From the NCBI RefSeq assembly GCF_013318015.2, contig NZ_CP115841.1, positions 1,116,001 to 1,180,000 on the forward strand: a stretch of DNA of 64,000 nucleotides. Direction: 5' to 3'. Below the pieces are notes generated by a model. It ran no database searches, was not told the origin of the DNA, and saw nothing but the letters and a program-made list of their open reading frames with translations. Both the position numbers and the translations under genes were made by a program. This DNA is from Agrobacterium tumefaciens (lineage in GTDB: Bacteria > Pseudomonadota > Alphaproteobacteria > Rhizobiales > Rhizobiaceae). Every line of letters starts with the position of its first letter. Positions within the stretch are counted from its first letter, which is position 1. This document shows positions 1-64,000 of this stretch, one piece after another.

Positions 1-419
1 CATGTGTTTCGGATTGCGTGGCGGCTTGCCATTAAGCCTTCGTCGCATGCAGATAGTCGAACGTGTTCTCCGATCCGGCAAAGCGAAGATGCAAGAGCTT
101 GCCGCAGCGTCTCCTTGGCGACAGAGATCCGGTGCAACTCGATCAGCTTCTCCCGCGCCAGCGTCGGGCCGAAATCCAGATAGCGTTCGCGGATCAGATC
201 CAGCGCCGCATTGCGAAACTCCTCGCTGTGGCGCCGATTGCTTGGCCGCGCTCGCTTCTTCGAAACCAGACCGGCCGCACCAGAGTGGTCATAGGCCTGC
301 AGCAGCCTGTGCACCTGACTTCGGCTGAGGCCAAGCAGTTCAGCGGCCTGGACGACGCACAGGCGCTGATCACGGATCTTCTGAATAACTTCGAGGCGAT
401 GCAATTCTTTCTGCGACAT
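1..419 (-). pseudogene. Broken IS1202-like transposase fragment with internal deletion
   Basis: From ATG at 419 the minus strand reads MSQKELHRLEVIQKI, a helix-turn-helix stretch (LLGLSRSQVHRLL), then ERYLDFGPTLAREKL and SVAKETLRQ. These align closely with the first 120 residues of the intact transposase at 726-2099. At about 103 the homology jumps. In another frame, GKLLHLRFAGSENTFDYL (103 down to about 50) matches the intact protein's GKLMQLRF region about 60 residues further on, and a TAA follows at 34-32. The sequence between, including the first catalytic Asp, is missing. This is an internal deletion with frameshift, so the gene is dead. The original frame itself stays open to the window edge. 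Confidence 0.75.
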
Positions 420-579
420 GGTGATCAAACAGGACATGACGACTCCGACCGCACATGGTCTCGACCAGGTTGATGGTCGTCATCCTTGCTCCCAACGTTG
501 GCATTGACCAGAACATCGAGAGGCGAGACTGTCGCATCTCTAACTGGCCCAACTGTCGCATTACTAAATAGCCGCTACA
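1..579 (-). mobile_element. Remnant of an IS1202-like insertion sequence (truncated by the window edge)
   Basis: Read on the minus strand, this begins at 579 with TGTAGC, as the neighbouring complete element does. It then carries two copies of a GCGACAGT-type repeat (around 530-562) in the place where IS1202-family ends have doubled subterminal repeats. A transposase N-terminus follows from 419 downward. The gene is broken (separate entry) and the other end lies outside the window. Its outer end abuts the ATACGA sequence that is the target duplication of the next element, so both elements used essentially the same target beside the dif-like site. Family assignment rests on similarity to the adjacent intact transposase. 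Confidence 0.65.
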
Positions 580-584
580 TACGA
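579..584. repeat. Left target-site duplication, ATACGA
   Basis: This six-base direct repeat immediately precedes the TGT terminus at 585 and is repeated exactly at 2185-2190, just after the other terminus. Confidence 0.75.
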
Positions 585-634
585 TGTGGCGGGAGAGTTG
601 AAATGTCCGCCGGTTTGCAAAGTAGAAATGTCCG
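585..634 (+). repeat. Left inverted repeat of the IS1202-family element
   Basis: TGTGGCGGGAGAGTTGAAA starts the element and AAATGTCC occurs twice (about 598-606 and 624-632). The second copy is preceded by GCAAAGTAG. The layout matches the opposite end read in reverse. Confidence 0.75.
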
Positions 635-725
635 ATCAGCCCCGATCTGAGCGGCTGATCCCGATTGCAAGATCAGATCGGGGCTGGTGGTAAACACACC
701 TCTTCGGCTTTAGCGTTGAGACGCC

Positions 726-2099
726 TCACTCAGCAGCCTGCTGCCGCGACAGCGCCTTCTTTCGCCGCGAAATTACAGCCGGATCGTTGGTGAAGTCTTT
801 GCGGCGACCGGGTCCACGAACGCGTTTGACATAACCATTCTTGTCGCTGTTGCTCTTCACCTCAGGTTTTGCCTGCGCGTCCTGGCGTTCTTTGATATAG
901 GCCAAAACATCGCCGAGCCGCTTGTTCTCGGTGATCGCCGCATGCGTCACCCGCTGATCCTTGGCAAACACCGTGTAGGGCAGGTAATGCCCTTTCCAGC
1001 GCACATCCATTCGGCCATCGGCATAGGCGTAGGTCTCGACATATTTGCCAACAAGGCCACGCGTGACGTCGCTTTCTTCCAGCATGATCCGCTGTCGCTC
1101 ATAGGAAAATGTCAGCTGCGATCCGACATAACGCTGTTCTCGCTTGCAGAGGATCTCTTTCAATCGATCCGACGCCAGGTTCATCGGTCGATGCAAATCC
1201 TCGGATCGGGCAGGGCAAACCGCAAAACGGGCGTTGTAGTCCTCCATAAAGCCGGGCAAAAAAGCATTGCCAGCCTCCATGCTGTCGATGCCAGCCAACC
1301 GCAATTCCTTGACCAGACGGTCCTGAAGCGTCCGGTTCATCCGCTCAACGCGACCTTTGGCCTGGCTCGAATTTGCACAGAGAATTTCTATATTTAGCTC
1401 GCAAAGCGCTCGCCCGAACTGCGTCATGCCCTGACCACCTCTGGCATCCTTCTTTGCCACCCGAAACACCGAATGTTTGTCGGAATAAAAGGCAATCGGC
1501 GCGCCGTGGCACTGGAGATAGAGCTCCAATGCCTCGAAGTAAGTGAAGGCACTTTCGGACCGCACAAAGCGCAATTGCATCAGCTTGCCGGTCGCGTCAT
1601 CAACGAACACCAGCAGTGAGCAGGGTGGTCCGCGATCCTCAAACCAACGATGCTTCGACCCATCAATCTGCACCAGTTCGCCATAGGCCTCGCGTCGCAA
1701 CCGTGGCCGATGAAACGTCCGGCGCTGCTTGCGCGACAGCCAAATGCCAGCATCGACCATCCAGTTGCGCACCGTCTCGCGCGACACAGACAAGCCATCG
1801 CGCTCAGCCAGCTTCTCCGTCGCCAATGTCGGCCCAAAATCCGCATAACGTTCCCGAACCAGCGCCACCGCATAATCACGAACCCCGTCACTGATCCGGT
1901 TGTTGGACGGCCGGCCGATCGCCTTGTGCCGGATCGACGCAGCGCCGCCACTCCGTATTCGGTCCAGCAGCCGACGCACCTGGCGCTCACTCAGATCAAG
2001 AACATGCGCCGCAGACACCGTCGTCATCCGCCCGGAAACAACCTTCGACAAAACCTCGATCCGCTGCAGATCGCGCTCGCTCATCGCTATCAATCCCAT
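726..2099 (-). CDS. IS1202-family DDE transposase
   Basis: An intact transposase of about 457 residues. The N-terminus has a helix-turn-helix (LDLSERQVRRLLDRI), followed by a second winged-helix-like region (FGPTLATEKL, SVSRETVRNW). An RNase H-fold catalytic core carries the DDE triad: Asp in QIDGSKHRW (about residue 146), Asp in FYSDKHSVFR (about 207) and Glu in KGRVERMNRTL (about 252). The C-terminus is basic. Start 2099 was chosen because GGGAG sits about 8 bases upstream; ATG 2084 (MSERDLQRIE) or an earlier codon at 2120 are alternatives. It is the only gene of the element and would act on the doubled repeats at both ends. No frameshift or stop was seen, so it is probably active. Confidence 0.9.
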   Translation of the reverse strand: MGLIAMSERDLQRIEVLSKVVSGRMTTVSAAHVLDLSERQVRRLLDRIRSGGAASIRHKAIGRPSNNRISDGVRDYAVALVRERYADFGPTLATEKLAERDGLSVSRETVRNWMVDAGIWLSRKQRRTFHRPRLRREAYGELVQIDGSKHRWFEDRGPPCSLLVFVDDATGKLMQLRFVRSESAFTYFEALELYLQCHGAPIAFYSDKHSVFRVAKKDARGGQGMTQFGRALCELNIEILCANSSQAKGRVERMNRTLQDRLVKELRLAGIDSMEAGNAFLPGFMEDYNARFAVCPARSEDLHRPMNLASDRLKEILCKREQRYVGSQLTFSYERQRIMLEESDVTRGLVGKYVETYAYADGRMDVRWKGHYLPYTVFAKDQRVTHAAITENKRLGDVLAYIKERQDAQAKPEVKSNSDKNGYVKRVRGPGRRKDFTNDPAVISRRKKALSRQQAAE

Positions 2100-2136
2100 C
2101 TGCAATCTCCCAGATGCCAATCAGACCCGGGGAGTG

Positions 2137-2184
2137 TGACATTCCAACTTTGCAGAAACAGGACACTTTAACTTTGCGGCTACA
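2137..2184 (-). repeat. Right inverted repeat of the IS1202-family element
   Basis: Read inward from 2184: TGTAGCCGCAAAGTTAAAG, then TGTCC, then GCAAAGTTGGAATGTCA. It matches the left end in the TGT tip, the AGTT(A/G)AA(A/G)TGTCC block and the second GCAAAGT...AATGTC block, with several mismatches. Confidence 0.75.
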
Positions 2185-2190
2185 ATACGA
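2185..2190. repeat. Right target-site duplication, ATACGA
   Basis: An exact copy of 579-584 directly after the element, lying between the element and the XerC-type arm. Confidence 0.75.
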
Positions 2191-2218
2191 TAATCGCATA
2201 AGATAGATTATGGAACTT
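2191..2218 (+). other. dif: Putative dif site (XerC/XerD chromosome dimer resolution site)
   Basis: This has the 11-6-11 architecture of bacterial dif. The left arm TAATCGCATAA (2191-2201) contains the conserved XerC core CGCATAA. A six-base centre GATAGA follows (2202-2207). The right arm TTATGGAACTT (2208-2218) contains the XerD core TTATG. In Escherichia coli the same cores flank TGTATA. Two IS1202-family elements, a family known to target dif/pdif, end beside its XerC side, which supports the call independently. If correct, the window lies at the replication terminus. Octamers of the FtsK-orienting KOPS type (GGGNAGGG) seen by eye also point toward it from both sides. No xer gene is in the window, as expected for a chromosomal dif. 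Confidence 0.8.
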
Positions 2219-2734
2219 ATTCTGGTTTAAATGTCTTGGATTTTCAGTCCAAATGACCCTTTAGGCAACCTTCAGAACTCGTTTTGAACCTTATCTGGTT
2301 GTCGCGTTATCGCACTGGGTCGAAGCGTAACGCATCCTTTCGCTCTAAACAAAACACCACTCAATTTCCGCCTCACATTATTGCCTCAAGCGATACTGAT
2401 GGAGGTCGCTCTTGCTGCCGAGTATGTCTCGTCGGTCGGTAAGCAGGCTATGATCTTCAACCACATCTACATTGTACGGTTGATCAGTATTGAGCTTGCT
2501 GACGTCAATCGGCGCGGTGCACATCGCCGTTTCCTTCAACAGCGAAAATGGCGACAGCAAAACCCATATCTATGACCCAGAACGCCAAGGCGGTCCGCTA
2601 TTAGAAGAGCCGGTAAGGCGGCGTGACGACGCAACCATCGCTGAGAAGACGGCGTCACCCTCGCCCGTTTCTCGACCTTACACCAGGTGACGTCAGACCC
2701 GGGCCCTTCGCGGCGAGATACACGATTGTGAACC
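2219..2734. other. Gene-poor stretch between the dif-like site and a LysR gene
   Basis: About 500 bases with no convincing long reading frame. It contains one possible 48-codon minus-strand frame (separate entry) and no recognised repeat, IS end or RNA. Confidence 0.5.
2378..2524 (-). CDS. Possible 48-residue protein of unknown function
   Basis: A small frame starting MCTAPIDVSKLN, preceded by AAGGA about 7 bases upstream of ATG. The peptide is acidic and polar (DVVEDHSLLTDRRD) with no membrane segment or recognised motif. It could be a genuine small gene or the tail of something decayed near the terminus. There is no support beyond the ribosome binding site. Confidence 0.25.
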   Translation of the reverse strand: MCTAPIDVSKLNTDQPYNVDVVEDHSLLTDRRDILGSKSDLHQYRLRQ

Positions 2735-3631
2735 CTAAGGCGTTTTCCAGGTCTTCAACAGCATTTCCACGAATTTCTCCGCGGCGGGAGATAAGGCGCT
2801 GCTTCTTCTTTGCACGATACCGATGGTTCGGGAGACCACGGGATTAACGATCGGCCGCGTAACGAGGAAAGGATGGTCATCCTGTGGGGTAGCCAGTCGC
2901 GGCAACACGGAAATCCCCAACCCAGCCTCCACCAGGCCAAGCGACGTATTGAGATGGGTCACCTCGTAGAACCAGTTCAGCTTTAGATTGTGCCGCGCGA
3001 GTGCGCCATCCAGAAGCGTTCTATTGCCGCTGGAGCGATCGACGACAACCAGCGGGTAAGGCTCCAGTTGATTCCATTGGATCGTTTCGAAAGCCGCCAG
3101 AGGATGGTCTTTCCGCATCGCCAGCACAAATGGGTCATCGATGAGAGGTTCGAATGCCAGGTCTGGATCAGAATTACCCATGAGGTTTATCCCGAACTCC
3201 ACCTCGCCCCGCGCAACCGCCTGCAGCCCCTCGTTTGCCGTAAGGTCTCTGATACGCAGCCTAATATGCGGATATTGCTTGCTAAATGTTTTGATCACGG
3301 TGGGTAGAAAATAAAACGCTGCGGTTGGAACGCAGGCCATCGTGATGAGGCCGCGCCGATGTGCACCATCTTTCATCGCAAAAAGCGATCCGTCGAACTC
3401 TTCCAGCATGCGCCGGACAAGCGGCATTACCTCCTGACCCATCGCTGTCGGGGCAACGTGGCGTGTGGTCCTTTCCAAGAGTGGCGCGCCAATGGCCTGT
3501 TCCAGTTTCTGGATGCGCCGGGTAAGCGCCGGTTGCGAAATATGCAACGCGTCGGCAGCCCTATGAAAACTTTCAAGCTCAACTACTGCTTGAAATGCTC
3601 TTAGATCCAGAATTTCGCAATTGATGCTCAT
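2735..3631 (-). CDS. LysR-family transcriptional regulator
   Basis: 298 residues, the usual LysR length. The winged helix-turn-helix is at residues 8-65 (SFHRAADALHISQPALTRRI, then LLERTTRHVAPTAMG). The effector-binding domain runs from about 90 to 295. It is transcribed divergently from the PrpF-like gene at 3737 with a 105-base gap, the classic arrangement for a LysR protein controlling its neighbour. It probably regulates the tautomerase and ABC importer in response to their substrate, which cannot be named from sequence. A GCTCATAT-type direct repeat covers its start codon (separate entry), suggesting autoregulation. Confidence 0.9.
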   Translation of the reverse strand: MSINCEILDLRAFQAVVELESFHRAADALHISQPALTRRIQKLEQAIGAPLLERTTRHVAPTAMGQEVMPLVRRMLEEFDGSLFAMKDGAHRRGLITMACVPTAAFYFLPTVIKTFSKQYPHIRLRIRDLTANEGLQAVARGEVEFGINLMGNSDPDLAFEPLIDDPFVLAMRKDHPLAAFETIQWNQLEPYPLVVVDRSSGNRTLLDGALARHNLKLNWFYEVTHLNTSLGLVEAGLGISVLPRLATPQDDHPFLVTRPIVNPVVSRTIGIVQRRSSALSPAAEKFVEMLLKTWKTP

Positions 3632-3695
3632 ATCGCAATAATACCTCCGAACATTGCATTTAACAGATTAGATTCTTTTGCTCATATTGCAACAA
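3626..3695. promoter_or_regulatory. Divergent promoter region with a 16-bp direct repeat, candidate LysR operator
   Basis: GCTCATATCGCAATAA (3626-3641) and GCTCATATTGCAACAA (3680-3695) match at 14 of 16 positions. They lie 54 bases apart in the space between the LysR gene and the PrpF-like gene, and the first overlaps the LysR start codon. Spaced recognition and activation sites are typical of LysR regulators, but the assignment is inference from position. Confidence 0.45.
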
Positions 3696-3736
3696 CAAGG
3701 CGGATTGATCCACCAAATGCAAGATTGAGGCGATAA

Positions 3737-4819
3737 ATGAACGACCTGCTTAAGATACCCTGTGTGCTGATGCGCGGCGGAACATCTCGTGGACCGTTCT
3801 TCCTGGCGTCTGACCTTCCGCGTAATCGAGCGGAACGGGATGCGGCACTTTTGTCCATCATGGGTTCCGGTCATCCGCTGCAGATCGACGGGATAGGAGG
3901 CGGCAATCCGGTCACCTCGAAAGTGGCGATCATAGGTCCTTCCACCGTCGAAGGCGCAGACATCGACTATCTGTTCGCACAGGTTCGTACCGACAGGCAG
4001 TATGTCGACTATTCGCCCAATTGCGGAAATATGCTGGCCGCGGTCGGTCCCTTTGCGATCGAAGCTGGACTTGTCGAGGCTCGGGGAAGCGATACCGTGG
4101 TTCGCATCCACAACGTGAACACCGGAAAATTGATCGAGGCAAAGGTGCCGACGCGTGGTCGCGAAGTAATTTATCTCGGAGACGCATCCATCGACGGCGT
4201 TCCGGGTCTGGCTGCACCGATCGCCCTGACTTTCGTGGATGCGGCGGGTGCGAAAACCGGAAAACTGTTGCCCACCGGAAACCCTGTCGACACGGTTGAG
4301 GGAATAGATGTGACGGCGATAGACTGCGCAATTCCGATGGTCCTCATGCGTGCGGGAGACCTCGGCGTCACGGGATATGAAGATCCGCAGACCCTGACTT
4401 CCAATAGCGATCTCATCGAACGATTGACCCGCATTCGCATTCAGGCAGGCAAATTGATGGGGATGGGGGATGTAACGGATATGGTCATACCAAAACCCGT
4501 GATCGTAGCGCCGGCACGCAAGGGAGGCACTCTGTCTGTCCGGTACTTCATGCCCAATGAGTGCCACCCTGCCCTGGCAACGACCGGCGCCGTTGGCATA
4601 GCAACCGCAGCGATCACGGAAGGCTCCGTGGCATTTGAACAAGCGGGAAATCGGTCTGTTCCGACCCAGATCTGCATCGAGCATCCCGCCGGTCGGCTGG
4701 ACGTGCAACTTGAGATGCGGAACGGAGCAATAACAGCCGGGCTTGTGAGAACGGCCCGCAGACTTTTCGAAGGCTTTGCCTTCGCCAAGCCAAACGCTGC
4801 GATTGAAGACGCAGCCTAG
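3737..4819 (+). CDS. PrpF-family isomerase, 4-oxalomesaconate tautomerase-like
   Basis: 360 residues, PrpF/AcnD-accessory superfamily (diaminopimelate epimerase-like fold). Family marks are LMRGGTSRGPFF near the N-terminus, the IDGIGGGNPVTSKVA loop and the CGNM motif (NYSPNCGNMLAAVGPFA; here SPNCGNM near residue 95). The closest group known to me is GalD, which interconverts keto and enol forms of 4-oxalomesaconate in gallate/protocatechuate 4,5-cleavage. Other members isomerise 2-methylaconitate or methylitaconate. GAGGCG six bases before ATG supports the start. No other aromatic ring-cleavage gene is nearby, so the substrate remains open. It is followed by an importer that may bring in the acid it isomerises. 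Confidence 0.82.
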   Translation: MNDLLKIPCVLMRGGTSRGPFFLASDLPRNRAERDAALLSIMGSGHPLQIDGIGGGNPVTSKVAIIGPSTVEGADIDYLFAQVRTDRQYVDYSPNCGNMLAAVGPFAIEAGLVEARGSDTVVRIHNVNTGKLIEAKVPTRGREVIYLGDASIDGVPGLAAPIALTFVDAAGAKTGKLLPTGNPVDTVEGIDVTAIDCAIPMVLMRAGDLGVTGYEDPQTLTSNSDLIERLTRIRIQAGKLMGMGDVTDMVIPKPVIVAPARKGGTLSVRYFMPNECHPALATTGAVGIATAAITEGSVAFEQAGNRSVPTQICIEHPAGRLDVQLEMRNGAITAGLVRTARRLFEGFAFAKPNAAIEDAA

Positions 4820-4867
4820 ACAAAGCCATACTGGCTCAAAACATAGCAAAACTGGGAGGAGACCCTC

Positions 4868-5869
4868 ATGCGTAAATACTTGCTTGCAACAGCGGCGCTC
4901 TGTGCGCTGGCAGCGTCGGCAAATGCAGAATCTGTCAGAATGAGTGTTGGTTCGTACAACCTCAACAACCTGCCTTTTCCGGTGGCGGCCAGCCTCGGCT
5001 TCTACAAGGACGAGGGCCTTGAGGTGACGACCGAGAACTTTGCCCAAGGCGGTTCGAAAGTCCTGCAGGCGCTCGTCGCAGGGTCCACGGATGTAGCCGT
5101 CGGTTTCTACGATCACACGATCCAGATGCAGTCCCAGAACAAGCACGTGGTTGGCTTCGTTCAGCTTGCCCGCAATTCCGGGCTGGTTCTCGCAGGAAAG
5201 AACGATACAGACTTCGATCCGGCAAAACCTGAAACCATCAAGGGCAAAAAGGTCGGGATCACCTCGCCCGGGTCTTCGTCCGATTTCTTCATTCGTTATT
5301 ACATGAAGCAGCACAATCTGAGCGACAACGACATCGCCATCATCGGCGTTGGCTCCGGCGCTGCTGCTGTTGCCGCTCTGCAGCAGGGCAAGATTGACCT
5401 ATTGGTCAATTACGATCCGGCTGCGACGATCGTGGTTGAGCGTGGTCTTGGCAAGATTTTGATCGATGCCCGCAGCGATCAGGGCGCCAAGGACGTCTAC
5501 GGCGGGATCTACCCCACCTCCGTCTTGTATGCGACGCAGGAATACATCGATGCACATCCCGAGGTGATCCAGAAGGTTACCAATGCCACGGTAAAGGCGC
5601 TGCATTGGATGAAGGAGCATTCGGCCGAGGAAATCGTTGCAAAGCTTCCCGATGATTTCGTGTCCGGCGACAAGCAGACCTACATCAAGGCCGTCGAAGC
5701 CGCCAAGGCGATCTTCTCCGAAGATGGAACCTTCAACCAGGCCGATCTGGAAACCCCGTTGGCGGTTTTGAAAAGCTTCAACGACGCGGTCGCGAAGGCC
5801 ACGATCGATCTCAACACGACCTACACCAACAAGTTCGTCGAGGCTGCGGCTTCGAAGGGCGTAAACTGA
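4868..5869 (+). CDS. ABC transporter periplasmic substrate-binding protein, NMT1/SsuA-TauA type
   Basis: 333 residues with a clear Sec signal peptide (MRKYLLATAALCALAASANA, cleavage about residue 20). The mature part has the NMT1/THI5-like fold, with NNLPFPVAASLGFYKDEGLEV near its start and the GKKVGITSPGSSSDFF loop in the middle. A strong GGGAGGAG ribosome site precedes ATG. This class feeds importers of sulfonates, nitrate, pyrimidines, phthalates and other small anions. The genes for the ATPase and permease follow at once, so it is the recognition subunit of a complete importer. The pairing with a PrpF-type isomerase suggests a di- or tricarboxylate or aromatic acid. Confidence 0.88.
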   Translation: MRKYLLATAALCALAASANAESVRMSVGSYNLNNLPFPVAASLGFYKDEGLEVTTENFAQGGSKVLQALVAGSTDVAVGFYDHTIQMQSQNKHVVGFVQLARNSGLVLAGKNDTDFDPAKPETIKGKKVGITSPGSSSDFFIRYYMKQHNLSDNDIAIIGVGSGAAAVAALQQGKIDLLVNYDPAATIVVERGLGKILIDARSDQGAKDVYGGIYPTSVLYATQEYIDAHPEVIQKVTNATVKALHWMKEHSAEEIVAKLPDDFVSGDKQTYIKAVEAAKAIFSEDGTFNQADLETPLAVLKSFNDAVAKATIDLNTTYTNKFVEAAASKGVN

Positions 5870-5878
5870 GGGTCTTCA

Positions 5879-6700
5879 ATGTCTTTGCCAATTAGAAAGT
5901 TAGAACCCGTGGCGGAACTCAATCTTCAGCCAATGGTGGCAATCGAGAACGTAACAATGGCCTTTGGCGCGTTCGTTGCGGTCCAGGATGTGAACCTGAA
6001 AGTTGGAGATGGTGAGTTTCTCTCGATTGTCGGCCCAACCGGATGCGGAAAGTCCACCATTCTCAATGCCATCGCGGGTTTGCTGAAACCGGCGCAGGGA
6101 AAGGTCTCCATCGATGGTTCGGCCGTGCAGGGCGTGCAGAACAACATTGGATATCTCTTCCAGCAGGATGCGCTGCTTCCCTGGAAAACGGCCTATCAGA
6201 ATGTCGAGCTTGGCTTGCTGTTCCGCGGCGTATCCGAACATGAGCGCCGTACCAAAGTTCTGGCCTGGCTGGAAAAAGTTGGCCTGAAGGGGTTTGAAGA
6301 GCGCTTTCCGCATCAACTTTCAGGCGGACAGCGCAAACGTGTCCAGATGGCGCAGGCGCTTATAACCGAGCCGAAGGTCATCCTGATGGACGAGCCCTTC
6401 TCCGCACTCGACATTCACACGCGCCACCTCATGCAGAATGAACTCCTGAGATTGTGGCAAGAGGATCGCCGTGCAGTGGTCATGATCACGCACGATCTCG
6501 AAGAGGCGATTGCACTCGGGGACCGTGTTGTCGTCCTTGCTGCCGGCCCCAAGAGCCGGGTTATCGAGAGCTTCCCGGTTGATCTGGAACGGCCCCGCAA
6601 CGTGGCCGAAATCAAGCTCGATCCGAAATTCATGACCCTATATCGCGATATATGGGCGTCTTTGCGCGGCGAAGTGGAGAAAAGCTATGCAAGCCGTTAA
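5879..6700 (+). CDS. ABC transporter ATP-binding protein, SsuB/TauB type
   Basis: 273 residues. Walker A GPTGCGKST at 52-60, Q-loop near 95 (LFQQDALLPW), signature LSGGQ at 147-151, Walker B VILMDEP at 167-173, H-loop in ITHDLEEA. The family usually covers about 250 residues; the first 18 or so here are an extra leader. It energises the importer formed with the genes on either side. Its end overlaps the permease gene by 14 bases, indicating translational coupling. Confidence 0.93.
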   Translation: MSLPIRKLEPVAELNLQPMVAIENVTMAFGAFVAVQDVNLKVGDGEFLSIVGPTGCGKSTILNAIAGLLKPAQGKVSIDGSAVQGVQNNIGYLFQQDALLPWKTAYQNVELGLLFRGVSEHERRTKVLAWLEKVGLKGFEERFPHQLSGGQRKRVQMAQALITEPKVILMDEPFSALDIHTRHLMQNELLRLWQEDRRAVVMITHDLEEAIALGDRVVVLAAGPKSRVIESFPVDLERPRNVAEIKLDPKFMTLYRDIWASLRGEVEKSYASR

Positions 6701-7463
6701 TGTTCGCATCATCCAGATCGTGCTTCTGGTCGTGCTTCTGGGTGGGTGGCAACTCGGGGTAAGCTCCGGGGCGATCGACCGCTTCTTCTTCCCGGCACCC
6801 ATCGACATCGTCAAGCAGGTCATCACCTGGGTTGCCGATGCCGGCTTTTACAAACATGTCGGTATCACCTTGAGTGAAACGGTTCTCGGTTACCTCATCG
6901 GTACAGGTCTCGGCGTCGGCGCCGGTGTCTGGCTGGGCCTCAGTCCCTTTGTGGCCCGTGTGTTGGATCCGTTCATCAAGGCCGTGAATGCCATCCCGCG
7001 TGTGGTCCTCGCGCCAATTTTCGTCCTTTGGCTGGGGCTTGGCCTCTGGTCAAAGGTCGCTCTTGCGGTCACCCTCGTCTTCTTCGTGACGTTCTTCAAC
7101 GCCATGCAAGGTGTTCGCGAAGTGAACCCCGTCGTGCTTTCCAACACGCGCATTCTCGGTGCAAAGCGCTCTGATCTCTTGCGTCATGTTTATTTTCCGG
7201 CGGCAGCCAGCTGGATTCTGTCGTCGCTGCGCACATCCGTCGGATTTGCGGTGGTTGGCGCGATCATCGGCGAATATCTCGGGTCTTCCGCAGGCCTCGG
7301 TTACCTGATCGCCCGTTCTGAAGGTAACTTCGACGCGGTCGGCGTTTTCGCCGGTATCATCATTCTCGCCATTTTTGTTCTCGTCATCGATCTCATTCTC
7401 GATGTCGCCGAAAGAAAGCTGATCACCTGGAGGCCGAACGCGGGCGAAGAACGGCCTGCTTGA
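6687..7463 (+). CDS. ABC transporter permease, SsuC/TauC type
   Basis: 258 residues with about six hydrophobic segments and the binding-protein-dependent transport signature region (GAKRSDLLRHVYFPAAASWI) that contacts the ATPase. It starts inside the end of the ATPase gene and ends shortly before an intrinsic terminator, so it closes the operon 3737-7463. Inner membrane protein; one gene implies a homodimeric pore. Confidence 0.92.
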   Translation: MQAVNVRIIQIVLLVVLLGGWQLGVSSGAIDRFFFPAPIDIVKQVITWVADAGFYKHVGITLSETVLGYLIGTGLGVGAGVWLGLSPFVARVLDPFIKAVNAIPRVVLAPIFVLWLGLGLWSKVALAVTLVFFVTFFNAMQGVREVNPVVLSNTRILGAKRSDLLRHVYFPAAASWILSSLRTSVGFAVVGAIIGEYLGSSAGLGYLIARSEGNFDAVGVFAGIIILAIFVLVIDLILDVAERKLITWRPNAGEERPA

Positions 7464-7489
7464 GGTTTCGACCCAGTCTCACATCAAGC

Positions 7490-7516
7490 GGGGCGGCCAG
7501 TTGGTCGCCCCGTTTT
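7490..7516 (+). terminator. Rho-independent terminator after the importer operon
   Basis: GGGGCGGCCA (7490-7499) pairs with TGGTCGCCCC (7502-7511) and is followed by GTTTTTG. It ends the plus-strand operon. Confidence 0.85.
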
Positions 7517-7695
7517 TGTTCTACTGACGTCATCAGGCCGATCTCTCGGCTATCGGAAGCCGGCAGACCTGCTCTCGGAAAATATGCAAAAAGATCGTGG
7601 ATCCCCTACCCTGTAAAACAGAAATAATTCACTTTGTCGTTGGAACCAAATTCCCATTCAAACATTTTAGGGGACCGTTACCTTCAGGACCCTGC

Positions 7696-8805
7696 ATGAA
7701 AGATAATGATCTCCTCCGGCAGGATGCTCAAGACGCTGGAGAGCGTCTAGTATCTGGCCACGCTTCTGAAGATCCGTTTGCGGCAGCCTTCAAGGCCACC
7801 CGCATGCCCATGATCATCACAAATCCACTCCTCAACGACAATCCAATCATCTTCTGCAATGCTGCTTTCAGCAGATTGACGGGCTATTCCGCCGAAGAGC
7901 TGGTTGGTCAAAATTGTCGTCTGCTCCAGGGTCCAGACACGGATCCTGGTTCAGTTACGAAACTGCGTGAGGCAATCGCAGCCGAGCAGGATTTGGCGAT
8001 CGACATCCTTAATTATCGCAAGGACGGATCAGAGTTTTGGAATGCTCTCTTCGTAAGTCCTGTTCGCGATGCTGCCGGAACCGTCATCTATTTTTTCGCC
8101 TCGCAACTCGACTTCACCGATATCAAGAGCAAGGAAGCCGAACTCGCTCGCGCCCGCCACATCGCGGAGGGAGAGGTGGCGCTGCGAACGGCGGATTTGA
8201 CAGAGGCATTGCGGGCAAAAACAACCCTCGTCCACGAAGTTGATCATCGCGTAAAAAACAACCTCCTGACGATCGCCTCAATCGTGAAGCTTCAGGCGCG
8301 GATGACTGATAACGATGTTGTGGAGCGGACATTGATGTCTGTGCTGAACAGGGTCGAAGCACTCAGCACCGTTCAGCGCAAGCTTCTGAACGATGAAGAT
8401 GTAGGACATTTCGATGTCGCGGATTTTGCCAATACATTGATGCTCGACAAGATCGGCGCCTTGAAGCGAACCGACATCATCCTCACCACCGATCTTCACG
8501 AGGTTGTGGTTCCGGCGACCAAGGCCTCCCCCCTTGCCTTGATCATCAACGAACTCATCGGCGACGCCATTCGCAGAGGATTGAAGGACCGTGGCGGGCA
8601 ATTGCACCTGGAGGTCAAGCGCCTAAACGGCCACTTCCTTGTCAGGGTTGCCGATACCGTCACGCCGGGCGAAGTGGACAAGGAAGAAGCAGCCTTTAGC
8701 AAAAAGATGCTGGAAGCATGCGTAAAACAATTGCGTGCTACGATAGTTCGGACGGTTGAAGGTAGCCTCTCGGATGTTCGTGTCACGCTTTCTGTAAAAG
8801 ACTGA
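7696..8805 (+). CDS. LOV-domain (blue-light) HWE/HisKA_2-type sensor histidine kinase, ATPase domain divergent
   Basis: 369 residues from ATG 7696 (a GTG at 7597 would add 33 residues). A PAS/LOV domain spans about 28-145 and contains GQNCRLLQGPDT, where Cys74 is the flavin-adduct cysteine of LOV photosensors. A linker helix leads to the phosphoacceptor helix HEVDHRVKNNLL (His184), typical of HWE/HisKA_2 kinases. The C-terminal ATPase is odd. The N-box reads NELIGDAIRRGL instead of NEL(x)TNA(x)K, and no Gly-rich G-box follows (SKKMLEACVKQLRA). It may be a weak kinase or an inactive partner. Cytoplasmic, no membrane segment. The receiver gene 11 bases downstream is the likely partner. Confidence 0.88.
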   Translation: MKDNDLLRQDAQDAGERLVSGHASEDPFAAAFKATRMPMIITNPLLNDNPIIFCNAAFSRLTGYSAEELVGQNCRLLQGPDTDPGSVTKLREAIAAEQDLAIDILNYRKDGSEFWNALFVSPVRDAAGTVIYFFASQLDFTDIKSKEAELARARHIAEGEVALRTADLTEALRAKTTLVHEVDHRVKNNLLTIASIVKLQARMTDNDVVERTLMSVLNRVEALSTVQRKLLNDEDVGHFDVADFANTLMLDKIGALKRTDIILTTDLHEVVVPATKASPLALIINELIGDAIRRGLKDRGGQLHLEVKRLNGHFLVRVADTVTPGEVDKEEAAFSKKMLEACVKQLRATIVRTVEGSLSDVRVTLSVKD

Positions 8806-8816
8806 AAGGATCTCCT

Positions 8817-9242
8817 GTGAAAATCTTGATCGTAGAGGACGAAGCTCTGCTGGCGATGGAACTTGAAAGCGAAGTGGAGGATGCCGGACACGAGATTGTG
8901 GGGATCGCTGCCGACAGCAAGGAAGCTATCGAGCTTGCCAATAAGGCACTGCCGCAATTCGCATTTGTAGACATTCAATTGCTGGATGGTCCAACGGGCA
9001 TAGAAGTCGGCCGATATCTTTCCTCGAGCTCCATCCCCTATGTTTTTGTTTCGGGTAACCTGAAGAGAATACCTGAGGACTTTGCAGGCGCACTTGGAGC
9101 GATCGAGAAACCCTACACGATGAACGGTTTGCAAAATGCCTTGCAGTTCATTGAAGGCATCGTTATTGGCGCAGAGCGCTCCGCTACCCCTCCTCCCAGC
9201 CTTGTTGTTTCGCCCAAACTGCTTGCCGCCTTGTCGGCTTGA
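8817..9242 (+). CDS. Single-domain response regulator (receiver)
   Basis: 141 residues from GTG 8817, with GAAAGGA just upstream. The receiver fold has the acidic pocket VEDE (7-10), phosphoacceptor Asp52 (FVDIQL) and Lys98 (IEKPY). There is no output domain; a short tail follows residue 120. Such stand-alone receivers act as phosphate shuttles or sinks next to HWE kinases. It lies between two HWE-type kinases and could serve either. Cytoplasmic. Confidence 0.92.
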   Translation: MKILIVEDEALLAMELESEVEDAGHEIVGIAADSKEAIELANKALPQFAFVDIQLLDGPTGIEVGRYLSSSSIPYVFVSGNLKRIPEDFAGALGAIEKPYTMNGLQNALQFIEGIVIGAERSATPPPSLVVSPKLLAALSA

Positions 9243-9275
9243 CCAACGCCGCCCCTGTGCGGATAAGGATTGACC

Positions 9276-11588
9276 TTGAATTCACCGTCGGAACGCATTG
9301 ACGCAGTTCGAAACTCTGGGCTGCTTGATGTCCAGAGCCCACCCGAATTCCAGGATATTATCGAGGTCGTCAAAACCGGCCTGAAATGCCCAGTAGCTTT
9401 GATCTCCATTCTGGACGAGCACCGGCAGGTTTTCATCGCTCATGTCGGGTTGCCACCCAAATGGGCTGAAGCGGCGGAAACGCCACTCACGCATTCATTC
9501 TGTCAGCATGTGGTTCGCGACAGACAGCCTTTGATCATCGGGGATGCGACGGTTCATGATCTCGTTAGAAATAATCTGGCCATAACCGATCTGGGCGTGA
9601 TCTCCTACATGGGAGTGCCTGTAACCCTCCCTGATGGCATGGTGATCGGCGCGCTCGCAGCAATCGATGGCGAACCACGCACATGGACGGAAAGCGAGCT
9701 GCAGTTACTGAACCAGATCGGAAGGGTCGCCTCGAACCAGATTGCGACCTTCCTTTCCGAGCAACGCTGGGGTGCGCTTTTCCAGCAATTGGAGGAAGGC
9801 ATCGTCGTAGGCTCGGTGATCCGTGACGTCGACGGAACGATTGTCGATTGGCGATACGAGACGGTCAATCCCGCATGGAGCACTCTTCTCGGATTACCAG
9901 GCGATAATGTGCCTGGTCGAACCATGCGCGACCTCTTTCCAGAATTCGAGAATGAGTGGGTTTCCGATGTGGTGGAGGCCGTCGAGACCCAACAAAGCAA
10001 GCGTTTCACCCGCAAGATCGGATCGATGGACCGGTGGTTTGACGGCTATGTTCAAGCCACTGGTGAAGACGCGTTCGTCATCATGTTTGTTGAAGTCACT
10101 GACCGTATGCAAGCCCAGGAGGCTTTACGCGACAGCGAAACGAAGCTTCGCCTGATCGTCGAAGGCGCCAAAGACTATATTATCATGACGATCGATGAAG
10201 ACCAGCGCATTACAAGCTGGTTCGGTGGAGCGCAGGAGACATTTGGCTGGTCGGAAGCCGAGATGCTCGGACGGCCGTTTGAGTCGATTTTTACTGAGGA
10301 GGACCGGGCAGCCGGCGTTCCTGCGGCTGAAGTGAGCAGAGCCACGTCCGAAGGGGTTGCACCCGACCGCCGATGGCACCTCGCTGCCGATGGCTCCAGC
10401 ATCTTTCTGGACGGCACGATCCGGCCGATGTCCAACCATTCGTCGCCCAAGGTCCCGGGATATATCAAGGTCGCACGCAACGCCACCGCTCAAAAACTGT
10501 CGGAGGACAGGCAGCTTGCATTCCTGGAACTCGGCGAAAAGATCCGCGAGCTGGATACTGTTGCGGAAGTGGCATTTGCCGCCGCCGAGATTTTGGCACG
10601 GAGTCTGAGAGGCGCGACGCGGGCGGGCTACGGCATCGTTGACCCTATCGCCGAGACGGTGCAAATGCTTCCCGACTGGTGTGCGGAGGGAATGTTCACC
10701 GTCGCGGGGCTCCATCATTTCAGGAATTACGGATCCTACATCCAGGATTTGAAGCGGGGTGAGACGGTCATCATACCCGATGTGGCGACAGATCCGAGAA
10801 CCTCCGCTTCAGCCGAGCTTCTACACTCATTAGGCATCTCCGTCCTCGTGAATGTGCCAATCATCGAAAGAGGTGCATTCGCGGGGGTCATGTTCGTACA
10901 CTACGACAAGCCGCATGAATTCTCGTCCGAGGAGCGTGATTTTGTGCGTGCGATAGCGGACCGCACGCGTGAGGCGATCTCCAGGATTCGGGCCGAGCAG
11001 GAACAGCAGGTTCTCAATCACGAGATCAGCCACCGGCTCAAAAACACGATGGCCATGGTTCAGGCGATTGCGACACAGACGCTTCGCCCTGTTACCGACA
11101 GAGCCCCTGTCGAAGCCTTCACGAGCAGATTGCGCGCGCTTTCCAATGCGCATGAGGTTCTCCTGAACCAGGACTGGTCGTCGGCGCGCATGGTGGCAGT
11201 GATCGATTCCGTGCTTCGCCAACTTTCTCTTCCCGAGCGATACCGCATATCGGGCACCGACATGGAAATCGGGCCTAGAACTGCACTGTCGCTGGCTCTC
11301 CTGATGCACGAGCTTGGCACAAACGCTTTGAAATATGGAGCCTGGTCTTCTGATGCCGGAACCGTCGTTATTTCATGGACGATAGAAGATGCAGGCGGCG
11401 AGAACGCGCTTGTTCTGGAATGGAAGGAGCAGGACGGCCCGCCGGTGACCGCTCCATCGGGTAAAGGTTTCGGATCGAAGCTCATCCAGCTTGGTCTGAT
11501 GGGTACAGGCGGTGTCGAGGTCAATTTTGACCCTGACGGCCTGCGGGTAACGATGCAGGGACTGGTTTCCCATTTGAGACAGTCATGA
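9276..11588 (+). CDS. Multi-sensor HWE histidine kinase (GAF-PAS-PAS-GAF-HWE)
   Basis: About 770 residues from TTG 9276, with AAGGA seven bases upstream (TTG 9270 is too close). Order: GAF-like domain about 20-165 (ALISILDEHRQVF, HSFCQHVV), a first PAS about 180-285, a second PAS about 295-415 (ITSWFGGAQETFGWSEAEM), a second GAF about 425-570, then the HWE kinase core. The phosphoacceptor is His586 in HEISHRLKNTMAMVQ, the N-box is MHELGTNALKYGAW and the W-x-E element is LEWKEQDGP, followed by GKGFGSKLI. All core motifs are present, unlike in the LOV kinase upstream. No membrane segments, so a soluble sensor. It overlaps the next receiver gene by four bases. Confidence 0.92.
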   Translation: MNSPSERIDAVRNSGLLDVQSPPEFQDIIEVVKTGLKCPVALISILDEHRQVFIAHVGLPPKWAEAAETPLTHSFCQHVVRDRQPLIIGDATVHDLVRNNLAITDLGVISYMGVPVTLPDGMVIGALAAIDGEPRTWTESELQLLNQIGRVASNQIATFLSEQRWGALFQQLEEGIVVGSVIRDVDGTIVDWRYETVNPAWSTLLGLPGDNVPGRTMRDLFPEFENEWVSDVVEAVETQQSKRFTRKIGSMDRWFDGYVQATGEDAFVIMFVEVTDRMQAQEALRDSETKLRLIVEGAKDYIIMTIDEDQRITSWFGGAQETFGWSEAEMLGRPFESIFTEEDRAAGVPAAEVSRATSEGVAPDRRWHLAADGSSIFLDGTIRPMSNHSSPKVPGYIKVARNATAQKLSEDRQLAFLELGEKIRELDTVAEVAFAAAEILARSLRGATRAGYGIVDPIAETVQMLPDWCAEGMFTVAGLHHFRNYGSYIQDLKRGETVIIPDVATDPRTSASAELLHSLGISVLVNVPIIERGAFAGVMFVHYDKPHEFSSEERDFVRAIADRTREAISRIRAEQEQQVLNHEISHRLKNTMAMVQAIATQTLRPVTDRAPVEAFTSRLRALSNAHEVLLNQDWSSARMVAVIDSVLRQLSLPERYRISGTDMEIGPRTALSLALLMHELGTNALKYGAWSSDAGTVVISWTIEDAGGENALVLEWKEQDGPPVTAPSGKGFGSKLIQLGLMGTGGVEVNFDPDGLRVTMQGLVSHLRQS

Positions 11589-11968
11589 TGACCGTGACCT
11601 CGAATGCTGCCGATGTGGCAACAATACTCGTCGTCGAGGATGAGCCGCTGCTACGCCTTGCCGCCGTGGATCTGGTTGAAACCGCAGGATACACAGCGCT
11701 TGCTGCGGCAGATGCTACGGAGGCGGTCAATATCCTTGAGGCACGCGCAGACATACGAATTGTCTTCACTGATATCGATATGCCACGCGGCGTCGACGGC
11801 CTGCAACTGGCAGCCATTGTTCGTGACAGGTGGCCGCCTATCAAAGTTATCCTGGTTTCCGGCCATCTTGAAGATCCCGGTCATATGATCGCGGCAGATA
11901 CCGCTTTCTTTACGAAACCCTACTGCGAAGAGCAGATCGTGGAGACGATAAGGCAGATGCTGCGGTAG
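11585..11968 (+). CDS. Single-domain response regulator (receiver)
   Basis: 127 residues. Acidic pocket VEDE (17-20), phosphoacceptor Asp63 (FTDIDMP), Lys111 (FFTKPY). It belongs to the FixJ/CpdR-like stand-alone receiver type often paired with HWE kinases. Its start overlaps the kinase stop (ATGATGA), so the two are co-translated and are probably cognate. The stop codon lies inside a hairpin. Confidence 0.92.
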   Translation: MMTVTSNAADVATILVVEDEPLLRLAAVDLVETAGYTALAAADATEAVNILEARADIRIVFTDIDMPRGVDGLQLAAIVRDRWPPIKVILVSGHLEDPGHMIAADTAFFTKPYCEEQIVETIRQMLR

Positions 11969-11990
11969 CCGAGGATTTTTGCGGCTACCG
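11963..11990 (+). terminator. Hairpin at the end of the signalling genes
   Basis: CGGTAGCC (11963-11970) pairs with GGCTACCG (11983-11990). The loop holds a T-run but none follows the stem, so it may stabilise the 3' end or attenuate rather than terminate fully. Confidence 0.35.
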
Positions 11991-12042
11991 GGATTCACCG
12001 CTCCGCTTGAAATTTGGAGATGGTGACAGAGTCGGATAAGGC

Positions 12043-13353
12043 TTGGCAGTCGATCTGCCGACTGATTGCCGCTGGTCGCTGAGGTTGGAATTGACGGACA
12101 AATTACCTGCTGAACTTGATGGTTTGCATCGCAATACCTTTGAATATTTCTGGTCCGGGAGTCACCCGGAGAGTGGCCTGCCGCGGGATCGTATGCGATC
12201 CGATGGTGTTGCGATCCATGAGATCGCGTCGGTCTCCGGGATCGGGTTTGGTTTCCTTTCGCTCATCGTTGGTGTCCGCCGTTCTTGGATAACCGAACAG
12301 GAAGCCATCGCCCGGGCGAGCCGGATGTTGAGATCGCTGGCAAGTGTGAAGCGTTTTCATGGCGCCTTCCCTCACTTTATCGATGCGTCCAGCGGAAGAA
12401 CGATACCCTTCGCGAAATTCGACGACGGCGGAGATCTCGTTGAAACCGCTCTTCTGGTTCAGGCGCTGATCTGCGTTAGGCAGTTTTTTGGCGCGCAGAC
12501 ATCCTCCGAAATCGATTTACGCCGGTCCATAAATGAAATCGTCGAGACGGTGGAGTGGGGCTGGTTTACCAGGGGAAAGCCCGGGCCGCTGTTCTGGCAT
12601 TGGAGCCGTCGGTATGCCTGGGCGAAAAACTTGCCGATTGTGGGCTGGAACGAGGCCCTCGTCTGTTATGTGCTCGCGGCGGGTTCAACGACGCATGCAA
12701 TCAGCGCCGAGTCTTATCATTCCGGATGGGCAAGCGATGGCGAAATCCGGAACGGATCGATGTATCTCGGTGTTCGGCTGCCGCTTGGCCAGCCGTATGG
12801 AGGACCGCTTTTCCTATCGCACTATTCCTTCTGCACACTCGATCCGCGCGGTCTCGGCGATGTTTATTGTCACGACTATCTGGAGCAGGTTCACGCGCAT
12901 TGCATGATCAATTACCGCTACTGCCGCACGCGTTACCCAAGTGAGGCCGGGTGGGGTCTGTCTGCGTGTGATGGGCCAAAGGGCTATGTCGTAAATTCTC
13001 CGACCGACGATGACGGCATCATTGCGACAACGGCAGCCCTCTCTAGCATGCCCTTCTTTTCTCATCGCTCACGCGAGGCGGCGTTGCGTTTTCTGCAATG
13101 GAACAATGGTGCACTCGTCGGCCGCTTTGGCCTCATGGATTCATTCCAGCCCTCAACCGGCTGGGTGTCCGGAACGCATCTTGCGATCAATCAAGGGCCT
13201 GTTGTTGCGATGATGGAAAACTATCGCAGCGGCCTGATCTGGGATTTATTCATGAACGCACCGGAGGTGAAAAACGGCTTGGCCAAACTCGGCTTCCATC
13301 AGGACAGGTCTTTCGAAAAGTCGGGCCTGCAGGAAGGACGGACCGACCCCTGA
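12043..13353 (+). CDS. Glucoamylase-like domain protein (Glycoamylase family)
   Basis: Up to 436 residues from TTG 12043; TTG 12091 (LTDKLPAELDG) is an equally good start. The body matches the (alpha/alpha)6 glycoamylase-like domain also found in cyclic beta-1,2-glucan synthases: HRNTFEYFWSGSHPESGLPRDR, IASVSGIGFGFLSLIVG, GAFPHFIDASSGRTIPF and later CDGPKGYVVNSPTDDDGIIA, with acidic residues suited to glycoside hydrolysis. No signal peptide is evident, so it appears cytoplasmic. In rhizobia this could trim a beta-glucan or storage polysaccharide; the substrate is not readable. It follows the kinase genes on the same strand, which may be coincidence. Confidence 0.8.
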   Translation: MAVDLPTDCRWSLRLELTDKLPAELDGLHRNTFEYFWSGSHPESGLPRDRMRSDGVAIHEIASVSGIGFGFLSLIVGVRRSWITEQEAIARASRMLRSLASVKRFHGAFPHFIDASSGRTIPFAKFDDGGDLVETALLVQALICVRQFFGAQTSSEIDLRRSINEIVETVEWGWFTRGKPGPLFWHWSRRYAWAKNLPIVGWNEALVCYVLAAGSTTHAISAESYHSGWASDGEIRNGSMYLGVRLPLGQPYGGPLFLSHYSFCTLDPRGLGDVYCHDYLEQVHAHCMINYRYCRTRYPSEAGWGLSACDGPKGYVVNSPTDDDGIIATTAALSSMPFFSHRSREAALRFLQWNNGALVGRFGLMDSFQPSTGWVSGTHLAINQGPVVAMMENYRSGLIWDLFMNAPEVKNGLAKLGFHQDRSFEKSGLQEGRTDP

Positions 13354-13394
13354 GAACCGGTGTTTGAGTACCGCAAATGCATCCTTGAAGACAA

Positions 13395-13435
13395 CGCCGG
13401 AAGGCCTTGGCAATTCCTTGGCAAGGCCTTCGGCG
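13395..13435. repeat. Strong inverted repeat between convergent genes
   Basis: CGCCGGAAGGCCTTG (13395-13409) pairs with CAAGGCCTTCGGCG (13422-13435), leaving one bulged base. It sits between the converging glucoamylase-like and cytochrome genes. Neither side has a T-run, so it may be a factor-dependent end, an RNA-stabilising stem or a protein site. Confidence 0.5.
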
Positions 13436-13513
13436 CGCAGGATATGCTGGGGTAAAGTCGTGGTCATCGTCTCAAAACTGCGGGAGTTTTGATGTTCGAT
13501 AAACGGCGTGCTG

Positions 13514-13909
13514 TCATTCGGCTGGTTTCGAAGACGCGCTTTCGATGTAGGCGATAAGATTATCCAGTTCTTCCGGTTTGCTGATGCCCGCCAAGGCCAT
13601 CTTGTTTCCGGGGATTTTCTTCTTGGGAGCGCTGAGAAAGTCTCGCAGTTCCTCCGGTGTCCACACCAGCCCTTCCCCGCCTGCTTTTTTCATCGCATTC
13701 GAGTAATTATAGTCCGGATCGCCGCCCGCAGTGCGGCCGATGATCCCGTTAAGCTGCGGGCCGACCTTGTTTTTCGCGCCCTCGCCGATGGCGTGACAGG
13801 CGGAACAGCGCTTGAAGGCCGCCTCCCCCTTGGCAACATCGCCCTCTGAAAAAGCGGGAATGGCGCTTGCTGCGAGCATTGCCGCCGTGATGATCATTCT
13901 CTTGCGCAT
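13514..13909 (-). CDS. Class I c-type cytochrome, probable electron acceptor of the GMC dehydrogenase
   Basis: 131 residues with a Sec signal peptide (cleavage near residue 21, AFSEG). One haem site, CSACH (Cys35, Cys38, His39), and a distal Met ligand in GNKMALAG (Met104), as in cytochrome c2/c550. Periplasmic. It lies just downstream of the dehydrogenase small and large subunit genes on the same strand. In glucoside 3-dehydrogenase and Caulobacter lactose dehydrogenase systems a cytochrome of this kind takes electrons from the flavin/iron-sulfur subunit. The role here is inferred from that arrangement. Confidence 0.9.
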   Translation of the reverse strand: MRKRMIITAAMLAASAIPAFSEGDVAKGEAAFKRCSACHAIGEGAKNKVGPQLNGIIGRTAGGDPDYNYSNAMKKAGGEGLVWTPEELRDFLSAPKKKIPGNKMALAGISKPEELDNLIAYIESASSKPAE

Positions 13910-13977
13910 CGTGTCATCCTTGTTCTGCCGTATTAACGCGCCCGCCTGCGAATGCAGGCGGGCGGCTTGTTCTCAAT

Positions 13978-14538
13978 TCAGGTCGTGCCCCAGGCGGGCG
14001 TACCCTTCTTGTAGGGAACGCAGGTCTCAAAGCCGCCGGGGATTTCGTCGTAAACGAGAACCTCGGTGGCGCCGATCTTCGAGGTGAAGAAACCGAGCAG
14101 CGTCAGCTGCTTGACGAGTGTGAAGGGATGCGGTGCGGTCGGTGTCTGTTCCGCCCGGGCCTGTTTGTCCAGCGCAGAAATCAGCGTCTGCCGCTCCTGC
14201 GACGTCAGCTCCAGAAACGCTTTCTTGAATTCCGTCCGGCTGCGGTTTTCGATCTCAGCCATCGCGGAGAGGAAAAGTTTCCGCTGTTCGCCCGTGTAAC
14301 AATCGGCCGCATAGACTGCCATGAATGCGCCAACGGCGGCGTCCTTCGCACCCGGGGTGGATGTGCGAGGGATGATCGTTTCAGCCACCTCGTCCAGAAG
14401 CCGGATTTCCTCCGGGCTGAAGACGTGGACGTCGCCGGCAGGCTTGGCGGCGTTTTCCGCCGCAGTGACCACGTCAGCGCCGATCAGCGGAAGACCGGAG
14501 GCAATGGCTATCAGTTTCAGCAGTTCACGTCTGTTCAT
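13978..14538 (-). CDS. Gluconate 2-dehydrogenase subunit 3 family protein, small subunit of the GMC dehydrogenase
   Basis: 186 residues. The N-terminus MNRRELLKLIAIASGLPLIG carries an RR-x-x-L-K twin-arginine signal, so it is exported folded and probably carries the signal-less GMC subunit with it. The rest has the subunit-3 pattern (FSPEEIRLLDEVAETIIPRT ... GAKDAAVGAFM ... GATEVLVYDEIPGG). Its ATG overlaps the stop codon of the GMC gene by one base, so the subunits are made together. Periplasmic. Confidence 0.9.
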   Translation of the reverse strand: MNRRELLKLIAIASGLPLIGADVVTAAENAAKPAGDVHVFSPEEIRLLDEVAETIIPRTSTPGAKDAAVGAFMAVYAADCYTGEQRKLFLSAMAEIENRSRTEFKKAFLELTSQERQTLISALDKQARAEQTPTAPHPFTLVKQLTLLGFFTSKIGATEVLVYDEIPGGFETCVPYKKGTPAWGTT

Positions 14539-16223
14539 CACAGATTCCCCTTCTTGCGTTCGGAAACGGCAAATTCCGCGGCACGCGCCGTCAGCGCCAT
14601 GTAGGTGAGCGACGGGTTGACGCAGGAGGCCGAAGTCATGCAGGCGCCGTCAGTGACAAAGACGTTCGGCGCATCCCAGACCTGGTTGTTGCCATTGAGC
14701 ACGGAAGTTTTGGGGTCGCGTCCCATGCGGGCCGTACCCATTTCATGGATACCCATGCCCGGCGCATAGCTACCCCTCGACGGTTTGACGTTCTTGATGC
14801 CGACCGCTTCGAACATCTCGACTGCGTCATTGACCATGTCTTCGCGCATATCGAGTTCGTTCTGCTTCATCTCGACATTCATCGACAGGACCGGCAGGCC
14901 CCATTTGTCCTTCTTGTCGTGGTCCAGCCTCACGCGGTTCTCGTGATAAGGCAGCATTTCACCGAAGGCAGTCATGCCGATAGTCCAGGCGCCCGGCTGG
15001 GTCAGCGCTTCCTTGTAGTCGGCTCCGATGTTGAGTTCGGCGATTTCCCGCTCCCAGCGCGAACGGCTGGCGGATCCCTGATAACCGAAACCGCGCAGAT
15101 AGTTCCGCTTGTCGTCGCCGGTGTTGCGGAAACGGGGAATATAGAATCCCGCCGGGCGGCGGCCCTTGAAATAAAACTCTTCGAAACCTTCCACCTCGCC
15201 GGTGGCACCCATGCGGAAATGGTGGTCCATCACATTGTGGCCGAGTTCGCCCGAGCTGCTGCCGAGCCCTCCCTCCCACACGTCGGTGGCCGAGTTCATC
15301 AGAACCCAGGTCGAGTTGAGCGTCGAAGCGTTGAGGAAGATCACATCGGCGGTATATTCATAGGTCAGGTTCGTTTCGGCATCGATGATTTCGACACCGC
15401 GAGCCTTCTTCTTGTCCTTGTCGTAAAGGATTTCCTTGACGATGGAGAAAGGCCTGAGCGTAAGATTTCCGGTGGCGACTGCCGCCGGCAGGGTCGATGA
15501 CTGCGTGCTGAAATAGCCGCCGAAAGGACAGCCCAACCGGCACTTATTGCGGAACTGGCAGCGCGTGCGCTCCTGATCGGGCAGTTCCTGGGTGATGTTG
15601 GCACAGCGCGAATTGATGAGGTGTCGCGTGCCTTTAAAGGCAGTTTTCAACCGGCGTGCCACATCCTCTTCAACGCAATTCAGCGGAATAGGCGGCAGGA
15701 ATTCACCATCAGGAAGAATGTCCAGCCCCTCGCGGCTGCCGGAAATGCCAGCGAAACGCTCGACATAATCATACCAGGGAGCAATGTCCTGATAACGGAT
15801 CGGCCAGTCAACGGCGATCCCTTCTTTGGCATTGGCCTCGAAATCGGTCTGCGACCAGCGGTAGGTCTGGCGTCCCCACAGCAGCGAACGACCGCCGACG
15901 TGATAACCACGGAACCAGTCGAAACGCTTTTCTTCGACATAGGGCGTTTCCTGCTCGTCGGCCCACATGCCGAGCGTGGCCTCTTCCAGCAGATAGTCGC
16001 GGCTGAGCACCGGATACTTCGCCTTCATCTCCTGCGTGGCGCGGTTGCGATGGGGATAGTCCCAGGCTTCCTTGTCGGCATTCTGATAGTCGGTAATGTG
16101 CTCGATGTTTCTGCCGCGCTCCAGCAGCAGAACCTTCAGGCCTTTTTCCGTGAGTTCCTTTGCAGCCCAGCCTCCACTTATGCCTGAACCGACAACAATC
16201 GCATCATAATGATTGTCCGCCAT
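14538..16223 (-). CDS. GMC-family FAD oxidoreductase, probable glucoside 3-dehydrogenase large subunit
   Basis: 561 residues from ATG 16223, with GGAGGAG upstream. The FAD-binding GSGISGGWAA is at 12-21. GMC C-terminal marks are HEMGTARMG and the conserved NPSLT. Cys222, Cys228 and Cys232 (RCQFRNKCRLGCPFGG) follow the C-x5-C-x3-C-P spacing of the [3Fe-4S] site in FAD glucose dehydrogenases, so electrons can pass to a cytochrome instead of oxygen. With subunit 3 and cytochrome c downstream it forms the known three-part glucoside 3-dehydrogenase/LacA type. It would oxidise carbon 3 of glucosides or disaccharides in the periplasm. There is no signal peptide of its own. The exact sugar is unknown. 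Confidence 0.88.
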   Translation of the reverse strand: MADNHYDAIVVGSGISGGWAAKELTEKGLKVLLLERGRNIEHITDYQNADKEAWDYPHRNRATQEMKAKYPVLSRDYLLEEATLGMWADEQETPYVEEKRFDWFRGYHVGGRSLLWGRQTYRWSQTDFEANAKEGIAVDWPIRYQDIAPWYDYVERFAGISGSREGLDILPDGEFLPPIPLNCVEEDVARRLKTAFKGTRHLINSRCANITQELPDQERTRCQFRNKCRLGCPFGGYFSTQSSTLPAAVATGNLTLRPFSIVKEILYDKDKKKARGVEIIDAETNLTYEYTADVIFLNASTLNSTWVLMNSATDVWEGGLGSSSGELGHNVMDHHFRMGATGEVEGFEEFYFKGRRPAGFYIPRFRNTGDDKRNYLRGFGYQGSASRSRWEREIAELNIGADYKEALTQPGAWTIGMTAFGEMLPYHENRVRLDHDKKDKWGLPVLSMNVEMKQNELDMREDMVNDAVEMFEAVGIKNVKPSRGSYAPGMGIHEMGTARMGRDPKTSVLNGNNQVWDAPNVFVTDGACMTSASCVNPSLTYMALTARAAEFAVSERKKGNL

Positions 16224-16376
16224 GATAACTCCTCCGATTGGTACTTGGGTAAAAAGTCGACGAGACAATGCGCTCCCCGTCGCAACGCGGCGGAAACTTC
16301 ATCATGCGTCTGTCGAACCTTATGCGCCCCGGCGAAACCGGCCGCCGAGGTGCGGTTCTGGTTTTACTGGCAGTGT

Positions 16377-17231
16377 TTACTGAATGGTCGGCAAGTGCTC
16401 GCTCAGGAACGCGTTGCCCTTGGTCACGACCGCTTCGGCATCGAGCGGAAGGTCGTGTTCAAGGATGAACCATTGTGCGCCGGCATTTTTGGCCGCCGGC
16501 AGGATCGTCTTCCAGTCGAGAACGCCGGTGCCAATCGTTGCAAAGCCGCGCTCGTTTTCGGCCGTGCCGGCCGGTGCATTGTCCTTGGCGTGGATTGCAA
16601 AAACCCGACCGTTCAGAGTGCCGAGGAACTCAGCCGGATCATTGCCGCTGCGCGCCACCCAGGCGACGTCGAGTTCGCTCTGCAGTTTCGGGCCTGCGGC
16701 ATCGAGCAGCAGTTCAAGCGCCGTCTTGCCGTCGAACTTGACCATTTCAAAATCATGGTTGTGATAGGCCATGGAGAGGCCAGCCGCGGAAAGCTTGTCG
16801 GCATATCCGCCAAGTTCCTTGCCGAAGGCTGTCCAGCCAGCGGCGTCCTTGGGGCGGTCTTCGGGCTTGAGGAACGGCACGGTCACGACCGGATTGCCGA
16901 CAGCCTTCTGCTCGGTGATGACATCGTCGAGATTGCCGCGAAGCTTGTCGATCGGCACATGCGAGGAAATGACCTTGATCTTGTGCTTTTCCAGAAGCGC
17001 GTTCAGCTCGCTGGCGCTGACCTTCTGCATATCCACCGTTTCCACGGCGGAAACGCCCGCGCGGTTGAGGATGGCAAGCTGCTCCTCAAGCGTTCCGGCG
17101 TTGCGCAGTGTGTACATCTGCGCGGCAATCGGCAGCGTCTTGCTGTCATCGGCAAAAACCGGATTTGCGATACCGGCCGCCAGTCCGACGACGAATGCCA
17201 TCTTTGCGAATTTTGACTTGAACGTTTTCAA
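16377..17231 (-). CDS. Secreted sugar phosphate isomerase/epimerase-like TIM-barrel protein, candidate 3-keto-glycoside lyase/hydrolase
   Basis: 284 residues with a Sec signal peptide (cleavage about residue 27, NPVFA|DD) and an AP-endonuclease-2/xylose isomerase-like TIM barrel. Metal-ligand-like motifs are YHNHDFEM, SELDVAWV, AIHAKDN and ILEHDLPL. An exported member cannot act on sugar phosphates. Relatives of this fold remove aglycones from 3-keto-glycosides, and the gene sits next to a 3-dehydrogenase, so periplasmic cleavage of the oxidised glycoside is the likely job. It is 128 bases from the next upstream gene and 153 from the GMC gene, so it may have its own promoter. Confidence 0.85.
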   Translation of the reverse strand: MKTFKSKFAKMAFVVGLAAGIANPVFADDSKTLPIAAQMYTLRNAGTLEEQLAILNRAGVSAVETVDMQKVSASELNALLEKHKIKVISSHVPIDKLRGNLDDVITEQKAVGNPVVTVPFLKPEDRPKDAAGWTAFGKELGGYADKLSAAGLSMAYHNHDFEMVKFDGKTALELLLDAAGPKLQSELDVAWVARSGNDPAEFLGTLNGRVFAIHAKDNAPAGTAENERGFATIGTGVLDWKTILPAAKNAGAQWFILEHDLPLDAEAVVTKGNAFLSEHLPTIQ

Positions 17232-17359
17232 ACGCGTGACTCCCTTTCCGTTTGATCAATATGACGACACGCCTGCCCGTGCTCTTCCGAACAATCAGTC
17301 GGGTAATGCTGGGCACAACCTCCGATGCCCTGCGTCGTCAGTCCCCGATATCCAGTGAT

Positions 17360-18529
17360 CTAGATGTCGATCTCTACCCAGGACGAGGTCAGGCTGGACC
17401 GCACGGCCGCATCGATGAATGCGAGACCCGCAAGGCCGTCCTCTATGCCGGGATAAATCACATCCCCGGCGGCTGCTTTTCCCTCCCTTTTTGCGATGAT
17501 TGCGTCTGCGGCTTCACGGTAGATCGTCGCAAAACCCTCGAGATATCCCTCCGGGTGCCCTGATGGCACACGGCTGACGCGGTTGGCGGCAGCGCCTGCG
17601 CCCGCGCCATTGCGCGTAATCAGCCGCTTGGGCTCGCCGTAAGGTGTGAACCACAGCTCGTCCGGCACGCGGTGGTGCCATTCAAGGCCGCCCTTATCGC
17701 CATAGACCCTGAGCGACAGGGCGTTTTCATTGCCGACAGCGATCTGGCTTGCCCAGAGCATGCCCTTCGCGCCGCTTTCGTAACGCAGCAGAATATTGGC
17801 GCTGTCATCCAGCTGCCTGCCCGGAACGAAGGAAGTGAGATCTGCGTAGAGGCTCGCGGGAATTTCACCGGTCACGAAGGCGGCGGCGTTGAAAGCGTGG
17901 GTGCCGATGTCGCCGATTGCCCCGCCCGCGCCCGAGCGGCTCGGATCGGTGCGCCATTCCGCTCCCTTTGCGCCGGTCTTTTCAACCGCTTCGGTCAGCC
18001 AGTCCTGCGCATATTCGGCCTGGACATGGCGCAGCTTGCCTATGGCACCGTTGGCAACCATCTCCCGCATCTGCCGCAACATGGCATAGCCGGTGTAATT
18101 ATGCGTGAGGATGAACAGCCTGTCGGATGCCCTCACGATATTCGCCAGCTCCTTGGCCTCCTCCAGCGTCGCTGTGACGGGCTTGTCGCAGATGACGTGG
18201 ATGCCAGATTCGAGAAAGACCTTGGACGGGGCGAAATGCAGGTGATTGGGAGTGACGATGGCGACCGCCTCGATACCGTCTTCACGACCGGCCTCGGCCG
18301 ACGCCATCTCCTCAAAAGAAGCGTAGGACCGCTCGGGCGCAATGCCGAGCAGGGTTGCCGAAGCGCTGGCGCGTGCCGGGTCGGAGGAAAGCGCACCGGC
18401 GACCAATTCGTAACGGTCGTCGAGCCGCGCGGCGATACGATGCACCGCGCCGATAAAGGCACCCTGACCGCCACCCACCATGCCGAGACGAATGCGGCGG
18501 CTATTAAATCTTGCTGTTGCGGAGGACAT
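17360..18529 (-). CDS. Gfo/Idh/MocA-family NAD(P)-dependent oxidoreductase
   Basis: 389 residues from ATG 18529, with AAAGGGAT upstream. N-terminal Rossmann fold (RIRLGMVGGGQGAFIGAVHR), family motif CDKPVT near 115 whose Lys is catalytic, and a C-terminal Gfo/Idh domain (GAGGAIGDIGTHAFN). Cytoplasmic. In 3-keto-sugar pathways such enzymes reduce or oxidise a ring carbon of imported keto-sugars. It follows the TIM-barrel gene 18541-19590 closely and shares its operon. Confidence 0.92.
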   Translation of the reverse strand: MSSATARFNSRRIRLGMVGGGQGAFIGAVHRIAARLDDRYELVAGALSSDPARASASATLLGIAPERSYASFEEMASAEAGREDGIEAVAIVTPNHLHFAPSKVFLESGIHVICDKPVTATLEEAKELANIVRASDRLFILTHNYTGYAMLRQMREMVANGAIGKLRHVQAEYAQDWLTEAVEKTGAKGAEWRTDPSRSGAGGAIGDIGTHAFNAAAFVTGEIPASLYADLTSFVPGRQLDDSANILLRYESGAKGMLWASQIAVGNENALSLRVYGDKGGLEWHHRVPDELWFTPYGEPKRLITRNGAGAGAAANRVSRVPSGHPEGYLEGFATIYREAADAIIAKREGKAAAGDVIYPGIEDGLAGLAFIDAAVRSSLTSSWVEIDI

Positions 18530-18540
18530 GTCTATCCCTT

Positions 18541-19590
18541 TCAAAGCCCGAGAAGGCGACGGTTGGCGGCATCATCGGCGCCGCTTTTGGCGAAATCGTC
18601 GAAAGCCCGCTCAGTCACGCGGATGATGTGATTTTCAATGAAGCCGGCACCTTCACGCGCCCCGTCCTCCGGGTGTTTCAGCGCGCATTCCCATTCCAGC
18701 ACGGCCCATCCGTCGAAATCATATTGGGTGAGCTTGGAAAACACCGCGCCGAAATCGACATGCCCGTCGCCGAGTGAGCGAAAGCGCCCCGGCCGGTCGA
18801 CCCAGCCTTGATAACCGCCATAGACGCCGGACCGGCCGGTCGGATTGAACTCGGCATCCTTGACGTGAAAGGCCCGGATGCGCTCGTGGTAGATATCGAT
18901 GAAATCAAGATAGTCCATCGCCTGAAGCACGAAGTGCGAGGGATCATAAAGGATGTTGGCGCGCGAATGATTGCCGGTGGCTTCGAGAAAACGCTCGAAG
19001 GTAATGCCGTCATGCAGGTCTTCGCCGGGATGCAGCTCGTAGCACAGATCGACGCCATTCTCCTCGAATGCATCGAGAATGGGCGTCCAGCGCTTGCCGA
19101 GTTCAGCAAAGGCCATTTCGACAAGACCTGCGGGGCGCTGCGGCCAGGGATAAATGAAAGGCCACGCCAGCGCGCCGGAAAAACTCGCATGGCTCTTGAG
19201 GCCCAGATGCTGCGAGGCTTTCGCCGCGCACTTCAGCTGGTTGACCGCCCATTCCTGACGCGCCTGCGGTTTCCCGCGCAGTTCGGCGGGCGCAAAACCG
19301 TCGAACATCTCGTCATAGGCAGGATGAACAGCGACGAGCTGGCCCTGAATATGGGTTGAAAGCTCGGTGATCTCGATGCCTGTCTCGGCCAGACGTCCCT
19401 TGATATCATCGCAATAAGCCTTGGAAGCGGCAGCTTTCTCAAGATCGAAGAGCTTGGGATCGGTCGGCACCTGAATGCCTTTGTAACCAAGGGAAGCCGC
19501 CCATTGGCCGAGATTGTCGAGCGTGTCGAAGGGTGCCTTGTCCCCGACAAATTGCGCGAGGAAAATCGCCGGGCCTTTGATCGTCTTCAT
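18541..19590 (-). CDS. Cytoplasmic sugar phosphate isomerase/epimerase family TIM-barrel protein
   Basis: 349 residues without a signal peptide. AP-endonuclease-2-like TIM barrel with metal-site-like segments CYELHPGEDLHDG, NILYDPSHF, HVKDAEF and LEWECAL, resembling the xylose isomerase-like group that works with Gfo/Idh/MocA partners. It probably isomerises, epimerises or cleaves the imported keto-sugar. Together with the secreted paralogue at 16377-17231, the locus has the same fold in two compartments. Confidence 0.9.
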   Translation of the reverse strand: MKTIKGPAIFLAQFVGDKAPFDTLDNLGQWAASLGYKGIQVPTDPKLFDLEKAAASKAYCDDIKGRLAETGIEITELSTHIQGQLVAVHPAYDEMFDGFAPAELRGKPQARQEWAVNQLKCAAKASQHLGLKSHASFSGALAWPFIYPWPQRPAGLVEMAFAELGKRWTPILDAFEENGVDLCYELHPGEDLHDGITFERFLEATGNHSRANILYDPSHFVLQAMDYLDFIDIYHERIRAFHVKDAEFNPTGRSGVYGGYQGWVDRPGRFRSLGDGHVDFGAVFSKLTQYDFDGWAVLEWECALKHPEDGAREGAGFIENHIIRVTERAFDDFAKSGADDAANRRLLGL

Positions 19591-19623
19591 GTCCTTACAC
19601 TCCTTGCATTCACAGTCTGGCCG

Positions 19624-20646
19624 CTACCGGTGCGGCGAACGGCAGGGCGCGACCGAGCCGCGCACCACCAGTTCCGTATCCAGCACGATGGTTTCGGCCG
19701 TGCGTTTGCCATTAAGCCGGTCGACCATCAGCGCCATGGCTTTGCGGCCCATTTCCTGCCGGGGCTGGCGCACTGTCGTTAGCGGTGGTTCGAAAGCATT
19801 GGCGAAAATTATATCGTCGAAGCCAATGACCGAGACATCGGTCGGCACGGACAGCCCGCGCCCGCGCAGCTCGCTGATTGCGCCAATCGCCATCTGGTCG
19901 CTCGAGGCGAAGATGGCGGTGAAGGAAATTCCGTTTTCGAGAAGTCCGGCAATCGCCTGTCTACCGGCTTCGATGCTGTAATCGCCTGTCACGACGAGTT
20001 CATCCGCGTAACCGATACCCGCTTCCTCAAGCGCGTCGCGGTAGCCCTCGAAACGCTCCTGTGCCAGACTTTCCGGAAAAGGTCCGGCGAGATGCGCGAT
20101 CTTCGTGTGCCCTGCTTCGATCAGATGATGCACGGCGTTTTTGGACGCGGCGCGGTTATCGACCTTGACGGTGGGCAGCGCGATGCCTGGCACGGTTTCC
20201 GAAGCGATGACGATCGGCGGCAGCGCGTCACCCTGACCGAGAAGCTCTGAAGGAAACTGGCCGGTCATCAGGATGAGGCCGTCAGCATGTTTCTGCCTGA
20301 CCATGTCGATATGTGTCGCCACGCGGTTTTCGTCGTTACGGGCGTCGCCCATGAGCACCTTGAAGCCCGCCTCCCCCGCCGCTTCCTCCACGCCCTTGTA
20401 GATCTCGAGATAAAAGGGGTTGCCGATATCGCGAACGAGAAGAATGACGGTATTGTTGGATTGACGCCTGAAGCTTGCGGCCTGGGCGTTGGGAACGAAG
20501 TTCGCCTGCCTGACGGCATCGAAAACCTTCTTCCTCGTTTCCGGGCGGACTTTGTCGGGTTGTTGCAGCGCCCGTGACACGGTCGCGATTGAAACGCCCG
20601 CGAGAGCTGCAACTTCCCTGATATTCGAACCTTGGTCTTTGCTCAT
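19624..20646 (-). CDS. LacI-family transcriptional regulator
   Basis: 340 residues. The helix-turn-helix and hinge are at the N-terminus (NIREVAALAGVSIATVSRAL, then FVPNAQA). A periplasmic-binding-protein-like sugar domain follows (VILLVRDIGNPFY ... GFDDIIFANAFEPPLTTVRQP). It lies inside the operon, so it is probably its local repressor, acting at the palindromic operator at 25231-25268. The effector would be the imported sugar. Confidence 0.93.
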   Translation of the reverse strand: MSKDQGSNIREVAALAGVSIATVSRALQQPDKVRPETRKKVFDAVRQANFVPNAQAASFRRQSNNTVILLVRDIGNPFYLEIYKGVEEAAGEAGFKVLMGDARNDENRVATHIDMVRQKHADGLILMTGQFPSELLGQGDALPPIVIASETVPGIALPTVKVDNRAASKNAVHHLIEAGHTKIAHLAGPFPESLAQERFEGYRDALEEAGIGYADELVVTGDYSIEAGRQAIAGLLENGISFTAIFASSDQMAIGAISELRGRGLSVPTDVSVIGFDDIIFANAFEPPLTTVRQPRQEMGRKAMALMVDRLNGKRTAETIVLDTELVVRGSVAPCRSPHR

Positions 20647-20649
20647 CTG

Positions 20650-21618
20650 TCACACACGCAACTGCTTTTGGCGGCCATAAAGCAGCATCAGCGCAAGTAA
20701 CGTGACACCGAATATGATCTGCCGGGCCCATACATCGAGGTTGAGCGTTATCAGTACGCTTTGCAGAATGGTGAGCGCAACTGCCCCGGCCATGGTTCCG
20801 ATATATCCGCCCGCACCACCGGCAAGCGAAGTGCCGCCGATGACAACAGCGATGATCGATGGAAGGACATATTGGTCGCCGACAGAAATGAAGGAGGTGC
20901 CGGTATAACCGATCACGCAGACTCCGGTCAGACCGGCAAACAGGCCGGACAGGCCGTAAAGCAGCGTGCGGATCAAAGACACGGGCAATCCGACCAACGT
21001 CGCCGCCCGCTCATTGGAGCCTATCGCGTAAATGGAGAAGCCGAAGGCCGTGCGGCGCAGCACGAACAGCATGATCGCGGCAATGCCAAGCCAGACGAAG
21101 AGGACGCCGGGAATACCGAAAACGAGAGGCCGGTTGATGAAACCCGCCAGAAGCGGCGCCGCCGCACCTGATGGAACGCCCTGCGAATAGACCACCAGCC
21201 CGCCCTGGATCACCGCTGTCATGCCGAGTGTCATGACCAGCGGCGGAATGCGCACGAAGGTGATGCCGAGGCCATTGATGAGGCCGATCAGGAAGGGAAT
21301 ACCACCTGCGACCAGTATGGCGAGCGGTATTCCGACATTCTGTCCGTTCATCATGTTGCCGGCAAGGACCGCGCCGAGCGAGATCATCGCGCCGACGGAA
21401 AGATCGATGCCTTCGCGTCCGCCGAGGATCACAAGATTTTGGCCCGCCGCGACGATACCGAGAATAGCGGCGATCGTCAGCAGCCGCACGATCTGCGACC
21501 CCTGTGCGAAGCCGGGCGACAACAGTTCGCCGACCAGCAGCAGGAAGACTGACGCGCCAATCGCAATGGTCAGCGGATCGGTGATGATGGATTTGATTTT
21601 CAAACCGGGATTTGTCAT
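20650..21618 (-). CDS. Sugar ABC transporter permease, RbsC type
   Basis: 322 residues with about nine or ten hydrophobic segments and the BPD_transp_2 pattern (GREGIDLSVGAMISLGAV, GSNERAATLVGLPV, GGTSLAGGAGGYIGT). It is one of two permeases, forming the pore with the product of 21620-22564. One base separates the two genes. Confidence 0.93.
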   Translation of the reverse strand: MTNPGLKIKSIITDPLTIAIGASVFLLLVGELLSPGFAQGSQIVRLLTIAAILGIVAAGQNLVILGGREGIDLSVGAMISLGAVLAGNMMNGQNVGIPLAILVAGGIPFLIGLINGLGITFVRIPPLVMTLGMTAVIQGGLVVYSQGVPSGAAAPLLAGFINRPLVFGIPGVLFVWLGIAAIMLFVLRRTAFGFSIYAIGSNERAATLVGLPVSLIRTLLYGLSGLFAGLTGVCVIGYTGTSFISVGDQYVLPSIIAVVIGGTSLAGGAGGYIGTMAGAVALTILQSVLITLNLDVWARQIIFGVTLLALMLLYGRQKQLRV

Positions 21619-21619
21619 C

Positions 21620-22564
21620 TCAACGCCTCGTCACCAGAACGCCGCCGGCAAGTGCCGTCAGCACGATCAACCCCTGCACCAATGTCTGGTACTCGAAGGG
21701 CAAGCCCGCAAAGAAAATCACGTTGCCGATCATGCCCAGCACCAGCGCGCCGGCGATCGATCCTGTCGAGCTGCCGAACCCGCCGGACAGTGCGGTGCCG
21801 CCAAGAACAACCGCCGAAATGGAGGAGAGCGCCAGGCTTGCACCGAGCAAGGGGTCGCCGGAGGCGGTCTCGCCCGTCAGGCACAGCGCTGCGAGCGCCG
21901 AAAACAGACCGGAAATCATGTAGGCGCCAATGCGAATGCCGGAGAGGCGCAGGCCCGTCTGGAAAGCGCCCGTGCGATTGCCGCCCACGGCCAACAAATG
22001 CACGTGAAACGGAATGCGCGACACAACGAGCGTAAAGGCAATACCAGCCAACAGCATCCACAGCACGAAAGGCAAACCGATGAAGCTGCCGGAATAGGTC
22101 TGCCAATAGGCTTCGGGCACGGGAAGACCGGCCTGCGGCAGAACCCAGATCGCCAGACCGGCGAAGATGATGCCCGTCGCGAAGGTGGTGACGATGGGCT
22201 GGAAACGCAGGCCGGATATGAACAGGCCGTTGACCAGCCCACAGATCAGTCCAACCGCAACACCCGCTCCCATACCTGCAACGACGGCACTTGCCGTTCC
22301 GCCAAGTGCAGCGATGACGCTGACGGTAACGACATTGGCGAGCGCTACGATGCTTCCGACCGACAGATCTATATCCCCCGCCAGAATGACATAGGTCTGA
22401 CCGATGGCGACCAGGATCAGGGGAAGAAATGTCGTCAGGTTCGACTGCAATACGGCCGGCTGCACGAAAGACGGCTGCAGAAACGTGTTGACGCCGATGA
22501 GAACGGCCAGAACCACAAGAGTTATGATCCAGGGTTGCTTGCGCATAAAACCGAGGGAATTCAT
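21620..22564 (-). CDS. Sugar ABC transporter permease, RbsC type
   Basis: 314 residues, BPD_transp_2 family (LAGDIDLSVGSIVALANVV, GGNRTGAFQTGLRL, GGTALSGGFGSSTGS), with about nine hydrophobic segments. Its start overlaps the ATPase stop by four bases. A heterodimeric permease pair is common for rhizobial CUT2 importers. Confidence 0.93.
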   Translation of the reverse strand: MNSLGFMRKQPWIITLVVLAVLIGVNTFLQPSFVQPAVLQSNLTTFLPLILVAIGQTYVILAGDIDLSVGSIVALANVVTVSVIAALGGTASAVVAGMGAGVAVGLICGLVNGLFISGLRFQPIVTTFATGIIFAGLAIWVLPQAGLPVPEAYWQTYSGSFIGLPFVLWMLLAGIAFTLVVSRIPFHVHLLAVGGNRTGAFQTGLRLSGIRIGAYMISGLFSALAALCLTGETASGDPLLGASLALSSISAVVLGGTALSGGFGSSTGSIAGALVLGMIGNVIFFAGLPFEYQTLVQGLIVLTALAGGVLVTRR

Positions 22565-24054
22565 GCGGCGTCTCCATAGGCGGCGCGGGTCATGTTGACG
22601 GATGTCATGTCGGCTCCGGTCAGCTCCGCAGAAATGCGTCCGCCGTTGAATACGAGAATGCGGTCGGCATATTCGAGGATTTCCGCATCTTCCGAGGAAT
22701 AGAGAAGAATGGTCGCGCCCGCGTCAGCCTGCTGGCGCATAAGCGCGAAGAGATCGGCCTTGGCGCCAAGATCGATACCCTTGGTCGGATCATCGAGCAG
22801 CAGCAGTTTCGGCGCGGTGGCAAGCCAGCGGGAAATGAAGATTTTCTGCTGGTTGCCGCCTGAGAGCGTGCCGATAGGCATATCCATGCCGGCAAACTTC
22901 GTCTTCATGTCGTGCGCGACCTTCTGCACACGCGGCTTCAGCGTCGCGGGCCGGACCAGTCTCATCTTTTCGCGCACCATCAGAGCTGCAACAAGATTTT
23001 CGAAGATCGACCTGCCCTGAAGCGAGGCATCACGCCCGCGGTCGCCTGACACATAGGCAAAACCGTTATGAACCGCCTGCGAAGGCTTGCCGATGGCGAC
23101 ATCACGGCCCTCGAACTGGATTTGCCCGGCGGCAAAGGGGCTTGCGCCAAACAGGCCCTTCAGCAAGGCCGACTGACCCTGCCCCTGCAATCCCGCCAAA
23201 CCGACGATTTCACCCGGATAGGCTTCAAGACTGACACCGCGAACACCCTCGCCCGCAACGTCCGTCACCTTCAGGCTGGGCGCTGCACCTGCGCGTCCCT
23301 GCTGGCGGGCAGGCGCGGCGCGGACATCGCCGACCATGTCATGCACCACGGCCTCGCGGGTGGTAGCGGCGGTGTCGAGTTCCGAAATGGTCGCACCGTT
23401 ACGCATGACGGTGATGCGGTCGCAGACAGCAAAAACCTCATCGAGCCGGTGGGAAATCATGATGGTGGAGATACCGTCCGCCTTCTTGGATCTGAGTATC
23501 TCAAAAAAACGCTCGGACTGGCGGCCATCAAGTGCCGCCGTTGCCTCATCCATGATCATGAGGCTGGCATTCTGGGCGAAAACTTTCAGGATTTCGACGA
23601 GCTGGCGCTGATCGGGCGGCAGATTGCCGACGATCGCATCCGGCTCCAGCCCTTCGCCCGCAACTCCGTCAAAAAGCGCAATCAGCTTCTGCGCCCCGGC
23701 TTTCAGGGCCTTGCTGTCGACAAAAACACCGCGCTTCGGTTCGCGACCGAGAAAAATATTGTCAGCGACGGAAAGCTGCGGAATGAGGCTTAGCTCCTGA
23801 TAAAACAGCGCAATGCCGGCATTTTCGGCGTCACGCGGGCTTTTGAAGCGCACGTTTTCGCCGTTGAACCGGATGGTGCCGCTGGTCGGCGCGACCGCAC
23901 CTGCAACGATCTTGCAGAGCGTGCTCTTGCCGCAACCATTCGCACCGAGCAGCGCGTGAATTTCACCGCGACCAACGGTCAGCCTGCCGTCGGAAAGCGC
24001 ACGCACGGCGCCAAAATTCTTCTGTATGCCGGCCGCTTCCAGAGCGTTCGCCAT
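22561..24054 (-). CDS. Sugar ABC transporter ATP-binding protein with two ATPase domains (RbsA/MglA type)
   Basis: 497 residues from ATG 24054. Two nucleotide-binding domains: the first has a full Walker A (GANGCGKST), Walker B LMIMDEATAALDG and H-loop ISHRLDE. The second has a degenerate Walker A (GLQGQGQSALLK) and signature LSGGNQQKIF, Walker B LLLLDDPTKGID. This asymmetry is normal for CUT2 ATPases. It powers the importer encoded around it. Confidence 0.94.
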   Translation of the reverse strand: MANALEAAGIQKNFGAVRALSDGRLTVGRGEIHALLGANGCGKSTLCKIVAGAVAPTSGTIRFNGENVRFKSPRDAENAGIALFYQELSLIPQLSVADNIFLGREPKRGVFVDSKALKAGAQKLIALFDGVAGEGLEPDAIVGNLPPDQRQLVEILKVFAQNASLMIMDEATAALDGRQSERFFEILRSKKADGISTIMISHRLDEVFAVCDRITVMRNGATISELDTAATTREAVVHDMVGDVRAAPARQQGRAGAAPSLKVTDVAGEGVRGVSLEAYPGEIVGLAGLQGQGQSALLKGLFGASPFAAGQIQFEGRDVAIGKPSQAVHNGFAYVSGDRGRDASLQGRSIFENLVAALMVREKMRLVRPATLKPRVQKVAHDMKTKFAGMDMPIGTLSGGNQQKIFISRWLATAPKLLLLDDPTKGIDLGAKADLFALMRQQADAGATILLYSSEDAEILEYADRILVFNGGRISAELTGADMTSVNMTRAAYGDAA

Positions 24055-24173
24055 CGCATGTCCCCGAATTTTACTTGTCATTGTGCTTCGTCACTGGCGG
24101 ACGCGCGCAATACGCGGTCCACATTCGAATTTCAGGTTTCGGGCTGGCGTTTGCGGCCAGCCCGAGACTGATC

Positions 24174-25196
24174 TTACTTGAAGAACTCGCCAGCCTGTTC
24201 CGGCGTCACGGTTGCCGTGACGGACCAATAGCCCGGCTTACCTTCGGCGGACTTGATGTTGTCCGCGAGGTTGTCGTTGCTGACGAAGGGGATCGGAATA
24301 TAGATGGCGTTTCCGTAGGTACCGCCGAAAATGCCGTCCTTGAATTCCTTGCCCTGCAGCTTCAGAACCGCAACGTTGAGCGCGCTGGCCATGACACCCG
24401 GAGGATTGACGGAGGCGCCGGAGTTGAACTTTTCCTTCTCCCAGCGCGTCATGAAGTCCTTGCGGATTTCACCTGTCGCGGCGATGTCCTTGGTCTTGCC
24501 GGCGGCTTCGATTGCGCGCCATGCGCCGTCGGCCATGCCGTCCTGCACCCACACACCGCTGATATCGGGATAGGTGGCGAGAAGGTTCTGCATCGCCTGC
24601 TGCCCCTGCGCCTGATCCCAGCTCGCATTGGCTTCGTTCAGCACCTTGATATCAGGATATTTCGTGAACACTTCGCGGTAACCGGCGACGCGGGCTTCGT
24701 TGGCGGGATTGCCGGCGATACCGTTGATCGCGACGACGCTTCCCTTGCCCTTCAGCGAATCCGCAAGCCACTGTGCGGACTGTGCCGCCCAGGCCTTCTG
24801 GTCGATGCCGACATAGATCGCGTCCTTAGAAGACACTTCCGCGTCGGTTGCGATGACGAGAATGTTGCGTGCCTTCGCCTGAGCGAAGATCGGATCAAAG
24901 GCAGTCGGGCTGCCCGGATTGATGAGGATCGCATCAACGCCCTGGTTCATGAAATTGCGGATATGGCCGATCTGCCCCTGCACATCGACATTACCGCTCT
25001 GAACGACGACTTCGACCTTCACGCCCTTTTCGCCCCACGCCTTTGCGGCAGCCTGAGCTTCCTCGATCATCTGCGTGCGCCACTCGCTGCCGACGAAAGA
25101 ATTGGAAAGACCGATCTTGAAGCTCTGTTCCTGAGCATGCACGGACGTGCCCGCCGCCAGCACCATAGCGGCAGCAGCCATCAAATGTTTAAACAT
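24174..25196 (-). CDS. Sugar ABC transporter periplasmic binding protein (RbsB-like)
   Basis: 340 residues from ATG 25196, with GGAGGAG nine bases upstream. Sec signal peptide (cleavage about residue 22, VHAQE), then a type I sugar-binding fold (KIGLSNSFVGSEWRTQM ... DAILINPGSPTAFDPIF ... TDAEVSSKDAIYVGID). First gene of the minus-strand sugar operon, behind the LacI-type operator. It determines what enters; the ligand, perhaps a 3-keto-glucose or an aglycone-free sugar, cannot be read from sequence. Confidence 0.93.
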   Translation of the reverse strand: MFKHLMAAAAMVLAAGTSVHAQEQSFKIGLSNSFVGSEWRTQMIEEAQAAAKAWGEKGVKVEVVVQSGNVDVQGQIGHIRNFMNQGVDAILINPGSPTAFDPIFAQAKARNILVIATDAEVSSKDAIYVGIDQKAWAAQSAQWLADSLKGKGSVVAINGIAGNPANEARVAGYREVFTKYPDIKVLNEANASWDQAQGQQAMQNLLATYPDISGVWVQDGMADGAWRAIEAAGKTKDIAATGEIRKDFMTRWEKEKFNSGASVNPPGVMASALNVAVLKLQGKEFKDGIFGGTYGNAIYIPIPFVSNDNLADNIKSAEGKPGYWSVTATVTPEQAGEFFK

Positions 25197-25230
25197 GAAA
25201 ATTTGCTCCTCCAAGCACGGTTTTTAACCG

Positions 25231-25268
25231 ATGAAACCGTTTACATGAGGGAATGTAACCGGTTTCAT
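25231..25268. promoter_or_regulatory. LacI-family operator at the head of the sugar operon
   Basis: ATGAAACCGTTTACAT (25231-25246) is followed after six bases by ATGTAACCGGTTTCAT (25253-25268), its near-perfect inverse. Each half also holds an AACCGNTT core, the classic LacI-family palindrome. It lies about 35 bases before the first start codon. The LacI protein encoded inside the operon is the obvious ligand. Confidence 0.75.
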
Positions 25269-25496
25269 AAATGAGTCAACCCAGCTGGGATTTTTTATGC
25301 TCTCGTTGCCACAACGAATTGCCGAGCCTTGGCGGAGAGATGGGACGGCAATTTAAGGAGGAACAGCGGCACCATACTGGCGTGGATTGCAGGGCTGATA
25401 ACGCCCCAATTTTGTTCATGCACGGACAGCTTGAAGCTCCGCTACTTCAACAAGAACAAGCTGCTGGCGGGCGTCTATAGACCGGTTGGCGTGAGA

Positions 25497-25970
25497 CTAA
25501 TTGCCCCCATCCACCATCTTGGCACGGGCCAAAGCATCCGCGAGATCGCTCCCGGCTATACCGGAATGTCCCTTGCACCACGCTATCTCGACGTTCGGAT
25601 TACAAAGGAGCAAACGATCCACATTCTGCCACAGACCGCCATCTGGTATCTGTCGTTTGCGTTTTCGCGAATCTGGATTGATGCGCTTCCACCCGTTGCT
25701 ACGCCAGATTTCGCGCCAGCGATGGCAACCTTCCATCACGTGAGCGGAGTCTGTCCAGAGCTTGGCTATTCGGCCTGGAGCCTGTGCATCGAGCCATAAA
25801 AGTGCATTCATGACCGCCATGACTTCAAACGAATTGTTCGTAAGTCCGATTTCCGCTCCTCGCGCAGCATGGATCTGCCGCTCGGTTTCAAACACGATGA
25901 ATGCCCAGCTTCCCGATAATGCTACAGGGTCGTATGAACCATCCGCGTAGATGACGAGTGGAGCAGTCAT
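25497..25970 (-). CDS. RNase H-like protein (RNase HI family)
   Basis: 157 residues. RNase HI fold with the four acidic positions visible: Asp in IYADGSY (about 10), Glu in NNSFEVMAVMNAL (about 49), Asp in LWTDSAHV (about 73) and Asp in GSDLADALA (about 144), plus KGHSGI before the last. The catalytic set is complete, so RNA/DNA hybrid cleavage is likely. Rhizobia usually have another rnhA, so this may be a second copy. Monocistronic. Confidence 0.85.
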   Translation of the reverse strand: MTAPLVIYADGSYDPVALSGSWAFIVFETERQIHAARGAEIGLTNNSFEVMAVMNALLWLDAQAPGRIAKLWTDSAHVMEGCHRWREIWRSNGWKRINPDSRKRKRQIPDGGLWQNVDRLLLCNPNVEIAWCKGHSGIAGSDLADALARAKMVDGGN

Positions 25971-26088
25971 GGAGCTCGTTTCCTTGCGTCAGAGGCGCTT
26001 GGAAAGAATGACAGCGCTTTCGGGTGTTTTCTGTAGATAGCTTGTACAATCATCTTATTCGAGTCAGATTCACGTCCAGGGATGAAAC

Positions 26089-26469
26089 ATGATCTTCAAA
26101 CGCATCGTCGCAGGAATAGTCGATCTCATCTTGCTCATCAGTGTGGCGTTTGCACCGACATTCATCGCCGCAGAGTGGCTACCGCAATATATGGACGCTC
26201 CAGCGGGGCAACCGCCGACACCTCTGATGGGTGTAACGCTTTTATGGCTGGCATCCGTGTTGTTTTGCTATTTCCCGGCCTTCGAAAGCAGCGCCTTCAT
26301 GGCAACTCCCGGAAAACTGCTAATGCGATTAAAGGTCGTCCGGCGCACCGGCGAAAGACTGACCTTTACGCAAGCGCTCTATCGCATGGTCTTCGGCCCG
26401 CTCGCAATATGGTTTCTGCCCTGGTACCGCGACCATTTCTCGGGTGGTGCTATTGTAAAGGACCGCTGA
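26089..26469 (+). CDS. RDD-family small membrane protein
   Basis: 126 residues with three hydrophobic segments. The RDD domain pattern is present, with KRIVAGIVDLILLISV near the N-terminus and TPGKLLMRLKVVRRTGERLTF in the loop. Members are inner-membrane proteins of mostly unknown function, some linked to ion or small-molecule transport. It stands alone. Confidence 0.8.
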   Translation: MIFKRIVAGIVDLILLISVAFAPTFIAAEWLPQYMDAPAGQPPTPLMGVTLLWLASVLFCYFPAFESSAFMATPGKLLMRLKVVRRTGERLTFTQALYRMVFGPLAIWFLPWYRDHFSGGAIVKDR

Positions 26470-26534
26470 GTTTGTGGTTGTGTGACTTCACATTCGGCCC
26501 CTCACCTTTCCCGTTTCCCATTACCATTCCCGTT

Positions 26535-27308
26535 TCAAGGACGGCGGCAGGTCAGGATGAAACGACGGTAGACGTAAGTTCGCAGCCTGTTGCGCAGGTT
26601 GGTGTTTTTCCGCTGCGCTCTCGCAATCGGGGCATGTGAGTGCAGTTCGATGCCGGTAAAGCCGGCGGCGATCAGGAGCGGCGTCAGCATCTGCGGGCGC
26701 AACCCCTGCCCGAACGGAAGCGCCTTCATGATTGCGGCATGATGGCTGCTTTGGGCACCATCGTAATTCTTGTCGGCCCCCACCGAAAGATCGATGAGCC
26801 GGATCAAAAGGCTGGCGAGACGCCCTGCCGGTTTTGGCGTTGCCCAGTCACCATCGAAAAACAAGAGCCGACCGCCCGGACGAAGCAGCCTGAACCACTC
26901 GCGGAAGGTCTCCTCAGGCTGCGTCAGTGTCCAGACCAGATGCCTGCAGATGATCGCATCATAGGACGCATCCGGCTCCATGGTGTTTTCGGCATCCGCC
27001 ATCACGAAACGTAGCCTTGGTTTTCCCGCATGTTTGGCGCGCGCTACGGATAACATCGCTTCTGAAAAGTCGAGTGCCGTGACCTCGTGGCCGAGATCAT
27101 GAATAAGCCGCGTCACCTCGCCGGTGCCACAGGCCAGTTCAAGGATATGTTTCGGCTCAGGTCCCACCAGGTCGCGGATCGGCTTCTGCCATGCATTGGC
27201 CTCGGCGCCAGCTGCTATCTTGTGTCCAAAGGCCAGATCGAAAGTTTCTGATCTTTTCGACCAATAATCGCGGATTTCCTCCTTGAGATCGAAGTTGCCG
27301 CCATCCAT
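26535..27308 (-). CDS. Class I SAM-dependent methyltransferase
   Basis: 257 residues. Rossmann-type methyltransferase with motif I LELACGTGEVTR, followed by ALDFSEAMLSVARAK and a later PGGRLLFFDGDW (Methyltransf_11/UbiE-like). The substrate is not recognisable. Cytoplasmic, no clear operon partner. The C-terminal 40 residues are basic. Confidence 0.85.
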   Translation of the reverse strand: MDGGNFDLKEEIRDYWSKRSETFDLAFGHKIAAGAEANAWQKPIRDLVGPEPKHILELACGTGEVTRLIHDLGHEVTALDFSEAMLSVARAKHAGKPRLRFVMADAENTMEPDASYDAIICRHLVWTLTQPEETFREWFRLLRPGGRLLFFDGDWATPKPAGRLASLLIRLIDLSVGADKNYDGAQSSHHAAIMKALPFGQGLRPQMLTPLLIAAGFTGIELHSHAPIARAQRKNTNLRNRLRTYVYRRFILTCRRP

Positions 27309-27486
27309 GGTCTATTCCTTTGACTACTCAAATCGCATCCGCTGCGGCGAATGACAGCTTGCTTCACAATGTGATGCCAAGTTAGCCCATGCGACATCGC
27401 TGGAAAATCAGAAGTCTGTCGCCCCAAGATATGGATCATAAAAAAACTATCTATTTCAACATATAAGTGCAGTTTCCTTATGTGAT

Positions 27487-29268
27487 TTATAACTCTCCTG
27501 ACGCCTCCCGGCGCCTTTGCTCGAGCTCTTCGCTATACCGCCTCAGCGTATGGCTTTCCGTCAGCAGGCCCACGGGTCGGTTTTCGATCTTGTCGTTGAC
27601 GACAACCAGCGCTTCGCTTTCCGTAGCATCGAAGGCTGCCGCCGCCTGACGTGCGTTCATCGCCGGCAGCAGCACGTCGTTCTTGTAATTGAGGTAGGTC
27701 TCGAGGCTGATCTTGGAGGGATCGCGATCCATCGGATCGGCGTAGATTTCCGGCACGAGGACCATTCCGGCATAACGCCCGTCGTCATGTGTCATGATAA
27801 CCCGCTGCGTCGAGCCTAGCGGAAACTTCTCCTTGAATGCCGGAAGTCCCATGCTGACATTGGCCTTGCGAATATCGGCGCGCATCATCTTGCCCACCGT
27901 CAGGTCGCGGATCCAGCCGATATCGTGGGCGCTGCGAATGCTTTCGCCCCGCAGGTGAAAACGCCAGGTGGCGAAGGAGTAACCGAAGGTGGTGCGTACC
28001 ACGAGCGATGTCGTGATGACGGCCGCCAGCACCAAAGCCGTGATCTGGAAGTCTCCGGTCAGTTCCAGCGCCAGAAACGTCATCGTCAGAGGACCGCCGA
28101 TAATGGCGGCGGCAAAAGCACTCATGCCGACCACGGCGTAGACCACGGGTGCTGTCGAGCCATAGCCGATATAGGGTGCGCAGAGTGCGAAAATCTTGCC
28201 GACCAGCGACCCCATGAACAGCGAGGCAAAAAACAGACCGCCGCGGAAATTCGAGCCGATGGAAATCGCGCTCGCCGCAGCCTTCAGCAGGAAAAGCCCG
28301 GCCAGCCCGTATATCGTCAGATCGGCATCGATGTTGAGATGGAGCGCACCGTGGCCGCTCGACAGGACCTGCGGTGAAATCAGCGCAAGTGCGCCCACCG
28401 CCACGCCACCGATTGTTGGACGCAGCCAGCCGGGAATGGCGCTTTTGCGGGCCGTTTCCTCGATAAGGGAGACCGTCTGCATCAGCACGATGCCGATAAA
28501 CGCACATACCACGCCGAGAAAGATGGCCGGTACATAATCCGGCGGCGTCACACGGCTGGCATCATAGATATCGATGGACAGGCCATGTCCGCCGATAAGC
28601 CCTGCCACGATGCTGGCAACCAGCGCAGAGACAATGAGCGGCGCGAGTGTCACGACGGTATAGGTGCCGATGATGAGTTCTATGGCATAGAATGCCCCGG
28701 TCAGAGGCGCGTTGAAGGCAGCGGCAATGGCACCAGCAGCACCACAGCCGACGAGGATGCGCATGTCTCCTCGTCTCAGCTTCAGCTTGATGCCGATCTT
28801 GGAGGCCACACCGCTGGCGATCTGCGTATAGCCTGCCTCAAGCCCGACAGATGCGCCGAAACCGTTTGAGACGATGTTCTGCACGCAGACGATGATGCTG
28901 TCCGTCAGCGAAAGACGTCCGCCATGCAGCGCATTCGCCTCGATAGGGTCGACCATCGGCTTTTTGCGGGTTTTCGAAAGAATGAAGAGGATCAGGCCGA
29001 GTACGATGCCGCCAATGACCGGCCCGGCAAGCACGATCCAGCCGGAAAGTTCACTGCTGCTCAGCCGCTCGACACCGAAGACCAGCACATGAAGGGCCGT
29101 ACTCAATCCGCCTATCAGCGCCACCAGAAGGCCGGCCGCAATACCGATGAGGACGGCGAGAGCCACCAGCCCCAGCTCGCCGCGCCGGAACATCGCCCGC
29201 AGGCGACTGGAGCGCAGATTGTCGAAGAAGCTCGCCATACTGGGTGCACGGAAAGGCCGGGTCGACAT
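27487..29268 (-). CDS. ClC-family chloride channel/antiporter with C-terminal CBS region
   Basis: 593 residues. About ten hydrophobic segments, with ClC hallmarks: the GLEAG variant of the GKEGP filter loop (ASVGLEAGYTQIASG), whose Glu is the gating position, and GCGAAGAIAAAFNAPLTGAFYAIE. From about residue 450 there is a cytoplasmic region resembling a CBS pair (QRVIMTHDDGRYAGMVLV ... ALVVVNDKIENRPVGLLTESHTLRRY). Probably chloride/proton exchange at the inner membrane. Followed closely by the MBL-fold gene, but its relationship to that operon is unclear. Confidence 0.9.
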   Translation of the reverse strand: MSTRPFRAPSMASFFDNLRSSRLRAMFRRGELGLVALAVLIGIAAGLLVALIGGLSTALHVLVFGVERLSSSELSGWIVLAGPVIGGIVLGLILFILSKTRKKPMVDPIEANALHGGRLSLTDSIIVCVQNIVSNGFGASVGLEAGYTQIASGVASKIGIKLKLRRGDMRILVGCGAAGAIAAAFNAPLTGAFYAIELIIGTYTVVTLAPLIVSALVASIVAGLIGGHGLSIDIYDASRVTPPDYVPAIFLGVVCAFIGIVLMQTVSLIEETARKSAIPGWLRPTIGGVAVGALALISPQVLSSGHGALHLNIDADLTIYGLAGLFLLKAAASAISIGSNFRGGLFFASLFMGSLVGKIFALCAPYIGYGSTAPVVYAVVGMSAFAAAIIGGPLTMTFLALELTGDFQITALVLAAVITTSLVVRTTFGYSFATWRFHLRGESIRSAHDIGWIRDLTVGKMMRADIRKANVSMGLPAFKEKFPLGSTQRVIMTHDDGRYAGMVLVPEIYADPMDRDPSKISLETYLNYKNDVLLPAMNARQAAAAFDATESEALVVVNDKIENRPVGLLTESHTLRRYSEELEQRRREASGEL

Positions 29269-29289
29269 GCTGTTCCTTTTCAGGCGGTA

Positions 29290-30120
29290 TTAGGGCGCTT
29301 CAATCTCGAGTTCGACTTCGAAACGCATCTGGTCGTAAGCCGGTTCAACATGATCAGGCGTTTCGCGCATCACCGTGTCATAATCGAGCGGAATGTGCAT
29401 ATGGGTCAAGATCGCCCTTTTGGGTGCAAATCTATCGATCCAGCCGAGCGCCTGTTCGAGCGAGAGATGGCTGGGGTGATAACGGTGCTGCAGCGCATCG
29501 ATGACGAGGACGTCGAGACCGGCAAGCTTGGGCACGCTTTCGACCGGAAAATCGCTGACATCGGTGCAATAGGCGACATTGCCAATCCGAAAGCCGAGCG
29601 AGTGCACGTCACCATGCTGCTGCATGTGCACGTTGAAAGGTATCGACCCGCCTGCCCCGTCGATGATCAGGGTCGCGTCGATATCGGCGATGATCCGCGG
29701 CTCGACGATCGGCGGATAATTGCTGCCCGGAGGCGTTTCCAGGCAATAGGCAAAACCATCCCAGATGCGCGCCATGGTGACTGGATCGGCATAGATCGGA
29801 ATGCGGCTCTGCTGAATGGCGAAATAGATGCGCAGATCGTCAATACCGTGCAAATGGTCGGCATGGGCATGAGTGTATAGAACCGCATCGACTGCCTCCA
29901 CTTTGGCGGCAATCATCTGCTCGCGAAAATCAGGCCCGGTGTCGATGACGACGGTGGTCTTACCGCCATCGGGTCCGATCTGCTCCACCATGAAGGCCGC
30001 ACGAGTACGCCGATTCCTGGGGTTTTCAGGATCGCAGGCGCCCCAGTCGCCGTTGATGCGCGGCACGCCGGGAGACGACGCACATCCGAGAACCGTAAAG
30101 CGGCGACGGTAGATTGCCAC
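29290..30120 (-). CDS. MBL-fold metallohydrolase (PhnP-like)
   Basis: 276 residues. Zinc motif THAHADHLHG, with further ligands in AYCTDVSDF and LTHMHI. The N-terminus GCASSPGVPRINGDWGAC is typical of PhnP/Lipoate-type phosphodiesterases. It is separated from tatD by two bases and continues the metG-tatD operon, an arrangement common in Rhizobiales. It may hydrolyse cyclic phosphodiesters; the substrate here is unknown. Confidence 0.88.
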   Translation of the reverse strand: MAIYRRRFTVLGCASSPGVPRINGDWGACDPENPRNRRTRAAFMVEQIGPDGGKTTVVIDTGPDFREQMIAAKVEAVDAVLYTHAHADHLHGIDDLRIYFAIQQSRIPIYADPVTMARIWDGFAYCLETPPGSNYPPIVEPRIIADIDATLIIDGAGGSIPFNVHMQQHGDVHSLGFRIGNVAYCTDVSDFPVESVPKLAGLDVLVIDALQHRYHPSHLSLEQALGWIDRFAPKRAILTHMHIPLDYDTVMRETPDHVEPAYDQMRFEVELEIEAP

Positions 30121-30122
30121 GC

Positions 30123-30905
30123 CTACACCCTTGTCATCTTCGAAAAGCAGCGGAAAGCATTCTCGGTGCTGATTTCGGCCATGCGCTCGAACGAGATGCC
30201 ATGTACCTCGGCCAGCACTTCCGCCGTGTTCACCACATAAGAAGGCTCATTGCGCTTGCCGCGCCAACGCTTGGGCGCGAGATAAGGCGCATCCGTTTCC
30301 ACCAGCAGACGGTTGAGCGGCACGGTGGCTGCAATATCGCGGATATCCTGCGATTTCGGGAACGTCAGAATGCCGGAAAAGGATACGTAACCGCCAAGTT
30401 CGACGCCGGTTTTGGCGAGATCGGGACCTGCGGAAAAGCAATGCAGAATAAAGGGAAAAGCACTCTTGTCGCTTTCTTCACGCAGAATCGCAGCCATGTC
30501 CTCATCAGCGCTGCGGCTGTGGATGACGAGCGGAAGCTTGGTTCTCCGCGCCGCCTCGATGTGGCGAACGAGGCCGGTCTTCTGGTCTTCCGGCTTTTGC
30601 GTGTCGTAGAAATAATCCAGCCCCGCCTCGCCGATCGCCACGATCTTGTCGTGGCTCTCGGCAAGCCGCACAAGCTCGTCGGCCGAAATGTCGAGTTCTT
30701 CGTCGGCATTGTTTGGATGCGTGCCGACCGAGCAGAAAACCGACGGATATTTTTCCGCAATCTTCAGAAGCTCGGGCAGACGGCGCACCCGGGTCGAGAT
30801 CGTCACCATCTGGGCAACGCCGGAAGCATGGGCGCGAGCGATGATATCGTCGCGCTCAGCCTCGAAATCGGGAAAATCCAGATGGCAATGCGTATCGATC
30901 AGCAT
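30123..30905 (-). CDS. tatD: TatD-family deoxyribonuclease/metal-dependent hydrolase
   Basis: 260 residues from ATG 30905 (a GTG at 30920 overlapping the metG stop would add five). Metal ligands are DTHCHLDFPDF at the start, GEAGLDYF near 90, and later HSRSADED, HCFSAGPD and ETDAPYLAP. TatD proteins are 3'-5' DNA exonucleases linked to repair. It is translated together with metG. Confidence 0.93.
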   Translation of the reverse strand: MLIDTHCHLDFPDFEAERDDIIARAHASGVAQMVTISTRVRRLPELLKIAEKYPSVFCSVGTHPNNADEELDISADELVRLAESHDKIVAIGEAGLDYFYDTQKPEDQKTGLVRHIEAARRTKLPLVIHSRSADEDMAAILREESDKSAFPFILHCFSAGPDLAKTGVELGGYVSFSGILTFPKSQDIRDIAATVPLNRLLVETDAPYLAPKRWRGKRNEPSYVVNTAEVLAEVHGISFERMAEISTENAFRCFSKMTRV

Positions 30906-30916
30906 GGTCGTCGCCT

Positions 30917-32467
30917 TCACGCTTCCGGTGCGACGTAACGCGGGAAGACCGGCTTCGGTGCCTCAAGCGGCGTTCCCTGAACCAGACGTCCGGCTTCGCC
31001 GAGTGCGGCAAAATCCCGTTTGTCGGCAGGGGCAGCAACGAGATCGAGCAGCTTCTCGCAGGATCCCGGCATGAAGGGCTGCAACAGAATGCCGATCTGG
31101 CGGACGACTTCCGCCGTCACATAAAGAACGGTGCCCATTCGTTCTGGGTCGGTCTTCTTCAGAGCCCACGGCTCCTGCGACGCGAAATAGCGGTCGGTTT
31201 CCGAAACGACGGCGATGATGGCCGCAAGCGCGCGATGGATGAGCTGCTTGCCCATTTCCTCACGGCAGAGTGCCAGAAGCCCGTCGGCGGAGGCGAGCAT
31301 CGCCTTGTCTTCATCGGTCAACGGCCCGGGCGTCGGGATCTGTCCGTCACAATTCTTGACGATCATCGACAGCGAGCGGCTGGCCAGATTGCCGATGCCA
31401 TTGGCAAGATCTGCGTTGATGCGGGTGGCGATGCCCTCTTCGCTATAGCTGCCGTCCTGGCCGAAGGAGACTTCGCGCATGAAGAAATAGCGGACCTGAT
31501 CGAGACCGAAATGGTTGACCAGATTGACCGGATCGACGACGTTACCAAGCGACTTAGACATCTTCTCGCCCTTGTTGAGCAGGAAGCCGTGCGCATAAAC
31601 CCGCTTGGGCAGCGGCAGCTTGGCGCTCATCAGGAAGGCCGGCCAATAGACCGCGTGGAAGCGAATGATGTCCTTGCCGATGATATGCACGTCGGCCGGC
31701 CAATATTTTGCGCGCGGACCGTTCTTGTCTTCGATGTAACCCGTAGCGGTAATGTAGTTGGTCAACGCATCGACCCAGACATACATGACGTGCTTCGGAT
31801 CATCAGGAACCTTGATGCCCCAGTCGAATGTCGTGCGGGAAATCGACAGGTCCTTGAGGCCGGATTTGACGAAGGAGATGATCTCGTTGCGACGCTCAGC
31901 GGGACCGATGAAATCCGGGTTCTCCTCGTAGAGCTTCAGCAGCTTGTCCTGATATTCCGAGAGCTTGAAGAAATAGCTCTCCTCCTCGACCCATTCGACG
32001 GGCGTGCCCTGCGGCCCATAGCGAACGCCGTCGGCGCGCACTTCCGTCTCGTCCTCGCCGTAATAGGCCTCGTCGCGCACTGAATACCAGCCGGCATAAC
32101 TGTCCTTGTAGATGTCGCCGCTGTCGGCCATCAGGTTCCAGATATTGCGCGAGGTCTCGTGGTGACGTTCTTCCGTGGTGCGGATGAAATCGTCGTTCGA
32201 GGCGTTGAGCAGCTTGCCCATCTCGCGGAACTGGTCGGAATTGCGCTGCGCCAGCTCTTCCGGCGAAATGCCTTCCGCCCGCGCTGTCTGCTGCATCTTC
32301 TGGCCGTGTTCGTCGGTGCCGGTCAGGAAGAAAACATCCATTCCGTCCAGGCGCTGAAAGCGTGCCATGGCATCCGTCGCAATCAGTTCGTAGGCATGGC
32401 CGATATGCGGCTTGCCGTTAGGATAGGAGATTGCGGTGGTGATGTAGAAGGGTGTCTTGTCTGTCAT
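30917..32467 (-). CDS. metG: Methionyl-tRNA synthetase
   Basis: 516 residues, class I synthetase charging tRNA-Met. The HIGH-type motif is [10 protein letters not shown] at 18-27 and the KMSKS motif is [11 protein letters not shown] near 300. Short form without the C-terminal dimerisation domain or the zinc knuckles of longer enzymes, normal for alphaproteobacteria. It heads the metG-tatD-MBL operon. Confidence 0.97.
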
Positions 32468-32571
32468 GACGGTCTATCGACTTTACAGGCTGTTTTTTGG
32501 ATAGACCGCTCTTAAACGATTGTTCGCAACAGCGAAAGCAAAAGCGTACGTTCCGTACGATCTCTTGGGTC

Positions 32572-33597
32572 TCACACGCCGCGAACATCTTCCAGAATGG
32601 AAAGCACCATCTGCTTCTTGTCGAGATTATATGCCTGCGCCACGGTAATTCGTTCCGAAAGCGTCGACGAAAGGCGCGCATGTTTCTCTGCCGCCGCGAT
32701 ATCACCGGCCATCGCCGCCGCTCTTGCACGCGCCATCAACTCCTCCGTCACGTGCTCCATGAAGAAGCCGAGAACGATATCGCCATCCTTCTGTGCCAGA
32801 ACTTCGGCAAGCTTGTGCATCTGCTTGCGTGCACCGGGCCCTTCGGCCGTCATGACGGAGGCGAGCGCCTCCACAATGTCGGAGCCGCCGTAATTCATCA
32901 GTTTTAACGCCTGCGCGACGCTGCCCTTGGAGGCGGAAAGCAACGCATCCCGCTTTTCGCCAGCCGGGCTGATACCGAGATGATCGAGCGACTGCACCAT
33001 ATCCGCATCCGAAAGCGGCAGCAGCCGGAGCGGCATGCAGCGCGAGCGGATGGTCGGCAGCAATTTGCCCGGCGCATGCGACAAAACGAGGAACATCGCC
33101 CGCTTTGGCGGCTCTTCCAGTATTTTCAGAATGGCGTTTGCGGCATTGCGGTTTAGATCGTCAGCCGGATCGATGATGACGATACGCCAATTGCCGGTGC
33201 CCGAGGTCTGCGAGAAGAAGTGCCCTGCCCGCCGCACCTCATCCACCGTGATGGCGGATTTCACGCGGCCGGTCTTTTCATCCGCCGGGCGGGTCAGATG
33301 CAGCAGATTATGCGACGCACCGGAGGTGATCTGCCGGCTGACAAGCGATTCCGTATCGGGATCGGCCAGGAAATCCGGTGCTGTGGCTGGATCGGGATGG
33401 GTAAGTACGTGGTTGGCGAAACGGAAAGCGAGTGTAGCCTTACCAATGCCTTCAGGGCCTTCGATCAGGATCGCATGGTGGCCCTTGCCGGAGCGATAGG
33501 ACTGCGCAAGAAACGCCTCCGCTTCGCCATGGCCGAAAAGCTTCGTGTTCTGCTGCGGCGCAATTGCGCCGTCGAGAACGCCCTGAACCTCACTCAT
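32572..33597 (-). CDS. holB: DNA polymerase III subunit delta prime
   Basis: 341 residues from ATG 33597 ([10 protein letters not shown]). AAA+ clamp-loader fold with [14 protein letters not shown], a delta-prime-like [23 protein letters not shown] segment and the sensor-like RSRCMPLRL. It is part of the clamp loader that loads the sliding clamp. Its start overlaps the end of tmk by eight bases; tmk-holB is a conserved pair. Confidence 0.95.
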
Positions 33598-34270
33598 GCG
33601 CCGTGCCCGCCGCAGTCTCCAGCCGCTCGAGCAAAGGCTCGACAAATGACATGACGTCTTCCGTCACTTTTTCTTCCGGCTGATCGGCATTGACGATCCG
33701 ACAACGACGCGGCTCGGCAAGCGCAATATCCAGATAGGCTTCACGCCGCTTCTCGTGGGTCTCGATTTCCTCTTTTTCGAAACGGTCCGGTGCGGCACCC
33801 TCATCCGCACGCTTTCTGGCCCGGGCAAGGCCCTTTTCGGCGGCGATATCGAAGATCAACGTCAGTTCCGGTACGACGCCATCAATAGCAACGCGTTGCA
33901 GCGTCTCGATGAAATCCGGCTCCAGATTGCCGGTCGTACCCTGATAGACACGTGAGGAATCAAGAAACCGGTCACAAAGCACGATTGCGCCACGTTCCAG
34001 TGCCGGGCGAATGACCTCCTCGACATGATCGTTGCGCGCTGCCGCAAACAGGATTGCCTCCATGCGCACGCCGAAGGATTCGGCAGCACCCGACAGCAGA
34101 ACATGGCGAACGGCCTCCGCCCCCGGTGAACCGCCCGGCTCACGGGTTACGACAACATCGAAACCACGGTCGCGAAGCGCCTCGGCAAGCGTGCGAATCT
34201 GCGTCGACTTGCCAGCGCCTTCGCCGCCCTCGAAGCTGATGAACAATCCGGTCTTTTCGGCCAATGTCAC
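33590..34270 (-). CDS. tmk: Thymidylate kinase
   Basis: 226 residues. P-loop [11 protein letters not shown] at about 14-24, DR motif [10 protein letters not shown], lid region with [12 protein letters not shown]. Phosphorylates dTMP to dTDP. Overlaps holB and lies downstream of the D,D-carboxypeptidase homologue. Confidence 0.96.
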
Positions 34271-34401
34271 GTCCTGTGAGGAATTCTCAGAAATATCGAA
34301 ATGCCTGTTTACAGCATCGAACCGAAAAGTGTGAAGCGCTTTTCAGAAAATCCGGTGTCTGAACAAAAGCATAGGGAAAGTTGCGGCTTGCGGGATAGGC
34401 A

Positions 34402-35574
34402 TCAGAGCCAGAACAGCAGCAATTCCTTGAGCGCCCCGGCTGCATTCTGCGTCAACGTGCCCTTGCCGACTGCCGTTCTCGTATAAAGCGGCACTTCCCG
34501 CAACAGTCTTTCGCCCGAAAAAACCTTGAGTGTGCCGACATTCGCACCAGTGTCGAGCGGTGCATTGAGCGGCCAGCGATAGACGATCCGCCCGGAAATA
34601 CGCTCGGGATTATTGACCGGTACCAGCACGCTGACATCTTCCCGGGGCGACAGGTCTATATGCGAGACATCGCCACCGTAGACGCTGACTGAACCGACGG
34701 CTTCGTCCTTTGCAAAAAGATGGCGTTTTTCGAAGGCCGTCAGCCCCCAGTCAACCACCCGGCGTGCTTCGTCCTGCCGCGTCTTGTCGTCAGCGATGCC
34801 GCCAAGCGCCAGATAGACCCGGCGCCCTTCCCGCTCTGCCGACACGACCGCTGCGAAACCGCTGCCTTCCGCAAAACCAAGCCCGAGACCGTCTATGCCG
34901 TTACCCAGCAGCGAGTTCTTGTTGCGCTGGAAAATCCGGTTCCATTCGAAATCCGGCTTGGTGAAAAGCCCATAGCGATCGGGATAGGTATCGCGCAGAT
35001 GCTGGGCGAGAAGCACCATATCCTTCGCGGTCGTCTGGTTGCCCGGATCGGGAAGACCCGTCGAATTGGCAAAGACACTGCGGTTCATGCCGAGTTCGCC
35101 GGCTCTCACCGTCATGCGCTTGGCGAAAGCGGAGTCGGAGCCTGCCATGCCTTCGGCGACAATGATGCAGCCATCATTGGCGTTCTGCACGATAATTCCC
35201 GTCAGAAGATCGTTGACGCTGACGGAAGATTTCAGCGCTGCAAACATGGTCGAGGTCCGCGACGGCGCACCACCCGTGCGCCAGGCATATTCAGAAACGG
35301 GATAAGCTGTCTCGGGCGTTACCTGCCCTTTGGCCAGCGCATCCAGCATCACCTCCACAGTCATCAGCTTGGCAAGCGAAGCGGGCGGAAAGGATTGATT
35401 TTCATTCTGGGAAAGCAGCACCGTGCCGGTTTCGGCATCGATCATATAGGCCTGTTCGGCCTTGGCGATAAAAGGTGCTGTTTGCGTTTGCGCTTGCGCC
35501 GGACCGTTACCGAAAAACGCAAATGCGAGCGCTGCCGCGACCGGGAGAAAAGAACGATGAATGGCCTTGTGCAT
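34402..35574 (-). CDS. D-alanyl-D-alanine carboxypeptidase (S11, DacC/DacF-like) lacking canonical motifs II and III
   Basis: 390 residues from ATG 35574 (MHKAIHRSFLPV), with a Sec signal peptide ending near GPAQA. Peptidase S11 domain, then a beta-rich PBP5-type C-terminal domain (YRWPLNAPLDTGANVG) and a hydrophobic end that could anchor it. Motif I is intact (PASLAKLM, Ser and Lys). Motif II reads NAN instead of SxN, and at the motif III position GIDGLGLGF replaces GIDGLKTGx, so KTG is absent. Activity is doubtful; it may bind or scaffold peptidoglycan. Periplasmic. A canonical paralogue is at 39706-41220. Confidence 0.9.
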   Translation of the reverse strand: MHKAIHRSFLPVAAALAFAFFGNGPAQAQTQTAPFIAKAEQAYMIDAETGTVLLSQNENQSFPPASLAKLMTVEVMLDALAKGQVTPETAYPVSEYAWRTGGAPSRTSTMFAALKSSVSVNDLLTGIIVQNANDGCIIVAEGMAGSDSAFAKRMTVRAGELGMNRSVFANSTGLPDPGNQTTAKDMVLLAQHLRDTYPDRYGLFTKPDFEWNRIFQRNKNSLLGNGIDGLGLGFAEGSGFAAVVSAEREGRRVYLALGGIADDKTRQDEARRVVDWGLTAFEKRHLFAKDEAVGSVSVYGGDVSHIDLSPREDVSVLVPVNNPERISGRIVYRWPLNAPLDTGANVGTLKVFSGERLLREVPLYTRTAVGKGTLTQNAAGALKELLLFWL

Positions 35575-35650
35575 GAAACCGCCCAGCTTTCCCTGCCGCA
35601 ACCCGCCGCTCGCGACGAAAACGCAAGTCAGCCATAAACTCTTCAACCCG

Positions 35651-36739
35651 TCAGCGCGTCTTCGCCTGCTGACGCTTCACATGGGCAAGTATGGAATCCT
35701 CGTTGAGCGCTCCGCGATCGACGAGCACGCTGTCGAACGCACGTGAGGTTCTCGAAACCGCAGAGGATTCTTCGGAATAAGCCGCTGCATACTTGGACGA
35801 CGGCGTTGGCACGCGCAGATAGTTGCCGCCAGGTGCTGCCGGCTCACGCGTGAAATTGCCTTCCGGGCGTTCCGCCAGGAACGGACCGATTTCCGGCAGA
35901 ATTGCAAATTGCTCGAAGGCCGGTGCGGGGCCGTTGACCAGCGGCATGGCCTGGAGCGCTGCATTCTTTTTGGTGCCAAACAGCGCCGTCTGCGTCGAAG
36001 CACCGTAATTAGGGTTGGATGTCGGGGCCGGCACGAAATTCGGCGAAGCCGAAGCCACCATGACACCAGTCGCGATCTGCCCTTCCGGCGCAACACCCGG
36101 AGAACGAGAGCCCTTCGGAACATAGGACGCCATCAGATAAGGCATGTCGTGCCCATCAAGCGGTGCGCGGCCTGCATATTGCACCCGCACATTCGCCGTT
36201 CCAGTGCCCTTCATGTCGAGAAGATCTGCGGTCTTGCTGGAAACGTCGATCAGGCGACCTTCATGGAAGGGTCCGCGATCGTTGACCCGCACCAGAACAG
36301 ATGCACCGTTTTCCATATTGGTGATGCGCGCATAGCTCGGCAGGGGAAATGTCGGATGCGCAGCGGAAAGATGTTCCTTGTCATAGACCTCGCCATTTGC
36401 CGTCAGGCGGCCGTGGAAGGCGGAACCATACCAGGAGGCAAGACCGGTCTTGTTGTAACCCGGCTCTTCCTTCGGAAAATAACGTCGGCCCTTGACGGTA
36501 TAGGCATTGCCGAGAAGCTCACGCCCGCCGCCCTTGGGAATGTTCTGGCCGTCGGCCACGCGCGGGCTGGCTTTGACGCCATATTCCGATTCGGAGAAAT
36601 ATTCCTTGCTGCGCTTCTGCTTCGGTTTGGTCTCAGAGGTGGTGGAACACGAGGCTGTCGCGGCGCAAAGCACGGAAATTGCAAGCCACTTCACGCCCGA
36701 TCTGGCGTTGATGCCGAGTTTCTTGACCGTAGATTTCAA
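35651..36739 (-). CDS. rlpA: Septal ring lytic transglycosylase RlpA-family lipoprotein
   Basis: About 362 residues if translation begins at TTG 36739, which gives a textbook lipoprotein signal (basic start, WLAISVLCAATASC lipobox). ATG 36844 in the same frame would add 35 residues before it and has no good ribosome site. Double-psi beta-barrel domain GLASWYGSAFHGRLTANGE ... VRVNDRGPF ... IDVSSKTADLL, the RlpA core that cleaves naked glycan strands. No C-terminal SPOR domain is seen. Outer-membrane anchored. Lies upstream of the D,D-carboxypeptidase-like gene on the same strand. Confidence 0.88.
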   Translation of the reverse strand: MKSTVKKLGINARSGVKWLAISVLCAATASCSTTSETKPKQKRSKEYFSESEYGVKASPRVADGQNIPKGGGRELLGNAYTVKGRRYFPKEEPGYNKTGLASWYGSAFHGRLTANGEVYDKEHLSAAHPTFPLPSYARITNMENGASVLVRVNDRGPFHEGRLIDVSSKTADLLDMKGTGTANVRVQYAGRAPLDGHDMPYLMASYVPKGSRSPGVAPEGQIATGVMVASASPNFVPAPTSNPNYGASTQTALFGTKKNAALQAMPLVNGPAPAFEQFAILPEIGPFLAERPEGNFTREPAAPGGNYLRVPTPSSKYAAAYSEESSAVSRTSRAFDSVLVDRGALNEDSILAHVKRQQAKTR

Positions 36740-36981
36740 ATCGTCTGCCCCACGCTGCTTGCAGGCTCGAAGAACCGCACCCTCATTTGCCTCGATGCAT
36801 GCCCCTGCCATCGAAGCACCTAACAGTCGCTTAATCTTGTGCATAACGTGGCAAAAATGCGAACGACTTCTGCAAATTCGATAAAATTGTAATGAACGTG
36901 GTTAACGATTTATGTCTTTTCCGCAGCGCGGGAAGCCCGACGCGCCTGTAAACGCGCGGTCTCGAGATGTCTCCTGCTCAA

Positions 36982-37006
36982 GGAACAAACGAAGCCCGAC
37001 CGCGTT
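36982..37006 (+). promoter_or_regulatory. EcfG-type general stress response promoter
   Basis: GGAAC (36982-36986), 16 bases, CGTT (37003-37006): an exact match to the alphaproteobacterial sigma-EcfG consensus. It lies about 50 bases before the small secreted protein at 37059. Confidence 0.75.
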
Positions 37007-37058
37007 TTCCCCTCGCAAACACACGAGCTTCCGCCGGTTTTCGGCTGAGTGAGGGAAC

Positions 37059-37397
37059 ATGATCAAGTCAATGAAAACCGCCGGCCTGGCACTCGGCATC
37101 GCGTTGGTGTCCATTGCCGCGCCTATTCACGCAAGTGCGCAGGACATGGAGCTGCGGATCGGCCCAGACGGCGTTCGCCCGGTTATACGTGATCGCGACC
37201 GCGACATGGACCGACGAGGACCTCCGCGCATGCGTGGCTGCGGCGAACGCGAAGCCCGCGCCGCCGCCCGCGAGGCAGGCCTGCGCGACCCCGAAATCGT
37301 GCGCGTCACACCTGGTCGCGTAGTCGTCCAGGGCTTCACCCGCCGAGGACCGGAGCGCATCACATTCGCGAACGAACGCGGCTGTCCAGAACTCTAA
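37059..37397 (+). CDS. Small secreted protein of unknown function
   Basis: 112 residues with a Sec signal peptide (cleavage about residue 27, ASAQD). The mature part is very Arg/Asp rich (VIRDRDRDMDRRGPPRMRG), followed by an antitoxin-like or BON-like short fold (REAGLRDPEIVRVTPGRVVVQG) and two cysteines. No family recognised with certainty. The perfect EcfG promoter upstream and the terminator downstream make it a monocistronic stress-response gene. Confidence 0.8.
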   Translation: MIKSMKTAGLALGIALVSIAAPIHASAQDMELRIGPDGVRPVIRDRDRDMDRRGPPRMRGCGEREARAAAREAGLRDPEIVRVTPGRVVVQGFTRRGPERITFANERGCPEL

Positions 37398-37410
37398 TAC
37401 ATTAATCAAC

Positions 37411-37434
37411 GAAACCCGCCGACAGGCGGGTTTC
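37411..37434 (+). terminator. Rho-independent terminator
   Basis: GAAACCCGCC (37411-37420) pairs perfectly with GGCGGGTTTC (37425-37434) around a GACA loop and is followed by TTC. It ends the small secreted protein gene. Confidence 0.8.
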
Positions 37435-37530
37435 TTCATTTCCGTGATACAAGAAATTTCCAAGCTAAAGTACACCGCGTCGCTAACGCTGCCGGTTCTG
37501 TTGATTTCAAACTGTCTGTTTGGAATTTTA

Positions 37531-37620
37531 TGGCAGATGGGGTGGGATTCGAACCCACGGTACGCTCTCACGCACGCCGGTTTTCAAGACCGGTTCCTTA
37601 AACCACTCGGACACCCATCC
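37531..37620 (-). tRNA. tRNA-Ser, anticodon TGA
   Basis: The minus strand from 37620 reads GGATGGGTGTCCGAGTGG, then an anticodon stem CCGGTCTTGAAAACCGG with TGA in the loop, a long variable arm (GTGCGTGAGAGCGTAC) and a T arm GTGGGTTCGAATCCCAC, ending in an encoded CCA at 37531. 90 nt is class II serine size. Confidence 0.97.
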
Positions 37621-37708
37621 ATCGGTGGTGAGGCTTTATAGCGTTTTGAAAAAGGCCGTCAATCCCGATGGCGCACGCGCGCACAGCCTCTTCGCATCCG
37701 TCAGCACC

Positions 37709-37873
37709 TCATTGTCCTTGTGTCGTTGCAGGCGGCAGCAGAGACCCCTCGCCCGAAGGAAGTGCCGGACTTTGCTGAGGCGAGTGGAATAGCGCCAGAC
37801 TCAGCACGATTGCCACAAGCACCAATAAAAGCGCCACGAAGAAGATTCCGGATTTATCCATGCGTCTGCTCAT
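37709..37873 (-). CDS. 54-residue single-pass membrane protein, unknown function
   Basis: Reads MSRRMDKSGIFFVALLLV, continuing hydrophobic to about residue 28, then a Pro/Ser/Gly-rich tail (HSPQQSPALPSGEG) and a stop at 37709. Positive residues before the segment favour the N-terminus inside. A start at Met5 (37861) is possible. It lies just upstream of tRNA-Ser on the same strand. Codon use and the clean membrane pattern make it likely real, but no family is recognised. Confidence 0.6.
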   Translation of the reverse strand: MSRRMDKSGIFFVALLLVLVAIVLSLALFHSPQQSPALPSGEGSLLPPATTQGQ

Positions 37874-37999
37874 GTCCCGTTATGTTAGGCGCGAATATGT
37901 GCAATTCGAGGCAATCGAAGAATAAAACGATCTCCTGTCAAGTTGCCTGACAGATTTGGATAGTTGATATTCCTAAATTCTTCCTGCTTGAGCAAATTT

Positions 38000-38138
38000 T
38001 ATGCGTCGGCGTACTGTTTGGGACGGAAGTGGCCTATCGCGTCAGTAATATTGTCATTTATATAGCCGCATCGCTCCCGGGCATTGCCCAACTTTCCCCG
38101 AGCGATCAACCTGCCCCGCCCGTTTGCGGGGCTTTTTT
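38000..38138 (+). ncRNA. Candidate small RNA with intrinsic terminator (5' end approximate)
   Basis: A plus-strand terminator at 38113-38138 has no plus-strand gene before it: the flanking genes are on the minus strand. Directly upstream is a second hairpin, ATCGCTC (38070-38076) with GAGCGAT (38100-38106), enclosing GGGC/GCCC (38079-38089). A weak promoter, TTGAGC near 37988 and TACTGT about 18 bases on, would give an RNA of roughly 130 nt. Stacked hairpins plus a T-tail are typical of rhizobial trans-acting sRNAs. I cannot place it in a named family. Confidence 0.45.
38113..38138 (+). terminator. Rho-independent terminator, plus strand
   Basis: GCCCCGC (38113-38119) pairs with GCGGGGC (38126-38132), followed by six T. 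It is oriented for a plus-strand transcript only; the complement lacks a T-run. Confidence 0.85.
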
Positions 38139-38203
38139 CTTTTATACTACCGAAAAACTGCGACCGGCGGATAAAGACTGGGGTGCGTTACCTGCTTTAT
38201 GGT

Positions 38204-38431
38204 TTAGACACCGATGCTCGGTCCGCCATCGCCGTGCCGAAAACCGCCCCGGAAAATATCCTCGAAAAGGTTCAGCAGCGCCGGCGGTAACGTGTCGGAA
38301 AACTCCATAATGATCTCGTTGGCGCGATTGTAGGAATAGATGGCGCAAAGCGTCAGCACCAGCAGCACGATCCACGGCCAGATTGGCTTGCGCCTAGGCG
38401 GCGCCCCATTGGGTTGTTGCGGTACAGTCAT
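38204..38431 (-). CDS. Small single-pass membrane protein, unknown function
   Basis: 75 residues from MTVPQQPNGAPPRRK. A Pro-rich basic N-terminus precedes one membrane segment (PIWPWIVLLVLTLCAIYSY), and the tail is acidic and amphipathic. It follows the zinc-ribbon gene 14 bases downstream on the same strand and is probably co-transcribed with it. Looks like a conserved hypothetical; no function assigned. Confidence 0.65.
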   Translation of the reverse strand: MTVPQQPNGAPPRRKPIWPWIVLLVLTLCAIYSYNRANEIIMEFSDTLPPALLNLFEDIFRGGFRHGDGGPSIGV

Positions 38432-38445
38432 CCCGGACCTTCCGT

Positions 38446-38709
38446 TCAGGCCTTGACGCGCGGCTCGCCTCCCGGCGCATAGGCGGTTTTTTGCAGGAAA
38501 CGGAATATGTTGCCGCACTGACCGCAGCGGATCATGAATTCCGTTGGATCGACCGAGGCACGCTCGGTGCGGAATCCACGCGGCATTTCATCAACGCGAA
38601 AATCAAGGTTACGGCGGTCTTTCTCATCCGATTCCGACACCTCGGCAAAACCCTGATGACCGCATTTGGAACATTCGAGTTTCCGGGAATATCTGTCGCG
38701 CGCTGCCAT
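38446..38709 (-). CDS. Zinc-ribbon small protein, unknown function
   Basis: 87 residues. Two CxxC pairs (LECSKCGHQG at 12-21 and IRCGQCGN near 61-68) form a zinc ribbon, like small FYDLN/TIGR02300-type or ribosome-associated proteins. Basic N-terminus (MAARDRYSRK). Heads a two-gene unit with the membrane protein 38204-38431. Confidence 0.75.
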   Translation of the reverse strand: MAARDRYSRKLECSKCGHQGFAEVSESDEKDRRNLDFRVDEMPRGFRTERASVDPTEFMIRCGQCGNIFRFLQKTAYAPGGEPRVKA

Positions 38710-38846
38710 ATGCCGTCCTTTGCTTGCACCCTATCAGGTAGCAGCGGCAAAACAGCATTTCAATGGCGATCGCCGCAGGTTAAAGCTTTGCCCGTCTGTT
38801 TTCAGTGTGGAAAACGCGTCCAGTGGCAAGAACAAGTCGGAAGCTC

Positions 38847-39557
38847 ATGCACAACGAAGCCCCCCTGCTTTCATCCTCCCTGATACGGCGCGCAATCATC
38901 ATTGCCGTCATTATTATATGCTTTGTTGCTGCCCTTAATATCGGCGTTAAATGGTACGGCGAGCGGATCCTTCAGGCGGGCCACACGACAGCAACCGACG
39001 CGGTGGAGATCACAATCGGCAATGACCGGCTGAAACTTGCGAAAAACACGCTGCGTGTACCTTCCGACCGCCATGATGGAGAGCGAGAGCGGGCCGATCT
39101 TTATCTCACCTGGCCGGATCTCAAGGGATATGAAGACTCCAATCGCGCTGTTTTCGATGATCCGGCGCAGGCAGCAGGGCTTATTTTCATCCAGCTATCG
39201 CAAAGCACGATGTCTGAGGACATGTCCGGCCGTTTCGGGCCGATCTATGCCCGGTTGACGGAAGGAGAGCCTGTGCCGCTGAAGCACGGCCTCACACTGC
39301 ACCGCCTGCGTGCCGACGCAGGTTACGGCAAGGAAGTCATATTGACCGGGCAGCGAGAGGGCGAAAGCGACTATGTCGTGCGCTGCCTTCTGCCGCAAAC
39401 CCAGCAGGAGTCGACGGGCAGCGACTGCCAGAGGGATATCCACGCCGGCCAGGACCTCAGCCTGTTCTACCGATTCTCCGCAACCTTGCTGCCACAATGG
39501 AAAGAACTCGACGCAGGCGTGAAACGCTACATCGAGCAGCGCCTCGTAAAAGACTGA
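38847..39557 (+). CDS. Membrane-anchored periplasmic protein, unknown function
   Basis: 236 residues from ATG 38847, with GGAAG upstream. One N-terminal membrane segment (RAIIIAVIIICFVAALNIGV), then a soluble domain of about 200 residues with two distant cysteines (RCLLPQ and SDCQRD) that may form a disulfide. The soluble part is probably periplasmic. It precedes the SPOR-type carboxypeptidase gene on the same strand, but nothing else indicates a role. Confidence 0.75.
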   Translation: MHNEAPLLSSSLIRRAIIIAVIIICFVAALNIGVKWYGERILQAGHTTATDAVEITIGNDRLKLAKNTLRVPSDRHDGERERADLYLTWPDLKGYEDSNRAVFDDPAQAAGLIFIQLSQSTMSEDMSGRFGPIYARLTEGEPVPLKHGLTLHRLRADAGYGKEVILTGQREGESDYVVRCLLPQTQQESTGSDCQRDIHAGQDLSLFYRFSATLLPQWKELDAGVKRYIEQRLVKD

Positions 39558-39705
39558 AATCCGTGAAAAGGCGTGAGACAGATTGCGCCCGAAAAGTCGC
39601 ATTTTATGGAGCGTGGATACCTTTCATAAACCACTTGGTAACGCCATCCCGATAAAGTTTCTTCCCGGAGCACTCGGGCGGGGCGCGTCCGAGCGGAACA
39701 GAAAT

Positions 39706-41220
39706 ATGCGATTGAAGAGTTCAGCAGTGTTGAAAAGTCTATTTGGGGCAGATTCGCGCAAAGCGGGTGCGACGTCTTTGGTAAGGTTCGTTGCGTTGGC
39801 CCTTGCTGCGGCGTTCATAACCGCAACATCCGTTGGCACCGCACAGGCGGACCCGAAATATGCGGGCATCGTCATTGATGCCAAGACCGGCAAGGTTCTC
39901 TATGGCGAGGATCCGGATGGCCTGCGCTATCCTGCCTCGCTGACGAAGATGATGACGCTTTATCTTACGTTCGAGGCGCTTAATTCCGGACGCATTTCGC
40001 TCGATTCCAAGGTGCCGGTTTCGGCCAATGCCGCCAAGGAGCCTCCTTCCAAGCTCGGCGTGCGCGCCGGTGGCAGCATCACGGTCGAGCAGGCAATTCT
40101 TGCGCTCGTCACCCGTTCCGCCAACGACATGGCCACCGCACTCGGTGAATATATCGGCGGCTCCGAAGACCGTTTTGCCAGAATGATGACCGCCAAGGCC
40201 CGTGCGCTCGGCATGACGCGCACGACCTATCGTAACGCCAACGGCCTGCCTAACACGGCGCAGATGACGACGGCGCGTGACCAGGCCCGCCTCGGCATCG
40301 CCCTTCGCCAGCATTTCCCGCAATATTACGGCTACTTCTCCACGCGCACCTTCAATTTCGGCAAGCAGGTCATCGGCAACCACAATCGTCTCGTGGGAAC
40401 CGTTCGCGGCGTAGACGGCATCAAGACAGGTTATACCCGTGCCGCCGGAAGCAATCTTGCAACATCGGCACAGCTAGACGGTCGCTCCATCGTCGCCGTC
40501 GTTCTTGGCGGCCGCTCGAGCGCTGCCCGTGACGCCACCATGCGCAAGCTTGTTGCGACCTACCTGCCGCAGGCCTCCCGCAGCGGCAACAGCAACCTGA
40601 TTGCGCAGACGAGATCGGCACCTGTCGAAGAGCCAGTCGCTGTGGCTGTTGCTGCTCCACCTGTGGCAGTCGCGGCTCCGTCCGCAGCTGTCGCTGCGAC
40701 AGATTCCGGCCTGCCCCATGCCGGCCCCGTACCGCAGACCCGTTACGAGGACGCGCCGGTTACTGCCTTTGCAGGCTCCTCGTCCAATGCGGCCGTAAAG
40801 GCCATGGAAGCCGCCACCTGGCAGAAGGGCAAGGATCCTATTTCTCAGGTAGCCGTCGCGCCTGACCGCAAGTTGATTACCAACTCGACCAAGGTGGACA
40901 ATATCGTCACCGCGTCCACACCGGCATCTGTGCCCTCCACCCCTTCCGTTTCGGCAAAGGCTGAAGCTCCGCAGGGCGGCTGGGTGATCCAGATTGGCGC
41001 ATCGCCGGATGAAAACTCGGCACGTGGCCTGTTGCAGAATGCGCAGGAAAAAGGCGGCGCCGCCCTTCGGTCCGCAAAACCCTTCACGGTGGCCTTCAGC
41101 AGAGAAGGCTCCCAGGTATACCGCGCCCGCTTCGGCGGCTTCGACGGCCAGGCCGCCGCGGTAAATGCATGCAATGCATTGAAAAAGAAAGGCGTCAGCT
41201 GCTGGGCGTCACTCCAGTAA
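39706..41220 (+). CDS. D-alanyl-D-alanine carboxypeptidase with C-terminal SPOR domain
   Basis: 504 residues from ATG 39706. N-terminal export signal (SLVRFVALALAAAFITATSV ... TAQAD). Peptidase S11 domain with all motifs: PASLTKMM (Ser/Lys), RSANDM (SxN) and GIKTGYT (KTG). A linker rich in Ala/Val/Pro (about 305-420) leads to a SPOR domain (GGWVIQIGASPDENSA ... ARFGGFDGQAAAVNACNAL) that binds denuded glycan at the division septum. It trims the terminal D-Ala of stem peptides, probably at the septum. Periplasmic. Confidence 0.93.
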   Translation: MRLKSSAVLKSLFGADSRKAGATSLVRFVALALAAAFITATSVGTAQADPKYAGIVIDAKTGKVLYGEDPDGLRYPASLTKMMTLYLTFEALNSGRISLDSKVPVSANAAKEPPSKLGVRAGGSITVEQAILALVTRSANDMATALGEYIGGSEDRFARMMTAKARALGMTRTTYRNANGLPNTAQMTTARDQARLGIALRQHFPQYYGYFSTRTFNFGKQVIGNHNRLVGTVRGVDGIKTGYTRAAGSNLATSAQLDGRSIVAVVLGGRSSAARDATMRKLVATYLPQASRSGNSNLIAQTRSAPVEEPVAVAVAAPPVAVAAPSAAVAATDSGLPHAGPVPQTRYEDAPVTAFAGSSSNAAVKAMEAATWQKGKDPISQVAVAPDRKLITNSTKVDNIVTASTPASVPSTPSVSAKAEAPQGGWVIQIGASPDENSARGLLQNAQEKGGAALRSAKPFTVAFSREGSQVYRARFGGFDGQAAAVNACNALKKKGVSCWASLQ

Positions 41221-41304
41221 TCGACGTTCGTGCAGGCGGTGTCTTATTTGTTGAAACATCGCCTGTCTCCTCGAATTGTGTAATGTGTAGCGAGGCTTTC
41301 CAAG

Positions 41305-41565
41305 ATGGCAGTTAACGAGAACTATTCGGACATTGCGTCTGGCAACGGGCAAGGCAGTCTGTCGGTTCTGCATCCCATTCACGAGGCGGCAATGCGCATT
41401 GCCGATCTCGGTCTTAACCGCTCCAAGGCAAAGACGCGTGATCTCGTCAGCCTGCTTTTGTCGCATGGCGCCCGCGCCTGGCGTGCCAATCAGCCGGAAG
41501 CCAATATCCACCTTCATGTCGGCCGCCGCTCCGGGCGTGCACCGGTCCATATCCGGATCCGCTGA
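41305..41565 (+). CDS. Conserved small protein of unknown function
   Basis: 86 residues. MAVNENYSDIASGNG, then an Ala/Leu/Arg-rich helical body (AAMRIADLGLNRSKAKTRDLVSLLL) and a basic tail. Soluble, no motif recognised. Ends just before a strong bidirectional terminator shared with gyrA. Confidence 0.65.
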   Translation: MAVNENYSDIASGNGQGSLSVLHPIHEAAMRIADLGLNRSKAKTRDLVSLLLSHGARAWRANQPEANIHLHVGRRSGRAPVHIRIR

Positions 41566-41593
41566 ACAAACCCAACAAACCTGACGAGACAAA

Positions 41594-41630
41594 GAAAAAC
41601 CCCGCGGAGCATGTGCACCGCGGGGTTTTT
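41594..41630. terminator. Bidirectional rho-independent terminator between the small protein gene and gyrA
   Basis: ACCCCGCGG (to 41607) pairs with CCGCGGGGT (from 41618). An A-run precedes it and a T-run follows, so it can terminate both converging transcripts. Confidence 0.9.
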
Positions 41631-41659
41631 GTTGATTGACGATGAAGAAACGAGGCGGC

Positions 41660-44452
41660 TTACGCCTCGCTCTCCGGTGCCTCTGGCGTATCCGGCAGAG
41701 TGTCTGCCACATCTTCGCCATTGCCGTTTTCCGCCTCTTCGTCGCCTTCCGGCTCGTTGATACGTTCCACGGAAACCACCTTCTCATCCTTGGCGGTGGA
41801 GAAGATCGTCACGCCCTTGGTGGCGCGGCTTGCGATACGGATGCCGTTTACCGGCACACGGATCAGCTGGCCGCCATCGGAAACCAGCATGATCTGGTCG
41901 CCTTCGTCCACCGGGAAGGCCGCAACGAGTTCGCCGATTTCCGTCGTCTTAGAGGTATCGGTGGCGCGAATGCCCTTGCCGCCGCGACCCGATGTGCGGA
42001 AGTCGTAAGACGAAGAACGCTTGCCGTAGCCTTTTTCAGAGACGGTCAGCACGAATTCTTCGCGTGCCTTCAGTTCCTGATAACGCTCTTCGCTGAGTTC
42101 GCCTTCTTCCGCGACTTCCTCACCAACCAGTGCGATATCTTCCTCATCGACCCCGGCGGCACGCCGCTCGGTGGCCGAACGCTTGAGGTAGGCCGCGCGC
42201 TCCCACGGTTCAGCTTCCACATGGCCCACAATGGTCATTGAGATGATGCGGTCGCCATCCGCCATGTTGATACCGCGCACGCCAACCGAGTTGCGGCCGG
42301 CAAAGACGCGGACATCGTCGACGGGGAAGCGGATGCACTGGCCGAGTGCCGTCGTCAGCAATACGTCATCCTGGTCGGTACAGGTTTCGACGGAGAGGAT
42401 TTCATCGCCCTCCTCCTCCAGCTTCATGGCGATCTTGCCGTTGCGGTTGACCTGCACGAAATCGCCGAGCTTGTTGCGGCGAACCGTGCCGCGCGTCGTC
42501 GAGAACATCACATCGAGCGTTTCCCAGGTCGTTTCGTCCTCGGGCAACGGCATGATGGTGGTGATGCGCTCGCCGGGTTCCAGCGGCAGCATGTTGATGA
42601 GGGCCTTGCCCTTCGACTGCGGCGTACCGATCGGAAGGCGCCAGACCTTTTCCTTGTACACGATGCCGCGCGAGGAGAAGAACAGCACCGGCGTATGGGT
42701 ATTGGCGACAAAGAGACGGTTGACGAAATCTTCGTCGCGCGTCGCCATGCCGGAACGGCCCTTGCCGCCGCGACGCTGTGCCCGGTAGGTGGTCAGCGGC
42801 ACGCGCTTGATGTAGCCGAGATGCGAAACGGTGACGACCATATCTTCGCGGGAGATGAGGTCTTCATCATCCATGTCAGGACCGCCTTCGACGATCTCGG
42901 ACCGGCGTGGCGTGCCGAACTCGTCGCGGATGGCAATAAGCTCATCCTTGACGATCTGCATGATGCGCAGCCGTGAAGACAGGATTTCGAGATATTCGCT
43001 GATTTCCGCACCGATCTTGTTCAGCTCGTCGCCGATTTCGTCGCGGCCAAGCGCCGTCAGGCGGGCAAGGCGCAATTCGAGAATGGCGCGTGCCTGCTCT
43101 TCGGAGAGATTGTAGGTGCCGTCTTCATTGATGCGGTGGCGCGGATCGTCGATGAGACGGATCAGGCTTTCCACATCCTGCGCCGGCCAGCGCCGCGTCA
43201 TCAGCTCCTCACGGGCCGAAGCCGGATCGGGAGCATGACGAATGACGCGGATGACTTCGTCGATATTGGCAACCGAGATCGCCAGACCGACCAACACATG
43301 CGCGCGGTCGCGCGCCTTGCGCAGCAGATACTTCGTGCGGCGGCTGACGACATCCTCACGGAAGGACACGAAGGCGCGCAGCATGTCCAGCAGCGTCATC
43401 TGTTCCGGCTTGCCGCCGTTCAGCGCCACCATGTTGCAGCCGAAGGAGGTCTGCAACGGCGTGTAGCGATAGATCTGGTTCAGGATGACTTCGGCATTGG
43501 CGTCGCGCTTCAGCTCGACGACGACGCGATAACCCTGGCGGTCGGACTCGTCGCGCAGATCGGAAATACCCTCGATGCGCTTTTCCTTGACCAGTTCGGC
43601 CATCTTCTCGATCATCGTCGCCTTGTTCACCTGATAGGGAACCTCGGTGATGATGATCTGCTCGCGGTCGCCGCGCATCGGCTCGATGGTTGCACGGCCA
43701 CGCATGATGACCGATCCGCGACCCGTCTCATAGGCAGAGCGAATGCCGGAACGGCCCATGATGAGCGCGCCGGTCGGGAAGTCCGGGCCAGGAATGATCT
43801 GCATCAGTTCCAGCAGCTCGATCGCCGGATTGTCGATGAGGGCGATACAGCCGTCGATGACTTCGGAAAGATTGTGCGGCGGAATATTCGTCGCCATGCC
43901 GACGGCGATGCCGCCCGCCCCGTTGACCAGAAGGTTCGGGAATTTCGCGGGAATGACGACCGGCTCATGCAAGGTGCCGTCATAGTTATCGCGGAAATCC
44001 ACCGTTTCCTTGTCGAGATCGTCGAGAAGCGAATGCGCTGCCTTTTCGAGACGGCACTCGGTGTAACGTTCGGCCGCCGGCGGATCGCCGTCGATGGAGC
44101 CGAAGTTACCCTGTCCGTCGATCAGCGGCAGGCGCAGAGACCAGTCCTGCGCCATGCGCGCCAGCGCATCGTAAATCGCCGCATTGCCGTGCGGATGGAA
44201 TTTACCCATCACGTCACCGGTGACGCGGGCGCATTTGACGTATTTCTTGTTCCAGTCGATGCCGAGTTCGGACATGCCGTAAAGAATACGGCGATGAACC
44301 GGCTTCAGACCGTCACGGACATCGGGAAGCGCGCGGGAAACGATAACGCTCATGGCGTAATCGAGATAGGAGCGCTGCATTTCCTCAATGATGGAAATCG
44401 GTTCAATGCCTGGCGGAAGTTTTCCGCCGCCGGGGGGGCTCTGGTCAGTCAA
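41660..44452 (-). CDS. gyrA: DNA gyrase subunit A
   Basis: 930 residues. The catalytic tyrosine is in AAERYTECRL. N-terminal breakage-reunion domain begins YAMSVIVSRALPDVRDGLKP. The C-terminal beta-pinwheel domain has the GyrA-box-like QRRGGKGRSG, and the tail is acidic. The quinolone-resistance region reads HPHGNAAIYDAL, with Ala where E. coli has Ser83. With GyrB it introduces negative supercoils. A 217-base gap separates it from divergent marC and holds its promoter. Confidence 0.98.
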   Translation of the reverse strand: MTDQSPPGGGKLPPGIEPISIIEEMQRSYLDYAMSVIVSRALPDVRDGLKPVHRRILYGMSELGIDWNKKYVKCARVTGDVMGKFHPHGNAAIYDALARMAQDWSLRLPLIDGQGNFGSIDGDPPAAERYTECRLEKAAHSLLDDLDKETVDFRDNYDGTLHEPVVIPAKFPNLLVNGAGGIAVGMATNIPPHNLSEVIDGCIALIDNPAIELLELMQIIPGPDFPTGALIMGRSGIRSAYETGRGSVIMRGRATIEPMRGDREQIIITEVPYQVNKATMIEKMAELVKEKRIEGISDLRDESDRQGYRVVVELKRDANAEVILNQIYRYTPLQTSFGCNMVALNGGKPEQMTLLDMLRAFVSFREDVVSRRTKYLLRKARDRAHVLVGLAISVANIDEVIRVIRHAPDPASAREELMTRRWPAQDVESLIRLIDDPRHRINEDGTYNLSEEQARAILELRLARLTALGRDEIGDELNKIGAEISEYLEILSSRLRIMQIVKDELIAIRDEFGTPRRSEIVEGGPDMDDEDLISREDMVVTVSHLGYIKRVPLTTYRAQRRGGKGRSGMATRDEDFVNRLFVANTHTPVLFFSSRGIVYKEKVWRLPIGTPQSKGKALINMLPLEPGERITTIMPLPEDETTWETLDVMFSTTRGTVRRNKLGDFVQVNRNGKIAMKLEEEGDEILSVETCTDQDDVLLTTALGQCIRFPVDDVRVFAGRNSVGVRGINMADGDRIISMTIVGHVEAEPWERAAYLKRSATERRAAGVDEEDIALVGEEVAEEGELSEERYQELKAREEFVLTVSEKGYGKRSSSYDFRTSGRGGKGIRATDTSKTTEIGELVAAFPVDEGDQIMLVSDGGQLIRVPVNGIRIASRATKGVTIFSTAKDEKVVSVERINEPEGDEEAENGNGEDVADTLPDTPEAPESEA

Positions 44453-44669
44453 AACGGATCACATTCTCTGTTAAGAATCGGATGGATTTTTATAGCGGAA
44501 ACAGCCACGTTAAGCCAATTTCCCGGCGAGTTTTGAACAGTCTTTTGCGTCATTTGCAAGACATACCCCGCTTTTCGCCATTTAGGTTGGCAAAAGCGAC
44601 GCCGCTCCCTTTCAAAGCGAGTACGACTTGCGTAGGCTCCGGCCTAAAAACAGAACAGGCGGGGAAAGA

Positions 44670-45299
44670 ATGGTCAGCAGCGAAACGCTCATCAACGCGC
44701 TTACAACACTTCTGGTCACGCTCGATCCGCCCGGTCTCGCGCCCGTATTTCTCGCACTCACGGTTGGAATGACGCGCGACCAGCGCGCCCAGGTGGCTCT
44801 GCGCGGTTCAATCATCGCCTTCGGCATTCTCGCCATCTTCGCCCTTTTCGGTCTCACCATCCTCAACCTTCTCGGCATTTCGCTGGGTGCCTTCCGCATC
44901 GCCGGTGGCCTGCTGCTGTTCTGGATTTCCTTCGAGATGATTTTCGAGAAACGCCAGGAGCGCAAGGAAAAGGCCTCGGAGATCGCCATCACCAAGGACC
45001 ATCTGCACAATCTGGCGGTCTTTCCGCTCGCCTTGCCGTTGATCGCCGGGCCTGGCGCCATTTCCGCGACCGTGCTCCTGGCGGGAACGATGAAGACGAC
45101 GCTCGAAATGGTCGTGCTTATTCTCATCCTCGCCTTCGCCATGGCCCTCGTCTACGCCACCCTGATCGTCTCGGAACGCATGGACCGTTTTCTCGGCAAT
45201 ACCGGCCGCGCGATTCTGACAAGGCTGCTCGGCGTCCTTCTTGCCGCGCTTTCCGTGCAGTTCGTAGTGGACGGCATAAAATCGGCCTTCGCATTCTGA
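44670..45299 (+). CDS. MarC-family integral membrane protein
   Basis: 209 residues from ATG 44670, with GGGGAAAG upstream. Six hydrophobic segments and MarC-family motifs (DPPGLAPVFLALT at the N-terminus, ALPLIAGPGAISA in the middle). Inner membrane; the family has no proven substrate despite the name. Divergent from gyrA. Confidence 0.92.
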   Translation: MVSSETLINALTTLLVTLDPPGLAPVFLALTVGMTRDQRAQVALRGSIIAFGILAIFALFGLTILNLLGISLGAFRIAGGLLLFWISFEMIFEKRQERKEKASEIAITKDHLHNLAVFPLALPLIAGPGAISATVLLAGTMKTTLEMVVLILILAFAMALVYATLIVSERMDRFLGNTGRAILTRLLGVLLAALSVQFVVDGIKSAFAF

Positions 45300-45381
45300 C
45301 GACCATCGGTTCACAACAAAATGCCGCAAACGGCCGGATTTGCGAAAAATCCGCCCTTTGAATCCGGCTCCTGCCTCGGTT

Positions 45382-45399
45382 AAAAGACGCGCGTCTTTT
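45382..45399. repeat. Perfect 18-bp palindrome before the HPP gene
   Basis: AAAAGACGC is followed at once by its inverse GCGTCTTTT and two more T, about 23 bases before the next start codon. It could be the marC terminator or a protein-binding site. Confidence 0.4.
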
Positions 45400-45422
45400 T
45401 TCCGCACCAGAAAGCTCTCTCC

Positions 45423-46571
45423 ATGCGATCCACGCTGCGCCGCCTCATCCCGGATGCCGCTCCCGTCAGTAACCGGGAAAGGCTGCGCGCGGCGGCGGGC
45501 GCCTTCGTCGGCATTTCGCTGACCGGACTTCTGGGCAGCCTTGCTTTCCGCTTAGACCCTACCCTGCCCGCCATGATCGCGCCGATGGGCGCCTCGGCGG
45601 TGCTTTTATTCGCCGTGCCATCCAGCCCCCTTGCGCAGCCCTGGTCGATCCTCTGCGGCAACATCGTGTCGGCTTTCGTGGGCGTGACGGTGGCTCTACT
45701 CGTTCCGGATATTTTCCTTGCCAGCGCGCTTGCCATAAGCCTTGCCATTGCTGCCATGATGGCGCTGCGCTGCCTGCACCCGCCAAGCGGCGCGGTGGCG
45801 CTGACGGCCGTTCTCGGCGGTCCCGCCGTGCATAGTCTCGGCTATGGCTTTATTCTCTGGCCGGTCGCCGGAAACTCGCTCGTCCTTCTCATCCTCGCGC
45901 TCGTTTATAACAATGCCACCGGCCGCGCCTATCCGCACGGCCTGAGGTTGGGAAAGGCCAGCCACGGCACGGCAGACCCGACGCCGATACAGAAAATCGG
46001 CTTTTCCTCAGCCGATCTGAACGAGGTGCTGAAGGAATATGACGAGGTTCTCGATATTGATCGCGATGTGCTGGAGATGATTTTGCGCAAGACGGAATTG
46101 CGCTCCTGGCGCCGCCGCGCCCTCCACCTCGATTGCGCCAGCGTCATGTCACGCGATGTGGTCGGCGTCGCCCCGGATGATAGCCTGCGCCACGCCCATT
46201 CACTGATGCACAACCACCATTTCAAGGCTCTGCCCGTGACCAACGACAGGGCCGAAATCGTCGGCATCGTCACTCAGACGGATTTTCTTGAAAAGGCTAG
46301 CTGGAGACACGGCCGCCCTTCCATCGGTTTCCTGCAGCGCCTGCGCCTTATCCTCTCAGGTGCAAGCGCACCCAACGATACCGTCAAGGATATCATGACA
46401 TCGCCTGTTAGAACCGTGCAGCCGGAAACGGCGATCGAGGAAGCAATCATCCGCTTTGCGGAGGAAGGGCTGCATTACCTGCCGGTGATCGACGCCAACG
46501 GCAAGATGGTGGGTATTCTTTCGCAGTCCGATGTCATGGTTGCGATGCTGGCGGACAAAGCCGCGGTATAG
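45423..46571 (+). CDS. HPP-family membrane protein with tandem CBS domains
   Basis: 382 residues. The N-terminal half has about four membrane segments with the HPP motif (LRCLHPPSGAVALTAV). The C-terminal half carries two CBS domains (MSRDVVGVAPDDSLRHAHSLM ... ALPVTNDRAEIVGIVTQTDF and MTSPVRTVQPETAIEEAI ... YLPVIDANGKMVGILSQSDV), which sense adenine nucleotides. HPP proteins have been linked to nitrite or other anion transport in plants; function here is open. Confidence 0.9.
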   Translation: MRSTLRRLIPDAAPVSNRERLRAAAGAFVGISLTGLLGSLAFRLDPTLPAMIAPMGASAVLLFAVPSSPLAQPWSILCGNIVSAFVGVTVALLVPDIFLASALAISLAIAAMMALRCLHPPSGAVALTAVLGGPAVHSLGYGFILWPVAGNSLVLLILALVYNNATGRAYPHGLRLGKASHGTADPTPIQKIGFSSADLNEVLKEYDEVLDIDRDVLEMILRKTELRSWRRRALHLDCASVMSRDVVGVAPDDSLRHAHSLMHNHHFKALPVTNDRAEIVGIVTQTDFLEKASWRHGRPSIGFLQRLRLILSGASAPNDTVKDIMTSPVRTVQPETAIEEAIIRFAEEGLHYLPVIDANGKMVGILSQSDVMVAMLADKAAV

Positions 46572-46636
46572 GTCGCCGCGACCTTGAAGCGGGCAACCGG
46601 TTCGACCGGCCCCCGCCCCGTCAATCACGGTCCCGA

Positions 46637-47170
46637 TCAGAACGGGATATCGTCGTCCATGTCACTGGAGAAGCCGCCGGAAGGCTGGCTGCCGCCACGC
46701 GAGGCACCGCCGCGGGCCGCCGGCTGCTGGTCGTAACCGCCACCGTAGTTACCGCCGCCACTGCCGTAATCTCCACCGCCGATGTCGCCACCGCTGCGGC
46801 TGCCGCCGCCACCTTCCCCGCGACCGTCGAGCATCGTCAGCGTGGAGTTGAAGCCCTGCAGTACCACTTCGGTGGAGTAACGGTCGTTACCGGTCTGGTC
46901 CTGCCACTTGCGCGTCTGCAGCTGGCCTTCAATATAGAGCTTGGCGCCCTTTTTCACATATTGTTCAACAACCTTGCACAGGCCTTCGTTGAAAACGACG
47001 ACCGTGTGCCATTCTGTCTTTTCCTTGCGCTCGCCGCTGTTGCGGTCCCGCCACGTCTCTGAGGTGGCGATACGCAGATTGGCGATCGGACGGCCGTCCT
47101 GCGTCCGGCGAATTTCGGGATCGGCGCCAACGTTCCCAATCAGAATTACCTTGTTTACGCTACCAGCCAT
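46637..47170 (-). CDS. ssb: Single-stranded DNA-binding protein
   Basis: 177 residues from ATG 47170 ([20 protein letters not shown]). OB-fold to about residue 110, then a long Gly-rich linker ([18 protein letters not shown]) and the conserved acidic tip DMDDDIPF that recruits repair partners. Binds ssDNA as a tetramer. Divergent from uvrA with a shared SOS box. Confidence 0.97.
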
Positions 47171-47327
47171 CTCGTCATCCTGTCCGCCAGCCATCGTGAC
47201 CGGCAATTGCATTTCAAAAAATCCCGCACACAATAACCATCGCCGCCCGCAAAGGGCACCGCAACGGGGAACAATCCACAGCGAATAATCCTGACTTTTT
47301 CAGAGAGTATATTCGCACTTGCAATTT

Positions 47328-47342
47328 GTTCCTTTTTTGTTC
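47328..47342. promoter_or_regulatory. LexA (SOS) box between ssb and uvrA
   Basis: GTTC (47328-47331), seven bases, GTTC (47339-47342): an exact match to the alphaproteobacterial LexA direct-repeat site. It lies between the divergent ssb and uvrA, both expected SOS genes. The 308-base gap shows nothing else I recognise. Confidence 0.88.
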
Positions 47343-47477
47343 TATTAAATCACGAAATTCGAGTCAAGTGAGCCGAAAAGCCATCGATCGATAGGGAATA
47401 AACCTCGACACGTCCGGTTGCGTCACTACATAAGGACGCGCCGCCATCAGGCCTGTTAATTTTGTCCGAGCTTTATC

Positions 47478-50399
47478 ATGAGTGAACTGAAGACGATTTC
47501 CATCCGTGGTGCCCGTGAGCATAACCTCAAGGGTATCGATCTGGATCTACCGCGCAATAAGCTGATCGTCATGACCGGGCTCTCCGGCTCGGGCAAGTCG
47601 TCGCTTGCCTTCGACACAATCTATGCCGAGGGCCAGCGCCGTTATGTCGAGAGCCTCTCGGCCTATGCGCGCCAGTTCCTCGAAATGATGCAGAAGCCGG
47701 ATGTAGACCGCATCGAGGGTCTTTCTCCAGCGATTTCCATCGAGCAGAAAACCACCTCGAAGAACCCGCGCTCCACGGTCGGCACGGTCACGGAAATCTA
47801 CGACTATATGCGCCTGCTGTTTGCGCGTGTCGGCGTGCCTTACTCGCCGGCGACGGGCCTGCCGATCGAGAGCCAGACGGTCAGCCAGATGGTCGACCGT
47901 ATCCTTGCCTTCGAGGAAGGCACGCGCCTTTATATTCTCGCGCCGATCGTGCGCGGCCGCAAAGGCGAATATAAAAAGGAACTCGCCGAGCTGATGAAGA
48001 AGGGCTTCCAGCGCGTCAAGGTGGATGGCCAGTTCTACGAGATCGCTGACGTTCCCGTCCTCGACAAGAAGTACAAACACGATATCGATGTGGTGGTGGA
48101 CCGCGCCGTCGTGCGCCCGGACATGGCAGCACGCCTTGCCGACAGTCTCGAGACCTGCCTCAAGCTAGCCGACGGGTTGGCAGTGGCCGAATTTGCCGAC
48201 AAGCCCCTGCCGCCGGAAGAAACCTCGGCTGGCGGCTCCGCAAACAAATCGCTCAATGAGACCCACGAGCGTATGCTGTTTTCGGAAAAATTCGCCTGCC
48301 CGGTCTCCGGCTTCACCATCCCGGAAATCGAGCCCCGGCTTTTTTCCTTCAACAATCCCTTCGGCGCCTGCCCCACCTGTGACGGTCTCGGCTCGCAGCA
48401 GAAGGTGGACGAAAACCTGATCGTGCCCGAACCTGCACGCACCCTGCGGGATGGCGCGATCGCCCCCTGGGCCAAGTCGTCTTCCCCCTATTACAACCAG
48501 ACGCTGGAGGCGCTGGGCAAGGCCTTCGGTTTCAAGCTGTCAAGCAAATGGACGGACCTTTCGAAAGAGGCGCAGCACGCCATTCTCCAGGGCACTGACG
48601 ACAAGATCGAGTTCAACTATCAGGACGGCGCGCGCTCCTACAAGACGGTGAAGAATTTCGAAGGCATCGTTCCCAATCTGGAGCGTCGCTGGAAAGAGAC
48701 CGACAGCGCCTGGGCGCGCGAGGAAATCGAGCGTTATATGTCGGCGGCCCCCTGCCCGGACTGCGCCGGCTATCGCCTGAAGCCGGAAGCGCTCGCCGTC
48801 AAGATCAACAGGATGCACATCGGCGAAGTCACCCAGATGTCGATCCGTATGGCACGCGACTGGTTCGAGACGCTGCCGGAAAATCTGAACGCCAAACAGA
48901 ACGAGATCGCGGTTCGCATTCTCAAGGAAATCCGCGAACGTCTGCGATTCCTCAACGATGTCGGGCTGGATTATCTCAGCCTGTCACGCAATTCCGGCAC
49001 GCTTTCCGGCGGAGAAAGCCAGCGCATCCGGCTTGCTTCGCAGATCGGCTCCGGCCTCACCGGCGTTCTCTATGTTCTGGATGAGCCGTCCATCGGCCTG
49101 CATCAGCGTGACAATGCCCGCCTGCTCGATACGCTGAAACATCTGCGTGATATCGGCAATACCGTGATTGTGGTCGAACACGACGAGGATGCCATTCTGA
49201 CGGCGGATTACGTTGTCGATATCGGCCCCGCCGCCGGCATTCACGGCGGTCAGGTGATCGCCGAAGGCACGCCACAGGAGGTCATGGCCAATCCGAAATC
49301 GCTGACCGGCAAATATCTATCCGGCGAACTTGGCGTCGCCGTGCCGGCAGAACGCCGCAAGCCGAAAAAGGGCCGCGAAATCAAGGTTTTTGGCGCACGC
49401 GGCAACAACCTGAAGAATGTTACTGCGGCCGTTCCCCTTGGCGTTTTCACCGCTGTTACCGGCGTGTCGGGTGGTGGCAAATCCACCTTCCTGATCGAGA
49501 CGCTCTATAAGTCGGCAGCACGCCGCGTGATGGGCGCGCGCGAAATTCCGGCCGAGCATGACCGCATCGATGGTTTCGAATTCATCGACAAGGTGATCGA
49601 TATCGACCAGTCGCCAATCGGCCGCACGCCACGATCAAACCCCGCCACCTACACCGGCGCATTTACGCCGATCCGTGACTGGTTCGCCGGTCTGCCGGAG
49701 GCGAAGGCGCGCGGTTATGCACCTGGCCGTTTCTCCTTCAACGTCAAGGGCGGACGCTGCGAAGCCTGCCAGGGCGACGGCGTCATCAAGATCGAGATGC
49801 ACTTCCTGCCGGATGTCTATGTCACCTGCGACGTCTGCCACGGCAAGCGTTATAATCGCGAGACGCTGGACGTGACCTTCAAGGGCAAGTCCATTGCAGA
49901 CGTGCTTGATATGACGGTGGAAGAAGGCGTTGAATTCTTCGCCGCCGTTCCGGCCGTGCGTGACAAGCTGCAAGCGCTGTTCGATGTCGGCCTTGGTTAC
50001 ATCAAGGTCGGCCAGCAGGCCAATACGCTCTCCGGCGGCGAGGCGCAGCGCGTCAAGCTCGCCAAGGAACTGTCGAAACGCTCCACCGGCCGCACGCTCT
50101 ACATTCTCGATGAGCCGACGACGGGTCTCCATTTCCACGACGTCAACAAGCTTCTGGAAATGCTGCAGGCGCTCGTGGATCAGGGCAATTCCGTCGTGGT
50201 AATCGAGCACAATCTCGAAGTCATCAAGACGGCCGACTGGATCATCGATATTGGCCCAGAAGGCGGCACGGGCGGCGGCGAAGTGGTGGCAACCGGAACG
50301 CCGGAAGACATCGTCAAGAACGAGCGCTCCTATACCGGCCATTTCCTGAAGGAACTTCTGGAACGGCGGCCAGCCGGAAAACGCGAGGCTGCGGAGTAA
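47478..50399 (+). CDS. uvrA: Excinuclease ABC subunit A
   Basis: 973 residues. Two ABC modules with Walker [13 protein letters not shown] (near 31) and [10 protein letters not shown] (near 660), signatures [12 protein letters not shown] and [11 protein letters not shown], and zinc sites with [17 protein letters not shown] and [16 protein letters not shown]. Recognises DNA lesions for nucleotide excision repair with UvrB. Controlled by the SOS box upstream. Confidence 0.98.
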
Positions 50400-50455
50400 T
50401 CCGCACCTTTCGCAGCAAGGGTACGTAAGGCCGATAGCCCGAGGAGGAACAGTAT

Positions 50456-51256
50456 ATGTCGACATCAGGCACGATCCGCACCGGTATCGGCGGCTGGACT
50501 TTCGAGCCGTGGGAAGGCACGTTTTATCCGGAAAAACTGCCGAAGAAACGCCAGCTGGAACATGCCAGCCGGCAATTGACGGCGATCGAGGTGAACGGCA
50601 CCTATTATAGCAGCCAGAAACCCGAGACCTTCGCCAAATGGGCGGCGGACGTGCCTGAGGATTTCGTTTTCTCCCTGAAGGCAAGCCGCTTCGTCACCAA
50701 CCGCAAGGTCCTGGCCGAGGCGGGTGAATCCATGACGAAGTTCCTGACACAGGGGCTGACGGAGCTCGGCCACCATCTCGGCCCGATTCTCTGGCAATTC
50801 GCGCCGACTAAAAAATTCGACGCCGAGGATTTCGGGGCGTTTCTGGCATTGCTGCCCGAAAAACAGGACGGCATCAGCCTTCGCCACGTGGTCGAAGTGC
50901 GAAACCCGACATTTCAGGTGCCGGAATTCATCGATCTTCTCGCCAAACACAAGGTCGCGGTCGTCTGCGCCGACCATCACGATTATCCGATGCTGCCTGA
51001 CGTAACTGCCGATTTCGTCTATTGCCGCCTGCAAAAGGGCGAAGACGATATCGAGACCTGTTATCCGAAGGCCGAGATTGACCATTGGGTAAAACGGGTC
51101 AAGACCTATGCGGCGGGCGGTGTTCCGGATGACCTGCCGCTGATCGCTCCCGATAGAAAAGTCGATAAGACCCCTCGCGATGTCTTCGCTTTCTTCATCA
51201 CCGGCGGCAAGGTCAATGCACCAAACGGCGCACAGGTATTGCAGAAATTGGTCTGA
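50456..51256 (+). CDS. DUF72 family protein
   Basis: 266 residues. DUF72 TIM-barrel pattern: GIGGWTFEPWEGTFYP at the start, AIEVNGTYY, FVFSLKASRFVTN, ILWQFAPTKKF. Function unknown in the family. GAGGAGGAACAG precedes the ATG. Convergent with dusA, five bases between stops. Confidence 0.92.
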   Translation: MSTSGTIRTGIGGWTFEPWEGTFYPEKLPKKRQLEHASRQLTAIEVNGTYYSSQKPETFAKWAADVPEDFVFSLKASRFVTNRKVLAEAGESMTKFLTQGLTELGHHLGPILWQFAPTKKFDAEDFGAFLALLPEKQDGISLRHVVEVRNPTFQVPEFIDLLAKHKVAVVCADHHDYPMLPDVTADFVYCRLQKGEDDIETCYPKAEIDHWVKRVKTYAAGGVPDDLPLIAPDRKVDKTPRDVFAFFITGGKVNAPNGAQVLQKLV

Positions 51257-51261
51257 CTGGC

Positions 51262-52272
51262 TCAGCCAGCCATTTCTTTCGCCGGGTTGAAATCGACTGC
51301 CGCGAACGCCGCCTCGATCACCTCGGTTCCAGCGCCCGGCCGTGTGGCGTCGCTGGAAAGGATTTGCCGGAAACGGCGCGCGCCGGGCATGCCCTGAAAC
51401 AGGCCGACCATGTGACGGGTAACGTGGTTAAGGCGCCCGCCAGCGGCAATGTAGTCGGCGGCGTAGGCCATCATCGCATCACGCAGCCCCATCCAGTCAG
51501 CTTGCTGGGCCTCTTCGCCATAAATGCGATGGTCGACATCGGCAAGGATGGACGTATTGTGATAGGCCGCACGGCCAAGCATCACGCCGTCCATATGGTG
51601 CAGATGGAGGCTTGCCTGATCGAGATCGGAGATACCGCCGTTGATGCCGATGAAGATGTCAGGATTTTCCCGCTTCATGCGATAGACGAGATCATAATCG
51701 AGCGGCGGCACCTCACGGTTTTCCTTCGGCGAAAGCCCTTGCAACCAAGCCTTGCGCGCATGGATCCAGACCGCATCCGCGCCCGCCGCCACAACCCGCG
51801 AAAGAAAATCCGGCAGCACGGCTTCCGGCTCCTGATCGTCCACGCCGATGCGGCATTTGACCGTGACTGGCACCTTCGCAACGGCCTTCATCGCCGTCAC
51901 GCATTGCGCGACAATCTCGGGCTCGCGCATCAGACATGCGCCGAAAGTGCCGGATTGCACCCGGTCCGAAGGACAGCCGACATTAAGGTTGATCTCGTCA
52001 TAGCCATAATCGCCGGCGATCCGCACCGCCTCCGAAAGCTTGACCGGATCCGACCCACCGAGTTGCAATGCGACCGGATGTTCCTGAGTGTGATAGTTGA
52101 GCAACCTGTCGCGCTGGCCATGGATGATGGCGTCGGCAACGATCATTTCCGTATAAAGCAGCGCACGCTTCGACAATTGCCGGTGCAGAAATCTGCACCT
52201 CGTGTCCGTCCAATCGATCATCGGGGCCACGGCAAAGATTTTTTCGCCGTTTGCAAGCGCTTGTCTGTACAT
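51262..52272 (-). CDS. dusA: tRNA-dihydrouridine(20/20a) synthase
   Basis: 336 residues. FMN-dependent TIM barrel: APMIDWTDTRCRFLHR at the start, catalytic Cys in NLNVGCPSDRVQSGTFGACLM, CRIGVDDQE, and INGGISDLDQ for flavin binding. Reduces uridine 20/20a in the tRNA D-loop. Monocistronic. Confidence 0.95.
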   Translation of the reverse strand: MYRQALANGEKIFAVAPMIDWTDTRCRFLHRQLSKRALLYTEMIVADAIIHGQRDRLLNYHTQEHPVALQLGGSDPVKLSEAVRIAGDYGYDEINLNVGCPSDRVQSGTFGACLMREPEIVAQCVTAMKAVAKVPVTVKCRIGVDDQEPEAVLPDFLSRVVAAGADAVWIHARKAWLQGLSPKENREVPPLDYDLVYRMKRENPDIFIGINGGISDLDQASLHLHHMDGVMLGRAAYHNTSILADVDHRIYGEEAQQADWMGLRDAMMAYAADYIAAGGRLNHVTRHMVGLFQGMPGARRFRQILSSDATRPGAGTEVIEAAFAAVDFNPAKEMAG

Positions 52273-52411
52273 GAATTAACCTCTTTGCGGCGGCTTCTAC
52301 AGCAAAGGACCGCAAAAAGCCAGTTTTGCAGCTGCGGTCATTTTGAACTGGAAATCACCCAGGAATCGCGGGACAAGACTTGCAGTTCTAAAAAAGACGA
52401 CAGGAAATCCC

Positions 52412-53101
52412 ATGGCCGCCACCGTCATTCCAGTTCCAGAACCCGTTCTTCTGCCTGTAGAGGGCACAAACGAGATGTTCCCCGTGCGGCGGGTCTATTG
52501 TGTCGGCCGCAATTATGCCGATCACGCCATCGAGATGGGCCACGATCCTTCAAGGGAACCGCCGTTTTATTTCCAGAAAAATCCGGACAACCTTCTGCCT
52601 GCGGGTCGGGATTTCCCCTACCCTTCGCTTTCGTCGAACGTGCATTACGAAGTCGAATGCGTCGTGGTGTTGAAAAGCGGCGGTGCGGATATTCTGGCAA
52701 GCGATGCGCTGGGCCACGTCTGGGGTTACGCGGTTGGCATCGATATGACACGCCGCGACCTTCAGGATGGTTTGAAGAAGATGGGACGCTCGTGGGAGGG
52801 CGCAAAAGCGTTCGAATATTCCGCGCCGGTCTCCGCCATCGTTCCCGCAGACAAGATCGGCCATCCGTCGACCGGTGCGATCTGGCTCGATGTCAATGGT
52901 GAGCGCAAGCAGACAGGCGATCTGGCGCAGATGATCTGGAAAGTGCCGGAAGTGATTGCCGAGCTTTCCAAGCTGTTCACGCTTGCCGCTGGGGATGTCA
53001 TCATGACCGGCACGCCCGCAGGCGTCGGCCCCATTGTGCGCGGCGATCGGATCGAGTGTGGTGTAGACGGTGTCGGCACCCTGTCCGTTACGGTCGCCTG
53101 A
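52412..53101 (+). CDS. Fumarylacetoacetate hydrolase family protein
   Basis: 229 residues from ATG 52412. FAH fold: VYCVGRNYADHAIEMG, EPPFYFQKNPDNLLP, VHYEVECVVVLKSG with metal-binding acidic residues, and GDVIMTGTPAGVGP. Members hydrolyse or decarboxylate 2-oxo acids (fumarylpyruvate, acylpyruvates). Followed after 37 bases by the gamma-carbonic anhydrase gene, probably one transcript. Confidence 0.92.
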   Translation: MAATVIPVPEPVLLPVEGTNEMFPVRRVYCVGRNYADHAIEMGHDPSREPPFYFQKNPDNLLPAGRDFPYPSLSSNVHYEVECVVVLKSGGADILASDALGHVWGYAVGIDMTRRDLQDGLKKMGRSWEGAKAFEYSAPVSAIVPADKIGHPSTGAIWLDVNGERKQTGDLAQMIWKVPEVIAELSKLFTLAAGDVIMTGTPAGVGPIVRGDRIECGVDGVGTLSVTVA

Positions 53102-53138
53102 TCGCTTTCGGCGCATAATCCAAAGGGAGAGAACCGCC

Positions 53139-53672
53139 ATGCCGCTTTATCGCCTCGCAGATCGGGTGCCTCAGACCCCCGCCACGGATCGCTACTGGGT
53201 CGCACCCGATGCGAATGTCATTGGCTCGGTGATACTTGCCGAGGATGTCGGCATCTGGTTCGGCGCGACGCTGCGCGGCGATAATGATCCAATCAGCATC
53301 GGTCGCGGCACCAATATTCAGGACGGCGTGATGGTGCACAGCGATCTCGGTTTTGCCGCCACGATCGGCGAAATGTGCACCATCGGCCACCACGCCATCA
53401 TCCACGGCTGCACCATCGGCGACAATTCGCTCGTCGGCATGGGCGCAACGATCTTGAACGGCGCAAAGATCGGCCGCAACTGCCTGGTCGGCGCCAATGC
53501 GCTGGTGACGGAGGGCAAGGAGTTTCCCGACAATTCCCTGATCGTCGGATCGCCGGCGCGTGCCGTACGAACGCTGGATGACGACGCCGTCGCCAGCATC
53601 CGCCGCTCGGCGGAAAATTACATCGAAAACTGGAAACGTTTTTCGAAGGATCTGGAAGTCATCGAAAAATGA
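53139..53672 (+). CDS. Gamma-carbonic anhydrase-like protein
   Basis: 177 residues. Left-handed beta-helix of hexapeptide repeats (VIGSVILAEDVGIW ... TNIQDGVMVHSD ... GHHAIIHGCTIGD ... GMGATILNGAKIG), with the His ligands expected for metal at MVHSD and GHHAIIHG. It forms trimers; activity may be carbonic anhydrase or a PaaY-like thioesterase. Confidence 0.92.
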   Translation: MPLYRLADRVPQTPATDRYWVAPDANVIGSVILAEDVGIWFGATLRGDNDPISIGRGTNIQDGVMVHSDLGFAATIGEMCTIGHHAIIHGCTIGDNSLVGMGATILNGAKIGRNCLVGANALVTEGKEFPDNSLIVGSPARAVRTLDDDAVASIRRSAENYIENWKRFSKDLEVIEK

Positions 53673-53711
53673 CGGATGGCGGGCAAGAACGCCCGCTGTC
53701 GCCAAACGGTG

Positions 53712-54116
53712 TTACCCCGCGCAGGCGGCACACAGACCACGAATTTCGATAGTGGTCTTTTCCGCCTTGAACTTGCTGTCCTTGACCCAGCGCTCGAGGC
53801 GATGGTCGATCTCGTGATCGTGGAACTCGTTCACCTGGCCGCAGGATTCGCAAATGGCAAAGGCGACGGTGCCATGATGATGCGAGCAGCATTCTGCCTG
53901 CGTGTGGGTGCAGGCAACAAAGGCGTTGAGACTTTCAAGCCGGTGCACGAGACCATATTCCACCAGCTTTTCCAACGCCCGGTAGACCTGCAGCGGCGCG
54001 CGAAAACCATCATCGCGCAGCTTGTCGAGGATCACATAGGCGCTGAGAGGCGCATGCGCATTCGACAAGGCATTCATGACCAGCGACTGGTTTTTGGTAA
54101 GGTTCTGCGCATTCAT
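53712..54116 (-). CDS. zur: Zinc uptake regulator Zur (Fur family)
   Basis: 134 residues. N-terminal winged helix (PLSAYVILDKLRDDGFRAPLQVYRALEKLVEYGLVH). The metal-binding C-terminus has ECCSHHHGT, CESCGQ and the terminal CAAC pair for structural zinc. Represses zinc uptake when zinc is plentiful. Overlaps znuB by four bases as the last gene of znuC-znuB-zur. Confidence 0.95.
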   Translation of the reverse strand: MNAQNLTKNQSLVMNALSNAHAPLSAYVILDKLRDDGFRAPLQVYRALEKLVEYGLVHRLESLNAFVACTHTQAECCSHHHGTVAFAICESCGQVNEFHDHEIDHRLERWVKDSKFKAEKTTIEIRGLCAACAG

Positions 54117-54931
54117 GACTTGCCTCCTTCATCTGCGGAGCGGGAAAAACCCGGTGCCGGCAACAGGCTTATAACGAACAGGATCACGGCGGCAACCACG
54201 ATGGACGGTCCTGATGGCGTGTCGTAACTCAGCGATCCGAACAGGCCGCCAACGACGGCAACCGCTCCAATCACAGACGCGACCACAGCCATCACCTCAG
54301 GCGTGGAAGAAAAACGTCTGGCTGTCGCCGCCGGTATGATGAGCAGCGATGTGATCAACATGATGCCGACCACCTTCATGGCGATGGCGATCACCAGCGC
54401 CATCAACAGCGTGAAGATGAGCTTGGCGCGTTCCGGGTTCAACCCCTCGGCCTCGGCCAACTCGGTATTGACTGTGGAGGCCAGCAGAGATCGCCACAGG
54501 AACACCATGGAAACCAGCACCACCAGCCCGCCGCCCCAGATCAGCGCGATATCGCTGCGGGTAACGGCCAGAATATCCCCGAACAGGAAGGAGACGAGAT
54601 CGATGCGCACCCAGCTCATGAAGGCAACGATGACGAGGCCGATCGCCAGCGCCGAATGAGAGAGTATGCCGAGGAGCGCATCGGCGGAAAGCGCCTGCCG
54701 CCGTTGCAGAAAAATCAGCAGGATCGAAACCGCCGAGGCTACAAGAAAGACGCTGACGATGAGGTTGATCTGCAACAGCAGCGACAGCGCAACGCCAAGC
54801 AGTGCCGAATGGGCCATCGTATCGCCGAAATAGGCCATGCGCCGCCACACAACGAAGCAGCCAAGGGGACCGGCGGTGAGCGCAACACCGATGCCGGCGA
54901 TCATGGCGCGAACGAAGAAATCGTCAAACAT
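54113..54931 (-). CDS. znuB: Zinc ABC transporter permease
   Basis: 272 residues from ATG 54931 (MFDDFFVRAMIAG). ABC-3 family with about eight membrane segments (GCFVVWRRMAYFGDTMAHSALLG, LLIIPAATARRFSSTPEVM). Pore subunit of the ZnuABC importer. Overlaps znuC by eight bases and zur by four. Confidence 0.96.
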   Translation of the reverse strand: MFDDFFVRAMIAGIGVALTAGPLGCFVVWRRMAYFGDTMAHSALLGVALSLLLQINLIVSVFLVASAVSILLIFLQRRQALSADALLGILSHSALAIGLVIVAFMSWVRIDLVSFLFGDILAVTRSDIALIWGGGLVVLVSMVFLWRSLLASTVNTELAEAEGLNPERAKLIFTLLMALVIAIAMKVVGIMLITSLLIIPAATARRFSSTPEVMAVVASVIGAVAVVGGLFGSLSYDTPSGPSIVVAAVILFVISLLPAPGFSRSADEGGKS

Positions 54932-55841
54932 GCCGCTCTCCCTGCTGGTGGCTTGAAGTGGCATGTCCGTCATGCTCGTGGCCGCAGCCGCAGTCCCCGT
55001 GGTCATGATTATGGTCGTGATGCTGCTCATGCGCATGATGATGGCCATCATCGGGGTGGCAATGTTCGGTCACCGAACCATCCGCGTGCTGCACCCGGCC
55101 ATCGGGCAGATGGGTGTGGTCGTGATGGTGGCTGTAAACAGCAAGCGCCTTGGCGGCCGACCCACCAAAAAGCCGCATATACTCCGGGCTCTGGCTCACC
55201 GCCTGCGGCGTTCCCCGGCAGCAGACATGGCCGTTCAGGCATATTACGGTATCGGTTTCCGCCATTACCACATGCAAGTCATGCGAGATTAACAGAATTC
55301 CGCAATTGTTTGAATTCCTGATATTTTTTATCAAATCATAAAGCGCGATCTCCCCGGAGAAATCAACGCCCTGCACGGGCTCGTCGAGAACCAGCAGATC
55401 GGGCTTGCGCGCAATGGCGCGGGCAAGAAGCGCCCGCTGGAACTCTCCGCCAGAAAGATGCTGCACCTCCGCGTTTGCCAGATGCGCGATACCCGTGGCG
55501 TTCAGCGCCGCGTCGATTTCGCGCGCGGGAAGCGGCCCGGTCAGCGTCATCAACCGGCGCACAGAAAGCGGCATGGTCCAGTCGACCGAAAGCTTCTGCG
55601 GCACATACCCGACCCTCAGACCGGCAATGCGCGATACCGCGCCTTCGCTCGGCTTCAAGACACCGATCGCCATTTTCGCGCTGGTTGATTTGCCCGAACC
55701 GTTCGGCCCGATCAACGTGACGATCTCACCCTTGCTGACGGAAAACTCCACGCCGCGCACGAGCCAGCGACCGTTGCGCTGCACGCCGGCATTGGAAAGT
55801 GACACCAGTATCTCTTTGCCCGCATGGGCGGAATGAAGCAT
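54924..55841 (-). CDS. znuC: Zinc ABC transporter ATP-binding protein with a long His-rich tail
   Basis: 305 residues. Walker A GPNGSGKST near 43, signature LSGGEFQRALLARA, Walker B LLVLDEP, H-loop ISHDLHVV. The ATPase core ends near 230. The last 70 or so residues contain 22 histidines plus several Cys and acidic residues (EHCHPDDGHHHAHEQHH, CGCGHEHDGH). This cytoplasmic tail is far longer and richer than in E. coli ZnuC and could bind zinc as a sensor or store. Diverges from znuA across a Zur-box region. Confidence 0.95.
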   Translation of the reverse strand: MLHSAHAGKEILVSLSNAGVQRNGRWLVRGVEFSVSKGEIVTLIGPNGSGKSTSAKMAIGVLKPSEGAVSRIAGLRVGYVPQKLSVDWTMPLSVRRLMTLTGPLPAREIDAALNATGIAHLANAEVQHLSGGEFQRALLARAIARKPDLLVLDEPVQGVDFSGEIALYDLIKNIRNSNNCGILLISHDLHVVMAETDTVICLNGHVCCRGTPQAVSQSPEYMRLFGGSAAKALAVYSHHHDHTHLPDGRVQHADGSVTEHCHPDDGHHHAHEQHHDHNHDHGDCGCGHEHDGHATSSHQQGERHV

Positions 55842-55883
55842 GGGATTGTCCGATCGGCGATGTTGCTTACCGCTATCGCATAC

Positions 55884-55918
55884 GTTATAGAGTTACGCAA
55901 TAAATGTAATAACATAAC
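55884..55918. promoter_or_regulatory. Divergent znuC/znuA promoter with two candidate Zur boxes
   Basis: GTTATAGAGTTAC (55884-55896) on the plus strand and GTTATGTTATTAC on the minus strand (55918-55906) share GTTAT-N4-TTAC. They are ten bases apart and face each other between znuC and znuA. AT-rich dyads of this kind are the sites of Zur in related bacteria. Confidence 0.6.
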
Positions 55919-55945
55919 TATACTTCTTCAAGTGGAGTGCATTTC

Positions 55946-56932
55946 ATGAGATCGTTCGTGATCCCGCTCATGGCATCGGTAGCAATAGCGGCGGCCGCCT
56001 CCGGCGCCACCGCCGCCCCAAATGTCGTGGTCTCGATCAAGCCTGTCCATTCCCTCGTCGCGGCAATCATGCGTGGCGTGGGCGAACCGCAACTCATTGT
56101 CGACGGCGCCGCCTCACCGCATACCTATAATCTGCGGCCTTCCAATGCCCGCACGCTGGAAAAGGCCGATCTGGTCTTCTGGGTCGGGCCTGGACTGGAG
56201 GCATTTCTGCAGAAGCCGCTGGAGGCGTTGACCAGCAAGGCAACAGTGGTCGAACTGGAAGACGCCAAGGGGCTGGAAAAGCTTCCCTTCCGCGAAGGCG
56301 GCCCTTTCGAGGCGCATGACGATGGCGAAGAGGCCCATGGAGAACATGCCGGCCATTCGGACAGCGAAGACGCTCATGATCATGATCATGCGCACGATGA
56401 CGGCGACCATGAACACGGCGCGTACGACACTCATCTGTGGCTCGATCCGGCCAACGCCAAGGCCATGGCCCAGACGATAGAAACCGCGCTGATTGCCGCC
56501 GATGCCGGCAATGCGGAAACCTATCAGGCCAATACGAAGAAACTGATCGACGATCTCGATGCGCTCGACAGCGAAATTGCCGAAACGGTCAAGCCTGTGA
56601 GGGACAAGCCCTTCATCGTCTTCCACGATGCCTATCAATATTTCGAGCATCGCTACGGCGTAAAAACGGCGGGATCGATCACCGTCAGCCCCGAAACCCT
56701 GCCCGGTGCCGATCGCGTCAGGGAGATGCAGGAAAAGGTTCGCCAACTTGGCGCGACCTGCGTTTTTGCCGAACCGCAATTCGAGCCGAAACTGATCTCC
56801 GTCATAACCGAAGGCACGGCGGCAAAGTCTGCGACGCTCGATCCCGAAGCGGCCACGCTTGAACCGGGTCCTGATCTCTACTTCAAGATGATGCGCGGCA
56901 TCGCCGACTCGCTGAAGGATTGCCTGTCCTGA
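55946..56932 (+). CDS. znuA: Zinc ABC transporter periplasmic binding protein
   Basis: 328 residues from ATG 55946. Sec signal peptide (cleavage near ATAAP). Cluster 9 metal-binding fold with zinc ligands in SPHTYNLRPSN, DTHLWLDP and FHDAYQYFEHRYG. The mobile loop between the first two is rich in His/Asp (HSDSEDAHDHDHAHDDGDHE), typical of ZnuA. Delivers zinc to ZnuBC. Confidence 0.97.
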   Translation: MRSFVIPLMASVAIAAAASGATAAPNVVVSIKPVHSLVAAIMRGVGEPQLIVDGAASPHTYNLRPSNARTLEKADLVFWVGPGLEAFLQKPLEALTSKATVVELEDAKGLEKLPFREGGPFEAHDDGEEAHGEHAGHSDSEDAHDHDHAHDDGDHEHGAYDTHLWLDPANAKAMAQTIETALIAADAGNAETYQANTKKLIDDLDALDSEIAETVKPVRDKPFIVFHDAYQYFEHRYGVKTAGSITVSPETLPGADRVREMQEKVRQLGATCVFAEPQFEPKLISVITEGTAAKSATLDPEAATLEPGPDLYFKMMRGIADSLKDCLS

Positions 56933-56953
56933 TCCGCACAGGCGTTCCTTCTA

Positions 56954-58520
<1,567 letters not shown>

Positions 58521-60971
58521 ATGATTTCTTCCTCCACGCCCGAAACCGTCATCGATCTGGCCGGGCTCTGGCGCCTGACCTCGCTGGAAGGAGACCATAC
58601 GACCGACCTTACCGTGCCGGGAGACGTTCACAGCGCACTCAAAAACGCGGGCATCATTCCAGACCCCTATCACGGTGCCAATGAAAATGCGGTGCAATGG
58701 GTCGCGCATCGGGACTGGATCATAGAGCGGACCTTCATCCTCGATGACGCCGATGCCAGCTGGTATCTCGATATAGATTATCTCGACACCGTCGCGATCG
58801 TCTTCGTCAACGATGTCCCGGTCTTGAGTTCGGACAATTGCTTCCGACGTTACCGTCCCGATGTGTCTCGCGCCGTGCGGCCCGGTGAAAACACCATTCG
58901 TATCCATTTCCACTCCAACATCGCAGCCGGGGCGGAACGGCAGGCGCGACAACCTTTTTACATTCCCCATCATGAGGGCAACTCGCCGATTGCCAACGGC
59001 AACATGTTGCGCAAGCCACAGTGCCATTTCGGCTGGGACTGGAATATCGCGATCGCTCCGCTCGGCCTTTATGGCAAAATCCTGCTGAAGCGCCTCGATA
59101 CGGCACGGGTCGAACACGTCGTCACCTCACAACATCATGTCGAGGGCGGCGTCGAGCTGCATGTGGCAATCACGCTGTTTGCCGAAGGTCCGGCGAGCCT
59201 TCCGCTCTATCTTTCCCTCAACGACGAAAGGCTGCGGCTTGATTGCGGCGTGGGTGCGGGTGAGACGGTGGTGCGCCACGTCTTCTTCGTAGAAGAGCCC
59301 GCGCTCTGGTGGCCGGCGGGCAGCGGCGAACAGACGCTCTACACGTTGGCGGTGGAGTTGCCGGATGAAACCGTCACCCGCAGGATCGGCTTCAGGACCA
59401 TTGAACTTCTGACGGACAAGGATGAGGCAGGTAGCCGATTTGCCTTCCGCATCAACGGCCGGGAAATCTTCTGCCGTGGCGCGAACTGGATTCCATCCGA
59501 TGCGCTTTATTCGCTGACCAGCCGCGAAAAAACCGAAGACCTTCTATGTTCGGCCGTCGAGGCCAATATGAACATGATCCGCGTCTGGGGCGGCGGGTTT
59601 TACGAGGAAGACTGGTTCTACGATCTCTGTGACCGTCTCGGTCTTCTGGTCTGGCAGGATTTCATGTTCGCCTGCAACCTTTACCCCTGCAGCGAAGACT
59701 TTCTCGACAATGTCGAACACGAGGTCGACTATCAGGTAAAACGCCTGTCCTCCCATCCGTCCATCGCGCTCTGGTGCGGCGACAACGAATTGGTGGGTGC
59801 CCTCACCTGGTTCGAGGAGCCCCGCAACAACCGCGACCGTTATCTCGTGGCTTACGACCGCCTCAACCGCACTATCGAAAAGGCGCTGAAAAAAGCCGCC
59901 CCCGAAGCACTCTGGTGGCCCTCCAGCCCGGCTTCAGGCTACCTCGATTATGGTGATGCCTGGCATGCGGATGGTTCCGGCGACATGCATTACTGGTCCG
60001 TCTGGCACGAAAACAAATCGTTCGACAATTACCGCTCGGTCAAACCGCGCTTCTGCTCTGAATTCGGTTTTCAGTCCTACACCTCCATGCCTGTCATCCG
60101 CACCTATGCGGAAGAGAAAGACATGAACATCGCCTCCCCGGTGATCGAACTGCACCAGAAGAATGTCGGCGGCAATGAGCGCATTGCTGGCACCATGTTC
60201 CGCTATTTCCGCTTTCCGAAGGATTTCGAAAATTTCGTGTATCTGAGCCAGGTACAGCAGGCGCTGGCCATCCGAACCGCGGTCGACTACTGGCGCTCGC
60301 TGAAACCCCATTGCATGGGAACGCTCTATTGGCAGCTCAACGACACCTGGCCGGTTGCCTCATGGTCGAGCCTGGATTACGGCGGCGGCTGGAAGGCGCT
60401 GCATTATGCTGCCCGCCGGTTCTTCCAGCCGGTCTCGGTTTCCGCCATTCCCTCGGAAGACGGACGCCGGTTAAGTTTCTCCATGGTCAACGACACGGCG
60501 GAAGATGTCGAGATCGACATGAATATTGTCGCCCTCACGATGGAGGGTAACCGCGTGCCGCTGAAATCCGCCAACGGCACGTGCGCAACGGACAAGGCTG
60601 CGACGCTGACAGAAATCGACATGGACAGCCTGCCTGATGGTTCCATCCTTGCCTGGAACTTCATAGCATCCAACGGCATGACAGGCGAAGGCCATCATGT
60701 GCGCGACACCTACAAGTCTCTGGAGCTCCAGCCCGCTGGGCTGACGTTCTCCACTGCCACATTGAAAAACGGCCAGCTCGAAATCGATGTCACCGCAGCC
60801 GGTCTTGCCCTCTTCGTCATGCTGGAGGCCGATCAGCCCGGGCGTTATTCCGACAATCTGTTCGATCTCGCAGCGGGCGAAACACGCCGGATCATCTTCA
60901 CCCCGAAGGCGGGCAGCGGGCAGCCGCAGTTCCGTATCTTCGATCTTTATACCTGCCAATCCTCGCATTGA
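58521..60971 (+). CDS. Glycoside hydrolase family 2, beta-mannosidase-like
   Basis: 816 residues from ATG 58521 (MISSSTPETV; earlier starts at 58437-58509 are possible). GH2 order: sugar-binding jelly roll (TVPGDVHSALKNAGIIPDPY, WYLDIDYLDTVA), immunoglobulin-like domain, TIM barrel and C-terminal beta domains. Catalytic acid/base Glu423 (WCGDNE) and nucleophile Glu514 (FCSEFGF). The WVAHRDWII and NPY-like region match beta-mannosidases better than galactosidases. No signal peptide, so it would cleave imported mannosides in the cytoplasm. Behind an EcfG-type promoter. Confidence 0.92.
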   Translation: MISSSTPETVIDLAGLWRLTSLEGDHTTDLTVPGDVHSALKNAGIIPDPYHGANENAVQWVAHRDWIIERTFILDDADASWYLDIDYLDTVAIVFVNDVPVLSSDNCFRRYRPDVSRAVRPGENTIRIHFHSNIAAGAERQARQPFYIPHHEGNSPIANGNMLRKPQCHFGWDWNIAIAPLGLYGKILLKRLDTARVEHVVTSQHHVEGGVELHVAITLFAEGPASLPLYLSLNDERLRLDCGVGAGETVVRHVFFVEEPALWWPAGSGEQTLYTLAVELPDETVTRRIGFRTIELLTDKDEAGSRFAFRINGREIFCRGANWIPSDALYSLTSREKTEDLLCSAVEANMNMIRVWGGGFYEEDWFYDLCDRLGLLVWQDFMFACNLYPCSEDFLDNVEHEVDYQVKRLSSHPSIALWCGDNELVGALTWFEEPRNNRDRYLVAYDRLNRTIEKALKKAAPEALWWPSSPASGYLDYGDAWHADGSGDMHYWSVWHENKSFDNYRSVKPRFCSEFGFQSYTSMPVIRTYAEEKDMNIASPVIELHQKNVGGNERIAGTMFRYFRFPKDFENFVYLSQVQQALAIRTAVDYWRSLKPHCMGTLYWQLNDTWPVASWSSLDYGGGWKALHYAARRFFQPVSVSAIPSEDGRRLSFSMVNDTAEDVEIDMNIVALTMEGNRVPLKSANGTCATDKAATLTEIDMDSLPDGSILAWNFIASNGMTGEGHHVRDTYKSLELQPAGLTFSTATLKNGQLEIDVTAAGLALFVMLEADQPGRYSDNLFDLAAGETRRIIFTPKAGSGQPQFRIFDLYTCQSSH

Positions 60972-61094
60972 AACCACGCGGCGAAAGGCTTAACCATCCT
61001 TAGCGGAACGGCAGGCAACGTTGCGCCTGCCCTCATCTTTCAAAGGTTTGCCGGCTTCTCCGGCAACCATTCATCAGCAAGTGGAGGAAGACCC

Positions 61095-62126
61095 ATGGTT
61101 TGGCAACCGGCCGAAAACCGATATACATCCATGAAATACAATCATTGCGGAAAGACTGGCCTGAAGCTGCCGGCGATCTCGCTCGGGCTGTGGCACAATT
61201 TCGGCAACGACACACCGCACCAAACCAAACAGGCCATTTGCCGCCGCGCCTTTGACCTTGGCATTACCCATTTCGATCTCGCCAATAATTACGGTCCACC
61301 GCCTGGCAGCGCCGAAACCGCCTTCGGCGAAATCCTGAAGACGGATTTTAGAGGCTACCGCGATGAAATGATCATCTCGTCCAAGGCGGGCTATAACATG
61401 TGGCCCGGTCCCTACGGTGAGTGGGGCAGCCGCAAATATCTGATATCGTCCTGCGACCAGAGCCTGAAGCGCATGGGGCTGGACTACGTTGATATCTTCT
61501 ACTCCCACCGTTTCGATCCCAACACGCCGCTTGAGGAAACCTGCGGCGCACTGGACCAGATCGTGCGCTCGGGCAAGGCGCTCTATGTCGGCATCTCGTC
61601 ATACAACTCGAAACGCACCCGTGAGGCCGCCGCGATCCTGAAAGATCTCGGCACGCCCTGCATCATCCACCAGCCGAGCTACTCCATGATCAATCGCTGG
61701 ATCGAGGAAGACGGTCTGGTCGAAACGCTGGAAGATCTTGGCATTGGCTCCATCGTCTTTTCGCCGCTGGCGCAGGGCATGCTGACGACGAAATATCTGG
61801 GTGGCGTGCCTGATGGTAGCCGTGCATCGCAGAGCAAGTCACTCAACCCCGCCTTCCTCAACGAGCGCAATGTCGAAAACATCCGCGCGCTCAATCGCAT
61901 TGCCGAGCGGCGTGGCCAAACGCTCGCGCAGATGGCTATCGCCTGGGTACTGCGCGGTGGTCGCATCACGTCGGCGCTCATCGGTGCGAGCCGTGTCGAA
62001 CAGGTCGAGGATTGCGTGAAGGCGCTCGACAATGCCGACTTCTCCACAGAGGAGCTTGCGGAAATCGACGGTTACGCGAAGGACGCGGATATCAACCTCT
62101 GGGCAAAATCCGCTGAACGCGTCTAA
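61095..62126 (+). CDS. Aldo/keto reductase, YghZ (L-glyceraldehyde 3-phosphate reductase) type
   Basis: 343 residues. Starts MVWQPAENRYTSMKYNHCG, as in YghZ/MgrA. Tetrad residues are in FDLANNYGPP (Asp, Tyr), SSKAGYNMWPG (Lys) and YSHRFDP (His). NADPH-binding GASRVEQVEDCVKAL near the end. Reduces small aldehydes such as L-glyceraldehyde 3-phosphate or methylglyoxal. 123 bases after the beta-mannosidase on the same strand, possibly one transcript. Confidence 0.93.
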   Translation: MVWQPAENRYTSMKYNHCGKTGLKLPAISLGLWHNFGNDTPHQTKQAICRRAFDLGITHFDLANNYGPPPGSAETAFGEILKTDFRGYRDEMIISSKAGYNMWPGPYGEWGSRKYLISSCDQSLKRMGLDYVDIFYSHRFDPNTPLEETCGALDQIVRSGKALYVGISSYNSKRTREAAAILKDLGTPCIIHQPSYSMINRWIEEDGLVETLEDLGIGSIVFSPLAQGMLTTKYLGGVPDGSRASQSKSLNPAFLNERNVENIRALNRIAERRGQTLAQMAIAWVLRGGRITSALIGASRVEQVEDCVKALDNADFSTEELAEIDGYAKDADINLWAKSAERV

Positions 62127-62136
62127 TACTTGAAAC

Positions 62137-62164
62137 AGGCTGCCCGGTTTCCAACGGGCAGCCT
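62137..62164 (+). terminator. Hairpin after the aldo/keto reductase gene
   Basis: AGGCTGCCCG (62137-62146) pairs perfectly with CGGGCAGCCT (62155-62164) around an 8-base loop. No T-run follows, so termination may be partial. Confidence 0.5.
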
Positions 62165-62318
62165 GATCGACGCAAAAACTGGACTGAAATCTCCAACAGA
62201 AAGATTAACGTCCCCGTCTAACCATTAACAACCATTACATAAATGTAATTTTAAATTCAGTTTCCGTTCATTCGTTTATTCGTAAGTTCTCCTTATCGAA
62301 ACACGAGAGGAAACATTC

Positions 62319-62645
62319 ATGAAAAAGTTCGTCACCATTCTTCTGGCTGCAACTGTTCTTGCTGCTCCAATGGCCCAGGCACAAAGCCGCCACGACGATC
62401 GTCATCGCGGTGTAACCGTCGAGCGTCACACGACCACCAAAAAGGTCATCGTCAAGAAGCACCGTTGGGATCGCGGTCAGCGCCTCTCGCCAGCAGAGCG
62501 TCGTCATTTCGTCGACCGCCGCGACTATCGCCGTTACCGCCTGGCAGAGCCGCGTCGCGACCAGCGCTGGGTACGCGTCGACAACCAGTTCCTGCTCATC
62601 AACGCCGTCACCGGCCTGATCGTCGGCCTTTCTGCGGCACGCTGA
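62319..62645 (+). CDS. RcnB-family small periplasmic protein
   Basis: 108 residues with a Sec signal peptide (cleavage near AQAQS). RcnB-like pattern: a His/Arg-rich linker (SRHDDRHRGVTVERH), then WDRGQRLSPAERRHFVDRRDY and a C-terminal WVRVDNQFLLINAVTGLIV. RcnB of E. coli is a periplasmic factor in nickel/cobalt balance; many rhizobial copies have no proven role. Good GAGAGGAA ribosome site. Confidence 0.85.
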   Translation: MKKFVTILLAATVLAAPMAQAQSRHDDRHRGVTVERHTTTKKVIVKKHRWDRGQRLSPAERRHFVDRRDYRRYRLAEPRRDQRWVRVDNQFLLINAVTGLIVGLSAAR

Positions 62646-62666
62646 GTAAATCGACGGATGATATGA

Positions 62667-62692
62667 AAAAGGCCCGCTTGCGCGGGCCTTTT
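62667..62692. terminator. Bidirectional rho-independent terminator between the RcnB-like gene and gnd
   Basis: AAAAGGCCCGC (62667-62677) pairs perfectly with GCGGGCCTTTT (62682-62692), with A-run on one side and T-run on the other, between converging genes. Confidence 0.9.
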
Positions 62693-62713
62693 GTCGTTTA
62701 TCGTTATAGCCGA

Positions 62714-64000
62714 TCAGAAAATGTCGGCGCCGCTGCCCCACGGGCCATGCGGCTTGTCGACACCGTCGGTGCGTTCGAAGCCATGCGCCCCGAAGAAATC
62801 GCGCTGCGCCTGAATAAGGTTTGCGCTGCCGCGGGCGCGACGATAGGCGTCGAAATAACCAAGCGCGGAAGCGAGTGCCGAAACCGGCAGACCGGAGAGA
62901 ACCGCGTAGGAAACGACACGGCGCAGGGCGGCGTCGGTGTCCTTGACGATGCCGGAGAAGGCAGGCGTCACGATGAGGTTGGCCACATGCGGATCCTTGG
63001 TGAAGGCCGAGGTGATCTCATCGAGGAATTCTGAGCGGATGATGCAGCCGGCGCGCCAGATGCGGGCGATCGTCGGCATCGGCAGGTTCCAGTTGAACTC
63101 CTTCGATGCGGCCGACATGACGGCAAAGCCCTGTGCGTAAGCACCGACCTTGGCGGCCAGAAGCGCGCTTTCCAGATCGGCGATAAAGGCCTTTTTGTCA
63201 GCCGGTGCAGCTGCAACGGTCGGCAGGCCGAAGATCTTCTCGGCAGCTTCGCGCTCGTCCTTCTGCGACGACAGGATACGGGCAGCCACGGCGGCCTCGA
63301 TGGCAGTTGCGGCGACGCCCATGTTCTGCGCCTCGATAACCGACCACTTGCCTGTGCCCTTCTGGCCGGCCTTGTCGAGGATCAGATCGACCATCGGCTT
63401 GCCGGTGATCGGATCGGCAGCGCGCAGAACCTTCTCGGTGATTTCGATCAGGTAGGAGTTGAGACGGCCCTTGTTCCATTCACCGAATACATCGGCGATT
63501 TCAGACGCACTCATCTTCAGGCCGTCACGCAGGATGCCGTAGATTTCGGCGATCATCTGCATGTCGGCATATTCGATGCCGTTATGGATCGTCTTGACGA
63601 AATGACCGGCACCGTCGTTGCCGAGCCATGCCACGCACGGATCGTCATTATACTTGGCGGAAATGGAGGTCAGAACCTTCTCGACGCGCTTCCAGCTATC
63701 TTCGGTACCGCCGACCATGATCGACGGTCCGTGACGCGCACCTTCTTCACCGCCGGAAACGCCCATACCGATAAAGGTCAGACCGCTATCCTTCAGATTG
63801 TCGAAACGGCGGATCGTATCGCGGAAATTCGCATTGCCGGCGTCGATCATGATGTCGCCGTTCGAGAGATGCGGCTTCAGGATTTCCATCTGCTGGTCAA
63901 CCGGATCGCCGGCCTTGATCATGATAATGATCGGGCGCGGAGGACGAATGGCGGCGACGAATTCCTCGATGGTTTCGCAAGGGATCAACTGCCCCTGCAA
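62714..64000 (-). CDS. gnd: 6-phosphogluconate dehydrogenase, decarboxylating (N-terminus outside the window)
   Basis: 428 residues of an enzyme of about 475; the frame runs through the right edge, so the NADP-binding GxGxxG start is missing. Visible marks: IMIDAGNANFRDTIRR, FIGMGVSGGEEGARHGPSIMVGG, VKTIHNGIEYADMQ (catalytic Lys and Asn), KGTGKWSVIEAQNMG, and C-terminal FGAHGFERTDG. Oxidises 6-phosphogluconate to ribulose 5-phosphate with NADP+ in the pentose phosphate pathway. Confidence 0.97.
   Translation of the reverse strand: MQGQLIPCETIEEFVAAIRPPRPIIIMIKAGDPVDQQMEILKPHLSNGDIMIDAGNANFRDTIRRFDNLKDSGLTFIGMGVSGGEEGARHGPSIMVGGTEDSWKRVEKVLTSISAKYNDDPCVAWLGNDGAGHFVKTIHNGIEYADMQMIAEIYGILRDGLKMSASEIADVFGEWNKGRLNSYLIEITEKVLRAADPITGKPMVDLILDKAGQKGTGKWSVIEAQNMGVAATAIEAAVAARILSSQKDEREAAEKIFGLPTVAAAPADKKAFIADLESALLAAKVGAYAQGFAVMSAASKEFNWNLPMPTIARIWRAGCIIRSEFLDEITSAFTKDPHVANLIVTPAFSGIVKDTDAALRRVVSYAVLSGLPVSALASALGYFDAYRRARGSANLIQAQRDFFGAHGFERTDGVDKPHGPWGSGADIF

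Follow-up and report, generated by a model that had tools for sequence, protein, structure and literature searches.

Evidence for a chromosomal dif site at the replication terminus of Agrobacterium tumefaciens, and for dif sites as a landing place of two insertion sequence families

The window analysed here is a stretch of 64,000 nucleotides from Agrobacterium tumefaciens (C1:1116001-1180000), and near its left end two insertion sequences are stacked against a 28-bp sequence that resembles dif. Two questions are raised by this locus: whether the sequence is the dimer resolution site of the chromosome, or a plasmid-type site or motif borne by the insertion sequences, and how such elements come to be found at this place. 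The genome comprises 6.0 Mb in six contigs: C1 (2,804,325), C2 (2,137,456), C3 (632,660), C4 (164,530), C5 (57,127) and C6 (206,366). The 2.8 Mb chromosome, the 2.1 Mb second replicon and a protelomerase-like gene on C1 (Pfam PF16684, 137.1 bits, a model that also matches 1 of 14 control genomes, Synechococcus) fit Agrobacterium with a putative linear chromid.

Table 1. Features of the locus and the related sites on C3 (window positions unless a contig is given)
Feature	Position	Strand	Remarks
Older IS1202-family element, dif-side part	1..579	-	Whole element C1:1114937-1116579, 1643 bp, starting outside the window
Target duplication ATACGA, left copy	579..584		First base doubles as last base of the older element
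Newer IS1202-family element	585..2184	-	1600 bp, intact, TGT/ACA ends; dif-proximal end ..TTTGCGGCTACA
Transposase of the newer element	726..2120	-	464 aa, start codon on the dif side; NCBIfam NF033594 ISNCY, 494.2 bits (cut-off 250)
Last plus-strand KOPS before dif	1208..1215	+	Inside the newer element; preceding one at C1:1115788
Target duplication ATACGA, right copy	2185..2190		Between newer element and XerC arm
dif (very probable)	2191..2218	+	28 bp, TAATCGCATAA-GATAGA-TTATGGAACTT; XerC arm left, XerD arm right; C1:1,118,191-1,118,218
XerC arm TAATCGCATAA	2191..2201	+	Identical arm in the C3 site at 580 kb
Six-base core GATAGA	2202..2207	+	Found in 25/39 genus genomes; both C3 sites have other cores
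XerD arm TTATGGAACTT	2208..2218	+	Same arm adjoins ISRel10 in Table 8 of PMC10132070 (available part)
First minus-strand KOPS after dif	4567..4574	-	12 more on the minus strand up to window 57055
C3 dif-like site, 580 kb	C3:580176	+	Core CATATA; 632 kb replicon
C3 dif-like site, 89 kb	C3:89106	-	Core GCATAT; 632 kb replicon

Window positions 2191-2218 are almost certainly the chromosome dimer resolution site (dif), and the terminus, of the 2.80 Mb C1. The layout is 11-6-11 with inner ATAA and TTAT, as in a chromosomal dif, and the 28-mer occurs once in the window, where ATAA-N6-TTAT alone is present exactly twice (2198 and 57458). A sequence-only reading of the locus had placed a dif of two arms and a six-base centre at 2185-2218 and called it the single chromosomal one. 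The 28-bp site itself stands, whereas its first six bases, ATACGA, have to be given to the target duplication of an insertion sequence; "single" is correct for C1 and not for the whole genome, C3 having two more sites. In the 6.0 Mb the pattern GCATAA-N6-TTATGGAAC is matched exactly at three places, C1:1118196 and the two sites on C3, all other matches having at least 2 mismatches, and the pattern search gave no better dif-like site on C1. The looser TAA-N6-TTATGGAAC finds the same three sites exactly, followed by C1:567979 and C2:1582314 at one mismatch, and in the whole-genome search neither pattern has an exact match on C2, C4, C5 or C6. A still looser pattern, CGYATAA-N6-TTATG with 2 mismatches, was abandoned because it has fewer matches (178 forward, 167 reverse) than its reversed control (234 and 231). 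The C2 candidate CGGATAACATATATTATG (C2:296641), one mismatch away from this loose pattern, was discarded: its XerD arm is without GGAAC, and the stricter patterns give on C2 at best 2 mismatches, or one mismatch at another place.

The KOPS (FtsK-orienting) motif for Agrobacterium, GGGNAGGG, was taken from the available part of PMC12153318. Over the contiguous 135 kb of C1:1045001-1180000 all 14 motifs to the left of dif are on the plus strand (1,049,448 to 1,117,208, one of them within an IS1202-family element) and all 13 to the right are on the minus strand (1,120,567 to 1,173,055), dif being inside the 3.4 kb gap between both runs. A few motifs in the wider samples of C1 do not follow this polarity, as at 1.87 Mb, where 2 plus and 2 minus were counted. 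GC skew falls from +0.011 (C1:1100001-1116000) to -0.004 (1116001-1132000) and is distinctly negative farther on; among the C1 samples, those reaching from 2.50 Mb over the contig start to 1.116 Mb have positive or near-zero values, and those from 1.116 to 2.50 Mb negative ones. Within the 135 kb cumulative G-C peaks locally at 1,115,500, some 2.7 kb away from dif, and has a shoulder near 1,129,500; the position of dif is thus not fixed by skew alone. The terminus that had been proposed from the site is supported by both signals, KOPS polarity flipping at dif and the skew turning within a few kb of it.

The skew of C1 returns to positive between 2.48 and 2.52 Mb, and the lowest cumulative G-C in the range 2.38-2.55 Mb is at 2,493,001, amid parS-like sites (2,484,479-2,505,556). 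KOPS polarity on this side switches earlier, near 2.42 Mb and not at 2.49 Mb, and the origin is therefore placed by skew and parS only. The dif site is opposite this skew-based origin, with replication arms of 1.375 and 1.429 Mb.

An exact dif site was identified in 39/39 genus genomes searched (reversed pattern, 0) and in 241/296 family genomes from 93/99 genera (reversed pattern, one match in one genome). The XerD match is at C2:893923 with 329.9 bits, 0.3 bits above the cut-off of 329.6, the model matching all 14 control genomes and exceeding the cut-off in 4. A second XerC/D-like match, C1:2261069 (246.5 bits, below the XerD-model cut-off), is probably XerC. Genes with an FtsK gamma domain are two, C1:2411272 and C2:423016; the best XerD match is on the second replicon and the FtsK genes are split between C1 and C2. 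On the other side of dif, window 2735-7463 comprises a LysR regulator, a 4-oxalomesaconate tautomerase and an ABC transporter (names from plasmid records), a block with 82% identity to one of a Rhizobium daejeonense plasmid and with matches to Agrobacterium vaccinii and Shinella plasmids.

The intact IS1202-family element that had been described as ending six bases from the XerC arm was found as described. Its ends are TGTGGCGG and GGCTACA, and a second binding site is present near each of them: a repeat at 596-609 and 621-634 on the left, TTTGCAG and TTTGCGG on the right (by eye). Together with the TGT..ACA ends and the transposase, these are the characters of an IS1202/ISNCY-type element. 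Two further full copies, C3:578566-580165 and C2:133820-135419, each differ from it by one base, which is the same in both. At the C1 and C2 copies the duplication measures 6 bp, at the C3 copy 5 bp, the norm of the group being 3-5 bp at about 5 bp from the XerC arm. The older element has transposase matches in two pieces in different frames, the C-terminal one at 38.5 bits to NF033594 (below cut-off), and TACGA on both sides; the two elements are more distantly related members of the IS1202 family. A same-species genome (G034) has the same dif in flanks approximately 98% identical and is without the newer element, the older end ..GCCGCTACA-TACGA being directly before TAATCGCATAA; the older element there is incomplete, with stretches of about 264 and 402 bp missing, the first including the far end. 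By this comparison the newer element went in between dif and the older one, and the elements stand in their order of arrival. CTACA-TACGA is found again left of the older element (C1:1114927-1114936), possibly the scar of a still older insertion.

The sites on the other replicons are also adjoined by such elements. On C3 the sister copy adjoins the 580 kb site with the duplication TACGA, and a 75% relative of the newer element adjoins the 89 kb site. Sampled pieces of C3 contain 43 plus and 11 minus KOPS from 40 to 583 kb and 0 plus and 5 minus after 585 kb, by which the switch is at least 2.6 kb past the 580 kb site and less clean than on C1; the 89 kb site has no more than a local cluster of minus KOPS at 90-92 kb. 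The C2 copy, on a replicon without strict dif match, is followed after the six-base duplication TCCGCA by a half site where TTCTGGAAC keeps the register, a hint that an element of the newer type can be attracted by the XerD-side motif alone. Sites of one genome shared a core in 0 of 48 pairs from 25 multi-site genus genomes, with 6.18 expected from a shuffle that ignores relatedness, and in 0 of 85 pairs in the family (27 genomes among the matches listed, 8.24 expected). Since the shuffle ignores relatedness and a counter-example exists (G256, GACAGA on two contigs), distinct cores are a tendency only. TCTATC, the most frequent second core, reads as GATAGA on the opposite strand and was identified in 7/39 genus genomes, 5 of them with GATAGA too.

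A scan of named genomes with the IS1202 transposase gave 62 loci, with the start present in 61 and a recognisable element end in 45. At 36 of these 45 ends TTATGGAAC (up to 2 mismatches) is in register, 33 at 5 and 3 at 6 bases before the XerC arm, where chance would give 0.0013 for one register. Of the nine exceptions, four continue into another IS1202-type end, an identical pair has TTATGAGAT in register, two have weaker dif-like sequences and one is near a contig end. Of the 16 unrecognised ends 11 were tested for IS30, with one in the locus in 7 (L134, L147, L149, L156, L174, L176 and L184) and none in 4. No dif-like site was found at the far end of the element in any of 41 copies. In 33 distinct targets, chosen for at most 2 mismatches in TTATGGAAC, the outer XerC arm varies while TAA and TTATGGAAC are kept. 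TACA is present 10-11 bases before GCATAA at 105 sites in 71/296 genomes (reversed control, 0). Its use as a proxy of IS1202 occupancy was dropped, as only 10 of 40 TACA-bearing sites have an IS1202 transposase start within 400 bp, in a set of 76 distinct dif loci partly chosen for TACA and with some contigs ending before 400 bp; it is not an occupancy count because scars, and tips interrupted by IS30 elements, account for many of these sites. In four draft genomes (G017, G024, G171 and G302) two dif-bearing contigs each start equally far before dif, as expected if one repeated insertion sequence at both sites breaks the assembly.

To the left of the C3 sister copy at C3:580176 is an element of the IS30 family, unrelated to IS1202, whose transposase matches NCBIfam NF033563 IS30 (284.7 bits, cut-off 80) and Pfam HTH_38 and rve. 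The IS30 family makes target duplications of 2-3 bp; in this clade duplications of 3 bp were read by eye in L247 (GCT), L254 (CCG) and L149 (CGG), and are not clear in L264 and the C3 copy. A search of 247 family genomes with the C3 transposase gave matches at E up to 1e-40 in 42, returned as 30 loci: 24 evaluable (start present, at least 43% identity), 4 without start, 1 at a contig end and 1 below 43% identity and without dif-like site. Seventeen of the 24 have TAA-N6-TTATG, with 12-15 bases from the element end to the XerC arm; in five, the query included, an IS1202-type end precedes, and two have neither (Ns in one, a partial site in the other). On plasmids, in 16 copies among the matches listed (40 of 500 matching records), 12 are at dif-like sites, 3 behind an IS1202-type end and 1 at a partial site. 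Those 12 include Sinorhizobium meliloti 2011 pSymA and, outside Rhizobiaceae, records of Pseudosulfitobacter, Leisingera, Phaeobacter, Antarctobacter and Labrenzia. The Roseobacteraceae plasmid targets keep TAA-N6-TTATG with a different outer XerD arm (TTATGTAAT, TTATGTTAA and others).

The control comprised 13 loci: 11 distant IS30 copies (34-39% identity), where TAA-N6-TTATG near the transposase start was found in none, and two copies above 43%, both with the motif. The end motif of the IS30 clade was drawn by eye from the flanks and this control is independent of it. With all loci pooled, a count biased by loci found through dif, 55 copies have at least 43% identity: 39 dif-like (1, 22, 15 and 1 at 12, 13, 14 and 15 bases), 13 behind an IS1202-type end and 3 with neither. 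In the same pooled loci 1/13 copies below 43% was also counted dif-like, and a dif-like site on the other side of the element was found in 0/60 copies. The scatter between 13 and 14 bases is partly due to an end read as CC or CCC. A reading of the end as ..CTACA was rejected, wider flank comparison giving ..ACC, with CTACA being the IS1202 tip. Genome G007, whose dif has the C58 sequence and lies no more than 20 bases from the C58 position, carries an element of this clade at the chromosomal dif.

Mobile elements have repeatedly landed immediately outside the XerC arm, their transposase start towards dif, with IS1202-family elements mostly at 5 bp from that arm and the IS30 clade mostly at 13-14 bp. 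By established knowledge XerC and XerD would bind the two arms and FtsK would activate XerD, so that one exchange across the GATAGA core would turn a dimer into two monomers. Each transposase may find the site through XerC/XerD on dif or through the shared inner motif TAA-N6-TTATG. Such addressing would provide a transposase with a safe address on circular replicons, and successive IS1202 insertions would land between dif and the previous element, giving a stack with the youngest nearest dif. XerC/XerD on dif are the simplest common factor of both families, the main alternative being a shared reading of TAA-N6-TTATG; a contact of the transposases with XerC/XerD is proposed with less assurance than the dif and terminus. 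On balance we favour dif as a general landing address for unrelated transposases, the alphaproteobacterial IS30 clade having independently evolved a habit like that of IS1202, at about 13 rather than 5 bp and with the same orientation; docking on the Xer complex is the probable means.

That the site on C1 could be a plasmid-type pdif or a motif borne by insertion sequences, the true dif being elsewhere on C1, was considered because IS1202-family elements also adjoin such sites on plasmids, C3 of the same genome has two of them and looser patterns give one-mismatch matches elsewhere on C1. This is highly improbable: GCATAA-N6-TTATGGAAC has no other exact or one-mismatch match on C1, KOPS converge at the site, its arms are those of the published C58 chromosomal dif (PMC2731167, in the part available), and the same-species genome has it without the newer element. 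Moreover, 35 of the 76 distinct dif loci, a set biased towards TACA and with worn IS remains in some, have neither an in-register TACA tip nor an IS1202 transposase start within 400 bp.

For the IS30 clade, an insertion into IS1202 tips that happen to adjoin dif, with no seeking of dif, is unlikely as the general account. In L149, L184 and L248 the copy interrupts an IS1202 end, leaving TTTGCGG and CGGCTACA on opposite sides, and beyond 13 of the 55 pooled copies of at least 43% identity there is a tip and then, after a short stretch, a second IS1202-type end; because CTACA, the IS1202 tip, fills the gap to dif in many copies, part of the pattern could arise in this way. At least 4 copies are at the same distance without a tip (by eye: L247, L264, L273 and, in Pseudosulfitobacter, L284), and the element of L247 is bordered by GCT on each side, with no remnant of IS1202 in the flank displayed; these four are not explained by tip insertion, which accounts for part of the cases only. 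Further, either a dif-like site or another IS1202-type end lies beyond 37 of the 40 evaluable copies (24 from the family, 16 from plasmids), the exceptions being L258 (Ns), L272 and L285 (partial site). A closer competitor, to which we give somewhat less than an even chance, is that both families read the bare TAA-N6-TTATG themselves, without XerC or XerD. It agrees with the C2 copy at the half site TCATCCGGCAA TCGTGG TTCTGGAACAG, which keeps the register and has a poor XerC arm, and with the IS1202-clade targets that vary in the outer XerC arm and keep TAA and TTATGGAAC. Against it, Roseobacteraceae IS30 targets have another outer XerD arm, and TTATGTAAT is that of the Rhodobacter sphaeroides chromosome 2 dif in the available part of PMC2731167; this fits elements following the Xer site of their host, and is not decisive.

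The dif of C1 is in itself ordinary, and its surroundings bear on rhizobial IS1202 targets that were left doubtful in PMC10132070, as far as the part available goes. Where IS1202-family elements occur in rhizobia, the adjoining sites resemble genuine dif with an XerD arm of alphaproteobacterial type, TTATGGAAC, rather than decayed pdif. Of wider interest is that a second transposase family, unrelated to the first, addresses dif precisely: two families with one target and different transposases allow asking what they have in common, most simply the Xer proteins. If true, this would explain the frequent insertion sequence copies at one spot on rhizobial plasmids and chromosomes with the 28 bp intact; circular replicons with dif would offer the same safe place, and the adjoining stack would record the order of arrival.

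Targeting of dif by the IS1202 family is already published in PMC10132070, whose available part describes the targets of ISRel10, ISRel26 and ISMex6 as resembling pdif very loosely and leaves undecided whether they are degenerate or follow another consensus. These three share with the newer element the IS1202-type transposase, the TGT/ACA ends, the short duplication and the XerC side. The ISRel10 targets end in TTATGGAACTT, here the arm of a chromosomal dif at a terminus, and by the present data the targets of all three appear to follow the alphaproteobacterial dif consensus. For IS30 elements no mention of dif targeting was found in the open-access literature, PMC12907356 and PMC6053426 mentioning IS30 in other connections in the parts available. 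The clade has the transposase of the IS30 family in common with other members and is distinguished by its single orientation and its distance of 12-15 bp to the XerC arm.

A chromosomal dif of this kind is already known, C58 having the same arms. In the available part of PMC2731167, Table 1 gives TAATCGCATAAGATATATTATGGAACTT for the C58 circular chromosome at 1,478,815, dif is on only one of the two C58 chromosomes, the core GATAGA is that of the Mesorhizobium loti and Brucella melitensis chromosome I dif, and species with multiple chromosomes have distinct dif cores on them. The prediction of PMC3025954, as given in its available part, failed for C58. With the C58, M. loti and B. melitensis chromosome I sites the dif described here shares the 28-bp 11-6-11 layout, its arms being those of C58 and its core that of the latter two, and all three are listed as intergenic and near the skew shift, like the present site. 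It differs in being flanked by two stacked IS1202-family elements, insertions going unmentioned for the sites in the available part of PMC2731167. The other known system is the KOPS-dif-XerCD of Agrobacterium in PMC12153318, where, in the part available, XerC and XerD are essential in strains with fused chromosomes, whereas C1 and C2 are separate contigs here; in both, GGGNAGGG converges on dif.
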